Shown: one piece after another, positions 1-64,000 of the stretch
Layout: the number at the start of each line of letters is the position of its first letter
Position numbering within the stretch: the stretch's first letter is position 1
Assembly (NCBI GenBank): GCA_913057165.1
Contig: CAJXNS010000004.1
Span: forward strand, 1-64,000
DNA from: an uncultured Trueperaceae bacterium
Lineage (GTDB): Bacteria; Deinococcota; Deinococci; Deinococcales; Trueperaceae
DNA length: 64,000 nucleotides
Reading direction: 5' to 3'
Notes under the pieces: model-generated
Database searches by the model: none
Told to the model about the DNA's origin: nothing
Seen by the model: the letters and a program-made list of their open reading frames with translations, nothing else
Program-made: the position numbers and the translations under genes

Positions 1-580
1 GGGCCACCCGCCGCCCCGCCCGTTCAGCGCCGGCTGGCCCATCCACAAAACCGCCTGGGGGGTCGATCCCCCACTCATGAAACGCTTGCCCGTCGAGGTC
101 GGCGGCGAACGCCCGGCCGTCTCGGTAGGCGTCTAGGCCGGAGAGTGGCACGCCGGCCACCTCCGCGGCATACGTCATGGCGCTCGGCTTGAGTCGACCG
201 GATGCACGCGCGGTGAAGTAGCCGGGCGGGTAGGCGTTGGCCCAGGCCACGCCACCTACCCCAGCATGTGCGGTCCAGTCGCTCACGAGGGTGCCCTGGT
301 CGATCAGGCGACGCAACGTCGGTCCCGGCCACGGTCCGTAATGTCCGTCCATGACCTGTGCCGCGTTCACGCCGGTGAGGAGCGCGGCCTGACCGGTGGC
401 GGACTGCGGCAGTCCAGGGGTGTCGAGGTTGGCGTCGATAGCGATGGCGGACGCCTCCGCAAGCTCCCAGGACGCACCCAGCCAGCGATCAAGGTGGGGT
501 GTTGGTGTCGCATGAAGCGGATTGGAGGCCTCGGCACGACCGAGACCCACGCCGTCTAAGAACAGTAGCAGCAGACTCAA
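1..580 (-). CDS. Alkaline-phosphatase-superfamily metalloenzyme (3' end outside window)
   Basis: Open frame of 193 codons that runs off the left edge, so the C-terminal part is missing. The N-terminus reads MSLLLLFLDGVGLG, with the metal-binding Asp at residue 9, followed by SATGQAALLTG at residues 60-70. That pairing is typical of the phosphopentomutase / cofactor-independent phosphoglycerate mutase side of the alkaline phosphatase superfamily, where the Asp and the Ser/Thr region hold two metal ions and the nucleophile. The start is a TTG nine bases after the trpS stop codon and in the same frame; there is no upstream alternative because the trpS stop closes the frame. It is probably cotranscribed behind trpS. 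Substrate not determinable; mutase, phosphatase or nuclease activity are all possible. Confidence 0.7.
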   Translation of the reverse strand, partial: MSLLLLFLDGVGLGRAEASNPLHATPTPHLDRWLGASWELAEASAIAIDANLDTPGLPQSATGQAALLTGVNAAQVMDGHYGPWPGPTLRRLIDQGTLVSDWTAHAGVGGVAWANAYPPGYFTARASGRLKPSAMTYAAEVAGVPLSGLDAYRDGRAFAADLDGQAFHEWGIDPPGGFVDGPAGAERAGRRVA

Positions 581-589
581 GTGCGGCCG

Positions 590-1606
590 TTAACGGCCAA
601 CCCCAACGGCCGCCTTGGCGCGAGCAAGAACCGGCTCGGCGATGGCTTCCGCCCGTTCCGCACCGCGGGCCAGGACAGCGTCAAGTTGGGCGGGATCGTC
701 GGCGTAGGTGCGGTAACGCTCTTGGATGGGGCGGACCGTTTCCATGATGGCTTCGAGCACCGTTTTCTTGAGGGTGCCGTACCCCTGCCCTTCAAATTCC
801 GTTTCGATCGCTTCCATTGGGCGGCCGGTCAAGCTTTGGTAAATGCCGAGGAGGTTACGAACGCCAGGGCTGGCGTGATCAAAGCGAACCTCTTGGCCTG
901 AGTCGGTGACGGCACCCATGACCGTCTTTTTGATGCGCGACTCGGGATCCAGGAGGTGAACGGCGTGACGGTCCCGTTCGCGGGCGATCGACTTCGACAT
1001 TTTGACTTCAGGGTCGTCAAACCCCATGACGCGCGCCCCCATCTTGGGCACGGTCGCTTTCGGCAGTTTGAAGACGTCACCGAAGAGTTGGTTGTAGCGG
1101 GTGGCAATATCGCGGGTCAGTTCAATGTGCTGGACCTGGTCTTCGCCGACCGGAACGAGTTCGGTGTCGTAAAGCAGAATGTCGGCTGCCTGAAGGACCG
1201 GGTAGTCCAGCAGGCCGGTTGAGACGGACTCACGCCCGTCGCTTTTGCTTTTAAATTGCGTCATTCGGTAGAGCCAACCTAGCGGCGTGAGGCAGTTCAG
1301 CAGCCAGGTGAGCTCGGCGTGGGCGCGAACGTGCGACTGGATGAAGACGATGTTCGTCTCGGGGTTAAGGCCGGCCGCGAAGTACAGCGCGGCCACCTCG
1401 CGGCTTTTGGCGGTTAGGTCGGCCGGGTCAATCTCCTCAGGAACGGTGAGTGCATGGAGGTCTACCACGCAGAAGACGTTGTCGCGTTCATCTTGATGAT
1501 CCACCCATTGACGCAGGGCGCCAAGGTACGTACCTAAGTGAAGGTTGCCGGTGGGTTGCACGCCGGAAAACACGCGCGGTTTGTGGGCTGCGGCCTCATC
1601 GCTCAT
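590..1606 (-). CDS. trpS: Tryptophanyl-tRNA synthetase
   Basis: Cytoplasmic class Ic synthetase, 338 residues, charging tRNA-Trp with tryptophan at the expense of ATP. The HIGH-type motif is at residues 20-25 (GNLHLG) and the KMSKS loop at 202-206. Length is usual for bacterial TrpRS. A longer frame begins at 1669, but the extra 21 residues overlap the next gene and look unlike protein; the chosen ATG lies 8 bases after a TATCCT -10 box, which favours leaderless translation. It lies 38 bases downstream of the M23 peptidase stop and is followed at once by the metalloenzyme gene. No T-box or trp attenuator is visible. Confidence 0.95.
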   Translation of the reverse strand: MSDEAAAHKPRVFSGVQPTGNLHLGTYLGALRQWVDHQDERDNVFCVVDLHALTVPEEIDPADLTAKSREVAALYFAAGLNPETNIVFIQSHVRAHAELTWLLNCLTPLGWLYRMTQFKSKSDGRESVSTGLLDYPVLQAADILLYDTELVPVGEDQVQHIELTRDIATRYNQLFGDVFKLPKATVPKMGARVMGFDDPEVKMSKSIARERDRHAVHLLDPESRIKKTVMGAVTDSGQEVRFDHASPGVRNLLGIYQSLTGRPMEAIETEFEGQGYGTLKKTVLEAIMETVRPIQERYRTYADDPAQLDAVLARGAERAEAIAEPVLARAKAAVGVGR

Positions 1607-1614
1607 AAGGCTTG

Positions 1615-1620
1615 AGGATA
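1615..1620 (-). promoter_or_regulatory. -10 box of leaderless trpS promoter
   Basis: TATCCT read on the minus strand, 8 bases upstream of the trpS ATG, with no Shine-Dalgarno in between. No convincing -35 element. Confidence 0.5.
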
Positions 1621-1644
1621 GCACCGGGGCCTGTCCGCTCGGGC

Positions 1645-2769
1645 CTACGGGCGTTTGCGGTTCACCCACGCCAGCGGGTTGGAGGCCAAGCCGTGGACAC
1701 GCATCTCCCAGTGCAGGTGTGGGCCGGTCGATAGGCCGGTGGAGCCAACCTCACCGATGACGTCGCCGCGGCGAACGGTCTGGCCGGCTGTGACGTTCAT
1801 GCGGGACTGGTGGTAGTACCGGCTGGTCACACCGCCGCCATGGTCGATCACGGTCAGCCCGCCCTTGATCGGGTACTGGCCGACCAGCACGACGACACCA
1901 TCGTTCGTCGCGCGGATGGGCGTACCGGTCGGGGCGGCGATGTCTTCTCCCATGTGGAAGCTGACGGGCCCGCCGGGAGCGTAGCGACGCGAACGGGCAA
2001 ACCCGGAGGTGCCGCGCCCTTCAATTGGAAGCAGGAACGGTTCTTGCCATTGCGGTTGTGGGGCGAGGTTGGCGCGAGCGCGCGCGAGGGCGGCCGCTTC
2101 AAGTTCACGCGCTTCGGGCGTGACGGCACTGAGGACTTCGCCGGAGAGCTGCAGCAGTTGTACGTCGCCTGCCAGGGGTCCATGCGCCACGGTGCGCTGT
2201 TCGCTCCTGACGGACTCGCGCCCCCAGCGCAATTCGATCGGCACCGTGTCCGCTTCGGTGCGGAGTGGCGCCACCCCAAAGGCGTAAAAGATTTCGCCTT
2301 CTTGCAGAAGGGGCGTGGGGCGGCCGTCGATGAGGATTTCGGGGCTGCCGAGAGCGGCGAGTTGGTCCCGCTCGAAGCGAACGCTGACGGTGAACGGGTC
2401 ACCAGGCCGGGAGCCGCCCGTGATCACCCAGCGGGGTTCCACAGGCGGAACGGGCGTGAGCGCCACCGTTTGGGTGGTGGTGGCACCGTTGCGGTCAACC
2501 GCTTCAATCGTCAAGTCGCGCACGCCCGCCCGGGCGCTCAACTGCACGTCGAGTGCCTGGTCCACTTGCTCGACGGTCCAGTCGGCGTACGTCAAGGTAA
2601 ACGTGACGGGGCGGTCGGCGCTCACGCGCACGTGAAACGTCCGGTCGATTTCGACGACCGTGGGGGCTTCCACCCAAAGTTGGGGGGTTTGTGGGTTGTT
2701 AGCAAGCGCCAGGAGCGGCAGGCAGGCGACGAGCAGGAACAGCGTCGTCTGGGCCGCGCGGCGCTTCAT
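1645..2769 (-). CDS. Secreted M23 (LytM-type) peptidoglycan endopeptidase
   Basis: Protein of 374 residues with a basic, hydrophobic N-terminal signal peptide (residues 1-23). Residues 30-240 are beta-rich with no family I recognise, and a C-terminal M23 domain spans about 250-370. Zinc ligands visible are H272 and D276 (HMGED) and the HLH at 351-353, preceded by the usual GSTGLSTGPH stretch. Enzymes of this family cut glycine- or meso-DAP-containing peptide crosslinks of the cell wall, or act as activators when ligands are lost; here the ligands are intact. The ATG overlaps the hpt stop by four bases (ATGA), so translation is probably coupled and the gene belongs to the rluB-hpt-M23 transcript. 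Confidence 0.88.
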   Translation of the reverse strand: MKRRAAQTTLFLLVACLPLLALANNPQTPQLWVEAPTVVEIDRTFHVRVSADRPVTFTLTYADWTVEQVDQALDVQLSARAGVRDLTIEAVDRNGATTTQTVALTPVPPVEPRWVITGGSRPGDPFTVSVRFERDQLAALGSPEILIDGRPTPLLQEGEIFYAFGVAPLRTEADTVPIELRWGRESVRSEQRTVAHGPLAGDVQLLQLSGEVLSAVTPEARELEAAALARARANLAPQPQWQEPFLLPIEGRGTSGFARSRRYAPGGPVSFHMGEDIAAPTGTPIRATNDGVVVLVGQYPIKGGLTVIDHGGGVTSRYYHQSRMNVTAGQTVRRGDVIGEVGSTGLSTGPHLHWEMRVHGLASNPLAWVNRKRP

Positions 2770-3317
2770 GACGTCGGTTCGTCGGCTTTGCTGGTTACGA
2801 ACGGAAGGTTGCGGTAGTGATGGGCCATGTCGAGGCCGTACCCGTACACGTACGCATCTTCGATTTCAAACCCGAGGTAATCGATGGGGACGTCAACCAT
2901 GCGTTTGGACGGTTTGCTGAGCAGCGTGGCGACCTTGAGCGAGCTGGGTCCGCGTCCTTCTAAGTAGGAGCGGAGGTATTGCATGGTGAGGCCGGTGTCG
3001 ACAATGTCTTCAACCAGCAACACGTGTTTGTTTTTGAGGCTTTGGTCAAGGTCCTTGGTGAGTTTCACTTCACCGGACGTTTCGGTGCGGCTGCCGTAGC
3101 TTGAAACGCTGAGGAAGTCAACGGTGAGTGGCAAGTCGATGGCGCGCACCAGGTCGGCCATGAACAAAAACGCACCGTTTAAGACGCAGATCAGGTGGAG
3201 CGGCTCGCCGGCATAGTCGTGGGTGATGGTGCGCCCTAACGTCTCCACGCGGGATTGAATCTCCGCTTCGGACAGTTGCACGGTTCCGGCGCCTGGTTGG
3301 AAGATGCTGTCGCTCAT
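2766..3317 (-). CDS. hpt: Hypoxanthine phosphoribosyltransferase
   Basis: Purine salvage enzyme of 183 residues that joins hypoxanthine or guanine to PRPP to give IMP or GMP. The type I phosphoribosyltransferase signature VLLVEDIVDTGLT lies at residues 99-111, and the flexible-loop region containing SSYGSRTETSGEV is at 72-84. Length is typical. Both ends overlap neighbours by ATGA junctions: the start overlaps the upstream pseudouridine synthase stop and its own stop overlaps the M23 peptidase start, giving a three-gene coupled unit. Confidence 0.93.
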   Translation of the reverse strand: MSDSIFQPGAGTVQLSEAEIQSRVETLGRTITHDYAGEPLHLICVLNGAFLFMADLVRAIDLPLTVDFLSVSSYGSRTETSGEVKLTKDLDQSLKNKHVLLVEDIVDTGLTMQYLRSYLEGRGPSSLKVATLLSKPSKRMVDVPIDYLGFEIEDAYVYGYGLDMAHHYRNLPFVTSKADEPTS

Positions 3318-4081
3318 GGGGCCCTCCGTTTGGCCGCGCGTGCGGCTTCGCTTGGAGCATACCGAAGGGCCGCTGTTTCGGTCTCGTCAAGATCGCGCCA
3401 GTGGCCGGGCTTGAGGTCGCCAAGTTGGACGCTGGCGTGTTCGGTGCGGATGAGCCGCCGCACGCTGCGTCCGACGGCGGCGATCATGCGGCGGACCTGC
3501 CGGTTGCGTCCCTCGTGCAGCACCATTTCGCAGCCTTGGGGGTGGGGCCTGACATCGTCGGCGCGTGCGGGTCCGTCTTCAAGCCTGACGCCGCGGCGCA
3601 GCGCGGCGGCTTCGGCGGGTGTGAGCGGTCCTCCTTCTAAGTGCACGACGTAGCGTTTGTGGTGTTCGTAACGGGGGTGGGTGAGGCGCAGGGTCAGGTC
3701 GCCGTCGTTGGTGAGCAGGAGAAGGCCTTCGCTGTTCAGGTCAAGCCGGCCGACGCTATGCAGCCCCGGGATGCGAGGCAGATCACGAAAGATGGTGGGG
3801 CGTCCTTGTGGATCGTGGACGGTGGCGATGAGGCCGACGGGCTTGTGGTACGCGAGGACGCGGGTCTCGGGCGCGTCTGCAGCGACGGGCTGACCGTCGA
3901 GCATGACGTGGTCTTGGGCGGTGACGCGGTCGCCGAGTGTGGCCTTTTGGCCGTTGATGGTGAGGCGTCCTGCGTCGATCCATGCTTCAGCGGTGCGTCT
4001 GGACGGAGCGTGCCCGAGGCGAGCAAGCCACTTTTGCAGGCGTTCCCCTGCGGGCGGCGGTGGGGTGTTTTCGTTGGGCAC
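3314..4081 (-). CDS. rluB: RsuA/RluB-family rRNA pseudouridine synthase
   Basis: Protein of 255 residues. An N-terminal S4 RNA-binding domain (about residues 8-65, beginning ERLQKWLARLG) precedes the catalytic domain, whose motif is GRLDLNSEGLLLLTNDG with the nucleophilic Asp in RLDL. Such enzymes isomerise uridine to pseudouridine in 23S (RluB) or 16S (RsuA) rRNA; the symbol is the best guess between the two. The frame is open to 4600, but the extra N-terminus covers the divergent aminopeptidase gene; the GTG at 4081 is chosen because it directly precedes the S4 domain and lies 6 bases after a TACGCT -10 box. First gene of the rluB-hpt-M23 unit. Confidence 0.87.
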   Translation of the reverse strand: MPNENTPPPPAGERLQKWLARLGHAPSRRTAEAWIDAGRLTINGQKATLGDRVTAQDHVMLDGQPVAADAPETRVLAYHKPVGLIATVHDPQGRPTIFRDLPRIPGLHSVGRLDLNSEGLLLLTNDGDLTLRLTHPRYEHHKRYVVHLEGGPLTPAEAAALRRGVRLEDGPARADDVRPHPQGCEMVLHEGRNRQVRRMIAAVGRSVRRLIRTEHASVQLGDLKPGHWRDLDETETAALRYAPSEAARAAKRRAP

Positions 4082-4087
4082 GCTAGG

Positions 4088-4093
4088 AGCGTA
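4088..4093 (-). promoter_or_regulatory. -10 box of leaderless rluB promoter
   Basis: TACGCT on the minus strand, 6 bases before the GTG start of the pseudouridine synthase gene; no Shine-Dalgarno. It sits back to back with the aminopeptidase promoter in a 36-base divergent spacer. Confidence 0.5.
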
Positions 4094-4104
4094 CCGGCTC
4101 GCGG

Positions 4105-4110
4105 TACCCT
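4105..4110 (+). promoter_or_regulatory. -10 box of leaderless aminopeptidase promoter
   Basis: TACCCT seven bases before the ATG of the M29 aminopeptidase gene; no Shine-Dalgarno sequence and no clear -35. Confidence 0.5.
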
Positions 4111-4117
4111 TGGCGGC

Positions 4118-5206
4118 ATGCTCAATGCAATGGACGTCAAGTACGCAGACCTGCTTTTGGATTACAGCGCTGAGGTCAAGCCTGGCGACGTGGTGTCGAT
4201 TCACGTGGACACGCCCGCGGTCGGTTTGGCGCGTGCGTTGGTACGTGGTGCACTGGAGCGTGACGCCGTACCGCGCTTGCATCTTGCCTACCCGGAGTTG
4301 AACGAGGACATCGTGCGATTGGCGGGCGCTTCGTACGTGGCGAGCGAACCCGATGTCGAACGGTTTGAGGTGGAACGTGCTGACGCTTGGGTTCGGGTGG
4401 CAGCACCGACAAACCGGCGGGCGCTTCAAGGTGTGGATCCAGCTCGATTGGGGGCGCTTGAAGCGCGTATGCAGGAGGTGCAGGCGTTGCGGGTGCGTGA
4501 CACGCGCTGGGTGAGCACCCTCTACCCTACGGCGGCAGGGGCGCAGGATGCGGGGATGGGCTTGGATGATTTTGAGGCGTTCACGCTGGGTGCGATGCAC
4601 CTGTTTGACGACGATCCACAGGCGGCTTGGCGGGCGTTATCGGCCCGGCAAGCAGCACTTGTCGAGCGCTTGTCGCAGGCCGATGAGGTGCGCATTGAGG
4701 CGGAGGGTACAGACTTGACGCTGCGGGTTGGAGGACGCACTTGGGTAAACAGTGACGGCAAGCGCAACATGCCGTCCGGTGAGGTGTTCACCGGTCCGAT
4801 CGAAACGAGCGCGGAGGGCACGGTGCACTTTGATGTCCCAAGCTTCGTGGCTGGCCAAGAGGTGCGCGACGTGCGACTTCGGTTTGAAGCGGGCGTTGTG
4901 GTGGAGGCTAGCGCAGGGGTCGGTGAAGCGTTGCTACTGGAGCGCTTGGAGGCCGACGCGGGGGCGCGGCGTCTTGGAGAAATTGGGATCGGTACCAATA
5001 ACCAGATCGATCGGCCGACGGGCAGCACGCTGTTCGACGAGAAGATCGGGGGGACGGTGCATTTGGCGTTGGGGCGTTCGTACACGAACACCGGGGGCGT
5101 GAATGAGAGCCGTATTCACTGGGATTTGATTCGGGACCTGCGGTCGGGCGGGCGCATCAGTCTTGACGGGGCGGTGTTCCAGGAAAACGGTGTATTTCGG
5201 GGTTGA
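4118..5206 (+). CDS. M29-family (AmpS/AmpT type) metal-dependent aminopeptidase
   Basis: Cytoplasmic exopeptidase of 362 residues that removes N-terminal amino acids from peptides. Candidate two-metal-site residues occur in the family order: E222 (SGEVFTGP), E288 (LGEIGIGTN), H315 (GTVHLA), H334 and D336 (SRIHWD). The length is a little below the roughly 410 residues of the Thermus and Bacillus enzymes; the N-terminal domain is shorter. The frame is open upstream to 3641 but that part is antisense to rluB; the ATG at 4118 (or 4130, in frame) directly follows a -10 box. Transcribed alone, divergent from rluB. Confidence 0.9.
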   Translation: MLNAMDVKYADLLLDYSAEVKPGDVVSIHVDTPAVGLARALVRGALERDAVPRLHLAYPELNEDIVRLAGASYVASEPDVERFEVERADAWVRVAAPTNRRALQGVDPARLGALEARMQEVQALRVRDTRWVSTLYPTAAGAQDAGMGLDDFEAFTLGAMHLFDDDPQAAWRALSARQAALVERLSQADEVRIEAEGTDLTLRVGGRTWVNSDGKRNMPSGEVFTGPIETSAEGTVHFDVPSFVAGQEVRDVRLRFEAGVVVEASAGVGEALLLERLEADAGARRLGEIGIGTNNQIDRPTGSTLFDEKIGGTVHLALGRSYTNTGGVNESRIHWDLIRDLRSGGRISLDGAVFQENGVFRG

Positions 5207-5252
5207 CGCCTCAGGTCCGCTATCCACATACGCAATTGTTTGAAAATATGCC

Positions 5253-5281
5253 TTGACGCGTATACCCCTAGGGGGTATGTT
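5253..5281 (+). promoter_or_regulatory. Promoter of the rhodanese gene
   Basis: TTGACG at 5253-5258 and TATGTT at 5276-5281, separated by 17 bases, 6 bases upstream of the ATG at 5288. The transcript would be leaderless or nearly so. The spacer is almost entirely occupied by the palindrome at 5262-5278. Confidence 0.75.
5262..5278 (+). promoter_or_regulatory. CsoR/CstR-family-like operator in the rhodanese promoter
   Basis: ATACCCCTAGGGGGTAT: perfect 7-bp arms (ATACCCC / GGGGTAT) around a three-base centre, lying between the -35 and the -10 and sharing three bases with the -10. G/C-rich palindromes with flanking AT are the known binding-site type of the CsoR/RcnR/FrmR/CstR repressors. Because the controlled gene is a rhodanese, the persulfide sensor CstR is the best-fitting member. 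No gene for such a repressor lies in this window. A closely similar 17-mer lies upstream of trxB at 36059-36075. Confidence 0.65.
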
Positions 5282-5287
5282 CCAAGC

Positions 5288-5743
5288 ATGGCAAACGCAT
5301 CAAAACCAGCGAAAAACGCCCGCTCGAACAGCCGCCTCCCCGTCCTGATCGGCATCCTTGGCGCCACCACCGCGATCGTGGCAACCCTGCTCGTCACGAC
5401 CTTCGGTCAAGCCAGTGGTGAGCCCCTCACCACCATCAGCGTGCAACAACTCCACAACGACAACACCAACGGCGACATCGTGCTGCTCGACGTCCGCGAA
5501 CCGTGGGAGTACGAACAAGGCCACGTCGAAAACGCCGTGCTGATGCCACTCATTTACGGCACCGCCCAACTCGCCACCGAAGCAGGTCTCGATAAAAACG
5601 AACCCGTCTACGTCTTCTGCCGCTCAGGCAACCGCTCCATGCAAGCGTCACGGGCACTCGTCAACGCAGGCTTTACCGACGTCCGAAACGTCGATGGCGG
5701 CATCATCGCCTGGACCGAAGCCGGCCTACCGCTCGTCGACTGA
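5288..5743 (+). CDS. Membrane-anchored rhodanese-like sulfurtransferase
   Basis: Protein of 151 residues: a short basic N-terminus, one transmembrane segment (about 18-38) and one rhodanese domain (about 48-150) predicted outside the cytoplasmic membrane. The active-site loop CRSGNRS begins at the catalytic C111, which would carry a persulfide. Rhodaneses of this size move sulfane sulfur between donors such as thiosulfate or glutathione persulfide and acceptors. The ATG at 5288 directly follows the -10 box; the frame is open upstream, but that stretch is promoter. It stands alone between the aminopeptidase gene and tRNA-Leu. The operator points to induction by reactive sulfur (or copper), an inference. 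Confidence 0.88.
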   Translation: MANASKPAKNARSNSRLPVLIGILGATTAIVATLLVTTFGQASGEPLTTISVQQLHNDNTNGDIVLLDVREPWEYEQGHVENAVLMPLIYGTAQLATEAGLDKNEPVYVFCRSGNRSMQASRALVNAGFTDVRNVDGGIIAWTEAGLPLVD

Positions 5744-5754
5744 CGCAAGCGTCG

Positions 5755-5783
5755 TTGACACACCCCGCCTCTGGGGGTACGCT
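5755..5783 (+). promoter_or_regulatory. tRNA-Leu promoter
   Basis: TTGACA at 5755-5760 and TACGCT at 5778-5783 with 17 bases between, 21 bases before the tRNA. It is the best consensus promoter in the window and supports TANNNT as the local -10 form. Confidence 0.8.
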
Positions 5784-5804
5784 CCCATCCTGCGTCTGCG
5801 GCGT

Positions 5805-5891
5805 GCCGAAGTGGCGGAATTGGTAGACGCGCATGATTCAGGGTCATGTGACCGCAAGGTCGTGTGGGTTCAAGTCCCACCTTCGGCACCA
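5805..5891 (+). tRNA. tRNA-Leu (CAG anticodon)
   Basis: Class II tRNA of 87 bases with encoded CCA (5889-5891). The acceptor stem GCCGAAG / CTTCGGC pairs fully, the anticodon CAG is at 5839-5841 in a TTCAGGG loop, a long variable arm is present as expected for leucine, and the T-loop is GTTCAAGTC. It reads CUG, the leucine codon favoured in GC-rich genomes. A consensus promoter precedes it and a hairpin terminator follows. Confidence 0.97.
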
Positions 5892-5896
5892 AACAC

Positions 5897-5930
5897 GCCC
5901 CCGGGTTGAACCCGGGGGCGCTTTCGTTTC
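5897..5930 (+). terminator. Rho-independent terminator of tRNA-Leu
   Basis: Perfect 9-bp stem GCCCCCGGG / CCCGGGGGC (5897-5905 and 5911-5919) with loop TTGAA, then a T-rich stretch (ctttcgtttc). It may also serve the convergent glyS transcript. Confidence 0.85.
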
Positions 5931-5962
5931 ACAAGCAGGTACAGACGAAAGAACCACGGAGG

Positions 5963-8091
5963 CTAGGCCGAGGTTGCCAGCGCCTCGTCGATCGCCCCTA
6001 ACGCCGAGAGGGTGTCACTCACCGCACGAAGCAACGCCAGGCGGTTTTCACGCACCTTCGGGTCGTCGACCATTACCAACACATCATCCAAATACCGATC
6101 CAGCGGTTCCTTGACCGACAGCACAGCGTCCAAACCATCCACCTTCGTCCAATCGAACGCAACGCCCTGCCCAACATCCCAACCTGGAAGAAGCCGCTGA
6201 AGGCTCGCAATGACGGTCTCCACCCCATCCGCCGCCGCAGGCAGCGAACGCAGCAGGGCCGCTTCTTCCTCCTCGGTAAAACGGCTCGGATCGGGTGCCA
6301 CACCCGACGGCGCTTGCGAACCCAAATTCGCTGCACGCTTGTAGAGCGCTTGCAGCGCCTCAAACGCTGGCGTCGCCGACACGGCATCAAGTAGGTGGGC
6401 GCGCCTGGCCGCCAGGACCACCGGCGGTGCTCCCGCCGTGGCCGCCCGCACTGCCGTCACGCCCACGCCTTCATCACCAAGAAGCGACGCCACGCGATCC
6501 CACACAAAACGCTCGACCTCAAGGCGGACGTCCTCGCTCGCAACCACGTCCGCATCGGCGTAACCCTCGGCAACCATCGCCACCAAATCTCGCAACGAGA
6601 CATCCCATGCGTTGGCCGTCAACACCCGCGCGAGACCGTTGGCGGCCCGACGCAACCCGAACGGATCGGCTGAACCGCTGGGGCGCTTGCCCAACGCGAA
6701 GAACCCAAGCAGGGTGTCCAGCCGGTCGCATACCGACACGACCGCACCGGCATCACCAGCGGGCAGCGCACCGCCCGACACCTTCGGAAGCACCGCATCC
6801 TCAAGCGCTTGTGCCGCCGCCGGGCTCAAGCCTTCTTCCAGGGCGTAAGACCGACCCATGACCCCTTCGAGCTCAGGAAGTTCATCCACCATGCCGGTCG
6901 CAAGGTCGGCCTTAAAGAGTGGCAACGCCGACTGAAGCGCAGCCATGGTTTTCTCATCGAGTCCCACACTTTGGCCCACCAGTGGCGCCACCGCGCGAAC
7001 GCGCGCCACCTTGTCTTCCACCGTCCCAAGACCTTTCTGGAAGGCGATCCCGGCAAGTCCCCACGCATGCTGCGCCAGCGTTTGACTGCGATCTGAATCC
7101 CAGAAGAATCGGGCGTCGTACAAGCGACCATCGAGCACGGCCTCGTAGCCCGCACGCACCGCAGACGCGTCGCCAACGACGGTATTGCTGATGCCAACAA
7201 AACGGTCTGCCAGTTCACCGGTGGGGGCTTGTAGCGGCACGTAGCGTTGATGGTGAATCATGACGGTGCTGAGCACCTCGTCGGGCAAGGCCAAGTACCG
7301 GGCGTCAAACCGGCCAAGGATCGCAACGGGCCACTCGACGAGATTCACCACCTCCGCGAGAAGCTCGTCGTCCTCAACGGGCGTCAGACCCTCTGGCGCG
7401 GCTGCGCCTGCGAGCGCTTCACGCAACCGGTCACGACGCTCCTGCGGACTGGCCAGAACAAACGCGTCACGCAGGCGGTCTTCGTACGCCCCCGGGTGAT
7501 CCAAGGCGATCGGATCCGGCGCCATAAAACGATGGCCGCGCGTCACGCGATCGGCCTTGAGGCCATCGACGTCCACGGGCAGCACGGTGTCATCCAGCAG
7601 CGCGACCAACCAGGACACGGGGCGCACAAACGCAAGTTCGCCTGAACCCCAACGCATCTTGCGCGGGGCGGGCAGCGAGCGGACGACCTCCGCCAGCCGT
7701 TCAGGCAACACCTCGGCGGTGGGCTCTCCCCCAACCTCCAGCTCCACCACCACATAATCGCCGCGCTCGGTGGTCTCCACCCGCAAGGCATTCGGGTCGA
7801 CACCCAAGCCGCGGGCAAAACCAGCGGCGGCCTTGGAGGGTGAACCGTCCGCCTCAAAGGCCACCTTGGCGCTTGGACCGCGCCGCTTCACCGTCGTCCG
7901 CTCGGTGGCTTCAGGCAAACCGGTCACCCGGACGGCCAGGCGCCGCGGTGTGGCAAACGAGGTCACCTGCGCGTACGGCAGGCCCGCATCCTCAAGCAGC
8001 GCCGTGACGCGCTCATGCAGCGCCTCACGCCCCTGATCGACGTACCAGGAGGGCAGTTCTTCCGTTCCAATTTCAAACAGCAAGTCGGGCA

Positions 8092-8092
<1 letters not shown>
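5963..8092 (-). CDS. glyS: Glycyl-tRNA synthetase beta subunit
   Basis: Subunit of 709 residues of the bacterial alpha2beta2 GlyRS. The N-terminus (MPDLLFEIGTEELPSWYVDQ) is the family hallmark, and the C-terminal part resembles a DALR anticodon-binding region. The beta chain provides tRNA recognition while GlyQ holds the active site. The start at 8092 is chosen because MPDLLFEIGTEELP is the conserved beginning and the ATG overlaps the glyQ stop (TGATG), implying tight coupling. Deinococcus and Thermus are generally credited with the unrelated single-chain alpha2 GlyRS, so this two-subunit type is informative about lineage. Confidence 0.95.
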
Positions 8093-8952
<860 letters not shown>

Positions 8953-9018
8953 GGTGACTCCCGTAAGCACGTTCGGGGTTCCGTTCGGACGCAGCGCTCA
9001 ACGTAAGCAACGCCCTTT

Positions 9019-9032
9019 CGCGTCCGGACGCG
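9019..9032. promoter_or_regulatory. Perfect 14-bp palindrome between glyQ and clpC
   Basis: CGCGTCCGGACGCG, self-complementary over its full length, 6 bases upstream of the TACTAT box (9039-9044) that could be the clpC -10. The position suits an operator. It matches neither CIRCE nor the CtsR site. Confidence 0.35.
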
Positions 9033-9038
9033 AGCGCG

Positions 9039-9045
9039 TACTATA
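9039..9045. promoter_or_regulatory. Overlapping divergent -10 boxes for clpC and glyQ
   Basis: TACTAT (plus strand, 9039-9044) and TATAGT (minus strand, 9045-9040) overlap almost fully. Neither has a strong -35, so the two transcripts may compete for polymerase. Leaders would be about 70-85 bases. Confidence 0.4.
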
Positions 9046-9118
9046 GCACCAAGGTGACCGCCCGACCCACCCAACCCGGGATGCCCAACATCCCCCTCGC
9101 CGCTTCCGGAGGCGTCCG

Positions 9119-11329
9119 TTGAACCGCTACGACGATCGAGCGCGCTTGGTCTTCCATTTCGCCCGCGAGGAAGGCTCCAAAATCGGTCATGCCATGATCG
9201 GCCCGGAACACCTCCTCCTGGGCCTGATGCGCGAAGGTGGCACAGCCTCAAAAGTCCTCGCCGAGTTTGGTGGCACGCTGGAAGGGTTCCGCGAGCAGAT
9301 TGAAGACATGGTCGGCCGTGGCGACGGCCTCCCCCGCAACGAAACGGCCGCCATCACCCCTCGCGCGCGGCGTGTGATGGAGTTGGCCGGCAGCGAAGCC
9401 CGCAGCCTCGGCAGCAACGTCATCGCCACCGAACACATCCTGCTTGGCATTATTCGCGAAGGCGACGGCGTCGCCTTCCGTATCCTCCAGACGCTCACCA
9501 AAGACGTCGATACGATCCGCTGGCGGGTGCTTGCGGCCACCGACCCGAAGCAAGCCAGCAAAGAGGCATCGACGCCCAACCTGGATGAGTACGCCCAGGA
9601 CCTAACCCAACGCGCCCGAGAGGGTGGCCTTGATCCGGTCATCGGCCGGACCGAAGAAATCCGCCGCGTGGTTCAGATCCTCTCCCGCCGGAACAAGAAC
9701 AACCCCGTCTTAATTGGTGAGCCCGGTGTCGGCAAGACCGCCATCGTTGAAGGCCTCGCGCAAGCCATCGTGGATGACGAGGTCCCTGAAAGCCTGAAAG
9801 GCACGCGGGTGGTGTCCATCGACCTGTCGAACGTGGTGGCGGGCACGAAATACCGCGGAGAGTTTGAGGAACGCCTCAAGCAAGTCCTTGAAGAACTCAA
9901 AGGCGAACGCATCGTGGCGTTCATCGATGAGCTGCACACCCTCGTGGGCGCCGGTGGCGCGGAAGGCACCCTCGACGCAGCCAACATTCTCAAGCCGCCC
10001 CTGTCACGCGGGGAGGTGCAAGTCATCGGTGCCACCACCACCGGCGAGTACCATCGCTACATCGAAAAAGACGCCGCGCTCGAGCGACGCTTTCAACCGG
10101 TCGTGGTCCTTGAACCGTCACCGGAAGAGACCCTGCTCATCCTCAAAGGCCTCAAAGAACGCTACGAAACGCACCACAGTGTCGTCATTCCAGACAGCAT
10201 TTTGGACATGGCGGTCCGCTACGGCGAGCGCGGCCTACCGGGCCGTAACTTCCCCGATAAGGCCATCGACCTGATTGACGAATCGGCCGCCCGGACGCGC
10301 CTCAACGAGTCGCTTGGCTTCCCGATCGAGCAGCAACCCGACGGCAAGGCGGTGGTGTCACGCGCCGACGTCGAAGCCGTCGTGGACTCGTGGGGAGGCG
10401 TGTACGTCGACGAGAACGACACCGCCCGGCTGACCCACATCGAAACGCACCTCAAGGAGCACGTCGTCGGTCAACAACGCGCGATCGATGCGGTGGGTTC
10501 CGCCCTCAGGCGCGCCCAGGTCGGCCTTGGTGGCAGGGCACGCGTGTCCGCGTCGTTTTTGTTCGTCGGACCGTCCGGGGTTGGCAAAACCCACCTCGCC
10601 AAACGTCTGGCCATCGAACTCTTTGGCAGCGAACGGGCGTTGATTCGCCTCGACATGAGCGAGTACCAAGAGGCGCACTCAAGCAGCAAACTGATCGGCG
10701 CCCCACCAGGCTACGTTGGGCACGAACAAGGCGGCCGACTGACGGAGGCTGTGCGGCGACAGCCGTTTAGTGTCGTCCTCCTCGACGAGATTGAAAAAGC
10801 GCATCCCGATGTCTACAACACGTTCCTTCAGGTCCTTGATGATGGTCGCCTCACCGATGGGCAAGGACGCGTGGTCGATTTCAGGCGCGTGATCCTGATC
10901 ATGACCAGCAATACAGGATTCAACGTCGGGCCCGCGGTCGGCTTCCAAAGCGGCGGCGTTCAAGACGTGCAAATGCCCCTCAAGAACGTCTTCAGCCCCG
11001 AATTTCTTGACCGCTTAGACGAAGTCATCTCGTTCGACGCCTTCGAGCAGAGTGACGTTGAGCGCATCGCTTCACAGCTCCTCGACGAAATTCGCGATGA
11101 GCTGGCGGGCCGCGATATCGACGTCACCTTCACCCCCGATGTGGCAAGTTGGGTGGTCGGACGGGCCCCCTCAGGCGTCAGCGCACGGCCGCTGCGGGGC
11201 GTCATCCGCTCGCACATTGAAGATCCCCTGTCGAGCGAACTGCTTGAGCACGGCACCCGCGAACCGGTGGTCGTCAGCGTGGACGACGAGGACAACCTCG
11301 CTTTTAGTCGCCCCGTCCCCGTCTTGTAA
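9119..11329 (+). CDS. clpC: ClpC-type AAA+ unfoldase lacking the middle domain
   Basis: Hsp100 ATPase of 736 residues. Two Clp_N repeats (1-65, 78-140) are followed by AAA-1 (Walker A GEPGVGKT 200-207, Walker B AFIDE 267-271) and AAA-2 (Walker A GPSGVGKT 484-491, Walker B VVLLDE 552-557). The loop VGF at 607-609 is the ClpP-docking tripeptide, so it probably feeds substrates to ClpP. Between the end of AAA-1 (about 395) and the start of AAA-2 (about 440) there is no coiled-coil M domain, which ClpC normally uses for MecA-type adaptors. Start is TTG at 9119 with GGAGG 7 bases upstream. Monocistronic-looking; radA follows 46 bases later. Confidence 0.92.
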
Positions 11330-11363
11330 ACCGGAACCGGCTGCTTGGGCGCTGCGCATTGGG

Positions 11364-11369
11364 TAGCGT
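11364..11369 (+). promoter_or_regulatory. -10 box of leaderless radA promoter
   Basis: TAGCGT 6 bases before the GTG start of radA; no Shine-Dalgarno. It would give radA its own transcript independent of clpC. Confidence 0.45.
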
Positions 11370-11375
11370 GACGCC

Positions 11376-12698
11376 GTGCCGAAAGCCCGAACCCACTACG
11401 AATGCGACACATGCGGGACGCACTCGCCTTCCTACCTGGGGCGCTGCCCTGGCTGTGGTGCGTTCAACACCATGCAGGCCGTTGACCCTGTCACCACCTC
11501 AACCGGCGCGGCTCCCGCCCGTGTCGGCACCGAACGGCTGGACGAACTGGACGCCACCGACCTAGAGCGACACCCCACCGGTATCGCGGAAGTCGACCGC
11601 GTCGTCGGCGGTGGCTGGGTGGCCGGCAGCGCCGTCCTGATCGCCGGCGAGCCGGGGATCGGCAAAAGCACACTCTTGCTACAGCTCGCCCATCACGCCG
11701 GGCAGGCCGGCCGGTCGGTGTTGTACGTGGCTGGCGAGGAATCCCTCGCGCAAATCAAACTTCGTGCCGAGCGGATGGGTGTGGGCGCCAGCCTGCAAGC
11801 CACCCGCACGGTCGATGCCACCGCGCTTGCCGCACACATTGAACGTGACGCGCCTGACCTGATGATTGTCGACAGCATCCAAACCCTGACCGTGGGCGAA
11901 GGTGGCGTGCCGGGAAGTCTGACGCAAGTTCGCGACGGGACCGCCGTCCTCACGCAGGCCGCCAAACGGGCCGGGACCACCTTGGTCCTCATCGGCCACG
12001 TCACCAAACAAGGCACCATCGCCGGTCCAAAGGTGGTGGAGCATGTGGTTGACGCCACGTTTGCCCTTGAATCGGCCGCGGGTTACCGCATCATGAGGGC
12101 GCTTAAAAACCGCTTTGGGCCCGCCGGCGAAGTCGGCGTGTTCGACATGACGCAAGCCGGCATGACGCCTGTGGCGAACCCCTCCCTGGCGTTTCTGGCC
12201 GAACGGCCCAGCGGCGTGCCGGGCTCCGTCGTCGCGGCCATGCTCGAGGGGCAGCGTCCGTTGCTGCTCGAGGTACAGGCGCTCGCCTCCACAAGCCCCC
12301 ACAGCAACCCCAAGCGGGTCGTCCAAGGCCTGGACGCCCGCCGGGTGGATGTTGTTCTGGCGGTGCTTGAGCGCCGGGCAGAGCTACCCCTCGGCGGCCT
12401 TGATGTGTTCGTCAACGTCGCTGGCGGCTTACGGGTAACCGACCCCGGCGCCGACCTGGCCGTGGCAATGGCCGTCTGGTCCGCCGTCACGAACCAAGTC
12501 GTACCTGCAGATACCGCCTTCGTTGGAGAAATCGGACTTGCCGGCGAGGTACGCGGGGTGCACCTGATGCACAAACGTGTTGAGGAAGCCGCACGCAGCG
12601 GCTTTGACACCCTCTACGGACCGCCCCACGATGCTGCGTCCGTGCATGCCGTGCGGCATGTGGCCGAACCGATGCGCGCCCTGAAGGACCGCACGTGA
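11376..12698 (+). CDS. radA: DNA repair protein RadA (Sms)
   Basis: RecA-like helicase/branch-migration protein of 440 residues acting in recombinational repair. The N-terminal zinc finger has C10, C13, C24 and C27; Walker A is GEPGIGKS (91-98); the RadA-specific KNRFG motif is at 244-248; the C-terminus is the Lon-like domain. Length is typical. Starts with GTG; its stop overlaps the start of the PIN-TRAM gene (GTGA), so the two are coupled. In Firmicutes radA neighbours disA and yacL; here disA is absent between the two. Confidence 0.96.
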   Translation: MPKARTHYECDTCGTHSPSYLGRCPGCGAFNTMQAVDPVTTSTGAAPARVGTERLDELDATDLERHPTGIAEVDRVVGGGWVAGSAVLIAGEPGIGKSTLLLQLAHHAGQAGRSVLYVAGEESLAQIKLRAERMGVGASLQATRTVDATALAAHIERDAPDLMIVDSIQTLTVGEGGVPGSLTQVRDGTAVLTQAAKRAGTTLVLIGHVTKQGTIAGPKVVEHVVDATFALESAAGYRIMRALKNRFGPAGEVGVFDMTQAGMTPVANPSLAFLAERPSGVPGSVVAAMLEGQRPLLLEVQALASTSPHSNPKRVVQGLDARRVDVVLAVLERRAELPLGGLDVFVNVAGGLRVTDPGADLAVAMAVWSAVTNQVVPADTAFVGEIGLAGEVRGVHLMHKRVEEAARSGFDTLYGPPHDAASVHAVRHVAEPMRALKDRT

Positions 12699-13687
12699 AC
12701 CGGACGCCCGTGACCGTGACGTTCGGGGTGACCGTGGGGGCGTGGTTCACCGTGTTGGCTTGGGCGCTGGTGTCGTTTCCGCTTCCGTCATCGGTATTCG
12801 TTCTCATGTTCAGCGTGGCGTTGATCGCAATTCTGACGACGCTACCGACGTGGGTTCGTCTGCTGCTTCAGGGAACCAACCGAGACCGGCACGCGCTTGG
12901 CTGGAGCGCCGTGGTGGTCGCCACCGCAGGCGCCCTCGTGGTCCTACCGCAGCTGCCCGACAGCAGCGCGGGTTACGGCCCACCGGTGTGGGCGTTTGCG
13001 GTGGCAAGCCTGACCATGCTGGCCGCTGCCGCTGGCGTCGACCGTGGCACACCGAAGCCGAGCCCGCGCGAACCAGCAGCCCCCACGCTGCTTTTGGATA
13101 CGAGCGCTTGGATCGACGGACGGGTGGTGCAACTGGCGGAATGGGGTGTGCTCCATGCCGAAGCTTGCACCACGCACGGCGTCATGGATGAGCTTAAGGA
13201 CCTTGCGGACCGGACCGATGCCACCGTCCGCGCTCGCGGACGCGCTGGCCTGGACGCCGTGCAACGCTGGCGCGCCGCCGGCCGCACCTTGCAGATTGAA
13301 GATGAACCCACGACCAGCCATGGCTCCGTGGATGACCGGCTGGTGCAGCGTGCCCTTGCAGGCGGCCTGATGTTGGTGACGACCGACGCTCCCCTCGAGG
13401 CGCAGGCGTCGGCGCTTGGTGTGCCCGTCCTCAATCCCCACGCCCTGATGGATAGCTTGCGCGGCGGCCTGCACACCGGTGAACGTCTCACCGTTGCCCT
13501 CACCGCCGAAGGCCAAGAGGCCGGGCAGGCCGTCGGCCATCTTGAGGACGGCACGCTCGTGGTGGTTGACGGGGCGCGCGGCCTGATGGGGCGCCACGTT
13601 GAGATCGAGGTAACGCGCTTGCTGCAGACCAAGACTGGACGCATGGTGTTCGCGAAGTTGGCCCAGCCCACCACCGAGCTGGCTTGA
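12695..13687 (+). CDS. Membrane PIN-TRAM domain protein (YacL-like)
   Basis: Protein of 330 residues: about four N-terminal transmembrane segments (roughly 8-28, 35-55, 70-88, 97-115), a PIN ribonuclease-type domain (131-250) with acidic residues D135, E166, D213/D214 and D231, and a C-terminal TRAM domain (about 260-325) for nucleic-acid binding. This is the architecture of B. subtilis YacL and Thermus/Deinococcus homologues; the physiological substrate is unknown. It overlaps the radA stop by four bases, starts with GTG, and the tRNA-Ala promoter lies within the last bases of the gene and just after it. Confidence 0.88.
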   Translation: MNRTPVTVTFGVTVGAWFTVLAWALVSFPLPSSVFVLMFSVALIAILTTLPTWVRLLLQGTNRDRHALGWSAVVVATAGALVVLPQLPDSSAGYGPPVWAFAVASLTMLAAAAGVDRGTPKPSPREPAAPTLLLDTSAWIDGRVVQLAEWGVLHAEACTTHGVMDELKDLADRTDATVRARGRAGLDAVQRWRAAGRTLQIEDEPTTSHGSVDDRLVQRALAGGLMLVTTDAPLEAQASALGVPVLNPHALMDSLRGGLHTGERLTVALTAEGQEAGQAVGHLEDGTLVVVDGARGLMGRHVEIEVTRLLQTKTGRMVFAKLAQPTTELA

Positions 13688-13712
13688 CCGAACGGTCGCC
13701 CTCGCGTATTCT
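13684..13712 (+). promoter_or_regulatory. tRNA-Ala promoter
   Basis: TTGACC at 13684-13689 (overlapping the stop codon of the PIN-TRAM gene) and TATTCT at 13707-13712, spacer 17, 11 bases before the tRNA. Confidence 0.75.
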
Positions 13713-13723
13713 GCCCTCCGCGC

Positions 13724-13799
13724 GGGGCCTTAGCTCAGCTGGGAGAGCATCCGCTTTGCAAGCGGAAGGTCGTCGGTTCGAATCCGACAGGCTCCACCA
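13724..13799 (+). tRNA. tRNA-Ala (TGC anticodon)
   Basis: 76 bases with encoded CCA. The acceptor stem GGGGCCT / AGGCTCC contains the G3:U70 wobble pair that is the alanine identity element. Anticodon stem TCCGC / GCGGA with loop TTTGCAA gives anticodon TGC (13757-13759), which should read most alanine codons. The T-arm is GTTCGAATC. It stands alone, outside any rRNA operon visible here. Confidence 0.97.
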
Positions 13800-13810
13800 T
13801 TCAGGAATGT

Positions 13811-13850
13811 GTTTGCCGCCTGTGTCGCACGGGCGGCAAACGTTGTTTTA
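13811..13850 (+). terminator. Rho-independent terminator after tRNA-Ala
   Basis: Stem GTTTGCCGCC / GGCGGCAAAC (13811-13820 and 13832-13841), extended inward by a T-G wobble and GTG/CAC around a TCG loop, then gttgtttta. It separates the tRNA from the act operon. Confidence 0.8.
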
Positions 13851-14013
13851 GGGGTGCGCCACCGCCCGAGAAAACCCAACTTTGGGACGTATGTCCTCGG
13901 TTGGTTCAGCCGGGCAATGTGGTACCTTCAACGGCGTTGTATGCGCTAAAATATCGCCTCAGACGCGCGATTAACACGAGTCAGAATGCACACCCCGCAG
14001 GAGGTTGAGACCG
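13851..14013 (+). promoter_or_regulatory. Act operon upstream region with candidate promoter
   Basis: 163 bases without a protein gene. A possible promoter is TTGGTT (13901-13906) with TACCTT (13923-13928), spacer 16; TAAAAT at 13947-13952 is an alternative -10. The nested inverted repeat near 13875-13905 (CCAAC ... GGAC ... GTCC ... GTTGG) could be an operator. The region ends in a strong AGGAGG at 13999-14004. No riboswitch is recognised. Confidence 0.35.
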
Positions 14014-14100
14014 TTGGACACCAAGCCCGAACCGTGCCTACCTAAGGCGCGACGCAGTCAAGACGGAACGGCGGACGGCCTAAGGGTGCAGGTCCGCTGA
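14014..14100 (+). CDS. Possible 28-residue leader peptide coupled to actA
   Basis: TTG-initiated frame encoding MDTKPEPCLPKARRSQDGTADGLRVQVR. AGGAGG lies 9 bases upstream, while actA itself has no good ribosome binding site. The TGA stop shares its A with the actA start (TGATG), so ribosomes finishing here could reinitiate on actA. No homology is recognised, and the peptide contains no signal or membrane segment. It may be just a ribosome-loading leader, or not be translated at all. Confidence 0.35.
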   Translation: MDTKPEPCLPKARRSQDGTADGLRVQVR

Positions 14101-14753
14101 TGCCGCAAGCGTTCCCACCGAACTCAAACGCGTTCGCCAAATGGCTCCTCATTGGCGGGGGCGTATTTTTTGTCCTTCTCATTACGGTCATGGCGTTCTT
14201 CGCTCGTACCAGCAACAACGCCGTTGGCGTACCGGTCTCCCAGCCTGTGACGTTCCAGCACAACCTGCATGCTGGCCAACTCGGCTTGGACTGCCGCTAC
14301 TGCCACACCAGCGTGGAAGTCGAAGCCAGCGCCAATATCCCTCCGACCGAAACGTGCATGACCTGCCACTCGCAAATTCGGGTCGGCGATCCTGCCTTGG
14401 CAGCCGTCCAAGCGTCGTGGGACAACGGCACCCCGATTGAATGGAATCGCGTGCACGACCTGGCCGATTACGTCTATTTCAACCACAGCGCCCACGTCAA
14501 CAGCGGGGTCGGCTGCAGCACTTGCCACGGCGCCGTCGACGAAATGGGCGGCATGTGGAAAAACGAGTCGCTCACCATGGGCTGGTGCCTTGAATGCCAC
14601 CGAGCCCCCGAAGAGTATTTACGTCCGCGAAGTGAAGTGTTCAACCAAGATTACGTTGCGCCAGCCAACCAAACCGAGCTGGGCCTGGCGCTGGTGGAGG
14701 CCTACCACGTGAACACCGAAAAGCTCCCTCAATGCTCGACGTGCCACCGATGA
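14100..14753 (+). CDS. actA: Alternative complex III subunit ActA, pentaheme cytochrome c
   Basis: Protein of 217 residues anchored by one N-terminal membrane segment (about 15-35), with the rest periplasmic. Five CxxCH heme c sites lie at C65-H69, C86-H90, C139-H143, C163-H167 and C212-H216. In ACIII this subunit conducts electrons from the Fe-S/quinol side to the exit cytochrome. The chosen ATG follows the leader ORF by TGATG overlap; an in-frame stop at 14043 rules out a much longer protein. Its stop overlaps actB (ATGA). Confidence 0.95.
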   Translation: MPQAFPPNSNAFAKWLLIGGGVFFVLLITVMAFFARTSNNAVGVPVSQPVTFQHNLHAGQLGLDCRYCHTSVEVEASANIPPTETCMTCHSQIRVGDPALAAVQASWDNGTPIEWNRVHDLADYVYFNHSAHVNSGVGCSTCHGAVDEMGGMWKNESLTMGWCLECHRAPEEYLRPRSEVFNQDYVAPANQTELGLALVEAYHVNTEKLPQCSTCHR

Positions 14754-17746
14754 GCGATCACCAAGACCCCAAAAACCTCAGTATCGAGGAGATCCGCGCC
14801 CGCCTTGAAGGCAGTAAAGGGCAAGAGTACTGGCGTGGCCTGGACGAACTCGCCAATACCGACGAGTTCCAGACCTTCATGCAGAAGGAGTTTCCACGCC
14901 AAGCAGCCCCACTGGAGGCGTCGCTGGAACGTCGCGACTTCCTCAAACTGCTCGGCGCGTCGCTGGCGTTGGCTGGCCTTTCTGCTTGCGCAAGACCCCC
15001 TCTTCCCAACGAAAAGATTGTCCCTTACGTCCAGGCACCTGAAGAGATCGTTCCCGGTCGGCCGCTGCACTTCGCGACGGCCATCACCGAAGGCGGCTAC
15101 GCCGAAGGCTTAATCGCCGAAAGCCACCAAGGCCGGCCCACCAAAGTGGACGGCAACCCCGACCATCCCGGCAGTCTTGGGGCGACCACCGCCACCACCC
15201 AAGCCACCGTGCTCACCCTCTACGATCCTGAACGCTCCCAAGCCATCCTGAACAACGGAAGCGTGAGCAGTTGGGGTGATTTCGCCGGCAGTCTCGATCT
15301 TGGCGATGGCAGCCGAGCCGCCATCCTCACAGAAACCGTGACGTCGCCAACCACCAAACGGCAGCTTGACGAACTCCTCGCGGCCAACCCGGGCCTGGCG
15401 TGGCACCAGTACGACCCGCTGCATTCCGACAGCACGGTCTTAGGTGCACGCGCGGCCTTCGGTCGCGACGTCACCGTCGTGCCCAACTTCGAAAATGCCG
15501 ATGTCGTCGTGTCGATCGATGCGGACTTCACGGGCGAAGGGCCAGGCCGCCTGGCCCACGCCAAGGCGTTCTCCCGCCGTCGCCGCGTCCGCAGTGCCGA
15601 AGACGACATGAACCGCTTGTGGATGGCCGAAACCACCCCAAGCCCCACCGGTGCGCTGGCCGACCACCGCTTCGCGTTGGCGCCACACGACCTCGCAGGC
15701 CTGACCGCTGCGCTTGCCGGTCGCCTTGGTGCCGCTGCAGCCGATGCACCCCTGCCCGCAGGGGTTGACCCGACCGCGTTTGACGCCATGGTGGATGACC
15801 TGCGCAGCCACAACGGGCGAAGCCTCGTGGTGGCAGGCGCCCATCAGCCCGCCGAAGTGCATGCCCTGGTGCACGCCATCAACGACACGCTTGGCAACTT
15901 TGGGCGCACCGTGACGGTGCACGAGCCCGTCGAGGCGCAACCGGAAAGCCACGACGCTTCCCTCCGCGCGCTGGTGGCCCGCATGAACGACGGAGAGCTC
16001 GACACGCTCGTCATCGTTGGGGCGAACCCTGTGCACACCGCCCCAGCCGAACTCGACTTTGCAGCCGCCATGCAAAACGTCTCAACGACCGTCCACATGG
16101 GCCTATACGTCGATGAGACGGCCCAAGCGGCCAGCTGGCACATCCCACAAACGCATCACCTGGAAACCTGGAGTGATGCGCGGGCGTTCAACGGCGCGGT
16201 CACCATCATGCAGCCGCTCATCCAACCGTTCTACGGTGGACACTCCGAACACGAACTCCTCAACGTCCTTGCCGGCGGTGACCCTCTCACCAGCGGCCAC
16301 GACCTGGTGCGTTCCACCTGGCAAGCCCGCGTCGATGGCGACTTTGAAGCGTTCTGGCGTCGTGCGGTCTACCAGGGCGTGGTGGAAGGCAGCGAAAGTG
16401 CCACGTTGGACGTCACCCCATCCGTCGGTCGTATTGACGTGCCTCAAGCAGCAGACGATGCCCTGCAACTTGTCGTTCGGCCGGACCCGAGTATCCGTGA
16501 CGGACGTTGGGCCAACAACGGCTGGCTGCAGGAACTGCCCAAGCCGTTCACCAAACTGACCTGGGATAACGCCGCATTGATCAGTGCCGCGACCGCCGAA
16601 CGGCTTGGCTTACGCAACGAAGACCGCGTCGAACTCAGCAGCAACGGACGGACGGTCACGGCGCCGGTGTGGGTCCTGCCCGGCCAGGCTGACGATGTGA
16701 TCACGCTCCATGCCGGCTTCGGCCGCAGCGCCGCCGGCCATGTCGGCCAAGACGTCGGTGTCAACGCGTACACCCTCGCAACCGCGCATCAAACGGCGGT
16801 CGGGGTGCAAGCCGTGAAGTCAAGCGGCCGCCACCGTTTGGCCTCAACGCAATTACACAACGCTTTGGAGGGCACCGGCGAACGACGCTACATCGTGCGT
16901 CACGGCACGCTTCAAGAGTTAAAGGACGAACCGGAACACCCGCACTTCGTCCACCCGGTGGAGCACATCAAGGCCGACCTCACCGATGACTGGGTGTACA
17001 ACTCCTACGCGTGGGGGATGACGATCGATATGTCGGTCTGTACCGGCTGTAACGCCTGCGTCACCGCCTGCCAGTCCGAAAACAACATCCCCATCGTCGG
17101 CAAGGACCAAGTCCTCGTCGGCCGGGAGATGCACTGGATTCGCGTGGACAACTACTACGCCGGCAATATGGACGACCCGGAGTTCTATCACATGCCCATG
17201 GCATGCCAGCACTGCGAAAAGGCGCCTTGTGAGCCTGTCTGCCCCGTCGGCGCCACCGTGCACGACCACGAAGGACTGAACGTGATGGTCTACAACCGTT
17301 GCGTGGGCACCCGCTACTGCAGCAACAACTGCCCGTACAAAGTCCGACAATTTAACTTCCTGCAGTACGCCGAGCTTGACAGCAACGCGACCGAGCTCAG
17401 CCTTGCGAACAACCCAGACGTCACCGTCCGCAGCCGCGGCGTGATGGAAAAGTGCACGTACTGCACCCAGAAAATCAGTCGCGCACGGATCCAAGCCAAC
17501 AACGAAGACCGCCGCATCCAGGACGGCGAAGTCGTCACGGCATGCCAGTCGGCTTGCCCGATGGAAGCCATCACGTTCGGCGATACCAACGACCCGAACA
17601 GTCGTGTGACCGCGACCAAGCAGTCGGTCTTGAACTACGCGGTGTTAGAAGAACTCAACACCTTCCCGCGAACCAGCTACCTGGCGCACGTCAAGAACCC
17701 CCACCCCGCCTTGCATGACGGCGGAAGTTACGGATCGGAGGCGTAA
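14750..17746 (+). CDS. actB: Alternative complex III subunit ActB, molybdopterin-family-like Fe-S protein
   Basis: The largest ACIII subunit, 998 residues. It has a Tat-type RRDFLK motif (61-66) followed by a hydrophobic stretch and a lipobox Cys (LSAC, C80), so it is probably exported folded and lipid-anchored. The front part resembles complex iron-sulfur molybdoenzyme catalytic chains without the cofactor function. The C-terminal part is a four-cluster ferredoxin-like domain with cysteine groups CTGCNACVTAC, CQHCEKAPCEPVC, CVGTRYCSNNCPY, CTYC and CQSAC. Start placed at the ATG overlapping the actA stop; a frame opening 18 bases earlier lacks support. actC follows after three bases. Confidence 0.95.
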   Translation: MSDHQDPKNLSIEEIRARLEGSKGQEYWRGLDELANTDEFQTFMQKEFPRQAAPLEASLERRDFLKLLGASLALAGLSACARPPLPNEKIVPYVQAPEEIVPGRPLHFATAITEGGYAEGLIAESHQGRPTKVDGNPDHPGSLGATTATTQATVLTLYDPERSQAILNNGSVSSWGDFAGSLDLGDGSRAAILTETVTSPTTKRQLDELLAANPGLAWHQYDPLHSDSTVLGARAAFGRDVTVVPNFENADVVVSIDADFTGEGPGRLAHAKAFSRRRRVRSAEDDMNRLWMAETTPSPTGALADHRFALAPHDLAGLTAALAGRLGAAAADAPLPAGVDPTAFDAMVDDLRSHNGRSLVVAGAHQPAEVHALVHAINDTLGNFGRTVTVHEPVEAQPESHDASLRALVARMNDGELDTLVIVGANPVHTAPAELDFAAAMQNVSTTVHMGLYVDETAQAASWHIPQTHHLETWSDARAFNGAVTIMQPLIQPFYGGHSEHELLNVLAGGDPLTSGHDLVRSTWQARVDGDFEAFWRRAVYQGVVEGSESATLDVTPSVGRIDVPQAADDALQLVVRPDPSIRDGRWANNGWLQELPKPFTKLTWDNAALISAATAERLGLRNEDRVELSSNGRTVTAPVWVLPGQADDVITLHAGFGRSAAGHVGQDVGVNAYTLATAHQTAVGVQAVKSSGRHRLASTQLHNALEGTGERRYIVRHGTLQELKDEPEHPHFVHPVEHIKADLTDDWVYNSYAWGMTIDMSVCTGCNACVTACQSENNIPIVGKDQVLVGREMHWIRVDNYYAGNMDDPEFYHMPMACQHCEKAPCEPVCPVGATVHDHEGLNVMVYNRCVGTRYCSNNCPYKVRQFNFLQYAELDSNATELSLANNPDVTVRSRGVMEKCTYCTQKISRARIQANNEDRRIQDGEVVTACQSACPMEAITFGDTNDPNSRVTATKQSVLNYAVLEELNTFPRTSYLAHVKNPHPALHDGGSYGSEA

Positions 17747-17749
17747 CCG

Positions 17750-19186
17750 ATGGCTGTACAAGCAGGCCGCGGAGGCCTAATCGAAACCAACCGCGTCATC
17801 GGTCGGGGGCAAACGTCGCAAGGCATCGACGATGTCGTCAACACCCCGGTGCTGTCCGACGTCAAGCGCACGCCACTTTGGTGGTGGATTGGCTTCGGCA
17901 TTTCCCTCAGCCTTCTCGGGGTCTACCTGATCTCTGTTGTCGTGCTGATCACCACCGGAACCGGGGTGTGGGGGAACAACCAACCGGTCGCCTGGGGCAT
18001 GCCCATCATCAACTTCGTGTGGTGGATTGGGATTGGACACGCCGGCACCCTGATTTCAGCTGCGCTGCTGCTGTTCCGGCAGCCGTGGCGAACCTCGATC
18101 AACCGATTTGCAGAAGCCATGACGATCTTCGCGGTCGTCGTTGCCGGGCTTTACCCCATCTTGCACTTGGGTCGGCCGTGGCTGTTCTACTGGCTGCTTC
18201 CCTACCCGAACACGTACGGCCTGTTCCCGCAATTCAGAAGTCCACTTGATTGGGACTTGTTCGCGATCAGCACGTACGCCAGCGTCTCGGTCCTGTTTTG
18301 GTTCATCGGTCTGATTCCTGACTTGGCCACCTTGCGCGACCGGACGGATAACCGCTTCCAGCGCATCCTGTACGCGACGCTTGCGCTTGGCTGGAACGGC
18401 TCAGCGAAAGCCTGGCAGCGTTACCAGCGGGCGTACCTTCTGCTGGCCGCCCTCTCGTTCCCGCTCGTGCTCTCGGTGCACTCCACCATCGCCATGGACT
18501 TTGCGGTCAGTCAGGTACCTGGCTGGAACAACACCATCATGCCGCCCTACTTCGTGGCCGGCGCTGTGTTTGCAGGCTTTGCCATGGTGCTGATCCTGGC
18601 GATTCCGCTACGCAAAGCACTGCACCTGGAGCAACTGATCACCAAACGCCACTTAGATAACGCGGCGAAGCTCATGCTCGCGACCGGTCTGATCGTGGTG
18701 TACGGCTACGCCGTTGAGCTTTTCGACGCGTGGTACTCCGGTGTTGAGTTTGAGAAGTACATGGCCTACAACCGCGTTCTCGGGGCCGACCACTGGTGGG
18801 CCTTCTGGCTGCTGATTGCCGCCAACGGGGTGGCCATCCAGCCACTGTGGTTCAGAAGCGTCCGCCAGAGTCCGCTGGCGTTGTTCATCATTTCGATCAT
18901 CGTGTCGATCGGCATGTGGCTCGAACGGTTCGTGATTGTGGCCGTGACGCTCACCAAGGACTTCCTCCTCTCTAGCTGGGGGGACTACGTCAGCACCTTC
19001 TGGGACTGGTCGCTCTACATCGGGTCGTTTGGCCTCTTCGGCACCCTCTTCTTCCTGTTCATTCGGCTCTTGCCGTCAATTGCGACCACCGAAATGAAAG
19101 AGTTGGCGCATCACGACGCACACCACGGGTCTGACTCCTTTGAGGAAGCTAGGGAGCGTTACTACGGTGAGGAGGCGCGCGCATGA
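17750..19186 (+). CDS. actC: Alternative complex III subunit ActC, NrfD-like membrane protein
   Basis: Integral membrane protein of 478 residues with about ten transmembrane segments, of the NrfD/PsrC family; this subunit is expected to bind menaquinol and form part of a proton path. A hydrophilic N-terminal tail of about 40 residues precedes the first helix. It starts three bases after actB; its stop overlaps actD by ATGA. Length matches ActC of Rhodothermus-type complexes. Confidence 0.95.
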   Translation: MAVQAGRGGLIETNRVIGRGQTSQGIDDVVNTPVLSDVKRTPLWWWIGFGISLSLLGVYLISVVVLITTGTGVWGNNQPVAWGMPIINFVWWIGIGHAGTLISAALLLFRQPWRTSINRFAEAMTIFAVVVAGLYPILHLGRPWLFYWLLPYPNTYGLFPQFRSPLDWDLFAISTYASVSVLFWFIGLIPDLATLRDRTDNRFQRILYATLALGWNGSAKAWQRYQRAYLLLAALSFPLVLSVHSTIAMDFAVSQVPGWNNTIMPPYFVAGAVFAGFAMVLILAIPLRKALHLEQLITKRHLDNAAKLMLATGLIVVYGYAVELFDAWYSGVEFEKYMAYNRVLGADHWWAFWLLIAANGVAIQPLWFRSVRQSPLALFIISIIVSIGMWLERFVIVAVTLTKDFLLSSWGDYVSTFWDWSLYIGSFGLFGTLFFLFIRLLPSIATTEMKELAHHDAHHGSDSFEEARERYYGEEARA

Positions 19187-19740
19187 GCGAGACCGCTGCA
19201 AGCATCGACGACCGTCACTTGTACGGTCTGGTTGCCGAGTTTGAAAGCGTTGAAGAACTCGAGCACGCCGCCGAGAAAGCCAAATCCGCGGGCTACGAAG
19301 CCATGGATGCCTACACGCCCTACCCCGTCGAAGGCCTCGATGAAAAACTCGGCATGAAACCAACCCGTCTTGGTTGGATCGTGCTCTTGGCCGGCATCAC
19401 CGGCGCCATCCTTGGGTTTGGCATGCAGTGGTACAGCAACGTGGTGTTCTACCCGCTGAACATTGGTGGCAAACCTCTGAACAGTTGGCCTATGTTCATC
19501 GTGATCACCTTTGAAATGACCGTGCTTCTTTCGGCGTTCACAGCAGGCCTGTTCATGCTGGGGCGCAACGGTCTTCCCCGGCCGTACCACTCCATCTTCA
19601 ACACGCCTGACTTCGATCGGGCCACACGCGACCGCTTCTTCCTCTGTATCGAAACGCGCGATGAGCGTTTCGACCGTGACGGAACGCGTCGCTTCTTGGA
19701 AGACCAGTCACCGGTCAAGGTGTCGGAGGTGGAACGATGA
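19183..19740 (+). CDS. actD: Alternative complex III subunit ActD (DUF3341)
   Basis: Membrane protein of 185 residues. The N-terminal cytoplasmic domain (1-60, with YGLVAEFESVEELEHAA) has the ferredoxin-fold look of DUF3341, and two transmembrane helices follow at roughly 63-83 and 100-125. It carries no cofactor motif; in solved ACIII structures this subunit pairs with ActC/ActF and is structural. Overlaps both neighbours by ATGA junctions. Confidence 0.92.
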   Translation: MSETAASIDDRHLYGLVAEFESVEELEHAAEKAKSAGYEAMDAYTPYPVEGLDEKLGMKPTRLGWIVLLAGITGAILGFGMQWYSNVVFYPLNIGGKPLNSWPMFIVITFEMTVLLSAFTAGLFMLGRNGLPRPYHSIFNTPDFDRATRDRFFLCIETRDERFDRDGTRRFLEDQSPVKVSEVER

Positions 19741-20339
19741 CACCGCGTCGCTTCAAAGCACGAACGCTTGCGTTCGCCGCGCTCGCCCTAACGCTTGTCC
19801 TGTCAGGTTGTGGCCGTAACATGTACGACCAACCACGTGCCGAAGCGCTTGAATCGAGCCGCTTCTTTGCCGATGGTGCCGCCTCGCAAGCCTTACCCGA
19901 AGGCGTCATCTCACGCGAGCGTGGGTCGATCGACCCGTCCTACTTCAGCGGTATGGGCGATGCAGGATTCGCCACCGAACTGCCGTTCGAGCTCACCGAA
20001 GAGGTCCTCGTGCGCGGCCAGGAGCGTTACAACATTTACTGCTCGATGTGCCACAACTACGACGGCAGCGGCGGTGGTGTGGTCGTCCAGAAAGGCTTTG
20101 TGCCGCCCGCCTCGTTCCACGAGCAACGGCTGTTGGATTCAGGTGTCGGCTACTTCTACAACGCCATCACCAACGGCTTCGGTCGTATGTACAGCTACGC
20201 CTCCCGCATCCCGGTCGAAGACCGGTGGGCGATCGCGGCGTACGTGAAAGCCATGCAGTTAAGCCAGAACGCCACCGTGGACGACATTCCTGAAGAGGTC
20301 CTTGAAAACCTCCGCTCCACGGCCGGGGAGGTTCGTTAA
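19737..20339 (+). CDS. actE: Alternative complex III subunit ActE, monoheme cytochrome c lipoprotein
   Basis: Lipoprotein of 200 residues: signal peptide with lipobox LSGC (lipidated C25), one heme c site CSMCH at C102-H106, and GRMYSYASRI near 160 as probable axial-methionine region. In ACIII, ActE accepts electrons from ActA and donates them to soluble or oxidase-bound cytochrome c. Start overlaps actD by ATGA; stop overlaps actF as TAATG. Confidence 0.94.
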   Translation: MTPRRFKARTLAFAALALTLVLSGCGRNMYDQPRAEALESSRFFADGAASQALPEGVISRERGSIDPSYFSGMGDAGFATELPFELTEEVLVRGQERYNIYCSMCHNYDGSGGGVVVQKGFVPPASFHEQRLLDSGVGYFYNAITNGFGRMYSYASRIPVEDRWAIAAYVKAMQLSQNATVDDIPEEVLENLRSTAGEVR

Positions 20340-21502
20340 TGGAACGCGTCGCCTTCCAACGTGGACCCACCGTCGCCCTCGTCCTAGGTGGACTTGGTCT
20401 GGCCGTCGGGGTCATCGCCGGACTCGGGCAAGGTTTCTACCAATCGTGGCTACTGGCCTTCCTGTTCTGGAGCGGCTTGGCCTTGGGGCACCTCATCATG
20501 CTGGCGGTAGGCCACATGGCTGGGGGATCTTGGAGCGCCATGATCCTGCGGCCCCTTGAAGCTGGCGTCAGCCTGCTACCCATCATGGCGTTGTTTTTCA
20601 TCCCCGTTCTTTTCGGCATGAACGCGCTGTACGTGTGGACGAACCCCACGCCTGATCTTGAAGGCTACAAGCTGATCACGGCAAAACTTGCGTACCTCAA
20701 CGTGCCGTTCTTTGTGGCCCGCGCTGGCGTGTACTTCGCGCTCTGGATCCTGGCTGCATGGTTGTTCTTGCGCGCGTCCGCTAAGCAGGACCGGAACCCG
20801 AACGACAGCGCCCAGATCGGCTACCGCATCAAAGCCCAAAGTGGCCTTTGGGTCGTGGTGTACGTGCTCACGATGACCTTCGCAGGTCGCGATTGGGCGA
20901 TGTCGCTCACGCCCGCTTGGTGGTCAGGTATCTACTCGGTCATCCTCATGATCTCGCAAGCCATCACCGCTGTGGCATTCACGATCATTGTCATGGTTGT
21001 CCTTGCTCGCCGTAGCGCAGCGGTCGATGCGTTGTTGACACGCAAACGCCTGCAGGACTTGGGTAACTTCCTCATGGCGTTCACGATGTTCTGGGCGTAC
21101 GTGTCGTTCTCGCAGCTCATCATCATCTGGTCCGGCAACATCACCGAGCTTGCCCCCTGGTACACCGCCCGACTGGCAGACGGCTGGAACGCCGTGGCTG
21201 GCTTCCTGCTTGCCTTTGGGTTCCTGGCACCGTTCGTCATTTTGTTCTCGCGTTGGGTGAAGCAAGACCGGAGGGCACTTGTCATCATGGCGGGCTGGGC
21301 GTTGTTCGTCCAAATGCTTAACCTGGTGTTCTTCATCGTTCCCACGTACGGTCGTGAAGGCTTCCCCATCACCCTGACCGATGTCGCGGTATGGGTAGGC
21401 ATCGGCGGTCTGTGGATGTTCTTCTACCTTAGACGCTTGTCCGCCCACCCCATCCTCCCCATCAACGATCCACGTCTTAAAGGAGCTGAACCGCATGGCT
21501 AA
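20339..21502 (+). CDS. actF: Alternative complex III subunit ActF, membrane protein
   Basis: Polytopic membrane protein of 387 residues, about ten predicted helices, related to ActC and the NrfD fold but lacking its cytoplasmic tail. It completes the membrane core of ACIII and is thought to hold a proton channel without a quinone site. It starts in a TAATG overlap with actE; the next gene begins 8 bases inside its 3' end, so translation of the whole operon is coupled. Confidence 0.93.
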   Translation: MERVAFQRGPTVALVLGGLGLAVGVIAGLGQGFYQSWLLAFLFWSGLALGHLIMLAVGHMAGGSWSAMILRPLEAGVSLLPIMALFFIPVLFGMNALYVWTNPTPDLEGYKLITAKLAYLNVPFFVARAGVYFALWILAAWLFLRASAKQDRNPNDSAQIGYRIKAQSGLWVVVYVLTMTFAGRDWAMSLTPAWWSGIYSVILMISQAITAVAFTIIVMVVLARRSAAVDALLTRKRLQDLGNFLMAFTMFWAYVSFSQLIIIWSGNITELAPWYTARLADGWNAVAGFLLAFGFLAPFVILFSRWVKQDRRALVIMAGWALFVQMLNLVFFIVPTYGREGFPITLTDVAVWVGIGGLWMFFYLRRLSAHPILPINDPRLKGAEPHG

Positions 21503-22274
21503 CCAAAATGGAACTCTCTTCAGCGAACGCGATGTTCGCAATGCCTTCATCGCCACCGGCGTCGGCATGGTCGCCCTCGTGGTCTTCTTCCTCGTGCTTG
21601 CAACCAGCCAACCGCAAGGCACCTTCCAAGCCGCAGACGATCAGGCGTTCCAAGCCACGTTGACCGCGGCCACCGAGAACCTTGAAGGCTACGAGCTGGT
21701 CGGTGACACGCGCGCGCGCATCGATATTGACCACGCGATGCAACTTGTCGCTGAACGCGGTGTGAACCTGGAAATGACGAACATCAACACCGAAATTGAA
21801 GCGGAGGGCACCCCCGAGCCGGCAGGCGATGCGGTACTCGCCCAAGCTGAAGGCCCAAGCCTCGAAGAAAAGCTCACGCAAGGCGAAACGACTTACAGCC
21901 AAGTCTGCTCGGCGTGCCACCAACCGACCGGAGCGGGCGTGCCCGGTGCGTTCCCACCGCTCAGTGGCGGCCACGCTGCCCGCCTGGCGCAAGCCGAGGG
22001 CGGCTATGAATACATGATCAACACGGTGCTGTACGGCCTGCAAGGCGCCATTGAAGTCGGTGGCATGACGTACAACGGCATCATGACCCCCCACGCGTTC
22101 CTTCCAGATGACCAGGTTGCAGGCGTCCTGACGTACGTGACGCGCGCCTGGGACAACGAAGGGGCCGTCGAAGGCGAGATCCCCGAGTTCTTTGCTGAGG
22201 ATGTCGCCGCCCTGCGCGACGCAGGCCTCACGGGTGCGGACGTGTACGAAACCCGTCCGGCAGTGAACGACTGA
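21495..22274 (+). CDS. Membrane-anchored monoheme cytochrome c, seventh gene of the act operon
   Basis: Protein of 259 residues: one N-terminal membrane anchor (about 17-38), a spacer of about 90 residues containing RIDIDHAMQLVAERG (75-89), and a class I cytochrome c domain with CSACH at C138-H142 and candidate methionine ligands around GGMTYNGIMTP (190-200). It overlaps actF by 8 bases and ends just before the operon terminator. The likely role is electron transfer between ACIII and a terminal oxidase, whose genes are not in this window. It could equally be a fixed extra subunit of the complex. Confidence 0.88.
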   Translation: MANQNGTLFSERDVRNAFIATGVGMVALVVFFLVLATSQPQGTFQAADDQAFQATLTAATENLEGYELVGDTRARIDIDHAMQLVAERGVNLEMTNINTEIEAEGTPEPAGDAVLAQAEGPSLEEKLTQGETTYSQVCSACHQPTGAGVPGAFPPLSGGHAARLAQAEGGYEYMINTVLYGLQGAIEVGGMTYNGIMTPHAFLPDDQVAGVLTYVTRAWDNEGAVEGEIPEFFAEDVAALRDAGLTGADVYETRPAVND

Positions 22275-22301
22275 CGTCTTCCCTGCCTTAAACCCAACAG
22301 A

Positions 22302-22335
22302 AAGGCGGTGGGATCAAACCCACCGCCTTCTTTTT
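22302..22335 (+). terminator. Rho-independent terminator of the act operon
   Basis: Perfect 11-bp stem AAGGCGGTGGG / CCCACCGCCTT (22302-22312 and 22319-22329), loop ATCAAA, then CTTTTT. Bases on the other side (A-rich) may make it usable for the convergent gyrB transcript as well. Confidence 0.93.
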
Positions 22336-22350
22336 GGTGTCCGTTGCGGT

Positions 22351-24369
<2,019 letters not shown>

Positions 24370-24406
24370 TCAAGGGGCGGTGGTCGCCTCCGATGGGAGT
24401 CCTCTA

Positions 24407-24435
24407 AGCATACCGTTGACACCAAAATAAGTCAA
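24407..24435 (-). promoter_or_regulatory. gyrB promoter
   Basis: On the minus strand TTGACT (24435-24430), 17 bases, TATGCT (24412-24407). The transcript would begin near 24400 and have a leader of about 80 bases. Confidence 0.75.
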
Positions 24436-24495
24436 AGCAAACCCGTCCAGCACGGCATTTCTTGCTGGTCGGTTGGCACCGGACGAGCCCACCCG

Positions 24496-25749
24496 TCAAC
24501 GCTCCCGAATCTGTCCACTACCTTCAATGCGGTAGCTGGTCGACACAAGGTGCTGCAGCCCCACCGGGCCGCGTACGTGCAGCTTCTGGGTGCTGATACC
24601 CATCTCCGCACCAAAGCCAAACACAAACCCATCGGTGTACCGGGTGGAGGCGTTGACGTACGTGGCAGCCGCGTCAACCTCCCGGTGGAACGCCCGCGCC
24701 GCTTCACGTGACTCCGTCACAATCGCTTCGCTGTGACGCGTCCCATAGCGATCGATATGCGCCACCGCCTCATCAAACGAATCCACGACACGCACCGCAA
24801 GGACCAAATCAAGGAACTCCTCTGCCCAGTCGTCCTGCGTGGCAGGCGAGACGTCCACCAGGGCCCGCGTGGCGTCGCAACCGCGAACCTCCACGCCCGC
24901 CGCTTTGAGTTCCTCAACGACCGCAGGAATGAACCGTTCGGCGACACTCCGGTCCACCAACAACGTCTCGGCGGAGTTGCACACACCCGGACGCTGGACC
25001 TTGGCGTTCATGACAATCTGCTGCGCCATCTTCAAGTCCGCCTCGTGATGGACGTACACGTGACAATTGCCAACCCCCGTCTCAATCACGGGAACTTTCG
25101 CCGTATCCACCACATGCTGAATCAGACCCGCACCACCGCGTGGCAGCACCAAGTCCACCTTCCCGCGGGCGGACAGTAGCGCACCGACGTAGGCGCGGTC
25201 GTCATCGTCGATCAGTTGCACCACATCCGCAGGCAAACCAGCTTCGCTGGCACCCTCACGCATCGCGTTTGCAAGCGCGCGGTTGCTGTTGAGCGCGGAC
25301 GCACTACCGCGAAGGACGGCAGCGCTGCCCGCTTTGAGGGCGAGGATGCCCGCATCGACCGTGACGTTCGGTCTGGATTCGTACACCATGCCGATCACGC
25401 CAAACGGGACGGTGACCTCGCTGACTTCAATGCCGTCTTGGGCGACCCAGCCCTGACGCGTGACGTGCAGTGGGTCTGAGAGCGCTGCCACCTCGGAGCA
25501 GGCGTCCGCCATGGCGTGCACCCGAGCTTCAGACAAACGCAGGCGGTCGATGCGCGCATCGGGCGTACCGCGCGCCTCTTCAGCCTCAACATCAACGGCG
25601 TTGGCCTCAAGAATGGCGTCCTGATGCCGGCGCAACGCCGCACCGATCGCTTCAAGCGCGGCGTTGCGGGGCCCGTACGGTAGGGCACGCTGCGCCGTGC
25701 GCGCCCGCGCGAGCAGTTCGTCAAGATGGCGTTCGACATCTCCAGGCAT
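24496..25749 (-). CDS. proA: Gamma-glutamyl phosphate reductase
   Basis: Second enzyme of proline synthesis, 417 residues, reducing gamma-glutamyl phosphate to glutamate semialdehyde with NADPH. The aldehyde-dehydrogenase-fold motifs are present: VPFGVIGMVYESRPNVT, the ALKAGSAAVLRG stretch, and the catalytic cysteine in PGVCNSAETLLV. Length is typical. The ATG at 25749 starts the protein six bases after a TATGCT box; a longer frame reaches into the divergent SDR promoter and is rejected. proB is not adjacent. Confidence 0.95.
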   Translation of the reverse strand: MPGDVERHLDELLARARTAQRALPYGPRNAALEAIGAALRRHQDAILEANAVDVEAEEARGTPDARIDRLRLSEARVHAMADACSEVAALSDPLHVTRQGWVAQDGIEVSEVTVPFGVIGMVYESRPNVTVDAGILALKAGSAAVLRGSASALNSNRALANAMREGASEAGLPADVVQLIDDDDRAYVGALLSARGKVDLVLPRGGAGLIQHVVDTAKVPVIETGVGNCHVYVHHEADLKMAQQIVMNAKVQRPGVCNSAETLLVDRSVAERFIPAVVEELKAAGVEVRGCDATRALVDVSPATQDDWAEEFLDLVLAVRVVDSFDEAVAHIDRYGTRHSEAIVTESREAARAFHREVDAAATYVNASTRYTDGFVFGFGAEMGISTQKLHVRGPVGLQHLVSTSYRIEGSGQIRER

Positions 25750-25755
25750 GCGTGC

Positions 25756-25761
25756 AGCATA
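25756..25761 (-). promoter_or_regulatory. -10 box of leaderless proA promoter
   Basis: TATGCT on the minus strand, 6 bases before the proA ATG; no Shine-Dalgarno. Back to back with the SDR promoter at 25795. Confidence 0.5.
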
Positions 25762-25794
25762 GCGTGCCCTACACACACCCGTTCGCTTGGGACG

Positions 25795-25800
25795 TACGCT
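25795..25800 (+). promoter_or_regulatory. -10 box of leaderless SDR promoter
   Basis: TACGCT 5 bases before the ATG at 25806, identical to the tRNA-Leu -10. No Shine-Dalgarno. Confidence 0.45.
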
Positions 25801-25805
25801 CGGGC

Positions 25806-26540
25806 ATGACCGAAACCAAACGCACGCCACCTTCCGTCCGCACGCGCCTCCCCTCCACCGTTGTGGTGACAGGGGCCTCAGGGGCCCTCGGCAGCGTGGT
25901 TGCCGGCCGGCTTCACGACGCGGGCGTCACGCTCGTCCTGCCCACGCGGGGAGACCCTGCTGGCCTCACAACCCAGTTTCCTGGAGCGCACGGGGTCACC
26001 GCGGATATCACCACCGAAGCCGGGGCCGATGCGGTTGCAGCCGCCGCTCAAGAGGCCGGCGGTGCGGATGCCGCCCTGCTGCTGGCGGGCGGGTTCGGTA
26101 TGGGCGACCTGGCGTCCCTGACGCCCGCAGCGCTGAACACGATGATGACCGCCAACGTCCTCTCGGCATTACTACCCCTGCGCGCGCTCGCGCCCCAACT
26201 CAAGGCGTCACAGGGCGCGGCCCTCGGCATTTCGGCATCGGCAGCACGTGGAACGAAAGCGAAGATGGGCGCGTATGGCGCATCGAAAGCGGCCCTTGAG
26301 GCGGTACTTTCCGCCGCCCAGGCGGAACTCAAGGCCGATGGTGTGCACGTCGGCTGGATCACCCCCGAAGGCACGCTCGATACGCCAGCGAACCGGACCG
26401 CCATGCCGGACGCTGACCGGTCGGCTTGGGTGGGCCTTGACGGCCTTACAGACGCCATCGTGCACTGGCTCGGTCAGGACCGCCGGGCGGCCGCCAGCCA
26501 CCTGCACGTCGCCGCCCTACCGGACACGGGCGGGCGTTAA
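25806..26540 (+). CDS. Short-chain dehydrogenase/reductase
   Basis: Classical SDR of 244 residues. The cofactor motif TGASGALG is at 22-29, a LAGG in place of the usual NNAG at 93-96, and the active site YxxxK is Y157-K161 with serines at 143-145. There is no acidic residue after beta-2 that would dictate NAD, and arginine R48 nearby suggests NADP. Substrate unknown. The frame extends upstream to 25470 but only over proA antisense, and the ATG sits right behind a -10 box. Its stop overlaps the convergent amidohydrolase stop in a shared TTAA. Confidence 0.85.
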   Translation: MTETKRTPPSVRTRLPSTVVVTGASGALGSVVAGRLHDAGVTLVLPTRGDPAGLTTQFPGAHGVTADITTEAGADAVAAAAQEAGGADAALLLAGGFGMGDLASLTPAALNTMMTANVLSALLPLRALAPQLKASQGAALGISASAARGTKAKMGAYGASKAALEAVLSAAQAELKADGVHVGWITPEGTLDTPANRTAMPDADRSAWVGLDGLTDAIVHWLGQDRRAAASHLHVAALPDTGGR

Positions 26541-28102
26541 GCCTCGTAGGTCGGCTCGCCGGCCAGGTAGGTGGCTTGGACCTGCGGGTTGGGTCCAGCG
26601 GCGTCCAGCGGGTCGCTTGACCACAACACAAAATCCGCGTCGGACATGGCGTCAAGGCGTCCAGACCGGTGCTGCCAAGCGATGGCCTGCGCCGCACCTT
26701 GCGTGTAGGCGTGCACTGCGGCCATCCGGTCGATGCGTTCATGGTCGTTAAGCGGGGCATCGCCAGGGGCGGCGTGCGTCTCGGCGGCCACGATACTGCC
26801 CCACACATCAGGGGGCGCGACGGGTGTGTCACTCCCAAACGCGAGGGTGGCTCCGGCCGCCTGCAGCGAACGGAACGGGTAAGCGCGATCTTGGCGGTCT
26901 GCTAGCAAGGCCCGTACGGTTGGCACGTCAAACACCAGGTGCAGTGGCTGCATGGAGGCCACCAACCCCATCCGACCGAGGCGCTCTACGTCGTCTGGGT
27001 GGACGTGCTGGGCGTGCTCAACACGGGGTGTCAGGCCGGCCGCACGCCATGCAGGTTCGGTGGCCTCGTACGCATCGAGCAGCATGCGTACCGCGTCGTC
27101 ACCGATGGCGTGAGCGACCGGCGTGAAGCCCGACGCGACGGCAAGGTGCACGCGTTCCTGCAATGCCTCGGGTTCGAACATGCGGTCTCCCACCCCACCG
27201 TGCGGGCCGTACGGAGCGAGCATGGCGGCCGTCATACTGCCAAGCGCGCCGTCAAGGAAGAACTTCGCGCCACCCACCTGATAACGGTCTCCCCCAATGC
27301 CGGTCGCGAGACCCGCATCGCGTGCGGCCTCGAGGTGTTCTTGGGGAATGCACGACCAGACACGCAAACCAAACGAAGGATCGCTGGCCGCCTGGGCGAT
27401 GGCACGGGCGTGCTCGCTGGGCTCGTACGCCATGTGATGCACCGTGGTGACCCCCATCGACGCAAAATGGGCGGCCGCCTCATCGAGAACCTCCCGCATT
27501 TGGGGGGCAGCAAGGGGTGGAATGGCCGCTGCCACCTCGGCCACGGCGGACTCGAGCAGGTAACCGGTGAGTCGCCCTTCTTGGTCACGTTCGAAACGAC
27601 CGCCCACGGGATCGGGGGTGCTGTCCGTCACACCCGCCAACTTCAGTGCTTCGCTGCTTGCGAGACCGGCGTGGTGGTCTTGACTGCGCAGCAGGACCGG
27701 CCGACCGGGCGCCGCCGCATCCAACGCGTCTCGGTGAGGGACGTCGCTCCAACGGTGGACGGAGAAGCCGCTTCCTTGCAGCCAACCGTCTGGCGTGGCG
27801 GCGGCCGCTTGACGGATGCGTTCGGCGGCTTCCGCGAGGCTAGCCGTGTCAGCGAGCGCGACCTGCCGTCGCTCAAGGCCGTGGTAACCGAGGTGGACGT
27901 GCGCGTCGTGAAAGCCTGGCGTCACGGTCAACCCTGGCGCCTCAAGCGTGCGGGCACCGGGGGCGGCGAGCGCCCGCACGTCATCAATCGTGCCGGCGTG
28001 GACAACCCGTCCGGCACGGACCAACATCGCCTCCACAGGCGGGCGTGACGTGAGCGCGTAGAGGCGCTCCGCGCGAACGATGAGATCGGCAGGAGCGGTC
28101 AT
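26537..28102 (-). CDS. Amidohydrolase family 3 protein (YtcJ-like)
   Basis: Metal-dependent hydrolase of 521 residues in the amidohydrolase superfamily. Ligand motifs visible are HDAHVH (65-70), the GGAKFFLDGALGS stretch, HAIGDDAV, EHAQHV and GSDTPV, in the order of YtcJ/NfdA-type enzymes that hydrolyse N-formyl, amide or ester bonds. No signal peptide. The actual substrate cannot be deduced. Start overlaps the RNHCP stop (ATGA), so it is the last gene of a photolyase-RNHCP-amidohydrolase string. Confidence 0.88.
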   Translation of the reverse strand: MTAPADLIVRAERLYALTSRPPVEAMLVRAGRVVHAGTIDDVRALAAPGARTLEAPGLTVTPGFHDAHVHLGYHGLERRQVALADTASLAEAAERIRQAAAATPDGWLQGSGFSVHRWSDVPHRDALDAAAPGRPVLLRSQDHHAGLASSEALKLAGVTDSTPDPVGGRFERDQEGRLTGYLLESAVAEVAAAIPPLAAPQMREVLDEAAAHFASMGVTTVHHMAYEPSEHARAIAQAASDPSFGLRVWSCIPQEHLEAARDAGLATGIGGDRYQVGGAKFFLDGALGSMTAAMLAPYGPHGGVGDRMFEPEALQERVHLAVASGFTPVAHAIGDDAVRMLLDAYEATEPAWRAAGLTPRVEHAQHVHPDDVERLGRMGLVASMQPLHLVFDVPTVRALLADRQDRAYPFRSLQAAGATLAFGSDTPVAPPDVWGSIVAAETHAAPGDAPLNDHERIDRMAAVHAYTQGAAQAIAWQHRSGRLDAMSDADFVLWSSDPLDAAGPNPQVQATYLAGEPTYEA

Positions 28103-28443
28103 GGCATGACCTCATGGGCGCGGCGACTGAGCGCCACCAGCACGTCGTACCGGTCGGGCTGATGAGGGTCGTCAAGGGCGGCCTTGTTACGGCGCGGCTC
28201 ACCACACGTTTGGCACACATGCACGATGACCCAACCTTTCTTTGGATGCTGCTCAACCGACACTGGTTCAAGAGGACCGCCGCATTCGCTCGCGCGGTCA
28301 CCCGGGTAAACATCCACATGCAACGACCAGAGACACTCGGGGCAATGGTTGCGAACAGAGCCGTTGGCGAGGGGTGCCACCGCTGCGCCGCAGGTCACGC
28401 AGTCGAATGCTTCGTTGGTGCCTTGGACGGTGAAGCGCCTCAC
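28099..28443 (-). CDS. RNHCP zinc-ribbon domain protein
   Basis: Small protein of 114 residues with the RNHCP domain, named after its own RNHCPECLWSLHVD stretch. Three cysteine groups (CVTC near 15-18, HCPEC near 33-37, CQTC near 77-80) imply two zinc sites. The molecular function of the family is unknown. Starts with GTG six bases after TAAAGT, a possible leaderless promoter whose first three bases are the photolyase stop codon. Overlaps the amidohydrolase start by ATGA. Confidence 0.85.
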   Translation of the reverse strand: MRRFTVQGTNEAFDCVTCGAAVAPLANGSVRNHCPECLWSLHVDVYPGDRASECGGPLEPVSVEQHPKKGWVIVHVCQTCGEPRRNKAALDDPHQPDRYDVLVALSRRAHEVMP

Positions 28444-28449
28444 GTCCGC

Positions 28450-28455
28450 ACTTTA
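28450..28455 (-). promoter_or_regulatory. -10 box of possible leaderless RNHCP promoter
   Basis: TAAAGT on the minus strand, 6 bases before the GTG; its TAA is also the photolyase stop codon, so a promoter is embedded in the end of the upstream gene. Confidence 0.4.
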
Positions 28456-29850
28456 GCGCGCAGCGTGGCTTTGTCGCTTGAGCTGTTCAACCTTGGCGAC
28501 GTAGGCGTCTGGGTCGGCTTTGCGTTTCAGGCCGGCAGCGTTCATGTAACGGATTTTGCCGAACACCGCCCGTTCGGTCCACGCGCGGTCGTGAAGACCG
28601 AAGCACCAAGCGACACCGGTATAGCTGTTTGGGTCACGGCCGTCTAGAAACCAGCGGTCGTTCAGGGTCAAGGCTGTGGTGAAGGCTTCTTCAGGTGAGT
28701 CGCTCCACTCCAGGATCTTCTTGCCCCAGTACATCCGCATGTAGTTGTGCATGTATCCGCTGTAGCGCATCTCATCCATCGCAGCGTTCCAGTACGGGTC
28801 GTGCGTTTCAGCAGCTTCTAAGGTCGCGAAGTCGTAGCGTGGCGTGCGCTCGTCGTCACGGTGCTCATCCAGTGTCTTGCGGGCCCACTCGGGCAGGGTG
28901 GTGTAGCGGTCGTAATCGTCTGGGCTGAACTCCACAAAGTTGACCGCCAGTTCGCGCCTCACGACCAACTCCTCGATAAACGAGGTGAGCGACGCCTCAC
29001 CAACGTCGGCCATGCGGGCACGCCGAACGGCGGTCACGGGCGAAATGTGCCCGTACCGGAGCGGTTTGGATAGGTGGCTCACATCGTCGGTTTGGGGTTG
29101 GTTACGGTGGGCGTCGTAGGCCGCAAACCGGTCGGCAAGAAACACGTCCAGTCCGTGGCTGGCGGCGTGCTCTCCAGCGGGCACGTTCGGCAGTGACCAT
29201 GCGCCGTCATCCACCGTTTGGGGGCGCAACACCTCAGCAGCAGCGTCGAGGGCAAGGGCACGGGCGTCGTCGGGGAGTTCCGCCCAGCCGGCCTGGTACG
29301 GCGGCATGCGCACAGGCTCAAGGAAGCGGTCCATCTCCCGCATGACCTTCGGTCGCAAGGTCCGAGCAGCGTATTCGCGTTTGCCGGTCACGTGGTGCGT
29401 GGGGACCACCACATCACCCTCAATGCGCTCGCAGGTGCCTGCGGCGTGCGGCAGGACCGCCGACTGATCGGATTTCTGGTGCCGCAGGTACACCCGGTCG
29501 ACGACCACCCAGGCGGCCGCACGCATGAGCGGTTTGAGTTGGACGACGGGGTCGCCGACCGTGAGGACAAAACGGATCCCCATGGCGGCCAGGTTGGTGT
29601 GCACGTCCTGCAGGCCGCGGAGTTGGTAGTCAAGATGCCGTAGGTTCATGCCCGGTTCGCTTGGGTTGATGTGAACCACCACCATGAGGGGGCGACCAAG
29701 GTCGTGGGCGCGCAGCACCGCCTGCACGAGCGACGGGTTATCGGCGGTGCGTTGGGAGCGCTCCATCCAGTAAAGAACGAAGGCGCCATCCGGGTTTGGT
29801 GGGAGGTCGGTCACGCGTGCGATGCGTTCTGCGGGCACAGACGAGGTCAT
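28453..29850 (-). CDS. phr: Class II CPD photolyase
   Basis: FAD enzyme of 465 residues that uses blue light to split cyclobutane pyrimidine dimers. Class II signatures are clear: WMERSQRTADN near residue 30 and MRYSGYMHNYMRMYWGKKILEW in the FAD-binding C-terminal region, with the DPNSYTGVAWCFGLHDRAW segment following. The start at 29850 is six bases after TACCCT; a 20-residue longer reading has no support. Deinococcus itself is better known for UV excision repair than for photolyase, so this gene fits a surface-living relative. Divergent from the ABC-F-like gene. Confidence 0.93.
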   Translation of the reverse strand: MTSSVPAERIARVTDLPPNPDGAFVLYWMERSQRTADNPSLVQAVLRAHDLGRPLMVVVHINPSEPGMNLRHLDYQLRGLQDVHTNLAAMGIRFVLTVGDPVVQLKPLMRAAAWVVVDRVYLRHQKSDQSAVLPHAAGTCERIEGDVVVPTHHVTGKREYAARTLRPKVMREMDRFLEPVRMPPYQAGWAELPDDARALALDAAAEVLRPQTVDDGAWSLPNVPAGEHAASHGLDVFLADRFAAYDAHRNQPQTDDVSHLSKPLRYGHISPVTAVRRARMADVGEASLTSFIEELVVRRELAVNFVEFSPDDYDRYTTLPEWARKTLDEHRDDERTPRYDFATLEAAETHDPYWNAAMDEMRYSGYMHNYMRMYWGKKILEWSDSPEEAFTTALTLNDRWFLDGRDPNSYTGVAWCFGLHDRAWTERAVFGKIRYMNAAGLKRKADPDAYVAKVEQLKRQSHAAR

Positions 29851-29856
29851 GACGCA

Positions 29857-29862
29857 AGGGTA
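29857..29862 (-). promoter_or_regulatory. -10 box of leaderless photolyase promoter
   Basis: TACCCT on the minus strand, 6 bases before the photolyase ATG; no Shine-Dalgarno. Confidence 0.5.
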
Positions 29863-29922
29863 CGCCAGGCCCCGGTGTTGCGACCGTGGCGCCGCTTTCA
29901 CCGTCCACACGGGTTGCTTTCG

Positions 29923-29928
29923 TATCCT
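29923..29928 (+). promoter_or_regulatory. -10 box of leaderless ABC-F-like gene promoter
   Basis: TATCCT 7 bases before the GTG start at 29936; no Shine-Dalgarno. Confidence 0.5.
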
Positions 29929-29935
29929 TTAGCGC

Positions 29936-32098
29936 GTGACGCTTCTTGAGTTGCAGGACGTGGGGTTGGCGTGGGATGGCAAAGCGGTCCTGCACGGCGT
30001 CGATTGGACGGTCGCGGCGGGTGAGGTGTGGGGGCTTGTGGGGGATAACGGCAGTGGCAAGTCGACACTTTTGCAGCTGCTCGCAGGTGGCCTTGAACCG
30101 CACGACGGTCGGCTGATCCGCAGTCCCGGTGTTCGGGTTGCCTTGGTCACGGCCGGTGAACCTGAGCCTGTGTACGCCCGCACGCTGATGGATGAGGCGC
30201 TCACGTCGTGGCAGGAGGCGCGTGACGCGGTGGCTGCTGAGGCGCAGAGGCTGGCGGGCGATCCCGGGCGTCTGGAGCGTTATGCAGCGGTGCTTGAACG
30301 CTTTGAGCGGCTGGGTGGGTGGTCGGCGCCGGAGCGGCATGAGGCTGCTTGGCAGAAGGCCGTGCCGGAGGCGTTCGCGGCGTCAGACCGGCCGCTGAGC
30401 CCAGGATTGGCGCAGTTAGCGCGGGTGGTGGGGGCGGTCCTTGCCCGCCCAGATGTGCTCCTGCTGGATGAGCCCACGCTGCCGTTGGATGTGGTGGAGC
30501 ATGAACGATTGGTGCAGGTCTTGGCGCGGCCCGCTGAAGGCACCGCGGTGGTGGTGGCAAGCCACGACCGGGCGTTGCTGCGCAGCATCACGAACGCCAC
30601 GGCACGCGTGCATTCAGGCCGGCTGCAACCGCGGCGTCTGGCGTTTGCATCGGCTGAGGTGCAGCGCCGTACCGATGGCCGACGCCAAGCGCGGCTCGCG
30701 CGCGAAGCGAAGAAAGAGCACCACCGTTTGCAGGCGTCTGCCGCGCAGGCGCAACGGTTTGGTGCGGCGGCTGGCCGCGGGAAACGTCTGGCGCAGCGTG
30801 CAGCGCAAGCGGGGGCGCAAGCTCAGGTGACGCCTGACACGGCGCCTCAGGCGGTGGTGGATGGCGCTTGGTCGTGGCCCACGCGCGCGAAGGACGGTCA
30901 GCGTGTGCTGTCGGTACGTTCGCTGGGGGTTGCGTCGGCCTTTTGGGATGTCAGTTTCGACGTGCGTATGGGCGAACGCTGGGTGCTGCTGGGACGCGGT
31001 GACGCCCGTGCGGACGCCCTTCTTGAGGTGCTGGCGGGGCGGCGCGCCAACGACAACCCGCGGGCGTTCGTCCGCTGGGGTGGCCGCATCCGGGTGCATG
31101 CGTGGACCGGGCGCCACGGAGCATCCGAGTTGACCCCGCTCGCGTGGGTATCGCAAGGGGTGGACGAGCGTGCTGCACGGCAAGCGTTGCTGCAGACCGG
31201 CCTGCCGCATGAGGCGCTGGTGCGGCCGTGGACGACCCTGTCGACCGGTCAGCAGGCGCGCGTTCGGCTAGCCAAGATGGTGACCGAACAGCCTGATGTC
31301 ATCCTGCTCGATCGGCCCGAGCGTGGCCTGGACCTGGCTGGACTTGAATGGCTTGAGCAGGCCTTGGCGAACGTGCCTGCTGCGTTGGTGCTGGCAACGC
31401 ACGATTTGGCGTTGGCTGAGGCGGTGGCGGACGAGGCGGCACAACTGACGCAGGAGGGGCTGGTGCGTTACCGCGGTGGGGTCCAAGGATGGCGCCGCGG
31501 CCGCAAGCGGCTCACGGTGGACGCGGCCCCTACCGACGCGTCAGATCCGCCTGGGTCGCAAGAGGACCAGCGGGAACTCCAAACCTTAGAAGACCAGCGT
31601 TTGGCGCTGGAGGTGTGGTTAGCAGATCCCACGCAGGGAGCGCCGCGGGAGCGTGCCCGCGCCGAGCGCACCCGCCGCGAGCTCACGGGGACGTGGTTGG
31701 AGGCGGTGGACGCGAACCTACCCGAACCGAAACCACGTTTCGCGGCGGTGGAACCCCCGCTTCGCTTAGAGGCGGACCGTCATGCAGCCGGGCTGACGTT
31801 CATCGCTCCCGATTGGCCGTCGCTACCGACCATCGTGCGTCACGACCAGGTGGTTCACCTATCGCTTCCAGACCCGCCGTCGGCGTGCTGGCTGCCGTCT
31901 GTGCGACGTAAGGCGCTCGTACTGGCACTCCGGCTTACCATGGAGGTACTCGCCCCCAAAGCGGTCCAGACCGCCGCTATCGGCCGCACGGAACCTCCTG
32001 CGCCGTTTGCCCGGCTCGATGAGGATTGGTGGGTGGCGACCCTTGAAGGGTTCGAAACACACCAAGGGTACGTGCGCCTTGAGGAGTCACCCGCATGA
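29936..32098 (+). CDS. ABC-F-like duplicated ATPase with one degenerate ATP site
   Basis: Soluble protein of 720 residues with two ABC domains and no membrane segment, so ABC-F-like (ribosome-associated ATPases) rather than a transporter. NBD1: Walker A GDNGSGKS (36-43), Walker B LLLDEP (175-180), switch His210, but signature LSPGL (154-158) instead of LSGGQ. NBD2: no Walker A (GRGDARAD, 353-360), Walker B with the catalytic Glu replaced by Arg (LLDRPE, 457-462), yet an intact signature LSTGQ (435-439). An Arg/Ala-rich linker (235-300) joins them, and a tail of over 200 residues with a coiled coil (about 550-610) ends the protein. Starts with GTG; overlaps the DUF3810 gene by ATGA. Confidence 0.82.
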   Translation: MTLLELQDVGLAWDGKAVLHGVDWTVAAGEVWGLVGDNGSGKSTLLQLLAGGLEPHDGRLIRSPGVRVALVTAGEPEPVYARTLMDEALTSWQEARDAVAAEAQRLAGDPGRLERYAAVLERFERLGGWSAPERHEAAWQKAVPEAFAASDRPLSPGLAQLARVVGAVLARPDVLLLDEPTLPLDVVEHERLVQVLARPAEGTAVVVASHDRALLRSITNATARVHSGRLQPRRLAFASAEVQRRTDGRRQARLAREAKKEHHRLQASAAQAQRFGAAAGRGKRLAQRAAQAGAQAQVTPDTAPQAVVDGAWSWPTRAKDGQRVLSVRSLGVASAFWDVSFDVRMGERWVLLGRGDARADALLEVLAGRRANDNPRAFVRWGGRIRVHAWTGRHGASELTPLAWVSQGVDERAARQALLQTGLPHEALVRPWTTLSTGQQARVRLAKMVTEQPDVILLDRPERGLDLAGLEWLEQALANVPAALVLATHDLALAEAVADEAAQLTQEGLVRYRGGVQGWRRGRKRLTVDAAPTDASDPPGSQEDQRELQTLEDQRLALEVWLADPTQGAPRERARAERTRRELTGTWLEAVDANLPEPKPRFAAVEPPLRLEADRHAAGLTFIAPDWPSLPTIVRHDQVVHLSLPDPPSACWLPSVRRKALVLALRLTMEVLAPKAVQTAAIGRTEPPAPFARLDEDWWVATLEGFETHQGYVRLEESPA

Positions 32099-33057
32099 GG
32101 CTTGCGTGGGCGTTGGGCATGGCACTGCTCGTCACGCTCTTGGGGGCGGTCTTGGGTGGATCGCAAGCCTGGGCGGAGGCGTGGGCGGCGGCGTTCACGG
32201 GACCGTGGGCGGCAAGTTGGGCGTCGCTTCAGGCGGTCTTCCCCATGCCGGTCTTGCCTTGGCTAGCCGGCTTCTGGGTGTTGCTGGCTGTCGCCTGGGG
32301 GCGGCACCGACCTTGGCGGCAGCAGGCGCTGATTGTCCTCACCCTTGGCTTGGTCGCGGTGGCGAGTTTCCAGATCGCGTGGGGTTTTCATGCGGGGCGT
32401 CCGTCCGGCCTGGAGCGCTACGGTTTGACCGCCAAGGCCACCCCAACCGAGGCGGACCAGGTAGCGGCGCGCTTGGCGGCGCAATTGCGGTCTGGACGTT
32501 CAGAGCCGTTTGATCTGCCCGGGGCGCTCGTTGCATCGGGAGAACGCCTCGAGGGCATGACGGGTGTGACGCGCCTTCCACCGGAAACCGTGACCGTACC
32601 GGGTTGGCTTTTTGGGCCGCTTGACTTGGCTGGGGTGGTGTCGCCGTGGACGTACGAGGTGCACGTCAATGGTGGGTTGCCCGCTTGGGCGCAAGCCGCT
32701 GTCGTGGCGCACGAGCGTGCCCACTTGGCAGGTTTTGCCTCCGAACAGGACGCCGAGTGGGTGGGGGCGGTGGCCGGCCTGACGTCCGGTCATCCCGATG
32801 CCGCGTACGCCGCGGCGTTGTGGATGTGGATCAAAGCCCCCGCCGACCTGCGGGCGCAGTACGACCCAGGACCAACGGCGAGGGCAGATATCGAAGCGTT
32901 ACGCGAGGCCTTGGCGCGCTACGACGCCTTTGACGCGCGCTGGGCGTGGCGGATCTATGACGCGTGGCTTAGGTCGCGCGGGGACACCTTAGGCACGGCA
33001 GGATACGCAGCCGGCTTCGACGCGCTCGTGCGTGCCCACGCAGGCGGCTGGTGGTGA
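32095..33057 (+). CDS. DUF3810-type membrane zinc metallopeptidase
   Basis: Protein of 320 residues with N-terminal transmembrane helices (about 3-22, 52-68, 77-95) followed by a domain containing HERAH (H206, E207, H210) and a nearby acidic cluster EQDAEW (217-222), the HExxH-x-GFxxE arrangement of DUF3810 proteins. The zinc-peptidase assignment rests on this motif; no substrate is known. Coupled to the ABC-F-like gene by a 4-base overlap, and convergent with the M3 peptidase gene 14 bases on. Confidence 0.78.
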   Translation: MRLAWALGMALLVTLLGAVLGGSQAWAEAWAAAFTGPWAASWASLQAVFPMPVLPWLAGFWVLLAVAWGRHRPWRQQALIVLTLGLVAVASFQIAWGFHAGRPSGLERYGLTAKATPTEADQVAARLAAQLRSGRSEPFDLPGALVASGERLEGMTGVTRLPPETVTVPGWLFGPLDLAGVVSPWTYEVHVNGGLPAWAQAAVVAHERAHLAGFASEQDAEWVGAVAGLTSGHPDAAYAAALWMWIKAPADLRAQYDPGPTARADIEALREALARYDAFDARWAWRIYDAWLRSRGDTLGTAGYAAGFDALVRAHAGGWW

Positions 33058-33071
33058 CCATGCCGCGTGAT

Positions 33072-35099
33072 TCAGTCCAACCCGAGGTTGCGCTTCAGCA
33101 GCGCAGCTGGGTCCGGTTGCCGGCCTAAGAACCGTTCGATCAGCACGTCGGGCGGCTCGGCGTTGCCTGGTTCCAGGATGCCTTCCAGGTAGGCGCGGCC
33201 GACCTCAGGGTTGTAAGGCCCTTCGCGTTCAAAGCGTCCGAACGCGTCCGCTTCAAGCATTTCACTCCACATGTAGCTGTAGTAGCCAGCCGAGTACCCG
33301 CCTGCGAAAATGTGCTGGAAGCTTGGGAGGAAGCCGTCGCGTGTGGCGTTCTCATGAATTTGGAAAGGCTGCAGCACGCGTCGTGCGTGTTGGACGGCAT
33401 CGCCATGCGTGGCTGGATCGTAGCTCGTGTGCAGCGCAAGATCGATCGTGCCGAAGCTGAGTTGGCGCGCCATACGGTAGGCCGCACCGACCGTGCGGGC
33501 GTCCCGCATACGCTGCCGCACCTCGCTTGGGATGGCTTCGCCGCTGTCGGCGTGTCGCGCCATGCGGTCTAGGCCTTCGTCGTGCCATAACCAGTTCTCA
33601 AATATTTGGCTGGGGAGTTCCACGAAGTCCCAGGCGACGTTCAGGCCGCCCAGGCTTTTGACGGGACTGCGGGATGCCAGGTGGTGGACCAGGTGGCCAA
33701 ACTCGTGCAGGACGGTGAGCGCTTCGTCATGCGTGAGTTGCGCGTCGGCCTCACCGTCGGGTGGTGTGAGGTTGCCGCTGATGGCACCCAAATGCGGTTC
33801 GAAACCGCCGTCCACGGTGGGGCCGCCTTGACGCAGCGGCATCATCCAGGCGCCGCCGCGCTTATCGCTGCGCGGGAACCAATCGGTATAGAAGCCGCCG
33901 ATGCGTTCGCCATTACTGTGCACCTCGTAGTACGCCACCGATTCGTGCCACACGGTGGGGCTTTCGGTGGCGGTGATCGTCCAACCGAAGAGGGTTTCCG
34001 CCAGGTCGAACATGCCCGCCTGCAGGCGACCAAGGGAGAAGTAAGGCCGGAGCGCTTCGCCGTCGACGTCGTGGCGTTCTTTGCGGATGCGCTCAAGGAT
34101 GTAGGCCACATCCCACGGTTCAGCCCGGTCGACGTGAAGGGTGTCCTGGGCGTACTGGTGCAAGGACTCGCGTTCGGTTGCAAAGTGGGGTGCCACCCGC
34201 TGCCAGAGATCCTCCTCGAACGTCTTGGCGCGTTCGGCGTGACCCACCATGCGGTCTTCGGTTTGAAGGTCGGCCCAGTGGTCGTAACCGAGCAAGGTGG
34301 CAAGTTCTCGGCGGGCGCGCAGGATCGCTTCAATGAGCGGCCGGTTGTCGCGATCTTCGCCGGTGCCGCGCTGGTCGTAGGCGTTCAGGAGGGTCCTGCG
34401 TAACTCGCGGTCGTGGGCGTGCTCGGCGACCGCCATGACGGTCGGAGGTTGCAGATCAAAACGCCAACCGTCCACCTGGGCGTCCTCGGCAAGCTGCTTG
34501 GCGCGACGCTTCACGGCCGGCGGCAGACCTTCGAGGCGTGCTTCGTCCGTTACGTCCAAGTGGTAGGCGTTGGTGCCATCTAGAACGTTGTTTTGAAACG
34601 CATTGCCGAGTTCCGCCAGTTCGCTCTTGAGGGCTTCGACGCGTTCGCGGGTGGCGTCATCCAGGCCTGCTCCGGCGCGACGCATGGCGTCAAGCGTGAG
34701 GGTTAAGTAGCGTCGCTCGGGGCCATCCAGCTGGCGTCCTTCGTCGCTCGCCTCATACGCTTGGAGTTTGGCGTACACGCCAGGATGGCTGGCCGCGCGT
34801 GCTTCAAACGAGGCAAGTTTCGGCAGGGCTGCCGTCCACGCTTCACGCAGATCCGGGTTTTGACGCACGTTGTTGAGGTGGGCCACAGCCCCAGCCACGC
34901 GCTGCACGCGGTCGTGGATGGCGTCCAAGGCGCCGAGAACGGCCGCGAACTCGAGTGGGGTTGCGTCGCTGGCGATGCCCTCAAGGGCGTCTTCGGCTTC
35001 GCGCAGTGCCGTGTCGATCGCCGGGGCGACGTGGGCTGGTTCGATGGTTTGAAACGCGATGGGAAACGCGTCGCTGAGCAGCGGGTTGGTGTCGGTCAT
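33072..35099 (-). CDS. prlC: M3 family oligopeptidase (oligopeptidase A type)
   Basis: Cytoplasmic zinc peptidase of 675 residues that degrades oligopeptides, including signal-peptide fragments. The zinc motif HEFGH lies at 465-469; the N-terminal helical domain (IAFQTIEPAHVAPAID) is that of OpdA/PrlC, and the length agrees. Its own promoter is a leaderless TACCCT 6 bases before the ATG. It lies behind the aminotransferase gene in the same direction, 43 bases apart. Confidence 0.92.
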   Translation of the reverse strand: MTDTNPLLSDAFPIAFQTIEPAHVAPAIDTALREAEDALEGIASDATPLEFAAVLGALDAIHDRVQRVAGAVAHLNNVRQNPDLREAWTAALPKLASFEARAASHPGVYAKLQAYEASDEGRQLDGPERRYLTLTLDAMRRAGAGLDDATRERVEALKSELAELGNAFQNNVLDGTNAYHLDVTDEARLEGLPPAVKRRAKQLAEDAQVDGWRFDLQPPTVMAVAEHAHDRELRRTLLNAYDQRGTGEDRDNRPLIEAILRARRELATLLGYDHWADLQTEDRMVGHAERAKTFEEDLWQRVAPHFATERESLHQYAQDTLHVDRAEPWDVAYILERIRKERHDVDGEALRPYFSLGRLQAGMFDLAETLFGWTITATESPTVWHESVAYYEVHSNGERIGGFYTDWFPRSDKRGGAWMMPLRQGGPTVDGGFEPHLGAISGNLTPPDGEADAQLTHDEALTVLHEFGHLVHHLASRSPVKSLGGLNVAWDFVELPSQIFENWLWHDEGLDRMARHADSGEAIPSEVRQRMRDARTVGAAYRMARQLSFGTIDLALHTSYDPATHGDAVQHARRVLQPFQIHENATRDGFLPSFQHIFAGGYSAGYYSYMWSEMLEADAFGRFEREGPYNPEVGRAYLEGILEPGNAEPPDVLIERFLGRQPDPAALLKRNLGLD

Positions 35100-35105
35100 G
35101 CCGTC

Positions 35106-35111
35106 AGGGTA
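35106..35111 (-). promoter_or_regulatory. -10 box of leaderless M3 peptidase promoter
   Basis: TACCCT on the minus strand, 6 bases before the ATG at 35099; no Shine-Dalgarno. Confidence 0.5.
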
Positions 35112-35142
35112 ACGCGCGCCGTGTCGCGTGCTTCAGTTGGGG

Positions 35143-35994
35143 TTACGGACGCTGGTACGCGCGTGCCCATTCCGCTCGGTGGGCCTTGAGAAGCGCGTGG
35201 GCTTCGCGGGTGCGGGGTCCTGGACGACCGTCACCGATCGCCTCCCCGTCGATCGCAAGGACGGGCATCACACCTTTGGTGGTGCTGGTGACGAACGCTT
35301 CGCTGGCGCGGCCCACCTCATTCAGTGCCACGTCGCGTTCATCGACGGGCAGACCGGCGTGCCTGAGCGCGCGTAGGGTGTTGAGGCGCGTCACACCGGG
35401 CAGGATGTCGCGACCGGCGGTGACGTACGTGCCGTCTTCGCCGACAAGGAAGAAGCTACAGCGGGTGGCTTCGAGCACCCGTTCGCCGTCGTGATACAGC
35501 ACGTCATTGGCGTCCATTTCGCGCATTTTGGGGGCCAACCGAACCGCGGTGAAGTAGTTCGTGGTTTTCGCTTCGGGGAGGTCGCGTTGATGCTGGTGGG
35601 TGATGAGGCGGTAGCCGCTTTCAAACGCGTCAGGACTGGGCGTGGCGGCGGGGACGGTCAGGGCGATGAAGCGGGCGTCCTGGGGCGTGAAGCCGTCGAG
35701 TGGATCGCCAGCCGTGAGGAATAGTTGCAGGCCGAAGGTGCCCCCGCCGTTCGCGTCGATTAAGTCGTGGGCGTGGGCTTTAAGTTGTTCCTGGCTGGGA
35801 ATGGGGCCTAAGCCGAGCAGACGGCTGCTGGCGTGAAAGCGTGCCAGGTGGTCGTCGATGAACATGGGGACGCCGTCGATGACGTAGAGAAAATCAAAAC
35901 TTCCGTAGCCTCGCCGGAAGGTTAGGTCGGTGATCGGCAGGGTGGCCTCGTGGGTCGGTTGGATGGTGAAATCGACGCTCGACACGCTGGGCAT
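35143..35994 (-). CDS. Class IV (BCAT / D-amino acid / ADC lyase fold) PLP enzyme
   Basis: PLP-dependent protein of 283 residues. The Schiff-base lysine is K143 (LPEAKTTNYF) and the following VLEATRCSFFLV and ILPGVTRLNTLRAL segments form the cofactor phosphate site. The family holds branched-chain aminotransferases, D-amino acid aminotransferases and aminodeoxychorismate lyase. The KTTNY and the short length favour a D-amino-acid transaminase or branched-chain-like enzyme over lyase, but this is not decisive. The ATG is 6 bases behind TAGGCT. Confidence 0.82.
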   Translation of the reverse strand: MPSVSSVDFTIQPTHEATLPITDLTFRRGYGSFDFLYVIDGVPMFIDDHLARFHASSRLLGLGPIPSQEQLKAHAHDLIDANGGGTFGLQLFLTAGDPLDGFTPQDARFIALTVPAATPSPDAFESGYRLITHQHQRDLPEAKTTNYFTAVRLAPKMREMDANDVLYHDGERVLEATRCSFFLVGEDGTYVTAGRDILPGVTRLNTLRALRHAGLPVDERDVALNEVGRASEAFVTSTTKGVMPVLAIDGEAIGDGRPGPRTREAHALLKAHRAEWARAYQRP

Positions 35995-36000
35995 GCCGTT

Positions 36001-36006
36001 AGCCTA
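36001..36006 (-). promoter_or_regulatory. -10 box of leaderless aminotransferase promoter
   Basis: TAGGCT on the minus strand, 6 bases before the ATG at 35994; no Shine-Dalgarno. Confidence 0.45.
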
Positions 36007-36058
36007 GCGTGCCGCGGGCGTGTCGCCTAGCCAACGCGTCGTCCCGCCCCGCCGTTTG

Positions 36059-36075
36059 ATACCCTCTGGGGGTAT
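36059..36075 (+). promoter_or_regulatory. Second CsoR/CstR-family-like operator, upstream of trxB
   Basis: ATACCCTCTGGGGGTAT, the same 17-base frame as the site at 5262-5278 (14 of 17 bases identical, with only centre-adjacent positions differing). Arms ATACCC / GGGTAT are preserved. It lies about 60 bases before the trxB start. Its final TAT could begin a -10 (TATTAG), as in the rhodanese promoter, though the -35 there is poor. Confidence 0.55.
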
Positions 36076-36084
36076 TAGGAAGGC

Positions 36085-36112
36085 TTGGGTGAGCACCACG
36101 CGGTGCTACCAT
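36085..36112 (+). promoter_or_regulatory. Candidate trxB promoter
   Basis: TTGGGT (36085-36090), 16 bases, TACCAT (36107-36112), just downstream of the operator-like palindrome. The leader would be about 17-20 bases and contain AAGGAGG at 36124-36130, five bases before the ATG. Confidence 0.5.
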
Positions 36113-36135
36113 GCCGACAACACAAGGAGGAACGC

Positions 36136-37104
36136 ATGGCGCGCAAAACCATTGAAAAAGACGTGGTCATTGTAGGTGGCGGCCCGGCTGGGCTGACAGC
36201 CGGCATCTACGCTGGCCGTGGCCAACTGGACACGATCATTCTCGAAAAAGGCCTGCCGGGCGGGCAGATTGCACAAACCGAAGAGGTCGAAAACTACCCC
36301 GGCTTTGATGAGGCCATCAGCGGCCCCGACCTGTCCCAACGCATGGTGCGTCAAGCCGAACGCTTCGGCGCCAAAATCGTCATGGAAGAGGTCGAAGCGG
36401 TCGAGGGCAACGCCGACGACGGGTTCGTGGTTCGTGGCTACGACGCCGACTACCGCGCCAAAGCGGTCATCCTGGCGACCGGTGCCAACCCACGCAGGTT
36501 GGGCGTCCCAGGTGAGGACACCTTCTACGGCCGTGGCGTGTCCACCTGCGCCACCTGCGACGGCTTCTTCTACCGGGATAAGCACGTCGTGGTGGTCGGC
36601 GGCGGCGACGCGGCGATTGAGGAAGGTAGCTTCCTGACCAAGTTCGCCAGCAAAGTCACCGTCATTCACCGTCGTGACGAACTGCGCGCCAACCGCAACG
36701 CCCAAGCCCGCGCGTTCGCCAACCCCAAAATGGAGTTCGTTTGGGACACCGTCGTCGATGAAGTTCTTGGCGAAGAGCAAGTCACCGGCGTGCGGACCCG
36801 CAACGTCCTCACCGGCGAAGAAGGCACCCTCGACGCCGATGGTGTGTTCGTCTATATCGGACACATCCCCAACACCGACTTTGTCCGCGGCGTGGTGCAG
36901 CTCCGCGACAGCGGTTACGTCGATGTCCGCGATGAGATTTACACGAACGTGGAAGGCATCTTTGCGGCCGGCGACGTCTCTGACGAGATCTACCGGCAGC
37001 TTGGTACGTCCGTCGGTGCTGGCACGCGCGCGGCCATGGAAGCCGAACGCTGGCTGGCCGAACGGGAATCCACACCCGCAAGTGCCGCCGTCGCCGGCGA
37101 CTGA
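36136..37104 (+). CDS. trxB: Thioredoxin reductase
   Basis: FAD/NADPH disulfide reductase of 322 residues that keeps thioredoxin reduced. FAD motif GGGPAG (14-19), active-site disulfide CATC (C138, C141), NADPH motif GGGDAA (155-160) and HRRDELR (178-184) for the 2'-phosphate, and the closing GIFAAGDV. Length is standard. The start is set by a strong AAGGAGG; most genes here lack one. A CsoR/CstR-type palindrome upstream suggests control by reactive sulfur or metal, shared with the rhodanese gene. No trxA adjacent. Confidence 0.95.
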
Positions 37105-37121
37105 TCGTTAAGCCACAAGCC

Positions 37122-38162
37122 TTACGGCCTCACTGGGTTGAGGCGCACCACGTCAAACCCTTCGGGCACGGACACCACGAGCAAATCTGCAACCGCGCGG
37201 ACCGGCACCCCAGCCAGTCCGCGCCAACTTTTATCGCCTGCTGTGATCGTCACCCAAGGACCGTCCGGCGCTGCCGACCACGCCACATCTCCAGAACGAC
37301 CCGACAGCTCGCCGGAGCCTTCCAGGCCCTCCTCCACCACCAACGACGGTTCGGATGCCTGTGGTGGCGGCTCACCGATCCACGCTTCTGCTGACCGGTC
37401 GTCCGGTAAGGCGGACGCGAGTAGGACCCCACGAAGTTCATCGCGTTCACCCCGCGACCGGAACACCACCAAGAAGCGCGAGCCAACCTCACCGCGGATG
37501 GCTTCCTGTTGAATGCGACCCTGCGGAAGTTCTGCCTGACCCGCCAGCAACGACACCCGTTGCCGCAGCAGTTCATTACGCACATCCAGCGGATCGGAAT
37601 CGCTGGACAAATCATCAAGCGGCAAGCGCACGACCTCGTAACGACCGCCCGACGGACGCGGTGCCGCCCACCACGCCTGAAACCGCTCCCCGGTCTGCGC
37701 ATCGACGTACAACGCCTCAGCGTCCTGCGGACCGGCACGGAGCCACAGACCACCGGAAGGCCCATCGATCAACTCAAGGCGTTCGCCTTGCGCCACCAAC
37801 GCCAACCGAGCTGGCACCAACGGCAACAATCCCGAAGGGATCGATTCCGCAAGCGCCGGCCGCGGGGCACCCCCAACGGCACGCTCCAGAGCCGCGGCGT
37901 AACGGTCGGCGGTTGCCCGGTCTGCAAACGCCCCCACGCGCACGCGGTAGACCGACCCCGATGGCCCTTCCGCCCCCACCACGTACGACGGAAAGCCTGA
38001 GCGGAGCAGTTCACCCGATGCCGCAAGGGCCGCATCGGCATCGGAGAGCGCCGCAACCTGCACGGTGTACGCCGCACGCGCTTGCGCGAAAGCAACCCCA
38101 GACGCCAACGCCAACGCCGACAGGCAGGCAACCGCCATTCCCACCGCCTTGACGGACCTCAC
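37122..38162 (-). CDS. Secreted SPOR-domain protein
   Basis: Protein of 346 residues with a signal peptide (1-26, cleaved near AFAQA) and a SPOR-like region at about 32-105 (YTVQVAALSDADAALAASGELLRSGFPSYVV, then VYRVRVGAFADRATADRYAA). SPOR domains bind denuded peptidoglycan glycans at division sites. The remaining 240 residues are not recognised. It is the last gene of the mazG-Nudix-kinase-SPOR string and overlaps the kinase stop by GTGA, starting with GTG. Confidence 0.8.
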   Translation of the reverse strand: MRSVKAVGMAVACLSALALASGVAFAQARAAYTVQVAALSDADAALAASGELLRSGFPSYVVGAEGPSGSVYRVRVGAFADRATADRYAAALERAVGGAPRPALAESIPSGLLPLVPARLALVAQGERLELIDGPSGGLWLRAGPQDAEALYVDAQTGERFQAWWAAPRPSGGRYEVVRLPLDDLSSDSDPLDVRNELLRQRVSLLAGQAELPQGRIQQEAIRGEVGSRFLVVFRSRGERDELRGVLLASALPDDRSAEAWIGEPPPQASEPSLVVEEGLEGSGELSGRSGDVAWSAAPDGPWVTITAGDKSWRGLAGVPVRAVADLLVVSVPEGFDVVRLNPVRP

Positions 38163-39610
38163 GCGTCACCCACCTGCGTGGCCACGTCGGTTTCTTCCTT
38201 CACCAAATCCAAAATGAGTTCCACAGCGCGCTCAACCGCATCGTCCATGTCGCTCACCTCAACAGCCGGCACGCCGGCCTCGTCGGCCGTCTCCAGGAGC
38301 CACGCCTGCAGCATACGGATCTCTTCAAAATGATCCTCGTACCCCTGCCGCGGCCGGCGCGCAAGCGTGCGGCCCTCACGCCGAGCGAAACGTGCACGGT
38401 GCTCATCCGCGTCATCGACGTACAGCATCAGCGACACCACCAGCGCACCTTCCGTCCGCACCGGACTCACACCAGGCACCACATGGATGCCTTCAAGCAC
38501 CAGTGACGTGGCCTCGGTCACGTGCCTGGCCACAATCGCGTCCAACGCTGTACCCACCTGCACCACTTGGTTGTTAAACCCACGCACCACCCGCCGCCGC
38601 TTCGGCACGGCATCACGCAACTCAGCAGGCAGCAGGTCCGCCATCCACGCCGTGTAACTTGACGCGTGCAACACCGGGGACAGGTCCGGACCAATCAAGG
38701 AACGGAGTGCCTCCCGGACCGAATCGCTGGACACCACCCGAGGGATTGAAAAGCGGTACGCCAACTCAGCGGCGAGCTCCGACTTACCAACCCCAGGACT
38801 CCCGCCCACCAACACCACGATGGGACGGTCGGGATTGCGGACCAGCCGCATGAGTTCAAAGCGCCTGGCGAAATCTTCACCGGCGTGCTCCACCAGGAGC
38901 CGGTCGATCGCCTCGCGTACGTCACCCCGGTCAAGCTCGTGGCGTTCAAGCGACCAGAGTTGCTCTTCAACGCGCACCGCAATCTCGTGCGCCAGCGTGG
39001 GTGCAAGCCCGACCGTGGTGAGCGATCGCGCCAGAATGCCTCGTGAAAACGGCGTACGTGAGCCGTCCTCTTCCGCGACGATCAGTTCGGCCTGATGGCC
39101 GGCAATGGCCTCGTAACGCACGCGGGCCTGCCGACCAAAGCGTGTTTCGACAAGCACCGCCGCGCGCTGCAGCACGGCGTCCTGCGGGACGTGCACCAGC
39201 CCTTCAGCCCGCAAGGCGTGTTCGACCTGCTGGGCCAGCAGCCAGGCGTCCTGCACGCCTAAGCCGGAGCGTTCCATGCTGGTGGCAAGCTTGCGGTTGG
39301 AAAACGGCACGGTCTTACCGCTGGGCCGCTCCACAAAAATCGCTTGGAACGGCGGGGTTTGCTGGGCATACCGCTCGGCCACATCCGCCCCCATCTCCTC
39401 GCGTAAACGCTCGGTGACGGCGCGTTGCAGCACCTCAATCGGGACCTGCGGCTCACCTGCCTCACGAAGATCGGTCTCCACGGCGGCGGCCACGCGCAGC
39501 GCATCGTCGGTGGGAACGCCTGCGGTCTGCAAGGCGTCCACCACACGCCCTGCCGTGAACGGCCGTTTCTTGCCGTCCACCAGCACGCGCAGGCGTCCCG
39601 TGGTTGTCAT
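38159..39610 (-). CDS. 2-phosphoglycerate-kinase-like P-loop protein with three ATP-cone repeats
   Basis: Protein of 483 residues. Three successive ATP-cone-like repeats (about 6-85, 90-168, 175-258), each with a PFS/PFT core, precede a P-loop kinase domain with Walker A GGSPGVGKS (269-277) and VVSSDSVREALR (292-303), as in archaeal 2-phosphoglycerate kinase, the first enzyme of cyclic 2,3-diphosphoglycerate synthesis. ATP cones elsewhere sense ATP/dATP. Three copies on a kinase suggests strong nucleotide control; the true substrate is unproven. Start at the ATG overlapping the Nudix stop (ATGA). Confidence 0.75.
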   Translation of the reverse strand: MTTTGRLRVLVDGKKRPFTAGRVVDALQTAGVPTDDALRVAAAVETDLREAGEPQVPIEVLQRAVTERLREEMGADVAERYAQQTPPFQAIFVERPSGKTVPFSNRKLATSMERSGLGVQDAWLLAQQVEHALRAEGLVHVPQDAVLQRAAVLVETRFGRQARVRYEAIAGHQAELIVAEEDGSRTPFSRGILARSLTTVGLAPTLAHEIAVRVEEQLWSLERHELDRGDVREAIDRLLVEHAGEDFARRFELMRLVRNPDRPIVVLVGGSPGVGKSELAAELAYRFSIPRVVSSDSVREALRSLIGPDLSPVLHASSYTAWMADLLPAELRDAVPKRRRVVRGFNNQVVQVGTALDAIVARHVTEATSLVLEGIHVVPGVSPVRTEGALVVSLMLYVDDADEHRARFARREGRTLARRPRQGYEDHFEEIRMLQAWLLETADEAGVPAVEVSDMDDAVERAVELILDLVKEETDVATQVGDA

Positions 39611-40164
39611 GCACCCTCCTGAGGTAGCCCCGCTGCAAGCAGGTGGTGGATGACCTTCGCGGTCAGACCCCAAATACGGCGGTCTTGCCAGCGGTAGTCG
39701 TAAACGTCCTCTTCACCCCACGGCACCGCACGACGCTCCACATGTGGGGTGATGGCCCGCAGGTCATCCAGAGGCACGAAGAAGGCGTCTTGAACCTCCT
39801 GTGGGTCAAGCTTGAATGCGGCCGGCCGGTCAACCCAAGCGACGACCGGGGTGACCATGAATCCGGCAGGAGACGGCACCGCTGGAAGCGTCCCAACCAC
39901 CCCGCTGGCGGCCACATGGACGCCGGTTTCTTCGAACATCTCGCGGCGTGCTGCCTGCTCCACCGTTTCTGAGGGCTCAAGCGACCCGCCAGGCAACGCA
40001 ACCTCACCCGGGTGGTGCTTGAGGTGTGCCGCCCGGGTGGTCAGGATCACGCTCGGGTTGCCCTCACGCACCACAGCGGCAAGGACCGCTGCATGACGCC
40101 ATCCACCCGCCGGCCAGGCGCTGCCCTCGCGTGCCGCCCGGAAGCTTGGCGTGCGGCGTGTCAT
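39607..40164 (-). CDS. Nudix hydrolase, CoA pyrophosphatase (NudL) type
   Basis: Protein of 185 residues with a complete Nudix box, GGSLEPSETVEQAARREMFEE plus TG (about residues 59-81), preceded by TTRAAHLKHHPGEVALPGG, which matches the CoA-pyrophosphatase subfamily that splits CoA into phosphopantetheine and 3',5'-ADP. Other nucleotide-sugar or dinucleotide substrates remain possible. Overlaps mazG upstream and the kinase downstream by ATGA, fitting a nucleotide-housekeeping cluster. Confidence 0.86.
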   Translation of the reverse strand: MTRRTPSFRAAREGSAWPAGGWRHAAVLAAVVREGNPSVILTTRAAHLKHHPGEVALPGGSLEPSETVEQAARREMFEETGVHVAASGVVGTLPAVPSPAGFMVTPVVAWVDRPAAFKLDPQEVQDAFFVPLDDLRAITPHVERRAVPWGEEDVYDYRWQDRRIWGLTAKVIHHLLAAGLPQEGA

Positions 40165-40784
40165 GCGCCCTCCTTGGATGCCTCGCGCAGACGTTCTCCC
40201 ACGTGGTCGCGTAACCCCACCTCGGCGTCGACCCCAAGGTCCTTTAACCGCCCGGTCAGTGCCACCATGGCGTCAAGCAGCACAGCGGTGTCGCCCGAAC
40301 CGTTAGCGGCAGCCTGTAACGCATCATCCGCGCGGTCAGGTTGACGTTTGGCAAGCGCCCTGGCCCGCGACAAGGCAGGCAGGTCGGGTGGAAACGCATC
40401 CGGATCACGGTCTTCGCCGCGCTCGCGACGCTCTGCGGCCTTGATCGCCTCCCAATTGCGCTTCACGCCCTCCTCGCCGTCCACCTGCACGTCACCGAAC
40501 ACGTGCGGGTGACGGCGGATGAGCTTGGCGACAATCGCATGCTCCACGTCCGAAAAATTCCATGCGTCTCGCTCTTCAGCGATGACGGCATGAAACGCCA
40601 CGTGCAGCAGCACGTCGCCTAGCTCTTCCACGCGATGGGACTCGTTCGGCTGGCCAAGCGCCTCGACCGCCTCGGCGGCCTCCTCAATCAGGTGCGGACG
40701 CAGCGACTCGTGGGTCTGCTTAATGTCCCACGGGCAGCCGTCGGGAGCACGCAGCGCCCGCAGGGTGTTGAGGAGTTCGTTCAT
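40161..40784 (-). CDS. mazG: Nucleoside triphosphate pyrophosphohydrolase MazG
   Basis: All-alpha NTP pyrophosphohydrolase of 207 residues that converts NTPs to NMPs plus PPi and clears aberrant nucleotides. The metal residues are E34-E35-E38 (EEAAE) and E53-E54-D57 (EELGD). A C-terminal second half with a KRNWEAIKAAER segment follows, shorter than in E. coli MazG (263). The ATG at 40784 lies 7 bases after TACCGT; the open frame upstream is intergenic/pgeF antisense. It heads the mazG-Nudix-kinase-SPOR operon. Confidence 0.9.
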   Translation of the reverse strand: MNELLNTLRALRAPDGCPWDIKQTHESLRPHLIEEAAEAVEALGQPNESHRVEELGDVLLHVAFHAVIAEERDAWNFSDVEHAIVAKLIRRHPHVFGDVQVDGEEGVKRNWEAIKAAERRERGEDRDPDAFPPDLPALSRARALAKRQPDRADDALQAAANGSGDTAVLLDAMVALTGRLKDLGVDAEVGLRDHVGERLREASKEGA

Positions 40785-40791
40785 AGGACGC

Positions 40792-40797
40792 ACGGTA
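40792..40797 (-). promoter_or_regulatory. -10 box of leaderless mazG promoter
   Basis: TACCGT on the minus strand, 7 bases before the mazG ATG; no Shine-Dalgarno. It would drive the four-gene operon separately from pgeF. Confidence 0.45.
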
Positions 40798-40821
40798 CCA
40801 ACACCGGTACGTGCGTTGATG

Positions 40822-41583
40822 TCAGGCCTTGCGCGGCGGTACCTCAACCAGCGCCCAATGCCGGCCGGTGCGGGCGCCGTCGCGACGGTGCGAGTAGAAG
40901 CGGTCGGCATCATCGATGGTGCAGCCGTCTACCTCAAGCACCTGGTGTGACGGGATGCCTGCACCCGCAAGGTCGTGTCGCACGGCCGCAGCGACCGACA
41001 ACCGGTAGCGTCCCTGCGCGTCCGCAACCAAGACCGACTGCGGGTAGCCGGCCTGACGGAACGCCTGCTGTACCTCAGGCCCCACCTGGTAGGACGCCTG
41101 GCGGGCGTGCGGGCCGATCACGGCATGCAGCGCGCCGTGGGTCACCCCGTAGCGTTCACGCATCACGGCAAGTGCGGTAGGCACCACGCCAGCCACGGTG
41201 CCGCGCCAGCCGGCGTGAACGGCCGCCGCCACCCCCACGTCGGGCGCCACCAGCAGAAGCGGCAAGCAGTCGGCCGTGCGGACGGCCAGCACGTCGCCAA
41301 CCTGGTCGCTCATCACGGCGTCCGCTTCGGTTGTCTCATTCATCTCGCTGACCACCGCCACCTGCGCGCCGTGCACTTGCGTCACGGTGTGTGGCTGGAC
41401 GTCTGGCCGGCCGAAGGCCGCCATGATGCGCTGGCGATTCTCGGTCACGTGGTCTGGATCGTCACCCAGCTCGTTCGCCACGTTCAGCGATGCGAAAGGA
41501 CCGGTTGACACGCCGCCCTGCCGGGTGGTGAAGCCGTGCCGTGCCGGGAACTGCGCGTTCGCGAGAATCATTGGTGCATCCAT
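40822..41583 (-). CDS. pgeF: Peptidoglycan editing factor PgeF (multicopper polyphenol-oxidase-like fold)
   Basis: Protein of 253 residues of the YfiH/PgeF family. The zinc/copper ligands are H71 (QVHGAQ), C106 (TADCLP) and H123 (HAGWRG). PgeF hydrolyses misincorporated L-serine from UDP-MurNAc-Ser, guarding peptidoglycan composition; some members act on adenosine. The start ATG overlaps the trmB stop as TAATG; a 42-residue longer frame is trmB overlap. Probably cotranscribed with trmB. Confidence 0.9.
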   Translation of the reverse strand: MDAPMILANAQFPARHGFTTRQGGVSTGPFASLNVANELGDDPDHVTENRQRIMAAFGRPDVQPHTVTQVHGAQVAVVSEMNETTEADAVMSDQVGDVLAVRTADCLPLLLVAPDVGVAAAVHAGWRGTVAGVVPTALAVMRERYGVTHGALHAVIGPHARQASYQVGPEVQQAFRQAGYPQSVLVADAQGRYRLSVAAAVRHDLAGAGIPSHQVLEVDGCTIDDADRFYSHRRDGARTGRHWALVEVPPRKA

Positions 41584-42560
41584 TAGTAATTCCGGGCTGT
41601 GACCTGCCAGCCGTCCTGTGCCGCCAACCATTCGGTCACGCCGTGCACCGCACCACGTACCGCGTCGGTGATGATCGGATCGCCAAACGACTCGACGCGC
41701 ACGATCCACTCGTCACCCTCACGCTTTTGGACCGCCACCAGCAGCTGCTGGGTGAACTCTGGTTCATCGACGGTGGTGCGCACGAACACGCGCGTGGGCT
41801 GCCCGTCACCGGTCAACACCGCCGCTGCCTCATGCAGGATCACGTGGGCATCACCACGTTCGATGACGGTCTTTTCAAGCGTGCCAAAGTGCGGTTGGGG
41901 TCCGGTCAGGAGGGCGTGCGGCATGGGGTTGGGCCTCTCAATGGGGGGTTGGGTCGTCACGTTGGCGGGCACCCGGCGGTACACGCCGTAATGCACGGGT
42001 TTGGACTGTTCACGCCACTTCAGGGCGTACTTGGTTTGAAAGACCGCATCGGGCGGCATGCGCGGCACCCGCACGAACGCGGGGTGGGCGTCAAGCTGCG
42101 CCACCGAGAAATGGAAGTAATCCTCATGGTCGGTCGCGAGACGAACCTCACCACCGAGCTTGAGGCGGTCCGCCAGCACATCAAGGAACGGTCCTTGCAG
42201 CAGACGCCGGCTTTCGTGACGGTCTTTTGGCCATGGGTCTGGGAAGTTCACGGTGACTGACGCCAGGCTGCCCGCTGTGAACGCCTGCCGGGCGGCCGCT
42301 TGGGCGGTCCCTTTCATGATGCGCACGTTCCTGACCCCCGAACGCCGGACGTTCTTGATCGCCCGCCGGACGCTGACGCCAGAGACTTCGACGCCGACAT
42401 ACAGGCCACCGGGTTCATCGAGGGCACGCCTGACGGTGTACCGGCCGTCGCCGAACCCCACCTCGAGGTGAACGTCCCCTGTCCGCCCGAACACCTGCGG
42501 CCAGGCGGCCGCGACGTCCGCTTCGCGCCATGAGACCAAAATGCGTTCTGTTGCCTTCAC
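41583..42560 (-). CDS. trmB: tRNA (guanine-N7-)-methyltransferase with C-terminal extension
   Basis: SAM-dependent enzyme forming m7G46 in the tRNA variable loop. SAM motif LEVGFGDG (32-39) and the TrmB signature NFPDPWPK (105-112) are intact. The protein has 325 residues against about 220-240 in most bacteria; residues after about 205 form an extra domain that begins after a Pro-rich joint (PPIERPNPMP). Thermophile TrmB proteins have C-terminal extensions needed for stability. GTG start with a TATGGT box 8 bases upstream. First gene of a trmB-pgeF pair. Confidence 0.9.
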   Translation of the reverse strand: MKATERILVSWREADVAAAWPQVFGRTGDVHLEVGFGDGRYTVRRALDEPGGLYVGVEVSGVSVRRAIKNVRRSGVRNVRIMKGTAQAAARQAFTAGSLASVTVNFPDPWPKDRHESRRLLQGPFLDVLADRLKLGGEVRLATDHEDYFHFSVAQLDAHPAFVRVPRMPPDAVFQTKYALKWREQSKPVHYGVYRRVPANVTTQPPIERPNPMPHALLTGPQPHFGTLEKTVIERGDAHVILHEAAAVLTGDGQPTRVFVRTTVDEPEFTQQLLVAVQKREGDEWIVRVESFGDPIITDAVRGAVHGVTEWLAAQDGWQVTARNY

Positions 42561-42568
42561 AGCCGTTC

Positions 42569-42574
42569 ACCATA
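42569..42574 (-). promoter_or_regulatory. -10 box of leaderless trmB promoter
   Basis: TATGGT on the minus strand, 8 bases before the GTG at 42560; no Shine-Dalgarno. Confidence 0.4.
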
Positions 42575-42657
42575 CCCGTTCCCCCAGGGCGGTTTGGGGC
42601 CCGTCCTGGCTGTGGTGACGTGCGACGCGTGCCGCGGGCGGTTGGCACCGGCTTTGC

Positions 42658-42663
42658 TATCCT
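42658..42663 (+). promoter_or_regulatory. -10 box of leaderless lptF promoter
   Basis: TATCCT 5 bases before the GTG start at 42669; no Shine-Dalgarno. Heads the envelope-transport operon. Confidence 0.5.
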
Positions 42664-42668
42664 TCCGT

Positions 42669-43730
42669 GTGCCGCTGCGACTCGCGAGAAGCGTCCTCAC
42701 CGAAGCGACCGGACTCTTCGTTCTTGGCGTGTTTGCGGTCTCCTTGCTGCTGTCGATCGACCTGTTGAGCGTCCTTGCGCAGTTCCTCATCGAGCAGGAG
42801 GCTGGCCCGCCGGTTGTGGCTGCCATGCTGGCCGCCAAAATCCCGTGGTTTTTGCACCTGGCCATACCGGTCGCAGCCACGTTCGCCATTCTGACCACCG
42901 CGGCGCGTATGGCGGCAGGATCCGAACTGAAGGCCGCCCAAGCCGGTGGGGTGTCGCCGACCGCGTTGGTGGTTCCGATCGTCGTGTGGGGCCTGTTCAT
43001 GAGCGGCCTGGCGCTGGTCAACAACGGCGTCCTCGAACCGCGGGGTGAGGCGCGTTACCGGGCGATTATCGAATCGTTTTTGTACGACCGTCCTCCTGCA
43101 GCATCCGAGCGTGACGCGTCCTACCGTGTGGAGGGCAACATTTTTCATGCCGCGCGCTTGCGGGCGGATCCTGATGCCCCTGGCAACGCCACCCTGCGTG
43201 GCGTCCTCATCCGCTTTGAGGACGGTTCGGTGCTGACCGCACCCAGCGGCCGCTGGTTGGCCGCGACCGCGTCCTGGCATCTTGAAGACGGGCAATTCAT
43301 TGCCCCAGACGGGACCGCCCGCGGGTTTGACGAGCGGGCCGTGCCGTTCCCCTTGGAAGTGAACGCCGAAACCGCCCTCGTCACGCCGGGTTTGCAGTCG
43401 ATCGGGGCGCTCATTGAAAGCATCCGGCGGCTTGAATCCCTCGGGGCGGACACACGCACGTTGCGGTTCAACCTGCACCGCATGCTGGCCGACGCGTCTG
43501 GCGCGACCCTGTTTGTCCTGGTGGCCGCCGCGCTTGGTTTCAGGCTTCTCAACCGGGCGGCCAGCATCGGCGGCACGATCGCGCTGATCGCGGTGTTTTG
43601 GGTGTTGTGGACGTTCTCCGCTTCGCTCTTTGAGCAGCAGGTCTTGGGGCCGGTGGCAGCCGCCTGGTTCACACCCGCGGCGGTGGCGCTGGCGGGCGTA
43701 CTGGCCGCGCTGCCGTGGAGAAGGCCGTGA
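42669..43730 (+). CDS. lptF: YjgP/YjgQ-family permease (LptF/LptG-like), first copy
   Basis: Inner-membrane protein of 353 residues. It has membrane helices near the N-terminus (about 12-32, 50-75, 95-115), a periplasmic beta-rich domain (about 130-270) and a C-terminal helix bundle (about 285-350), the YjgP/YjgQ layout. In the Lpt machine two such permeases with LptB extract a lipid and pass it to the periplasmic bridge. The LptF/LptG assignment could be swapped with the next gene. The GTG start is supported by the -10 box directly upstream. GTGA overlap with the next gene. Confidence 0.83.
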   Translation: MPLRLARSVLTEATGLFVLGVFAVSLLLSIDLLSVLAQFLIEQEAGPPVVAAMLAAKIPWFLHLAIPVAATFAILTTAARMAAGSELKAAQAGGVSPTALVVPIVVWGLFMSGLALVNNGVLEPRGEARYRAIIESFLYDRPPAASERDASYRVEGNIFHAARLRADPDAPGNATLRGVLIRFEDGSVLTAPSGRWLAATASWHLEDGQFIAPDGTARGFDERAVPFPLEVNAETALVTPGLQSIGALIESIRRLESLGADTRTLRFNLHRMLADASGATLFVLVAAALGFRLLNRAASIGGTIALIAVFWVLWTFSASLFEQQVLGPVAAAWFTPAAVALAGVLAALPWRRP

Positions 43731-44794
43731 CACGTCTTGCGCGCAGCATCATCGGCGAGATCGTGCCACTCTACGTCGCGTCGCTGGCGGTACTACTGCT
43801 GCTCCTTCTCATCAACGTGGTGTTTAACGTGCTGGCCGAAGCGTTATCGCGTGACGTGCCAATTGGGCTGGTGGCACGCTTCGTGCTTTACAAACTACCG
43901 GTCGTGGGCGCCCAAGCGTTAACCCTCGCACTGCTCTTCGCCACACTGCTGACGCTGGGTCGCTGGATTGGCGACCGGGAACTGAAGTCCGCCCTCACGT
44001 TGGGGGTGACGCCGGCAGCCTTCTTGCGGCCGCTGCTGGCGCTCGGGGCGGCCGTCGCTCTGATCAGCGTGGCGAACAACGAGTTGGTCGTGCCGTGGGC
44101 TGAGACGCAAGCGATGGAAGTGCAGAAAGACATTTTGCTTAACTCGCCGCGGTCGCTGTTGCAGGAGGACCGCTTCTTTAAGGACGGTCGGGGGCGCAGT
44201 ATTTTTCTGGACGCGATCGGTGAAAACGCCGCTGCTGAAGGCATTGTGATGATCGTGCCCGGCGGCCCGCAAGGGCCACGCCAGCTGGTGGAGGCCGCCC
44301 GTGGACGCCTGAACGAGGACCGGGGCACGTGGGAACTCAGCGACGTGCGTTTTCGGACGTTCACGCGTGGTCAGCCCAATCTGGATGTGCAGGCCGACCT
44401 GGCGACCGTCCCGGTGCAAGGCCTGGCGGCCGTCAGCATCGGTCGTACCGACCTGATGACGTTGCCTGCCACCGAGCTTTGGTCCCGCGCCCAAGAATCC
44501 CGTCGTGACGCGGCGGCTTGGACGGCCCTGCAGCGTAAGGTCGCTGAACCGCTGGCAGCCCTCGCGTTCGTGGCGTTCGCGCTTGGCTTGGCGTTGAATA
44601 CGGTGCGTTCGAACCTGCTTGTCGGCCTTCCGCTCGTGCTGCTGCTGACGTTCGTGTATTACGCCGTGTGGAGCGTCATGAAGCTTCTCGGTGCACAAGG
44701 TGCAGCGCCCGCTTGGCTGGCCGCTTGGACGCCAGTGAGTTTGTACGCCATCGCCGCCACCGGGCTGCTCGCGCGGGCGTGGAGGCGAAGATGA
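43727..44794 (+). CDS. lptG: YjgP/YjgQ-family permease (LptF/LptG-like), second copy
   Basis: Partner permease of 355 residues with the same six-helix plus periplasmic-domain layout: helices at about 15-38, 55-78, 98-118, then a beta-rich segment (roughly 125-260) and helices from about 278 on. It forms the second half of the LptB2FG-type complex; LptB is not in this window. Start GTG overlaps the preceding stop (GTGA) and its own stop overlaps the LptD-like start (ATGA). Confidence 0.83.
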   Translation: MTRLARSIIGEIVPLYVASLAVLLLLLLINVVFNVLAEALSRDVPIGLVARFVLYKLPVVGAQALTLALLFATLLTLGRWIGDRELKSALTLGVTPAAFLRPLLALGAAVALISVANNELVVPWAETQAMEVQKDILLNSPRSLLQEDRFFKDGRGRSIFLDAIGENAAAEGIVMIVPGGPQGPRQLVEAARGRLNEDRGTWELSDVRFRTFTRGQPNLDVQADLATVPVQGLAAVSIGRTDLMTLPATELWSRAQESRRDAAAWTALQRKVAEPLAALAFVAFALGLALNTVRSNLLVGLPLVLLLTFVYYAVWSVMKLLGAQGAAPAWLAAWTPVSLYAIAATGLLARAWRRR

Positions 44795-47712
44795 CACCCC
44801 ACCGCCGCCTGCTGCTGGTGTTCGTCCTGCTATGCGGGGCGTGGGGGCATGCTGAACGCATTGAGGTGGATACGCAAGGCGACCCGCAAGCACGACTGGA
44901 GGTCCGCAACCACGTGACCCCCGGTGGGGTGCAGCAACGCTTTTATGTCGTGCGCGCTGAGGAGGTGGTCATCCGGGCCACCGACGTCACGATTCGCGCG
45001 TCGCACGTCCAGTTCAACCCTGACACCGGTGAGGTACGCATCATCGGGCTCGGTCGGGTGGAGAGGGAAAACGAAACGCTGGTTGGTCAGGACCTGGTCG
45101 TTGACCTGCCGAGCGGGCGGCTTGACGGTAGCGACGTGATTGCGTTCACCGACCGGATTGACGTCCGGGGTGTCACGGCACGCCGGGTGGCAGGCCGCAT
45201 TCAGTTAGAAGACGGGGCGTTTAGCCCCTGTAGCCGCTGCGGGCAGAGCACCGAGGATTACGGTTTTCAGGCTGCGCGTATTGAGTTGCTGCCCGGCGAC
45301 CGACTGATTGCCTACGACGCCATCATCCTCATTCGCGAGCAACCGTTCGTGCCACTGCCGGTCTTGGTTCTGCCGCTGGCCGACCCGGACCGAATCCCTA
45401 GTCTGCGTTACCAGCGTGGCGTGCCAGACCAGGAAACCCCTGCCGACATCGCCATCGCTTGGCCGTACGTGGCGGGAGCCAACGCCTTCGGTACCGTCAC
45501 CGCCCGTACGGTCATCGACGTCGATGACGGGGGCAGCCGTGCCTCGCGCACGCTGCTGGGTGGGCAGCCTGCCTGCATCCAATGGTTGGGCTCGCTAGAC
45601 CACCTGTTTCTCACCCCGCGGGGTCTTGGGACCCTGACCGCCGAAGCGCTCCCACTCGCCCAGCCTTGCGAAACGGAGGTCACCAGCGGTGAGCCACTTC
45701 GCGCGCAGTACCGCTTCAAGTTGGCGTACAGCACCGATGATGCGCTTGCGGCGCCCATCACGCAACTCCGGGTGGAGCTTGATGATGAGGTGCGCCCTGG
45801 GCTGCTTGAGGTGGAGGCGTCCCGTCGTGAGGAACGCGGCGCCCTCGGGTTTGACGTGAGCACCCAATTCCCAGTGGAGCTCACGGGTGACGTGGAGGAT
45901 GAGCCAAGCTGGAACGGTAGCCGCACACCGCGTGCCACGCCGCTGCTCACGTCGTTCGAACTGACCGATGAGGCCCGCGTGGAAACGGGCCTGGTGGACC
46001 TGCGCGACGTGCGGTTGGACGTGGGCGTGTTCGAGGACGAATCGAACCCTGAAAACCGCAGCGCGGCCGGCAGCGATGTGGTGTCAACCGGTCAGGTGCG
46101 TTTGCGGCACGACCTTGACGTGGGCGGCGTGCGACTTGGGGACTTTTCCATCACGGCGGACAACCGTTTCGATGGTCGCTATTACGGCACGCAGGAGCGG
46201 CTTATTGAGTGGGACACCACCCTGCGCGGGCGGGTGGGTTTCGCGGAGCGTGGCGAGCTGAATGTCACCCTGCGGCGCGACCTAACCGAAGGGGAAACGC
46301 CGTTCGCGTTTGAGCGCACCACAGCCGAACGTCGGACCCGACTGGACGCCGAGGCATCGTGGCCGTTCGCCGCGCAGTTGAGACTCTCAGGCGAAGCAGG
46401 GTTCGTGTTCGAGTCGCTTCGGAACCCAAACCAGGAAGGGTACGCCCCGACACGGCTGACGCTTCAGGCGTTCACGGCCACCCCGTGGGCTGACTTTCAG
46501 GTCGAGCATCGTGCGGAACCACGTGTGGAGGACTGGGGGACGCTGGAGGCGCGCGCCCAAGCAGGCAGCCGTGGTGACTGGCGTGCCGGCCTTGAGGTTG
46601 GGCAGCTGATCGATTTGGACGCCAGTCTGCCGGACGAGCCGGATGGCGATCAGGTCCGTGATGAGGGTCAGGTTGACGCGAACGCGGAGCTCGGGCGGGT
46701 GGACTGGCTTTTGGCCACAGCGGCCATTGCCTACCGGGACGACCCACCGTTTGGGGAGGCGGCGTTTGAGCCGCTGGAGACGGATGCAGAACTAGGGACG
46801 GTGGCGCGGGGTGACCTGCGACCGGGCGTAAGCCTGCGCGCAACGCGTGACGTCAACGAGGGTGAAACCACCGATGCGGGGTACTTGGCGGCGTTCGATG
46901 CCGGACCGCTGCGGTTTGAAGCGGAGCAGGATTACAACCGTCAAGGCGAAGCGCCTGGCCTGCGGGCGTTGCGTGCGCGCTGGGTGGATGTGGCGCGCGT
47001 GACGGTGGAGGGTCCTGTCCTCATTCCGGGCGAGGTGTGGGGCCTTGCGCCGGATCCACTTGCGGTCACCAGCGAGAGCGTGACCATTGAGAGTGAACGG
47101 GGCGTGCAAACGCTTGATTTTGAGGTGCGTGCACGCCGGCAGCGTGAGCCGCAGCTAGCCGCCCCAGCGTCGTTTCGTGACACGCAGCTGTTCGCGTCGG
47201 TTCGTTCGTCCCCTGAGGCGCTCCGTCGCGGCTGGCTGAACGCTCGGGTGGAAGGGTCGGTAGATGTGCGCTTGGCAGACGACCGACTGCCTGAGGCGTA
47301 CCTGCGGCGGGCGTCGGCGGAGGCGTACATCGATGTCGCCAGCCGTGTGGGGGTGCAAGGCGCGGTGGGCTACACCGCAAGCTTGGGTGACGACTTGCAG
47401 GTCAACCAGGCGGCATTGTCACTCGAGGAGGTGGCGGTGGCGGGTCGTTTGACGCGCGGCCTGTATGTGGGTGCGGTGTGGAACGATGTTTGGGATGTGG
47501 TGAACCTCGATGGGCCTGGCCGGCCGGTTGACTTGAGGCCGGAAGCGTTCGTGACGTGGGACCGCTGCTGCTGGGCGACGTACGGCCGTTGGGACACCCG
47601 CAGCGGTGAGGTGGAGATCACGATCGGTGGGCCCAACCTGGCAACGGGGCCGCAGTGGTCGTGGTCGGACGGTCCGACCCTGCCCGCGCCAGAAGGTAGC
47701 GTGAACCCATAA
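44791..47712 (+). CDS. lptD: LptD/OstA-like outer-membrane protein
   Basis: Protein of 973 residues with signal peptide (1-22). An N-terminal OstA-type beta-jellyroll repeat region (about 45-150) is followed by the conserved DGAFSPCSRCGQSTEDYGFQA and PGDRLIAYD segment (about 143-175), then a long beta-strand-rich C-terminal region with alternating polar/hydrophobic residues, as in an outer-membrane barrel. The order and overlap with two permeases argue for a lipid-assembly channel. The barrel is much more acidic and loop-rich than proteobacterial LptD. Start ATG at 44791 has GGAGG upstream and overlaps the lptG stop; stop overlaps the lipoprotein start (TAATG). Confidence 0.8.
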   Translation: MTPHRRLLLVFVLLCGAWGHAERIEVDTQGDPQARLEVRNHVTPGGVQQRFYVVRAEEVVIRATDVTIRASHVQFNPDTGEVRIIGLGRVERENETLVGQDLVVDLPSGRLDGSDVIAFTDRIDVRGVTARRVAGRIQLEDGAFSPCSRCGQSTEDYGFQAARIELLPGDRLIAYDAIILIREQPFVPLPVLVLPLADPDRIPSLRYQRGVPDQETPADIAIAWPYVAGANAFGTVTARTVIDVDDGGSRASRTLLGGQPACIQWLGSLDHLFLTPRGLGTLTAEALPLAQPCETEVTSGEPLRAQYRFKLAYSTDDALAAPITQLRVELDDEVRPGLLEVEASRREERGALGFDVSTQFPVELTGDVEDEPSWNGSRTPRATPLLTSFELTDEARVETGLVDLRDVRLDVGVFEDESNPENRSAAGSDVVSTGQVRLRHDLDVGGVRLGDFSITADNRFDGRYYGTQERLIEWDTTLRGRVGFAERGELNVTLRRDLTEGETPFAFERTTAERRTRLDAEASWPFAAQLRLSGEAGFVFESLRNPNQEGYAPTRLTLQAFTATPWADFQVEHRAEPRVEDWGTLEARAQAGSRGDWRAGLEVGQLIDLDASLPDEPDGDQVRDEGQVDANAELGRVDWLLATAAIAYRDDPPFGEAAFEPLETDAELGTVARGDLRPGVSLRATRDVNEGETTDAGYLAAFDAGPLRFEAEQDYNRQGEAPGLRALRARWVDVARVTVEGPVLIPGEVWGLAPDPLAVTSESVTIESERGVQTLDFEVRARRQREPQLAAPASFRDTQLFASVRSSPEALRRGWLNARVEGSVDVRLADDRLPEAYLRRASAEAYIDVASRVGVQGAVGYTASLGDDLQVNQAALSLEEVAVAGRLTRGLYVGAVWNDVWDVVNLDGPGRPVDLRPEAFVTWDRCCWATYGRWDTRSGEVEITIGGPNLATGPQWSWSDGPTLPAPEGSVNP

Positions 47713-48857
47713 TGAACCGTAAGCTTGCGCTTCCGTTGTTGCTGTGGGCGTTCCTCATGGGCGCTTGCACCGGCACGCAAGAGGCGTTGCCGCCCAAGGC
47801 GTTGGCGGTCGCCACCGAGAATGGCGTGACGTTCGTGCAGACGGTGGTGGAAGACGGGGCGTTTCAAAGCTACGCCCCGCTGGACCACACGCTCGACCTG
47901 CCGGGTAGCGTCGAGATTTTGGACATTGACGCGTACGGCGCGCGCGACCGAACGCTGGTGGTGCTCTACGAAGTCAGTGAGACGCAAGGTGCGGTGAGGA
48001 GGCTGGCCTTCTTCCCCATCGGCCGGGTGGCGGTAAGTCAGCCGGCGGTCACGTACACCGCGGCGTCTACCCTCAATTTAGAAGATTTGGCGTCTAATAC
48101 GGCTCGTACGGCCAACTGCGCCCGGCGTGTCAGCGTCGATCCTTCCGGGCGTTACGTCGGGTTGCGCACGTCGGACGAACTTGAAGGTTGTGAAGAAAAA
48201 GAGCCGCTGCACTTGTGGCTCGACCGTGAGTCGGACGGCCCCACCTTCAACCTTCTCTGGGACTCATCCGGCAACCCGATCGTGGCGAGCGCACCCGCTT
48301 GGCTGGACCTTGGTGACAACGAACCATCCGTCACCTGGGCGGAAAGGACTGACGTCTACGCCGAGGGGGTGGGTGAAGACGGTCCGGGGGAGCAGGATGT
48401 GGCCCTTGACGCAGGAAGCTGGAGCGGTTCGGCCGTGGATTACCACGCGGCCGGGCGGGTGGGCGTGGCCACCGACGGAACGCGGTTGGTGCGGGTCGAC
48501 TGGGCCACGGGGGCGTCAGCCGCGCCTATCGATCGAACCGACCTTGGTATTGATGCGATCGCGCGGGTGCGCGTCGAGCCCAACCTGCCTGGTTCGGTGG
48601 TGGTCGTGCAAAGCCCGTTCCGGGGTTACCTCACGGACCTTGAAGACGCCTCGCGTGGTTTGCCAGCGTTGGCGTCAAGCGCCGCGTTCACGATCGATAC
48701 GCTTGACTACCTGCATGCCCTGAACGGCACGCGCCTGGAGGCGTGGGACCTCATCAACCCACTCAACCCGCAACAGGTCACCAACCGCACGCTGACGGTG
48801 ACCGGCACGCCCGTGGGTGTGGCGTGGTTCTTTACCGAAACCGAGATCGCGCCGTAG
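47712..48857 (+). CDS. Lipoprotein of unknown function, last gene of the lpt-like operon
   Basis: Protein of 381 residues with signal peptide and lipobox (LMGAC, lipidated C19). The mature part is beta-rich with repeated strand-turn units of about 45 residues, compatible with a beta-propeller, but I recognise no family. Because it overlaps the LptD-like gene by one base, it may be an outer-membrane partner in the place LptE takes in proteobacteria, although it is not similar to LptE. Convergent with plsX, 7 bases apart. Confidence 0.7.
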   Translation: MNRKLALPLLLWAFLMGACTGTQEALPPKALAVATENGVTFVQTVVEDGAFQSYAPLDHTLDLPGSVEILDIDAYGARDRTLVVLYEVSETQGAVRRLAFFPIGRVAVSQPAVTYTAASTLNLEDLASNTARTANCARRVSVDPSGRYVGLRTSDELEGCEEKEPLHLWLDRESDGPTFNLLWDSSGNPIVASAPAWLDLGDNEPSVTWAERTDVYAEGVGEDGPGEQDVALDAGSWSGSAVDYHAAGRVGVATDGTRLVRVDWATGASAAPIDRTDLGIDAIARVRVEPNLPGSVVVVQSPFRGYLTDLEDASRGLPALASSAAFTIDTLDYLHALNGTRLEAWDLINPLNPQQVTNRTLTVTGTPVGVAWFFTETEIAP

Positions 48858-48864
48858 CGACCAG

Positions 48865-49860
48865 CTAGGCATCACCGCGGGCGGCCGCTAGCGCATCGGC
48901 CACGCGCGAGACAACCCCTTCACGGACGGTCTGGTCTGCAAACCGCAACGCGTTTGCCACCGCCCGCGCGTCGCTGCTGCCGTGCCCAATGAAGGTCGGT
49001 TGCGCCACCCCAATGAGCGGCTGGGCTCCGTACGTCGACGGGTCCAACCGGGCCGCCACACGCTTCAGGGCAGGCTTGGCCAGTGCGCCACCCAACTTGG
49101 CGCGGGTGCTTGAACGCAACGCCTCACGGATCCAACCGAACAAGGTTTTCGCTTCGCCTTCGGCCAGCTTCAAGACCACATTGCCGGTAAACCCGTCGGT
49201 CACCACCACGTCGGTTGTGCCCGCGAAGATGTCACGGCCTTCCACGTTGCCGGCGAACCCGTCCAGGTCACGCATGAGTTCGTGTGCAGCCAAGGTCAGC
49301 TCGTTGCCTTTGCTGGGTTCCTCGCCGATGGAGAGCAACCCCACGGAGGGACGCTCGATGCCGTGCATGATCGACGCGTAGGTTCGACCCATGACGGCAA
49401 ATTGGCGCATCATGCTCGGTTTCACGTCCGCGTTCGCGCCAACATCGAGCAGCGTGACGGTGCCTGTCTGAGACGGCAGGTTGGCGACGATGGCGGGTCG
49501 CTCCACGCCTTTGATACGCCCGAACGTGAATAACGCCGCCGCCATGGTGGCACCGGAGTGCCCCATGGACACCAGGGCGCTGGCACGCCCTTCTTTGACT
49601 TCCGCGGCTGCGCGCATGACGCTGCTTTGCGTGCGGCGCCGAACGTCACTGGCGTGCTCGTCCATGCCGATCACGTCTTCGGCTGGAACAACCTGAAGGT
49701 TGGTTGCGCCGTGCGCACGGCAGGCTTCCTCCAGGCGGGTTGGGTCGCCAACAAGGGCCACGTGGATGCCTTCGCGCGCTGCTTCGGCCGCTCCGGCCAC
49801 GGCCGCGTCCGGCATGTGATCGCCGCCCATGGCGTCAAGGGCGATAGGGGTTGGATGCAT
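48865..49860 (-). CDS. plsX: Phosphate acyltransferase PlsX
   Basis: Enzyme of 331 residues that converts acyl-ACP to acyl-phosphate, the first step of phospholipid synthesis in most bacteria. Family signatures: IALDAMGGDHMP at the N-terminus, VSMGHSGATMAAA, LLSIGEEPSKGNEL and VVTDGFTGNVVLK. Length is usual. The ATG at 49860 follows TATACT by 6 bases. No plsY or fab genes are adjacent; it sits next to the divergent rluD. Confidence 0.95.
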   Translation of the reverse strand: MHPTPIALDAMGGDHMPDAAVAGAAEAAREGIHVALVGDPTRLEEACRAHGATNLQVVPAEDVIGMDEHASDVRRRTQSSVMRAAAEVKEGRASALVSMGHSGATMAAALFTFGRIKGVERPAIVANLPSQTGTVTLLDVGANADVKPSMMRQFAVMGRTYASIMHGIERPSVGLLSIGEEPSKGNELTLAAHELMRDLDGFAGNVEGRDIFAGTTDVVVTDGFTGNVVLKLAEGEAKTLFGWIREALRSSTRAKLGGALAKPALKRVAARLDPSTYGAQPLIGVAQPTFIGHGSSDARAVANALRFADQTVREGVVSRVADALAAARGDA

Positions 49861-49866
49861 GGCGGG

Positions 49867-49872
49867 AGTATA
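49867..49872 (-). promoter_or_regulatory. -10 box of leaderless plsX promoter
   Basis: TATACT on the minus strand, the closest to consensus of the leaderless -10 boxes here, 6 bases before the plsX ATG. Confidence 0.55.
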
Positions 49873-49903
49873 GCGCCGCAACGGGCGGCCTTGGACCCTC
49901 GGC

Positions 49904-49909
49904 TAGACT
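49904..49909 (+). promoter_or_regulatory. -10 box of leaderless rluD promoter
   Basis: TAGACT 7 bases before the ATG at 49917; no Shine-Dalgarno. Divergent from the plsX promoter with 31 bases between the boxes. Confidence 0.5.
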
Positions 49910-49916
49910 GACGTTG

Positions 49917-50852
49917 ATGGACGTTCGAACTTTTGAGGCCCCCGCGGGTGAGCGTTTGGATGTGGCGATCGCCCAAGCGCTGGAGCTGTCTCGCACCGCA
50001 GCCAAACAGTTGGTGGACGACGGTTGGGTGACACTCAACGGCGCGCCGGTCGGTAAGCCCGCCACCCGCCTGGATGGTGGTGAGATCGTGTCGTTGATCC
50101 TGCCTCCGCAACGGCCGTCGCTGGTGGAGCCTGAGGATTGGGACGTCACGGTGCTTTATGAGGACGACTGGCTTGCCGCGATCGACAAGCCCCCTGGTTT
50201 GGTGGCGCACCCAACCGCACGCTTGCGGACCGGCACGGTGGTGAACGCCTTGTTGGGTCGCATGAACTTGTCCAAGGAGGGCATTTACGACCCACATCGT
50301 GAGGACTACCGGCCAGGCATCGTGCACCGTTTGGATAAGGACACATCGGGCGTGATGGTGGTTGCCAAGCACGATGAGGCACACCGTAAGCTGGCGCACG
50401 CGTTCAAGAAGCGGTGGACCGAGAAGGAGTACATCGCGATTGGGGTGGGGCGTCTCGCTGGGGACGTGCGCGTAGACGCGCCGATTGGGCGTGATCCGGT
50501 GCATCGTCAGTCGATGCGGGTCGGGGGCGGGCACGCCAAAGAAGCGACCACGCGTTTGACGTCGCTGGCTGACACGGCGGGCCATACGTTGGTGCGGGCG
50601 CTTCCGCGTACCGGTCGCACGCATCAGATTCGGGTGCACATGAAGCATATGGGGTGCCCGATTTTGGCCGATGAGGTGTACGGACGACCGAGCGCTGTGC
50701 TGCCACGCCAGGCGCTCCACGCCCACCGCTTGAGCCTGCCGCACCCAGAGCACGGCGAGACCGTCACGTTTGTCGCGCCGGTGCCGGACGACATGGTGCA
50801 AGCGTGGTTGGCGTTGGGTGGGGCTTGGTCCGATGAGGCACTCACCACCTGA
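49917..50852 (+). CDS. rluD: RluA-family 23S rRNA pseudouridine synthase (RluD-like)
   Basis: Protein of 311 residues with an N-terminal S4 domain (about 12-60) and the RluA-type catalytic domain; the motif HRLDKDTSG lies at 137-145 with catalytic D140. S4 plus HRLDKDTSG is the RluD/RluC arrangement that modifies helix 69 or related sites of 23S rRNA. RluD is the commonest assignment, not proven. The ATG is placed directly behind the -10 box. Confidence 0.9.
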   Translation: MDVRTFEAPAGERLDVAIAQALELSRTAAKQLVDDGWVTLNGAPVGKPATRLDGGEIVSLILPPQRPSLVEPEDWDVTVLYEDDWLAAIDKPPGLVAHPTARLRTGTVVNALLGRMNLSKEGIYDPHREDYRPGIVHRLDKDTSGVMVVAKHDEAHRKLAHAFKKRWTEKEYIAIGVGRLAGDVRVDAPIGRDPVHRQSMRVGGGHAKEATTRLTSLADTAGHTLVRALPRTGRTHQIRVHMKHMGCPILADEVYGRPSAVLPRQALHAHRLSLPHPEHGETVTFVAPVPDDMVQAWLALGGAWSDEALTT

Positions 50853-50878
50853 TGGCCGCATGCGCGTGCCTCACGCGA

Positions 50879-50898
50879 TGCAACCCTGGTGCAACCCT
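50879..50898 (+). promoter_or_regulatory. Tandem TGCAACCCT repeats, 11-bp period
   Basis: TGCAACCCT at 50879-50887 and again at 50890-50898, exactly one helical turn apart, 63 bases before the LuxR-type regulator start. Direct repeats with 11-bp spacing are the usual binding site of SARP/BTAD activators, and such a regulator is encoded at 51518-54004. GCAACCC occurs once more at 54088-54094, in the leader of that gene. Confidence 0.4.
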
Positions 50899-50960
50899 TC
50901 AGATGCGACGGTTGCCGCAAGTCGGACGGAGGTCCGTCTAAACCCAACCGGAGGTGCTGC

Positions 50961-51509
50961 ATGCCCCCACTCGCCGTGAACGTTCAAGCCTCCCATCCAT
51001 CCTTCCGCACGCTGGTTGCCGACGTGCTCAAACGCCCGGACGTGACCGCCGTCCCGACCGCCCAGCAGGCAGACGTGAACGTCCTGCTTGACTTCCCCCT
51101 GTCGTGGGCCATGTACGAACTTGAACCGATCGGTAGTGTGGCGCGCGCCCAGACGTTGGTGGTCACGCAAGGCGCCAACCCTGCCTACCTTGACGCCCTC
51201 GCGAGCTACCACGTCAGCGGTGTCGCCACCACCATGGACCCCACCGCCATCGTGGGCGGGCTTTATTCAGCTGCCGCGGCGCAACGAAGCTACAACTACC
51301 GTTCCGGTTTGACGTACATGGAACTCAAGGTCGCGCGGTTTTTGCTGATGGGTTTTGACACGCAAGGTGCCGCGCATCAGCTTGGCGTTTCCACGAAAAC
51401 GATCAATGCGCACATCTCAAACGCACTGTGCAAGCTTGGGTTTGACAACCGCTCGCAATTGGTGGTGCACCTGCTCGGTGCGGACCCTGCCTTCCTGCAC
51501 GTCGCCTGA
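50961..51509 (+). CDS. LuxR/NarL-type regulator with degenerate receiver domain
   Basis: Protein of 182 residues: a receiver-like domain (about 5-105) and a LuxR helix-turn-helix (about 115-175, LTYMELKVARFLLMGFDTQGAAHQLGVSTKTINAHISNALCKLG). The receiver has a candidate acceptor D44 (VLLDFP), but the acidic pair after beta-1 is replaced (QASHPS instead of ADDHP) and the conserved lysine region reads TTMDP instead of LKDAP. Phosphorylation is therefore doubtful. GGAGG six bases before the ATG fixes the start. Convergent with the BTAD-type regulator; no histidine kinase nearby. Confidence 0.83.
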   Translation: MPPLAVNVQASHPSFRTLVADVLKRPDVTAVPTAQQADVNVLLDFPLSWAMYELEPIGSVARAQTLVVTQGANPAYLDALASYHVSGVATTMDPTAIVGGLYSAAAAQRSYNYRSGLTYMELKVARFLLMGFDTQGAAHQLGVSTKTINAHISNALCKLGFDNRSQLVVHLLGADPAFLHVA

Positions 51510-51517
51510 CATCGTGT

Positions 51518-54004
51518 TCAACGCGGTTCGTCGGCCGCAACACCCCAATCGGCCCTGACCCGTCGCACCTCGGACTGCACCACGGGGTACGACGGGTGGT
51601 CCTTGCCAACACGGACTTCAGCCGCCTCCCACAGTTCTAGGTCATCATCAAGCGCCTGCGCGAGCGTGACCAGTGCGGTCGTATCGCCACCAGCCAACAC
51701 CGCGTGCCGCAAGCGCGCCTCAATCGTGTCGCGAATGCGGTTCACGGCCGGGGCGTCACTTTCGGGCAGCAACGGGGCGACGTACCGTTCGGCTGCCTGC
51801 CGGACGCGGCCACCGTCTAAATCGTCAACGATGCGCTCCAGATCGGTCTCCACAGCCTCAGAGAGGGCGTACGGTTGCGACTGAATATCAATCAAACTGC
51901 GTGTGCGTGACACGAGCGCTTTCAGGGTCGTCATGCGGCCGCTTTCGCCGTACATGTGGTCAAGCAAACGCGTGCCAGACAGGCCTTCAGGGTGTTGTGA
52001 CAGGATGGTCAGCAACTCGGCTTGACGGACGCTTAACGCCTCACTCCGTCCCTGCCGGATCAAGCGCCGGCCCCCAAGGACACGCAGTTGCGGGGGTGCC
52101 GCTGGGCGGCTGTGGCAGGCGGCGTGCAGCGCGGCGGCGTCTGCAAACGGCGGGGCGAGCAGCGTCCACGCGGTCAGCCCCAAGGGCGCCAAGTCGTCAC
52201 GGTAGGCGTCCACCACGGCCTGCATGGCGGCGGTCTGGCCGGCACGCTGCAGGACAGCGACATGTAGCATCACAAGTTCGATGCGTAAGTAAGCGTGGTT
52301 TTGCACATCCGGATGCGCCGTAAGGCGCTCAAGGGCGTGCACGTCAAGGCGGTCCAGGCTGGCGTCCACCATCAACGCCGCAGCGTCAATCTGGGCGCGT
52401 TCAGCGGGTGCGACCCGCTCGCGAACATCCTGCGCCACGCGAATGACCGCTTCCGCCTCAAGCTCACGTCCCGCGGCCAGCAAACCGCGTGCCTTGACCT
52501 TCGCGGCACGACCGGGCCGGCGCCTGAGAACCTTCCGGTACGCCCGCTCGTAAGCGTCGAGGGCGTCTTCGATCGCTCCAGACAGGCGAGCCAAATCCCC
52601 ATCGAGGATGTCGCATTCGGGCCCGAGGCCGGGATGGACAGGTGGGGCGTGCCTGGGGCCCTCGCCCCACCACCGCGCCCGTGCACCCTCCACCTCATCC
52701 AGCATGAGGAGGCCTTCGGCCGCCAACTGGCTGGCCATCTTCCGGACGCCGAAGGCGGAAGCGCCGCGGCGGTCAAGCTCACTGAGGACACGTTCCGACC
52801 AGAGGACGGTCCTCCGCCAAGCGCCCAAGCGGTAGTGCGCCCAGGCGATATGGCACGCGACCTCCAGCGCGCGGTACGTCCGCCCGGCGCCCTGGTAACG
52901 CTCGCGAGCTTCCAGCAACGCCGGCAACGCCTCCTCCACCCTCCCCACGTGCGTGGCCACGAAACCAAACGACGCAAGCGTGTCCGCCGTTCGGCGTTCC
53001 GTCAGGGCGCGCTCGGCATGATCCATCGCGTCGGTCGGCAAGAAGATCTCGCTGTACGCCCCGGCAAGCGCCGGCGGGTACGGACGCAGCATCGACAGCC
53101 GCTCGCGTACCGGCGTTTCGAGTTCGGCGTGCGATCCCTCATGCGCCAGCACCCGCAGCAATGCCGCAAGCACATCGTCCTCTTCAGGCAACCGGCGGTG
53201 CAGCGTCCACAAGCGCGCGGCAAACACATCCAAACTGCCCTCCAGCGCATGCTCGTTGAAGGCGGCAGGGATCAACCCGAGCGCTTCGGCAGGCCGCGGG
53301 CCCACGACCGTCTCGGAGAACTGCGCGCCGTTGGCTTGCAGCGTCGCCTGCGGCGGCCGCATGGCCTTCGGCACGACCGACGTAGACGCCCTGGCCAGCA
53401 GGTCCGGCACGTCAGCCGTGAGGGCCGCGAGGGCGGCGCGTACCTCGGTGAGATTTGGTGGATCAAGCTGTTTCAGTCGGCGGGCTTGTGACGGCGTTAA
53501 GGCAAGCTCCTCCACGATCGCCTCAATCTCAGCAGCCTCAAGGCATAGATCATCGGCTTGAACACGCTGAAACGGCATCCCTTCCAGGAGTTGCCGGCCG
53601 TCGCCCCGGTGGGTAAAGCCCACCACCTTGAGGGACAGCGGGCGTGTCTGGCTGGTGCGCTTCAGGGCGGCCAAAAGCGTTTCGGCATTTTCAACCCCCG
53701 TGACGATGAGGCTTAAGCCACCTAGCACGTCCCCCATGCCTGATAGCTGCCGCACCAAGCGGTCGATGCCATGCTGGGCGTTTAATCGCGCTCTCGGGTG
53801 GGCCACCTCAGCGGCACGTACCACCATGCCGGGCACATCGGCGTCCGCCGCGCCTGAACGGAAATCCAATCGGACCGAGCGGTGCAGGAGACGCGACAGA
53901 CCATCTGCGATTTCGTCCACGCCACCGTCATCGAGCCCGTGCACCACAGTGTGCACTGGAATATCCGCAAGGTTGCGGGTAATGCGAACCAGCCATCCGT
54001 TCAT
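51518..54004 (-). CDS. Large SARP/BTAD-like transcriptional regulator without P-loop
   Basis: Protein of 828 residues. Residues 1-200 resemble the back half of a MalT-type STAND ATPase (LSLIVTGVENAETLLAAL, VVGFTHRGDGRQLLEG, VQADDLCLEAAEIEAIVEELAL), but no Walker A or B is present. A helical TPR-like region follows (about 250-590). The C-terminal 210 residues form a winged helix (PPQLRVLGGRRLIRQG, then LSVRQAELLTILSQHPEGLSGTRLLDHMYG) plus a BTAD-like helical tail. It is thus a SARP-like regulator with the DNA-binding part at the C-terminus. ATG at 54004 preferred; a GTG at 54109 would add 35 residues of unconvincing sequence. Confidence 0.72.
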   Translation of the reverse strand: MNGWLVRITRNLADIPVHTVVHGLDDGGVDEIADGLSRLLHRSVRLDFRSGAADADVPGMVVRAAEVAHPRARLNAQHGIDRLVRQLSGMGDVLGGLSLIVTGVENAETLLAALKRTSQTRPLSLKVVGFTHRGDGRQLLEGMPFQRVQADDLCLEAAEIEAIVEELALTPSQARRLKQLDPPNLTEVRAALAALTADVPDLLARASTSVVPKAMRPPQATLQANGAQFSETVVGPRPAEALGLIPAAFNEHALEGSLDVFAARLWTLHRRLPEEDDVLAALLRVLAHEGSHAELETPVRERLSMLRPYPPALAGAYSEIFLPTDAMDHAERALTERRTADTLASFGFVATHVGRVEEALPALLEARERYQGAGRTYRALEVACHIAWAHYRLGAWRRTVLWSERVLSELDRRGASAFGVRKMASQLAAEGLLMLDEVEGARARWWGEGPRHAPPVHPGLGPECDILDGDLARLSGAIEDALDAYERAYRKVLRRRPGRAAKVKARGLLAAGRELEAEAVIRVAQDVRERVAPAERAQIDAAALMVDASLDRLDVHALERLTAHPDVQNHAYLRIELVMLHVAVLQRAGQTAAMQAVVDAYRDDLAPLGLTAWTLLAPPFADAAALHAACHSRPAAPPQLRVLGGRRLIRQGRSEALSVRQAELLTILSQHPEGLSGTRLLDHMYGESGRMTTLKALVSRTRSLIDIQSQPYALSEAVETDLERIVDDLDGGRVRQAAERYVAPLLPESDAPAVNRIRDTIEARLRHAVLAGGDTTALVTLAQALDDDLELWEAAEVRVGKDHPSYPVVQSEVRRVRADWGVAADEPR

Positions 54005-54125
54005 GCCACCAACCTCTTCTGCCCCAACCCAAGAATGCCACAGCCCCAACCGGCACTCCTGGCGCCCGACGCCAGCCAGGGACACACGCAACCCAGCGGC
54101 ATGGCGCACAAAAACCCGCTATGAG

Positions 54126-54154
54126 AGGATATCAAAAACCCAATAACATGCCAA
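54126..54154 (-). promoter_or_regulatory. Promoter of the BTAD-like regulator
   Basis: On the minus strand TTGGCA (54154-54149), 17 bases, TATCCT (54131-54126). The transcript would begin near 54119, giving a leader of about 115 bases to the ATG at 54004, or 10 bases to the alternative GTG at 54109. Confidence 0.55.
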
Positions 54155-54173
54155 AAAGGCCGGCACATGCGCC

Positions 54174-54201
54174 TTGCTAACGCGTACCAATCCGTGATAG
54201 T
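54174..54201 (+). promoter_or_regulatory. rpsA promoter
   Basis: TTGCTA (54174-54179), 16 bases, GATAGT (54196-54201). The leader of about 40 bases contains AGGAGG at 54230-54235, 11 bases before the ATG. Confidence 0.5.
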
Positions 54202-54246
54202 CTGCGTGTTTGCAGCAGTAACCATCCTTAGGAGGCACCCCTTTTC

Positions 54247-56325
54247 ATGGAAGACCCGAAGCCCACGGCCGAAGGCACCCCGAGCCCGGCCACCGATTCC
54301 GCCCAGGAGTCCAAGCCCACCACCCCAACCTCCACCGCCGACGCGTCGGGAAGCGTCGCGCCTGTGGACTCGACCTCGACCCCCAACCAGGATGCCTCCG
54401 CCGCACCTGATGGCGAAATCACCATGGAAGACGTGCTCGCCGCCAGCGACGAGCAACTCGCCCGCAAGCCGGTTCACCGCGGCATGGTGACCACCGGCGA
54501 AGTGATCATGCTTCAGCAAGAAGGCATCATCGTCGACGTGGGCGCCAAAATTGAAGGTTTGCTCCCCTACAACCAAATCTTCGACGAAGAAACCACCGCC
54601 GCCGAGGCCGCCAAGCACTTCAAGCCCGGCGATCAGGTGCAGGTTTACGTCATTCGCGCCGACGTGCCGAACAACACCATCATCCTCTCCAAGAAGCGTG
54701 CCGAACAGGAACAGGCATGGAACGTCCTTCAGGACGTGTTCGAGCAAGGCAAACCCGTTGAGGTCGACATCGTCGACCAAGTCAAAGGTGGCCTCGTCGC
54801 CAACATCGGCGTTCGCGCGTTCCTACCCGCCAGCCAAGTTGACGTCCGCCGTGTCAGCGAACTTGACCCGTACGTCGGCCAGAAAATGACCGTCCGCATC
54901 ATCGAACTCAACCGCCGTCGCAACCGCGTGATCATTTCGCGCCGCGCGATTCTCGAGGAAGAACTCAAAGAGAAAAAAGCGGAAATCATCAAGAAGCTCG
55001 AGCCAGGCGCCAAGCTTGAAGGCGAAGTGGTTGAAATCACCGAGTTCGGCGCATTCGTCAACCTCGGTGGGATCGACGGCCTGGTGCACCGCAGCGAACT
55101 GACCCACGGCCGGTTTAACCACCCCAAAGATGTGGTGTCCGTCGGCGACAAGGTCAACGTCGAAATCCTCGACATGGACCTTGAGCGTGAACGCATTAAC
55201 CTGTCCATGAAGAAGTTGGCGAACAACCCTTGGGACAACGTGCTGGCCCGCCACCAAATCGGCGAGCGCGTCCAAGGCAAGGTCACCAACCTCACCCAAT
55301 TCGGCGCATTCGTTGAAATCGAAGCAGGCCTTGAAGGCCTGATCCACGTCAGCGAAATGAGCTGGACCAAACGCATCCGCCACCCCAAAGAGATGCTCAC
55401 CGAAGGTGACGAAGTTGAGGCCATGATCCTCAAGATCGACACCAACGCCCAACGCATTTCGCTCGGCTTGCGTCAAACCCAGCCCGACCCTTGGAGCAGC
55501 CTGCCAGACCGCTTCCCACCCGGCACGGAAGTCACCGGCCCCATCACCGGCATCACCGAATTCGGTGTGTTCATGGAGATTGAAGAGGGCATCGAAGGCC
55601 TCGTGCACATCAGCGAACTCGCGCATGAGCACATCGAAACGATCACCGACCACTTCAACCGCGGTGATGAGGTGACCGCCGTCATCCTCAATATCGACCC
55701 GATTGAACAGCGCGCCAGCTTGAGCCGCAAACGCCTGCTCCCCTACACGGCAGGCGACGTGGACGAAGAAACCGGCGCCCCGCGCGTGCAGCAAGGCGGC
55801 GGCAAACGAGGCGGACGCCGTGGCGGTCGTCGAAGCAGCGAAATCGATTACGATTACAGCTACGCAGCCGACAACGAAAACACCTCGCGTTCCACGACCA
55901 AACTCGGGGACGTGTACGCCGACCTGTTTGCCCAGTTCGGCCTGGCGGATGGCGAAGAAGCTGGAACCAGCGAACCGCAAGCGGGAGCCGAACCTGCGCC
56001 TGCCGAACCGAAAAGCGAAGCGCCCGCTGCCGAGCCCGCTGTGACCGAAGAGCCTGCCGCAACGGAAGAGCCCGCACCAACCGAGGAAGCCGCTGCACCC
56101 GAAGAGCCAGCTGAGGCAGCCCCCGCACCCGCGGAAGACAGCGAACCACCAGCGGATGCGATCGATGCCAACGAAGCTGCTGCGCTTCTCACGGCCGCCC
56201 TGAAAGAAGGCAAAAAACCGGCCGGTGAAGCCGAGGCCGAGGACGCTTCCACCACGGATGCGACCGAAGACGCGAGCGGCGAATCAAGCACCGACGATGA
56301 GGACGCCGGCAAAGCAGGCGCCTAA
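54247..56325 (+). CDS. rpsA: Ribosomal protein S1 with five S1 domains and a long acidic tail
   Basis: mRNA-binding protein of the 30S subunit, 692 residues. An acidic low-complexity N-terminus (1-75) precedes five OB-fold S1 domains (about 78-151, 168-234, 254-324, 340-410, 427-496), one fewer than in E. coli. A basic glycine/arginine patch ([13 protein letters not shown], about 519-531) follows, and then about 130 residues of Ala/Glu/Pro-rich tail with EEPA-like repeats. The AGGAGG leader fixes the start. It is one of the few genes here with a conventional ribosome site, fitting an abundantly made protein. A bidirectional-looking terminator follows. Confidence 0.93.
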
Positions 56326-56346
56326 GACCGTCCTTGCACCACAAGC

Positions 56347-56379
56347 AAACGTCCGGCCGTCATGGCCGGACGTTTTGTT
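56347..56379 (+). terminator. Terminator between rpsA and mnmA
   Basis: Perfect 11-bp stem AACGTCCGGCC / GGCCGGACGTT (56348-56358, 56364-56374), loop GTCAT, followed by TTGTTG; A-rich on the other side (acaagcaaa), so it can also end the mnmA transcript. Confidence 0.9.
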
Positions 56380-56400
56380 GATGCTCAGAACCCGCAGGCG

Positions 56401-57546
56401 TCAGTCTTGCAGTCCATCTGAACCACCAAGCCGGCGGCGAATGATGCCCCCGCCAAGCAGCCGGTCGCCGTCATACAGCACCACCGACTGACCGCGCGTG
56501 ACCGCAAACTGCGGATCGTCAAACATGACGCGAATCCGCCCATCATCAAGACGTTCAAGCGACGCCGGCTCCGGACGCTGGCGGTAGCGAACCTGCGCTT
56601 CAACCCGCGCAGGAACCGCGCCGTCGGAGCACAACCAGTTCACCTGATCCGCCTCGAGGCCCGTCCACTGGCACCACTCACGCGGCCCGACAAAGACCGT
56701 ATTGGACGCCGCATCCACATCAAGCACAAACCTTGGCTCGTGCGACTTAAACAACCCAAGCTTGCGTTTCTGTCCCACGGTATAGAACTGCACCCCATCG
56801 TGACGCCCCACCTCCGCACCGTCGCGACTAACGTCCACCACCGGTCCAGGCCGAATGTCCGACTCGCGACGCAGATGCTTCTCGACCGTATCGGTCACGA
56901 AACACAAACCCGACGAGCTTTTCTTGTAAGCCGTAGAGAAGCCGCGTTCACCGGCGAGTGTGCGCACTTGGTCTTTGCGGTACTCACCCAGCGGGAATAG
57001 CAACGCTGGGAGCACCTCCCGCGGCAACGCCCACAAGAAGTATGTTTGATCCTTGCCGTCATCAAAGCCGCGGTGTAACTCCACCCCATCGGGCCCATCC
57101 ACCCGGCGGACGTAATGACCGGTCGCCAGGAACTCCGCGCCGAACGCCTTGGCGCGCTGCACCAAATGACCAAACTTGATGTGCTTGTTGCACCACACGC
57201 ACGGGTTGGGTGTCTCCCCCTTCTCGTACGTCGGCACGAACGGATCGATGACGATCTCCTCAAACTTTGCGCGGGCGTCCAGCAGGTAGAACGGCGTTTC
57301 AAGCCGGTCGGCAATCCGCCGCGCGTCGTACGCCGCCTGCGGGCTGCAACACACGTCAAAGGCGCCGGCCTCACGGTCATCCGGCCAGAACCGCAACATC
57401 GAACCCACCACGTCAAACCCCTGCTCGATTAGCAGCGAGGCCGCGACGGATGAATCCACACCGCCCGACATGGCCACCAGCACCTTTGGCTGAACCGTTT
57501 GACCAGCCAAAGAAGGTTCGGTGGTGGGTTGGGTGGCCGTCGTCAT
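56401..57546 (-). CDS. mnmA: tRNA-specific 2-thiouridylase MnmA
   Basis: PP-loop ATPase of 381 residues that places sulfur on U34 of tRNA-Lys, Glu and Gln. The SGGVDSS loop is at 27-33, the first catalytic cysteine is C119 (CVWCNKHIKFG) and the second C215 (SSGLCFVTD). Both cysteines of the persulfide relay are present. An N-terminal extension of about 20 residues precedes the PP-loop domain. ATG with TACCAT 8 bases upstream. Convergent with rpsA. Confidence 0.95.
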   Translation of the reverse strand: MTTATQPTTEPSLAGQTVQPKVLVAMSGGVDSSVAASLLIEQGFDVVGSMLRFWPDDREAGAFDVCCSPQAAYDARRIADRLETPFYLLDARAKFEEIVIDPFVPTYEKGETPNPCVWCNKHIKFGHLVQRAKAFGAEFLATGHYVRRVDGPDGVELHRGFDDGKDQTYFLWALPREVLPALLFPLGEYRKDQVRTLAGERGFSTAYKKSSSGLCFVTDTVEKHLRRESDIRPGPVVDVSRDGAEVGRHDGVQFYTVGQKRKLGLFKSHEPRFVLDVDAASNTVFVGPREWCQWTGLEADQVNWLCSDGAVPARVEAQVRYRQRPEPASLERLDDGRIRVMFDDPQFAVTRGQSVVLYDGDRLLGGGIIRRRLGGSDGLQD

Positions 57547-57554
57547 GAACGCCT

Positions 57555-57560
57555 ATGGTA
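57555..57560 (-). promoter_or_regulatory. -10 box of leaderless mnmA promoter
   Basis: TACCAT on the minus strand, 8 bases before the ATG at 57546; no Shine-Dalgarno. Confidence 0.4.
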
Positions 57561-57612
57561 GCCGACGCGAGTAGGAACGGCACGCTGGCCGGGCGACGAA
57601 CCGCTCCGTTGG

Positions 57613-57618
57613 TATGGT
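57613..57618 (+). promoter_or_regulatory. -10 box of leaderless LapA-like gene promoter
   Basis: TATGGT 6 bases before the ATG at 57625; no Shine-Dalgarno. Confidence 0.5.
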
Positions 57619-57624
57619 GACGCC

Positions 57625-57963
57625 ATGAAAGCCAGCCGCATCGCGACGATCGCCGTGGCCGCCGCCCTCGCCATCTACGTCCTCGTCCTGCAATTGAACA
57701 ACGCCCAACTGCTCGTCCGCGTCCCGTTCGTGGGCCCGATGCCGCTGTACGTGCCTGTCCTGACCCTCATGCTGCTCGCCGCACTGACCGCTTGGGTGCC
57801 GCTGACGCTGCAGTCCTGGCGCCTTAAGCGCGAACGCCGCACACTGGAACGCCGCATCGCCGAACTTGAAGTGCACCTGCCTAGCTACGACCGCAGCGAC
57901 GGCGAGCCGGTCATCCCTGACCGTGAAGGTCGCACAGAACGCCGCAACCCCGACGGGGCATGA
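57625..57963 (+). CDS. Small LapA-domain-like membrane protein
   Basis: Protein of 112 residues with two transmembrane helices (about 5-22 and 38-62), a helical, possibly coiled-coil stretch (65-86, LKRERRTLERRIAELEVHL) and a charged C-terminus, the pattern of LapA/DUF1049 proteins; in E. coli LapA works with LapB in envelope assembly, but here there is no lapB and the match is by pattern only. It overlaps recJ by ATGA and is cotranscribed with it. Confidence 0.62.
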   Translation: MKASRIATIAVAAALAIYVLVLQLNNAQLLVRVPFVGPMPLYVPVLTLMLLAALTAWVPLTLQSWRLKRERRTLERRIAELEVHLPSYDRSDGEPVIPDREGRTERRNPDGA

Positions 57964-60116
57964 CGAACGGCACGCTGCCTGACGACATCACCACCGAAAC
58001 GGCCACCCAGTGGGTGGTGCCTGACGAACCACGCCCCGAGCGTCTCGAACCGATCATGCAAACCCTGGGGGTGGAACCACGCCTCGCAGCCATGCTGCAC
58101 GGCCGGGGTTTCAACCAACCAGACCGCCTGAAACTACTCAACCCAAGCCTGCAGCGCAGCCCACTTCCTAACGCGGACGAGGCCGCTGAACGCATCGCGT
58201 ACGCCCTTAAGACAGGCGAACGCATCCTAATTCACGGTGACTACGATGCCGACGGCATCACAGGAAGTGCCGTGCTGACACGCGGCCTTGGCGATTTAGA
58301 CGGTCACGTTGAAGCGTTTCTGCCGAACCGGCTGACGCACGGCTACGGCGTAAGCGAAAGCATGGTCGACGAGCACGCCAGCCGCGCGGACCTCTTCGTC
58401 ACGGTGGATTGCGGCATCACCAACCACGAAGCCGTCCGAATGCTGCGCGAGCGCGGTGTGGACGTCATCGTGACCGACCACCACACCCCAGGTCAGGCCA
58501 TGCCCGACGCGCTCGTGGTGCACCCGCGTCACGACAACCCCACCGCCCACGCCGAAATCGGCGAGTTGACCGGCGCTGGTGTGGCCTACCACTTGCTGTG
58601 GGCGGTCCACGACCGACTGAACATGCCACCGCCTGACGCCTACGCCGACCTGGCTGCCATCGGTACCGTGGCCGACGTCGCCCCCATCCTTGGTGAGAAC
58701 CGCGCGCTCACGCAAGCGGGGCTGGCACGCATGGAAACGTCCCCCTGGCCGGGCATCCGGGCGCTCCTTGATGTCGCCGGCCATCAGGGCACCATCACCG
58801 CTGAAAACATTGCGTTCACCCTTGCGCCACGCCTCAATGCCTCAGGACGGCTCGGACAACCCGAGGTCGGCTTGAACCTCCTGCTGGCGGACGACCCACA
58901 GGAAGCAGCACGCCTCGCGCAAACGCTGGACCGGCTCAATCACGAGCGTAAAGAACAGCAGGACGCCATGTTCCAGCAGGCCTTGGGTGAGGTGCAACCG
59001 GACGACCCAGCGATCGTGATCGCCAACGACGACTGGCATCCCGGCATCATGGGCATCGTCGCCAGCAAACTGGTGGACCGTTTCTATAAGCCCACCTTCG
59101 TCATCGCCCGCGGACAAGGCAGCGTCCGCGGAATTGAAGGGGTCTCTGCCGTTGACGCGCTCCATGCCGCCAGCGAACACCTCAAGCGCTACGGCGGGCA
59201 CGTCGGCGCCGCCGGTTTTGCCATTGACCCAAGCCGCATCCCAGACTTCCGCGCTGCCATTCACGCCCACCATGCGGCCCTGCCGGCCGTCAAACAGACC
59301 GTGCATATTGACGCCTGGCTTGCCCCCAGCGAACTCACGCACGAGCTTGTCGATGCGGTGGACGCCTTGGAGCCGTACGGCGAAGGATTCCGCCCGCCCA
59401 CCTTCGCCCTTCACGGACGCCTGACGAACGTACGGGCGGTCGGTCGTGACGGTGCGCACCTCCAGATGCGCATCGACGACACCAAAGGTGTGGCTTTCGG
59501 CCGAGGTGACCTGGCCGCCAGACTGACCCAAGGTGAGCAGGTTCACGTCGCTGCAGCCATCACACGGAACACCTTCCGTGGCCGCACCACCGTTGAGTTT
59601 AGGGCGCTTGATGTCCGCCCAGCCGGCCGGGCCAACAGCCCAACGGAAGCGCCAGCCGGTCGCGTGCAACGCACCGAGGTCAACACGCCCGGTGCCACCG
59701 ACGGCCTGCCGGTCGGAACCACCATCCGCACCCTCCACGAACCAGCCGTGACACTCTTCAGCAGCACCGAGACCGTGTCGGTCTCCCTCAGCCAAGAAGC
59801 CAAAGCAAACCTCCTCGCCACACTGGCGACCCTGCCGACGGTCGCCACGGTACGCGACGCCATTCGCGCCCAGCGCAACGGCAGCGGGACCTTAGACCGC
59901 GTGCACACCACCATCTTAGAAGAGCTTGACCTGCTTGAGGACGGCCGCATCAAACGCGGCGTGAAACGTCAGCCTTACGACTCTGCCACCTTACGGGCGT
60001 CTGAACTGCAACGCTACCGCTTCATGCGCTACGTGCACGCCTTTGAACGCGCCGATGACGCGACCTTTGAGCAGACCGTTCGCGCCCTCTTCGGTGCGGA
60101 CGACCACCCCGGCTGA
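57960..60116 (+). CDS. recJ: Single-strand DNA exonuclease RecJ
   Basis: 5'-3' exonuclease of 718 residues of the DHH family, used in recombination, mismatch and base-excision repair. Motifs DYDADG (94-99), VDCGI (149-153) and DHH (173-175), and the DHHA1 glycine-rich GGHVGAAGF near 413-421. A C-terminal extension of about 130 residues beyond the OB domain resembles the longer RecJ proteins of Deinococcus/Thermus. Start overlaps the LapA-like stop by four bases. Confidence 0.94.
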   Translation: MTNGTLPDDITTETATQWVVPDEPRPERLEPIMQTLGVEPRLAAMLHGRGFNQPDRLKLLNPSLQRSPLPNADEAAERIAYALKTGERILIHGDYDADGITGSAVLTRGLGDLDGHVEAFLPNRLTHGYGVSESMVDEHASRADLFVTVDCGITNHEAVRMLRERGVDVIVTDHHTPGQAMPDALVVHPRHDNPTAHAEIGELTGAGVAYHLLWAVHDRLNMPPPDAYADLAAIGTVADVAPILGENRALTQAGLARMETSPWPGIRALLDVAGHQGTITAENIAFTLAPRLNASGRLGQPEVGLNLLLADDPQEAARLAQTLDRLNHERKEQQDAMFQQALGEVQPDDPAIVIANDDWHPGIMGIVASKLVDRFYKPTFVIARGQGSVRGIEGVSAVDALHAASEHLKRYGGHVGAAGFAIDPSRIPDFRAAIHAHHAALPAVKQTVHIDAWLAPSELTHELVDAVDALEPYGEGFRPPTFALHGRLTNVRAVGRDGAHLQMRIDDTKGVAFGRGDLAARLTQGEQVHVAAAITRNTFRGRTTVEFRALDVRPAGRANSPTEAPAGRVQRTEVNTPGATDGLPVGTTIRTLHEPAVTLFSSTETVSVSLSQEAKANLLATLATLPTVATVRDAIRAQRNGSGTLDRVHTTILEELDLLEDGRIKRGVKRQPYDSATLRASELQRYRFMRYVHAFERADDATFEQTVRALFGADDHPG

Positions 60117-60162
60117 CACTCGAAAAACCCCGTTAACAAGGACGCGTGCGATACTAAGGCGC

Positions 60163-63078
60163 ATGACCCCCACTGCTGTCGCCCCGACGCAGGCAAGCGA
60201 CGCCGCAAACGAAAGCCTCAAACGACACCTTGAAACCACCATCGAAGGTGAGGTGCGGTTCGACACCGCCGCCCGCACCCTGTGGTCAACCGACGCCAGC
60301 CCGTACGAAGTCGAACCGCTCGGCGTCGTCCTACCCAAAACCCAAGCGGACGTCATCGCGACGCTGAAAGCGTGCGCGCGGCATGGCGTGAGCGTCGTGC
60401 CACGCGGCGGTGGCACCAGCCTCGCCGGCCAAACCGTCGGCCGTGGGGTCGTCATTGACGTCAGCAAACACCTCAACGGCGTGCTCGACTTGAACCTGGA
60501 CGCCCAAACCATCAAGGTGGAACCTGGCGTCGTGCGTGACGAACTCAACCGTCTCCTCGCGCCACATAAACTGCAGTTCACACCGGACGTCAGCACCACC
60601 AACCGCGCGAACGTCGGTGGGATGGTGGCGAATAACTCCGCCGGCACCCGCTCCATCAAGTACGGCAAAAGCGTCGACCAAGTCGAACGCATGACCGTCG
60701 CCCTGAGTGACGGTTCCGTGGTGGAACTTGGCCCCCTCACACCCGAGGAGTTGCACGCCAAACAGCAACAAACCGACCTTGAAGGCGACATTTACCGCCA
60801 GGTCGCCACCACCGTGAGCCGTCTCGAACCGCTGGTGCGGGAACGTTTCCCGAAGGTGATGCGCCGCGTGGGCGGGTACAACCTTGACGAACTCCTGCCG
60901 GAACACCCCTTCAACCTCGCCAAACTCGTCTCAGGCTCAGAGGGCACGCTGGCGTTCATTTTGGACGTCACCTTAAAGCTGCACCCGGTCCCCGAACGCC
61001 GCATGCTGGCCATGCTGCACTTCCGTACCCTCAAAAGCGCCCTGCAGTCCGTCCCGCACATCAACCAGCACGGCCCGTCCGCTGTGGAGTTGTTCGACCG
61101 CCGCTTGTTCGAGCTGGGGCGCGAAAACAGCAAACTCGCACCGATGCTCGACTGGCTTGACGGCCTACCCGATGCGGTCCTCATGGTGGAGTTTGACGGC
61201 GCTAACGACGACGACGTCCGGGCCGCTTTCAACGCCATGCGGGCGGATCCGGTCATCGCGGAGGCCGCCTACCACGTGCACGAGGCGTGGAGCGATGAGG
61301 CGCAAGCCCGCATCCTCGACTTCCGCAAGGCCGGCCTGGGTATCTACAACACCGTTGAGGGCGAAGCCAAACCCGTCCCCATCATCGAAGATGCCGCCAT
61401 CCCACCCGAACACCTGGCGGAGTACATTCCCGCCGTTCAGGCGTTATGCCGTGACGAAGGGATCGATTCCGTCTTCTACGGGCATGCATCCGTCGGGGTG
61501 ATCCACACCCGGCCCATCGTCGACCTCAAAACGCAAGCTGGGGTGGACGCCTTTCACCGCATTGCCGACGGCACGTTCGAACTGGTCAAGAAGTACGGCG
61601 GGTCGTGGTCGGGTGAGCATGGCGACGGGCTGATCCGCAGCCACTGGAACCAGCGCATGTTCGGCGATGAGCTGTACGAAGGCTTCCGCGCCATCAAGGC
61701 GGCGTTCGATCCGGAAGGCCGCATGAACCCAGGCAAGATCGTCGACGCACAACCGCCCACCGAGAACCTGCGGTACGGCGACGGCTACCCAGACGTGCCC
61801 GTCGACACCACCTTCGACTTTAGCTCGCAAGGTGGTCTCCTAGGCGCGGTGGAGGCATGCACCGGCGTGGGTGCGTGCCGCAAGGTGGATGTCGGCACGA
61901 TGTGCCCGTCGTACATGGCCACCCGTGACGAGGAGCACTCCACCCGCGGCCGCGCGAACCTACTACGCGACGCGCTCAACGGACGCATGGACGGCGGTCT
62001 GACCTCCCAAGAGGTCCACGACGCGCTCGACTTGTGCCTCGAGTGCAAAGCCTGCAAAGCCGAATGCCCCAGCAAGGTCGACATGGCCAAGGTCAAGTAC
62101 GAGTTCCTGCAGCAGTACTACGATGCGCACGGCACGCCCCTCTCCGCCCGCGCGATCGGCAACGTGGCCAACCTGGCACCGCTCGCCCAACGTTTCGCGC
62201 CGCTCGCCAACGCCGTCCTTCCCCTCAAGCCCGTCCGCTGGCTCAACGAACGACTCATCGGCGTGGACGCCCGGCGGACGTTACCGGCGTACGCCCGCGA
62301 GCACTTCGGTCGTTGGTTCCGCCGGCATGAAGCCCCCGCCCGCGAAGCACCCCTCGGCGAGGTCGCGCTCTTTGCCGACACGTGGACGATGTACAACGAC
62401 ACGAGTCCCGGCAAGGCGGCCGTGGCCGTCCTTGAGCACCTTGGGTACCACGTGACACTCGTGACGTACGGCTGCTGCGGTCGGCCCCAGATCAGCAAAG
62501 GGCTGCTCCGTGAGGCACGCAAGACAGCCTTGCAAGCCGTCGCCAACCTCATGCCGTACGTTGAACGCGGTGTGCCGGTCGTCGGCCTTGAACCCAGTTG
62601 CGTCAGCGCCTTCCAAGACGACTACCGCGACCTGATTCCAGGCCCTGACACCGAACGCGTCGCGGCGCACGTGCGCAGCATCGAGCAGTTCCTCAGCAAA
62701 GCGTGGACGCAGGGTGACTTTGATCCTGACGTGGCGTTTGAGCGGTCCAACACACCGCTGATGCTGCACGGTCACTGCCAACAGAAAGCCGTGATGGGCA
62801 CCGCCGCATCGAAGGCGCTTCTGGAGTGGGTGTCAAGTGACGTGCGCGAGTTGGACGCTGGCTGCTGCGGAATGGCCGGTAGTTTCGGTTACGGGCATCA
62901 CGACGTCTCCATGGCGATCGGTGAGCGGCGCCTGTTTCCAGCCGTACGGGAGCATGACGGCGAGACGGCCGCGCCTGGGTTTAGCTGCCGGCATCAAATC
63001 AAAGACGGCACAGGACAAGAGGTGCCGCACGTGATTGAACTGTTGGCGCGCGCCATCAAGCCTGCAGCGCAAGCGTAA
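60163..63078 (+). CDS. FAD and Fe-S D-2-hydroxyacid (D-lactate/glycolate type) dehydrogenase
   Basis: Fusion of 971 residues. The first 530 residues are a GlcD-type flavoprotein (VVPRGGGTSLAGQT and VGGMVANNSAGTRSIKYG for FAD, GSEGTLAFI, SGEHGDG near the C-terminal end). Next is a ferredoxin-like domain with cysteines at about 566-582 and 625-635 (CLECKACKAEC), and then two CCG cysteine-rich domains (GCCGRP, GCCGMAGSFGY). Such enzymes oxidise D-lactate, glycolate or 2-hydroxyglutarate and pass electrons to the quinone pool, which would feed the ACIII chain here. GATACT lies 7 bases before the ATG. Convergent with argS. Confidence 0.87.
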   Translation: MTPTAVAPTQASDAANESLKRHLETTIEGEVRFDTAARTLWSTDASPYEVEPLGVVLPKTQADVIATLKACARHGVSVVPRGGGTSLAGQTVGRGVVIDVSKHLNGVLDLNLDAQTIKVEPGVVRDELNRLLAPHKLQFTPDVSTTNRANVGGMVANNSAGTRSIKYGKSVDQVERMTVALSDGSVVELGPLTPEELHAKQQQTDLEGDIYRQVATTVSRLEPLVRERFPKVMRRVGGYNLDELLPEHPFNLAKLVSGSEGTLAFILDVTLKLHPVPERRMLAMLHFRTLKSALQSVPHINQHGPSAVELFDRRLFELGRENSKLAPMLDWLDGLPDAVLMVEFDGANDDDVRAAFNAMRADPVIAEAAYHVHEAWSDEAQARILDFRKAGLGIYNTVEGEAKPVPIIEDAAIPPEHLAEYIPAVQALCRDEGIDSVFYGHASVGVIHTRPIVDLKTQAGVDAFHRIADGTFELVKKYGGSWSGEHGDGLIRSHWNQRMFGDELYEGFRAIKAAFDPEGRMNPGKIVDAQPPTENLRYGDGYPDVPVDTTFDFSSQGGLLGAVEACTGVGACRKVDVGTMCPSYMATRDEEHSTRGRANLLRDALNGRMDGGLTSQEVHDALDLCLECKACKAECPSKVDMAKVKYEFLQQYYDAHGTPLSARAIGNVANLAPLAQRFAPLANAVLPLKPVRWLNERLIGVDARRTLPAYAREHFGRWFRRHEAPAREAPLGEVALFADTWTMYNDTSPGKAAVAVLEHLGYHVTLVTYGCCGRPQISKGLLREARKTALQAVANLMPYVERGVPVVGLEPSCVSAFQDDYRDLIPGPDTERVAAHVRSIEQFLSKAWTQGDFDPDVAFERSNTPLMLHGHCQQKAVMGTAASKALLEWVSSDVRELDAGCCGMAGSFGYGHHDVSMAIGERRLFPAVREHDGETAAPGFSCRHQIKDGTGQEVPHVIELLARAIKPAAQA

Positions 63079-63088
63079 GCCAGCCGCC

Positions 63089-64000
63089 TTACATCGCGTC
63101 CGGGGCGTCAATTCCGAGCAGCCCCAGGACGTGCGCAAGCGTGCGGGCGGTCTCCCGCACCAGCGCCAAGCGCGCTTCCCGCAAGCCTGGCTCCGACCGC
63201 AGCACCGCGGTGTCGGGACGTCCGTTCTCATCGCGGTGGTTGTAGTACGCATTCCATGAGGCAGCGACGTCCAAGGCGTACTGCGCGACGAGGTGGGGTG
63301 CAAGGGCCGCAGCAGCCTCATCGCGCACGTCCTCAAACCGTGCCAGCTGACGGGCCAAACCGAGCTCTAGCTCGGAGAGCTGCGCAAAGTCCGCGTCCGC
63401 GTCTTGAAGCCCTTCGGCTTCAGCGGCACGGAGGATGCTGGCGGCCCGCGCGTGGGCGTACTGCACGTACGGTGCGCTATCACCCTGCAGGTTGAGCGCC
63501 TGCTCCCAGCGGAAGTCGATCATCCGTTTCGCTTCGCTCTTCAGCATCGCAAACCGCAGGGCCCCCAGACCCACGCTGCGCGCGACCGCCTCGGCGTTCG
63601 CAAGGTCAGGGTTTTTCTCCTTCACCACGGCCGCTGCGCGGTCGGTGGCCTCGACCAAGACATCGTCGATGGCGAGCGTGATGCCTTTGCGGCCGCTCAT
63701 CGCTTGGCCTTCAAGCGTCACGACCTCGTACGCCAAGTGACGGCTGTGCTCGCTGGCCACGCGACCTTCTTCGGTACCGCTGAGTGCGAGCGCGGCGCGC
63801 ACCAACGTCTGCGGGTGGCTTTGGCGAACATCGATCACGTTCACGATGTCTTGCGCGTGCGCAAACTGCCGGCCGTCCGGGCTCGGCTCGCCTTGAGGGT
63901 CGCTCGTATACAGCGTCCCCCCTGTCGGCTGCTCGGCAAACGGCGTGAAGGCCAGACCGTCGAACAGACCGGCTTTCCAGAACTGGTAGCCGATGTCCTT
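63089..64000 (-). CDS. argS: Arginyl-tRNA synthetase, C-terminal part (5' end outside window)
   Basis: The frame is open to the right window edge, so the N-terminus is missing; 303 codons are seen. Present are the IVNVIDVRQ strand, the KMSKS-position loop MSGRKG (as in other ArgRS, with altered motif), LRFAMLKSEAKRMIDFRWEQALNLQGDSAPYVQYAHARAASI, and the DALR anticodon-binding domain ending GIDAPDAM. This class I synthetase charges tRNA-Arg. The 3' end is 10 bases from the convergent dehydrogenase stop; no terminator is obvious between them. Confidence 0.93.
   Translation of the reverse strand, partial: KDIGYQFWKAGLFDGLAFTPFAEQPTGGTLYTSDPQGEPSPDGRQFAHAQDIVNVIDVRQSHPQTLVRAALALSGTEEGRVASEHSRHLAYEVVTLEGQAMSGRKGITLAIDDVLVEATDRAAAVVKEKNPDLANAEAVARSVGLGALRFAMLKSEAKRMIDFRWEQALNLQGDSAPYVQYAHARAASILRAAEAEGLQDADADFAQLSELELGLARQLARFEDVRDEAAAALAPHLVAQYALDVAASWNAYYNHRDENGRPDTAVLRSEPGLREARLALVRETARTLAHVLGLLGIDAPDAM

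Follow-up and report, generated by a model that had tools for sequence, protein, structure and literature searches.

Can an ABC-F protein have only one of its two ATP sites left in working order, and if so, what might such a protein do? The question is raised by a gene in the window, which is the whole 64,000-nucleotide stretch analysed here, from an uncultured Trueperaceae bacterium. A preliminary description, made from this one sequence, proposed that the protein's motifs leave exactly one competent ATP site and that selection for one active site, not random decay, is responsible.

The gene starts with GTG and has no internal stop codons. Two stretches of its product match the Pfam ABC_tran profile (E=2.2e-26), corresponding to two nucleotide-binding domains (NBDs). 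The protein exhibits no transmembrane stretch, as no 19-residue segment has a hydrophobicity above 1.6, and so it shares with ABC-F proteins the arrangement of two NBDs in one chain without a membrane domain. A search against subfamily profiles pointed in the same direction, in that the top NCBIfam matches are ABC-F families, but all scores lie well beneath the curated cut-offs. For NF000355, the score is 162 bits against a cut-off of 380, while an intact orthologue from the host's family (L002) reaches 369.7 bits and is thus also slightly under the cut-off. A single-sequence structure prediction of the protein has a mean pLDDT of 38, which is not reliable.

In the following, composite site 1 pairs the Walker A, Walker B and H-loop motifs of NBD1 with the NBD2 signature. 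Composite site 2 consists of the Walker motifs, Q-loop and H-loop of NBD2 with the signature of NBD1. The gene and the motifs of the two sites are located as follows.

29936..32098, + strand: ABC-F-like protein of 720 amino acids with tandem NBDs and a C-terminal extension (open reading frame, two Pfam ABC_tran matches, NCBIfam, hydrophobicity)
30041..30067, + strand: Walker A of NBD1, GDNGSGKST, residues 36-44, site 1, kept
30143..30154, + strand: Q-loop of NBD1, LVTA, residues 70-73, site 1, Gln replaced by Ala
30395..30409, + strand: signature of NBD1, LSPGL, residues 154-158, site 2, lost
30455..30478, + strand: Walker B of NBD1, VLLLDEPT (LLLDEPT at residues 175-181), site 1, kept
30554..30565, + strand: H-loop of NBD1, VASH (SHD), site 1, kept
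30992..31018, + strand: Walker A position of NBD2, GRGDARADA, residues 353-361, site 2, lost
31238..31252, + strand: signature of NBD2, LSTGQ, residues 435-439, site 1, kept
31298..31321, + strand: Walker B of NBD2, VILLDRPE (ILLDRPE at residues 456-462), Arg in place of the Glu, site 2, lost
31391..31405, + strand: H-loop of NBD2, LATHD (THD), an element of site 2, present

The translated reading frame bears out the motif calls of the preliminary description: NBD1 keeps Walker A and B with a broken signature (LSPGL), and NBD2 has lost Walker A and the catalytic Glu (LLDRPE) with LSTGQ intact. The four losses that were claimed do fall on the same site, but only three were listed. The loss of Q-loop 2 makes four, so that site 2 lacks Walker A2, the Walker B2 Glu, Q-loop 2 and signature 1. 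The further claim that all retained motifs belong to the other site needs amendment on both sides, given that H-loop 2 is kept at site 2 and the Gln of Q-loop 1 is lost at site 1. Because of the latter, site 1 of the window protein is not fully canonical. This Gln is missing in the window copy only, and is retained in the three sister copies from the genus (L041-L043). Signature 2 reads LSTGQ in the window protein versus LSGGE in these sisters. Neither the Q-loop 1 loss nor the loss of the inter-domain linker from three of the four genus copies, discussed below, had been noticed previously.

For a single sequence, the chance that three losses among six catalytic elements share one composite site is 2/20, or one in ten. 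The single copy is therefore merely suggestive, and comparisons are needed.

We found full-length relatives in most genomes of the host's family (39 genomes in the family set). The locus has the gene order parE/gyrB, proA, SDR, amidohydrolase, small DUF, photolyase, ABC-F, DUF3810 and M3 peptidase. As this order recurs across the family, with local losses, the relatives are positional orthologues. One such local loss occurs in genome G007 (L162, G007:C3:30000-49000), in which the ABC-F, DUF3810 and photolyase genes are all missing and the gap from the small DUF to the M3 peptidase is about 180 bases (L162 9223-9403). The ABC-F gene is thus dispensable in some lineages. Within the host genus, the gene is present in four of five genomes, counting that of the window (G000, an assembly of 1.78 Mb in 106 contigs). 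In the fifth (G001), an assembly with 80% completeness, the contig stops short of the locus. A scan of contigs for named public relatives retrieved only distant ABC-F proteins, from Bosea, Neorhizobium and an archaeon.

A motif census found the one-sided site loss in all four genus copies and in none of 60 other ABC-F sequences. These 60 are orthologues from the host's family and from other families of the phylum, together with ABC-F paralogues, and NBD1 is truncated in two of the sequences. Outside the genus, both Walker A Lys residues and both Walker B Glu residues are kept, and both signatures are recognisable. In the genus copies, signature 1 reads LSPGL, VEPAL, LSPAA or LPPDA, with Pro at position 3 throughout, and the Walker A2 position reads GRGDARADA, GANGSGASA, GQGDAGPGL or GQGGGGPAA. 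At the position of the Walker B2 Glu, the window protein has Arg and both L042 and L043 have Thr, whereas L041 retains the Glu. All four copies retain Walker A1, Walker B1, H-loop 1 and signature 2. The losses therefore lie in the Walker motifs of one NBD and in the partner signature, as in a degenerate composite site, with Q-loop 1 of the window protein as the exception. One sequence from outside the genus (L022) has LSPGE at signature 1 and is otherwise intact, and therefore a Pro at position 3 of the signature is by itself no proof of a dead site.

It had been envisaged that intact homologues would reduce the case to a single degenerate copy. Orthologues in other genera are indeed intact, but every genus copy found is degenerate, and on the same side. 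By gene order and by the tree described below, the window protein descends from proteins having ABC-F features. It departs from them in that canonical ATP motifs are not found at both composite sites. A second ABC-F protein with both sites intact is encoded in all four genus genomes and may fill the standard role.

The assemblies of the genus genomes are fragmented and of the metagenome type, which would be the circumstance for an assembly or annotation artefact. However, the signature-1 Pro and the loss of the Walker A2 Lys are common to four independent assemblies, with open frames and the same gene order in each. Given this agreement, we rejected an artefact as hardly credible.

In a tree built without the motif columns (a quick tree without bootstrap), the four genus copies group together as a single clade (SH-aLRT 99), and the window copy branches outside L041+(L042,L043) (SH-aLRT 96). 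Branches within the genus clade sum to about 3.1 changes per column, and the window branch is long, with 1.12 changes per column. The signature-1 change from Gly to Pro and the loss of the Walker A2 Lys are common to all four copies, and for this reason they are probably ancestral to the genus. The initial losses may represent a single event, in a variant found in only four species. The census and the tree together imply two later losses of the Walker B2 Glu, both on the side that was dead by then. The pattern previously termed correlated decay thus began as shared ancestral losses.

To compare constraint, we considered family-conserved columns, i.e., those conserved at at least 90% in the rest of the family. 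All four genus copies keep 20 of 21 such columns at site 1 and 8 of 19 at site 2. The corresponding values are 27 of 44 for the rest of NBD1, 27 of 43 for the rest of NBD2, and 19 of 27 for the tail. The split between site 1 and site 2 was seen in none of three control clades. Fisher's test of site 1 versus site 2 gives p=3e-4 (p=3e-3 with all orthologues as the reference), a guide and not a strict test, because the columns depend on one another and the copies have the initial losses in common. The only close pair within the genus, L042 and L043, has an NG86 dN of 0.16 and a dS of 0.45, where the dS is unreliable because GC3 is about 97%. The ratio of about 0.35 fits purifying selection. Selection for the one remaining site is thereby backed more strongly than it could have been from one sequence, and the evolutionary pattern of one-sided loss is well supported by these comparisons. 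They show site 2 as disabled in the genus lineage and eroding further, and site 1 as under strong constraint.

These numbers also bear on the idea that selection on the gene is relaxed, i.e., that the gene is drifting to loss in the genus, that its one-sidedness is early decay and that site 1 will be next. The long window branch, the Q-loop 1 loss in the window protein, the absence of the gene pair from the G007 locus and the intact ABC-F paralogue in the genus genomes would all be in keeping with such drift, and three of six losses would fall on one site by chance one time in ten. However, 20 of 21 columns at site 1 compare with an NBD background of 54 of 87, and reading frames are open across four diverged species, with the dN/dS ratio from the one close pair at about 0.35. 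Moreover, the tail is among the best-conserved regions, with 42-44% identity to the window protein among the genus sisters. We therefore regard drift to loss as unlikely.

The linker between the two NBDs provides a further distinction among the genus copies. In ABC-F proteins, the inter-domain linker reaches toward the ribosomal peptidyl-transferase centre.

30632..30910, + strand: inter-NBD linker (P-site tRNA-interaction region), of normal length in the window protein

H-loop 1 and Walker A2 are 143 residues apart in the window protein and 137-186 in 59 others, versus 90 in L041, 94 in L043 and 108 in L042. Judged by this length, the linker is lost in L041-L043 and kept in the window protein. 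On the sequence tree, this is a single loss, on the branch leading to L041-L043. The P-site tRNA-interaction motif of M. tuberculosis EttA corresponds to residues 239-307 (PMC8782954). Given this span, the 35-55 missing residues would take away most of the structure that interacts with P-site tRNA. For the window linker, a helix is predicted over residues 232-294, in the model with a mean pLDDT of 38. The PF12848 linker profile does not match the window protein, and it does match a family orthologue.

The window's linker of normal length, together with this long predicted helix, is what would be expected if the protein were still an ordinary ABC-F translation factor, binding the ribosome but driven by a single hydrolytic site, with the linker loss in its sisters being a separate matter. 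The ABC-F families among the top NCBIfam matches would agree, as would precedents for unequal sites, namely asymmetric site action in ABCE1 (PMC6124641) and asymmetric nucleotide engagement in EttA (PMC8782954). By contrast, the linker is gone from three of the four genus copies, the window protein lacks the PF12848 match, and its 162 bits are set against a cut-off of 380 and about 370 for the intact family orthologue. A role as an ordinary translation factor is thus possible, but we consider it somewhat unlikely.

The tail of the protein was previously described as having no recognised family.

31583..32071, + strand: C-terminal domain, a helical hairpin and then a beta/alpha region (profile, structure prediction)

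There is indeed no Pfam match for residues 550-712, and a PDB profile search with the tail yielded chance-level matches only. However, the tail is a domain conserved through the whole orthologue group. A profile built for it detects the domain in 56 of 111 phylum genomes, with strong matches within the family and weak ones, often to the hairpin only, in other families. Structure prediction for the tail (mean pLDDT 45) suggests, at low confidence, the order helix-helix-strands-helix-helix-strand. Pfam's GNAT families do not match the tail, and an hhalign comparison of the tail with GNAT is weak, with a probability of 14% and a score of 24.4 that is equalled by 3 of 100 block shuffles. The helix-strand in this alignment is in the expected register. 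A degenerate GNAT-like fold is thus a lead and not a result. In three orthologues, L045 (G022), L023 (G036) and L044 (G030), roughly 30-40 residues are inserted into the C-terminal domain, and a longer insertion occurs in L017 (G033).

Immediately downstream lies a gene that might be functionally associated with the ABC-F protein.

32095..33057, + strand: DUF3810 membrane protein with a HERAH motif (PF12725 at 4.1e-24, synteny, hydrophobic stretches)

The ABC-F stop codon overlaps the DUF3810 start codon (ATGA, 32095-32098). The two genes are adjacent in most of the family, and this adjacency is absent at the loci inspected in other families. The neighbour is thus no ABC permease but a membrane protein that carries a metalloprotease-like motif, and this motif (HExxH) is present in 22 of the 22 relatives examined. 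Our literature search found no paper on DUF3810. In genome G006 (L161, G006:C71, 10712-12812), DUF3810 is kept without the ABC-F gene and overlaps a GNAT-like gene at the place expected for ABC-F, and HGLAH replaces HExxH. Their adjacency may point to a common function of the ABC-F and DUF3810 proteins, and G006 counts against it.

The genus protein combines properties of several known systems. Like EttA, Uup, the ARE ABC-F proteins and those of the TlrC/CarA/OleB type, it has tandem NBDs in one chain and no membrane domain, a helical insert in NBD1, a C-terminal extension and, in the window species, a linker of normal length. Unlike in EttA, whose sites both have conserved motifs (PMC8782954), one site is dead, and the linker is missing from three of the four copies. 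In EttA, the two nucleotides are engaged asymmetrically before hydrolysis (PMC8782954). The ribosome recycling factor ABCE1 is likewise soluble and has two NBDs, with sites that differ in function (PMC6124641). However, both ABCE1 sites have consensus motifs (PMC12937102), and the asymmetry is functional and does not come from motif loss. ABC-F proteins in which the linker or arm is deleted or shortened are reported by Murina et al. 2019 (PMC6723617), and the main text of that paper contains no word starting with "degenera". In the open-access literature covered by our search, we found no naturally degenerate composite site in an ABC-F protein. A naturally one-sited ABC-F protein thus seems to be unreported there, which is no proof that none has been described.

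A close parallel in the motifs is with the asymmetric exporters Pdr5, TAP, CFTR, MRP1 and TmrAB, in which one composite site is degenerate and the other is kept. However, these are membrane transporters, whereas the window protein has no transmembrane stretch or export domain. Pdr5 is a near precedent for losing almost every motif of one site, which in its case is altered at the Walker A Lys, the Walker B Glu, the H-loop His and the partner signature (PMC7756269). The bad Walker motifs of Pdr5 are in NBD1 and its bad signature is in NBD2, which is the reverse of the genus protein, and the genus protein retains H-loop 2. The function of type I exporters is compatible with one degenerate site, and ATP has been proposed to act as a permanent glue at degenerate sites (PMC7756269). 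This glue idea, together with the loss of the Q-loop 1 Gln in the window protein, is the ground for supposing that the genus protein binds ATP at site 1 without hydrolysing it and gives the tail a structural scaffold. The Walker B1 Glu and the H-loop 1 His would not be needed for binding only, but both are kept in all four copies, and we judge a non-hydrolysing scaffold to be quite improbable.

We favour, at a probability of about 0.58, the interpretation that the genus protein is an ATP switch with one working site, whose output has moved from the ribosome toward the tail. Site 2 was disabled by the signature-1 change from Gly to Pro and the loss of the Walker A2 Lys, probably in the ancestor of the genus. 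ATP held between the NBD1 Walker A and B motifs and the NBD2 signature would then close the NBDs, and hydrolysis at site 1 is predicted to open them, with the dead site 2 acting as a mere hinge or interface. A shift of the switch's output from the ribosomal P site to the C-terminal domain would be the weaker part of this proposal, drawn from the conservation of the tail. The co-transcribed DUF3810 membrane protein would be a possible partner in the new output. In L041-L043, the output would no longer be the ribosomal P site. The window species, with its full-length linker, would be an intermediate in which the P site is perhaps no longer the only output and which may still bind ribosomes.

Comparison of the four species shows the linker as lost in three of them and the tail domain as evidently conserved. 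We infer the function of the genus protein from these patterns, which suggest a move to a different job. Because a linker persists in the window species, the dead site would have preceded its loss elsewhere in the genus. A fuller sequence of events, in which the dead site came first, the linker loss next, and the C-terminal domain with DUF3810 then became the output of a protein that no longer probes the ribosome, is one that we put forward only tentatively and as rather doubtful.

The need of ABC-F proteins for both ATP sites has usually been probed with engineered mutants. Here, a natural series is found at one chromosomal position: intact orthologues, a one-site protein that has kept its linker, and one-site proteins that lack it. 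This series makes the order of the losses visible, and it offers matched proteins for testing each ATP site and the linker.
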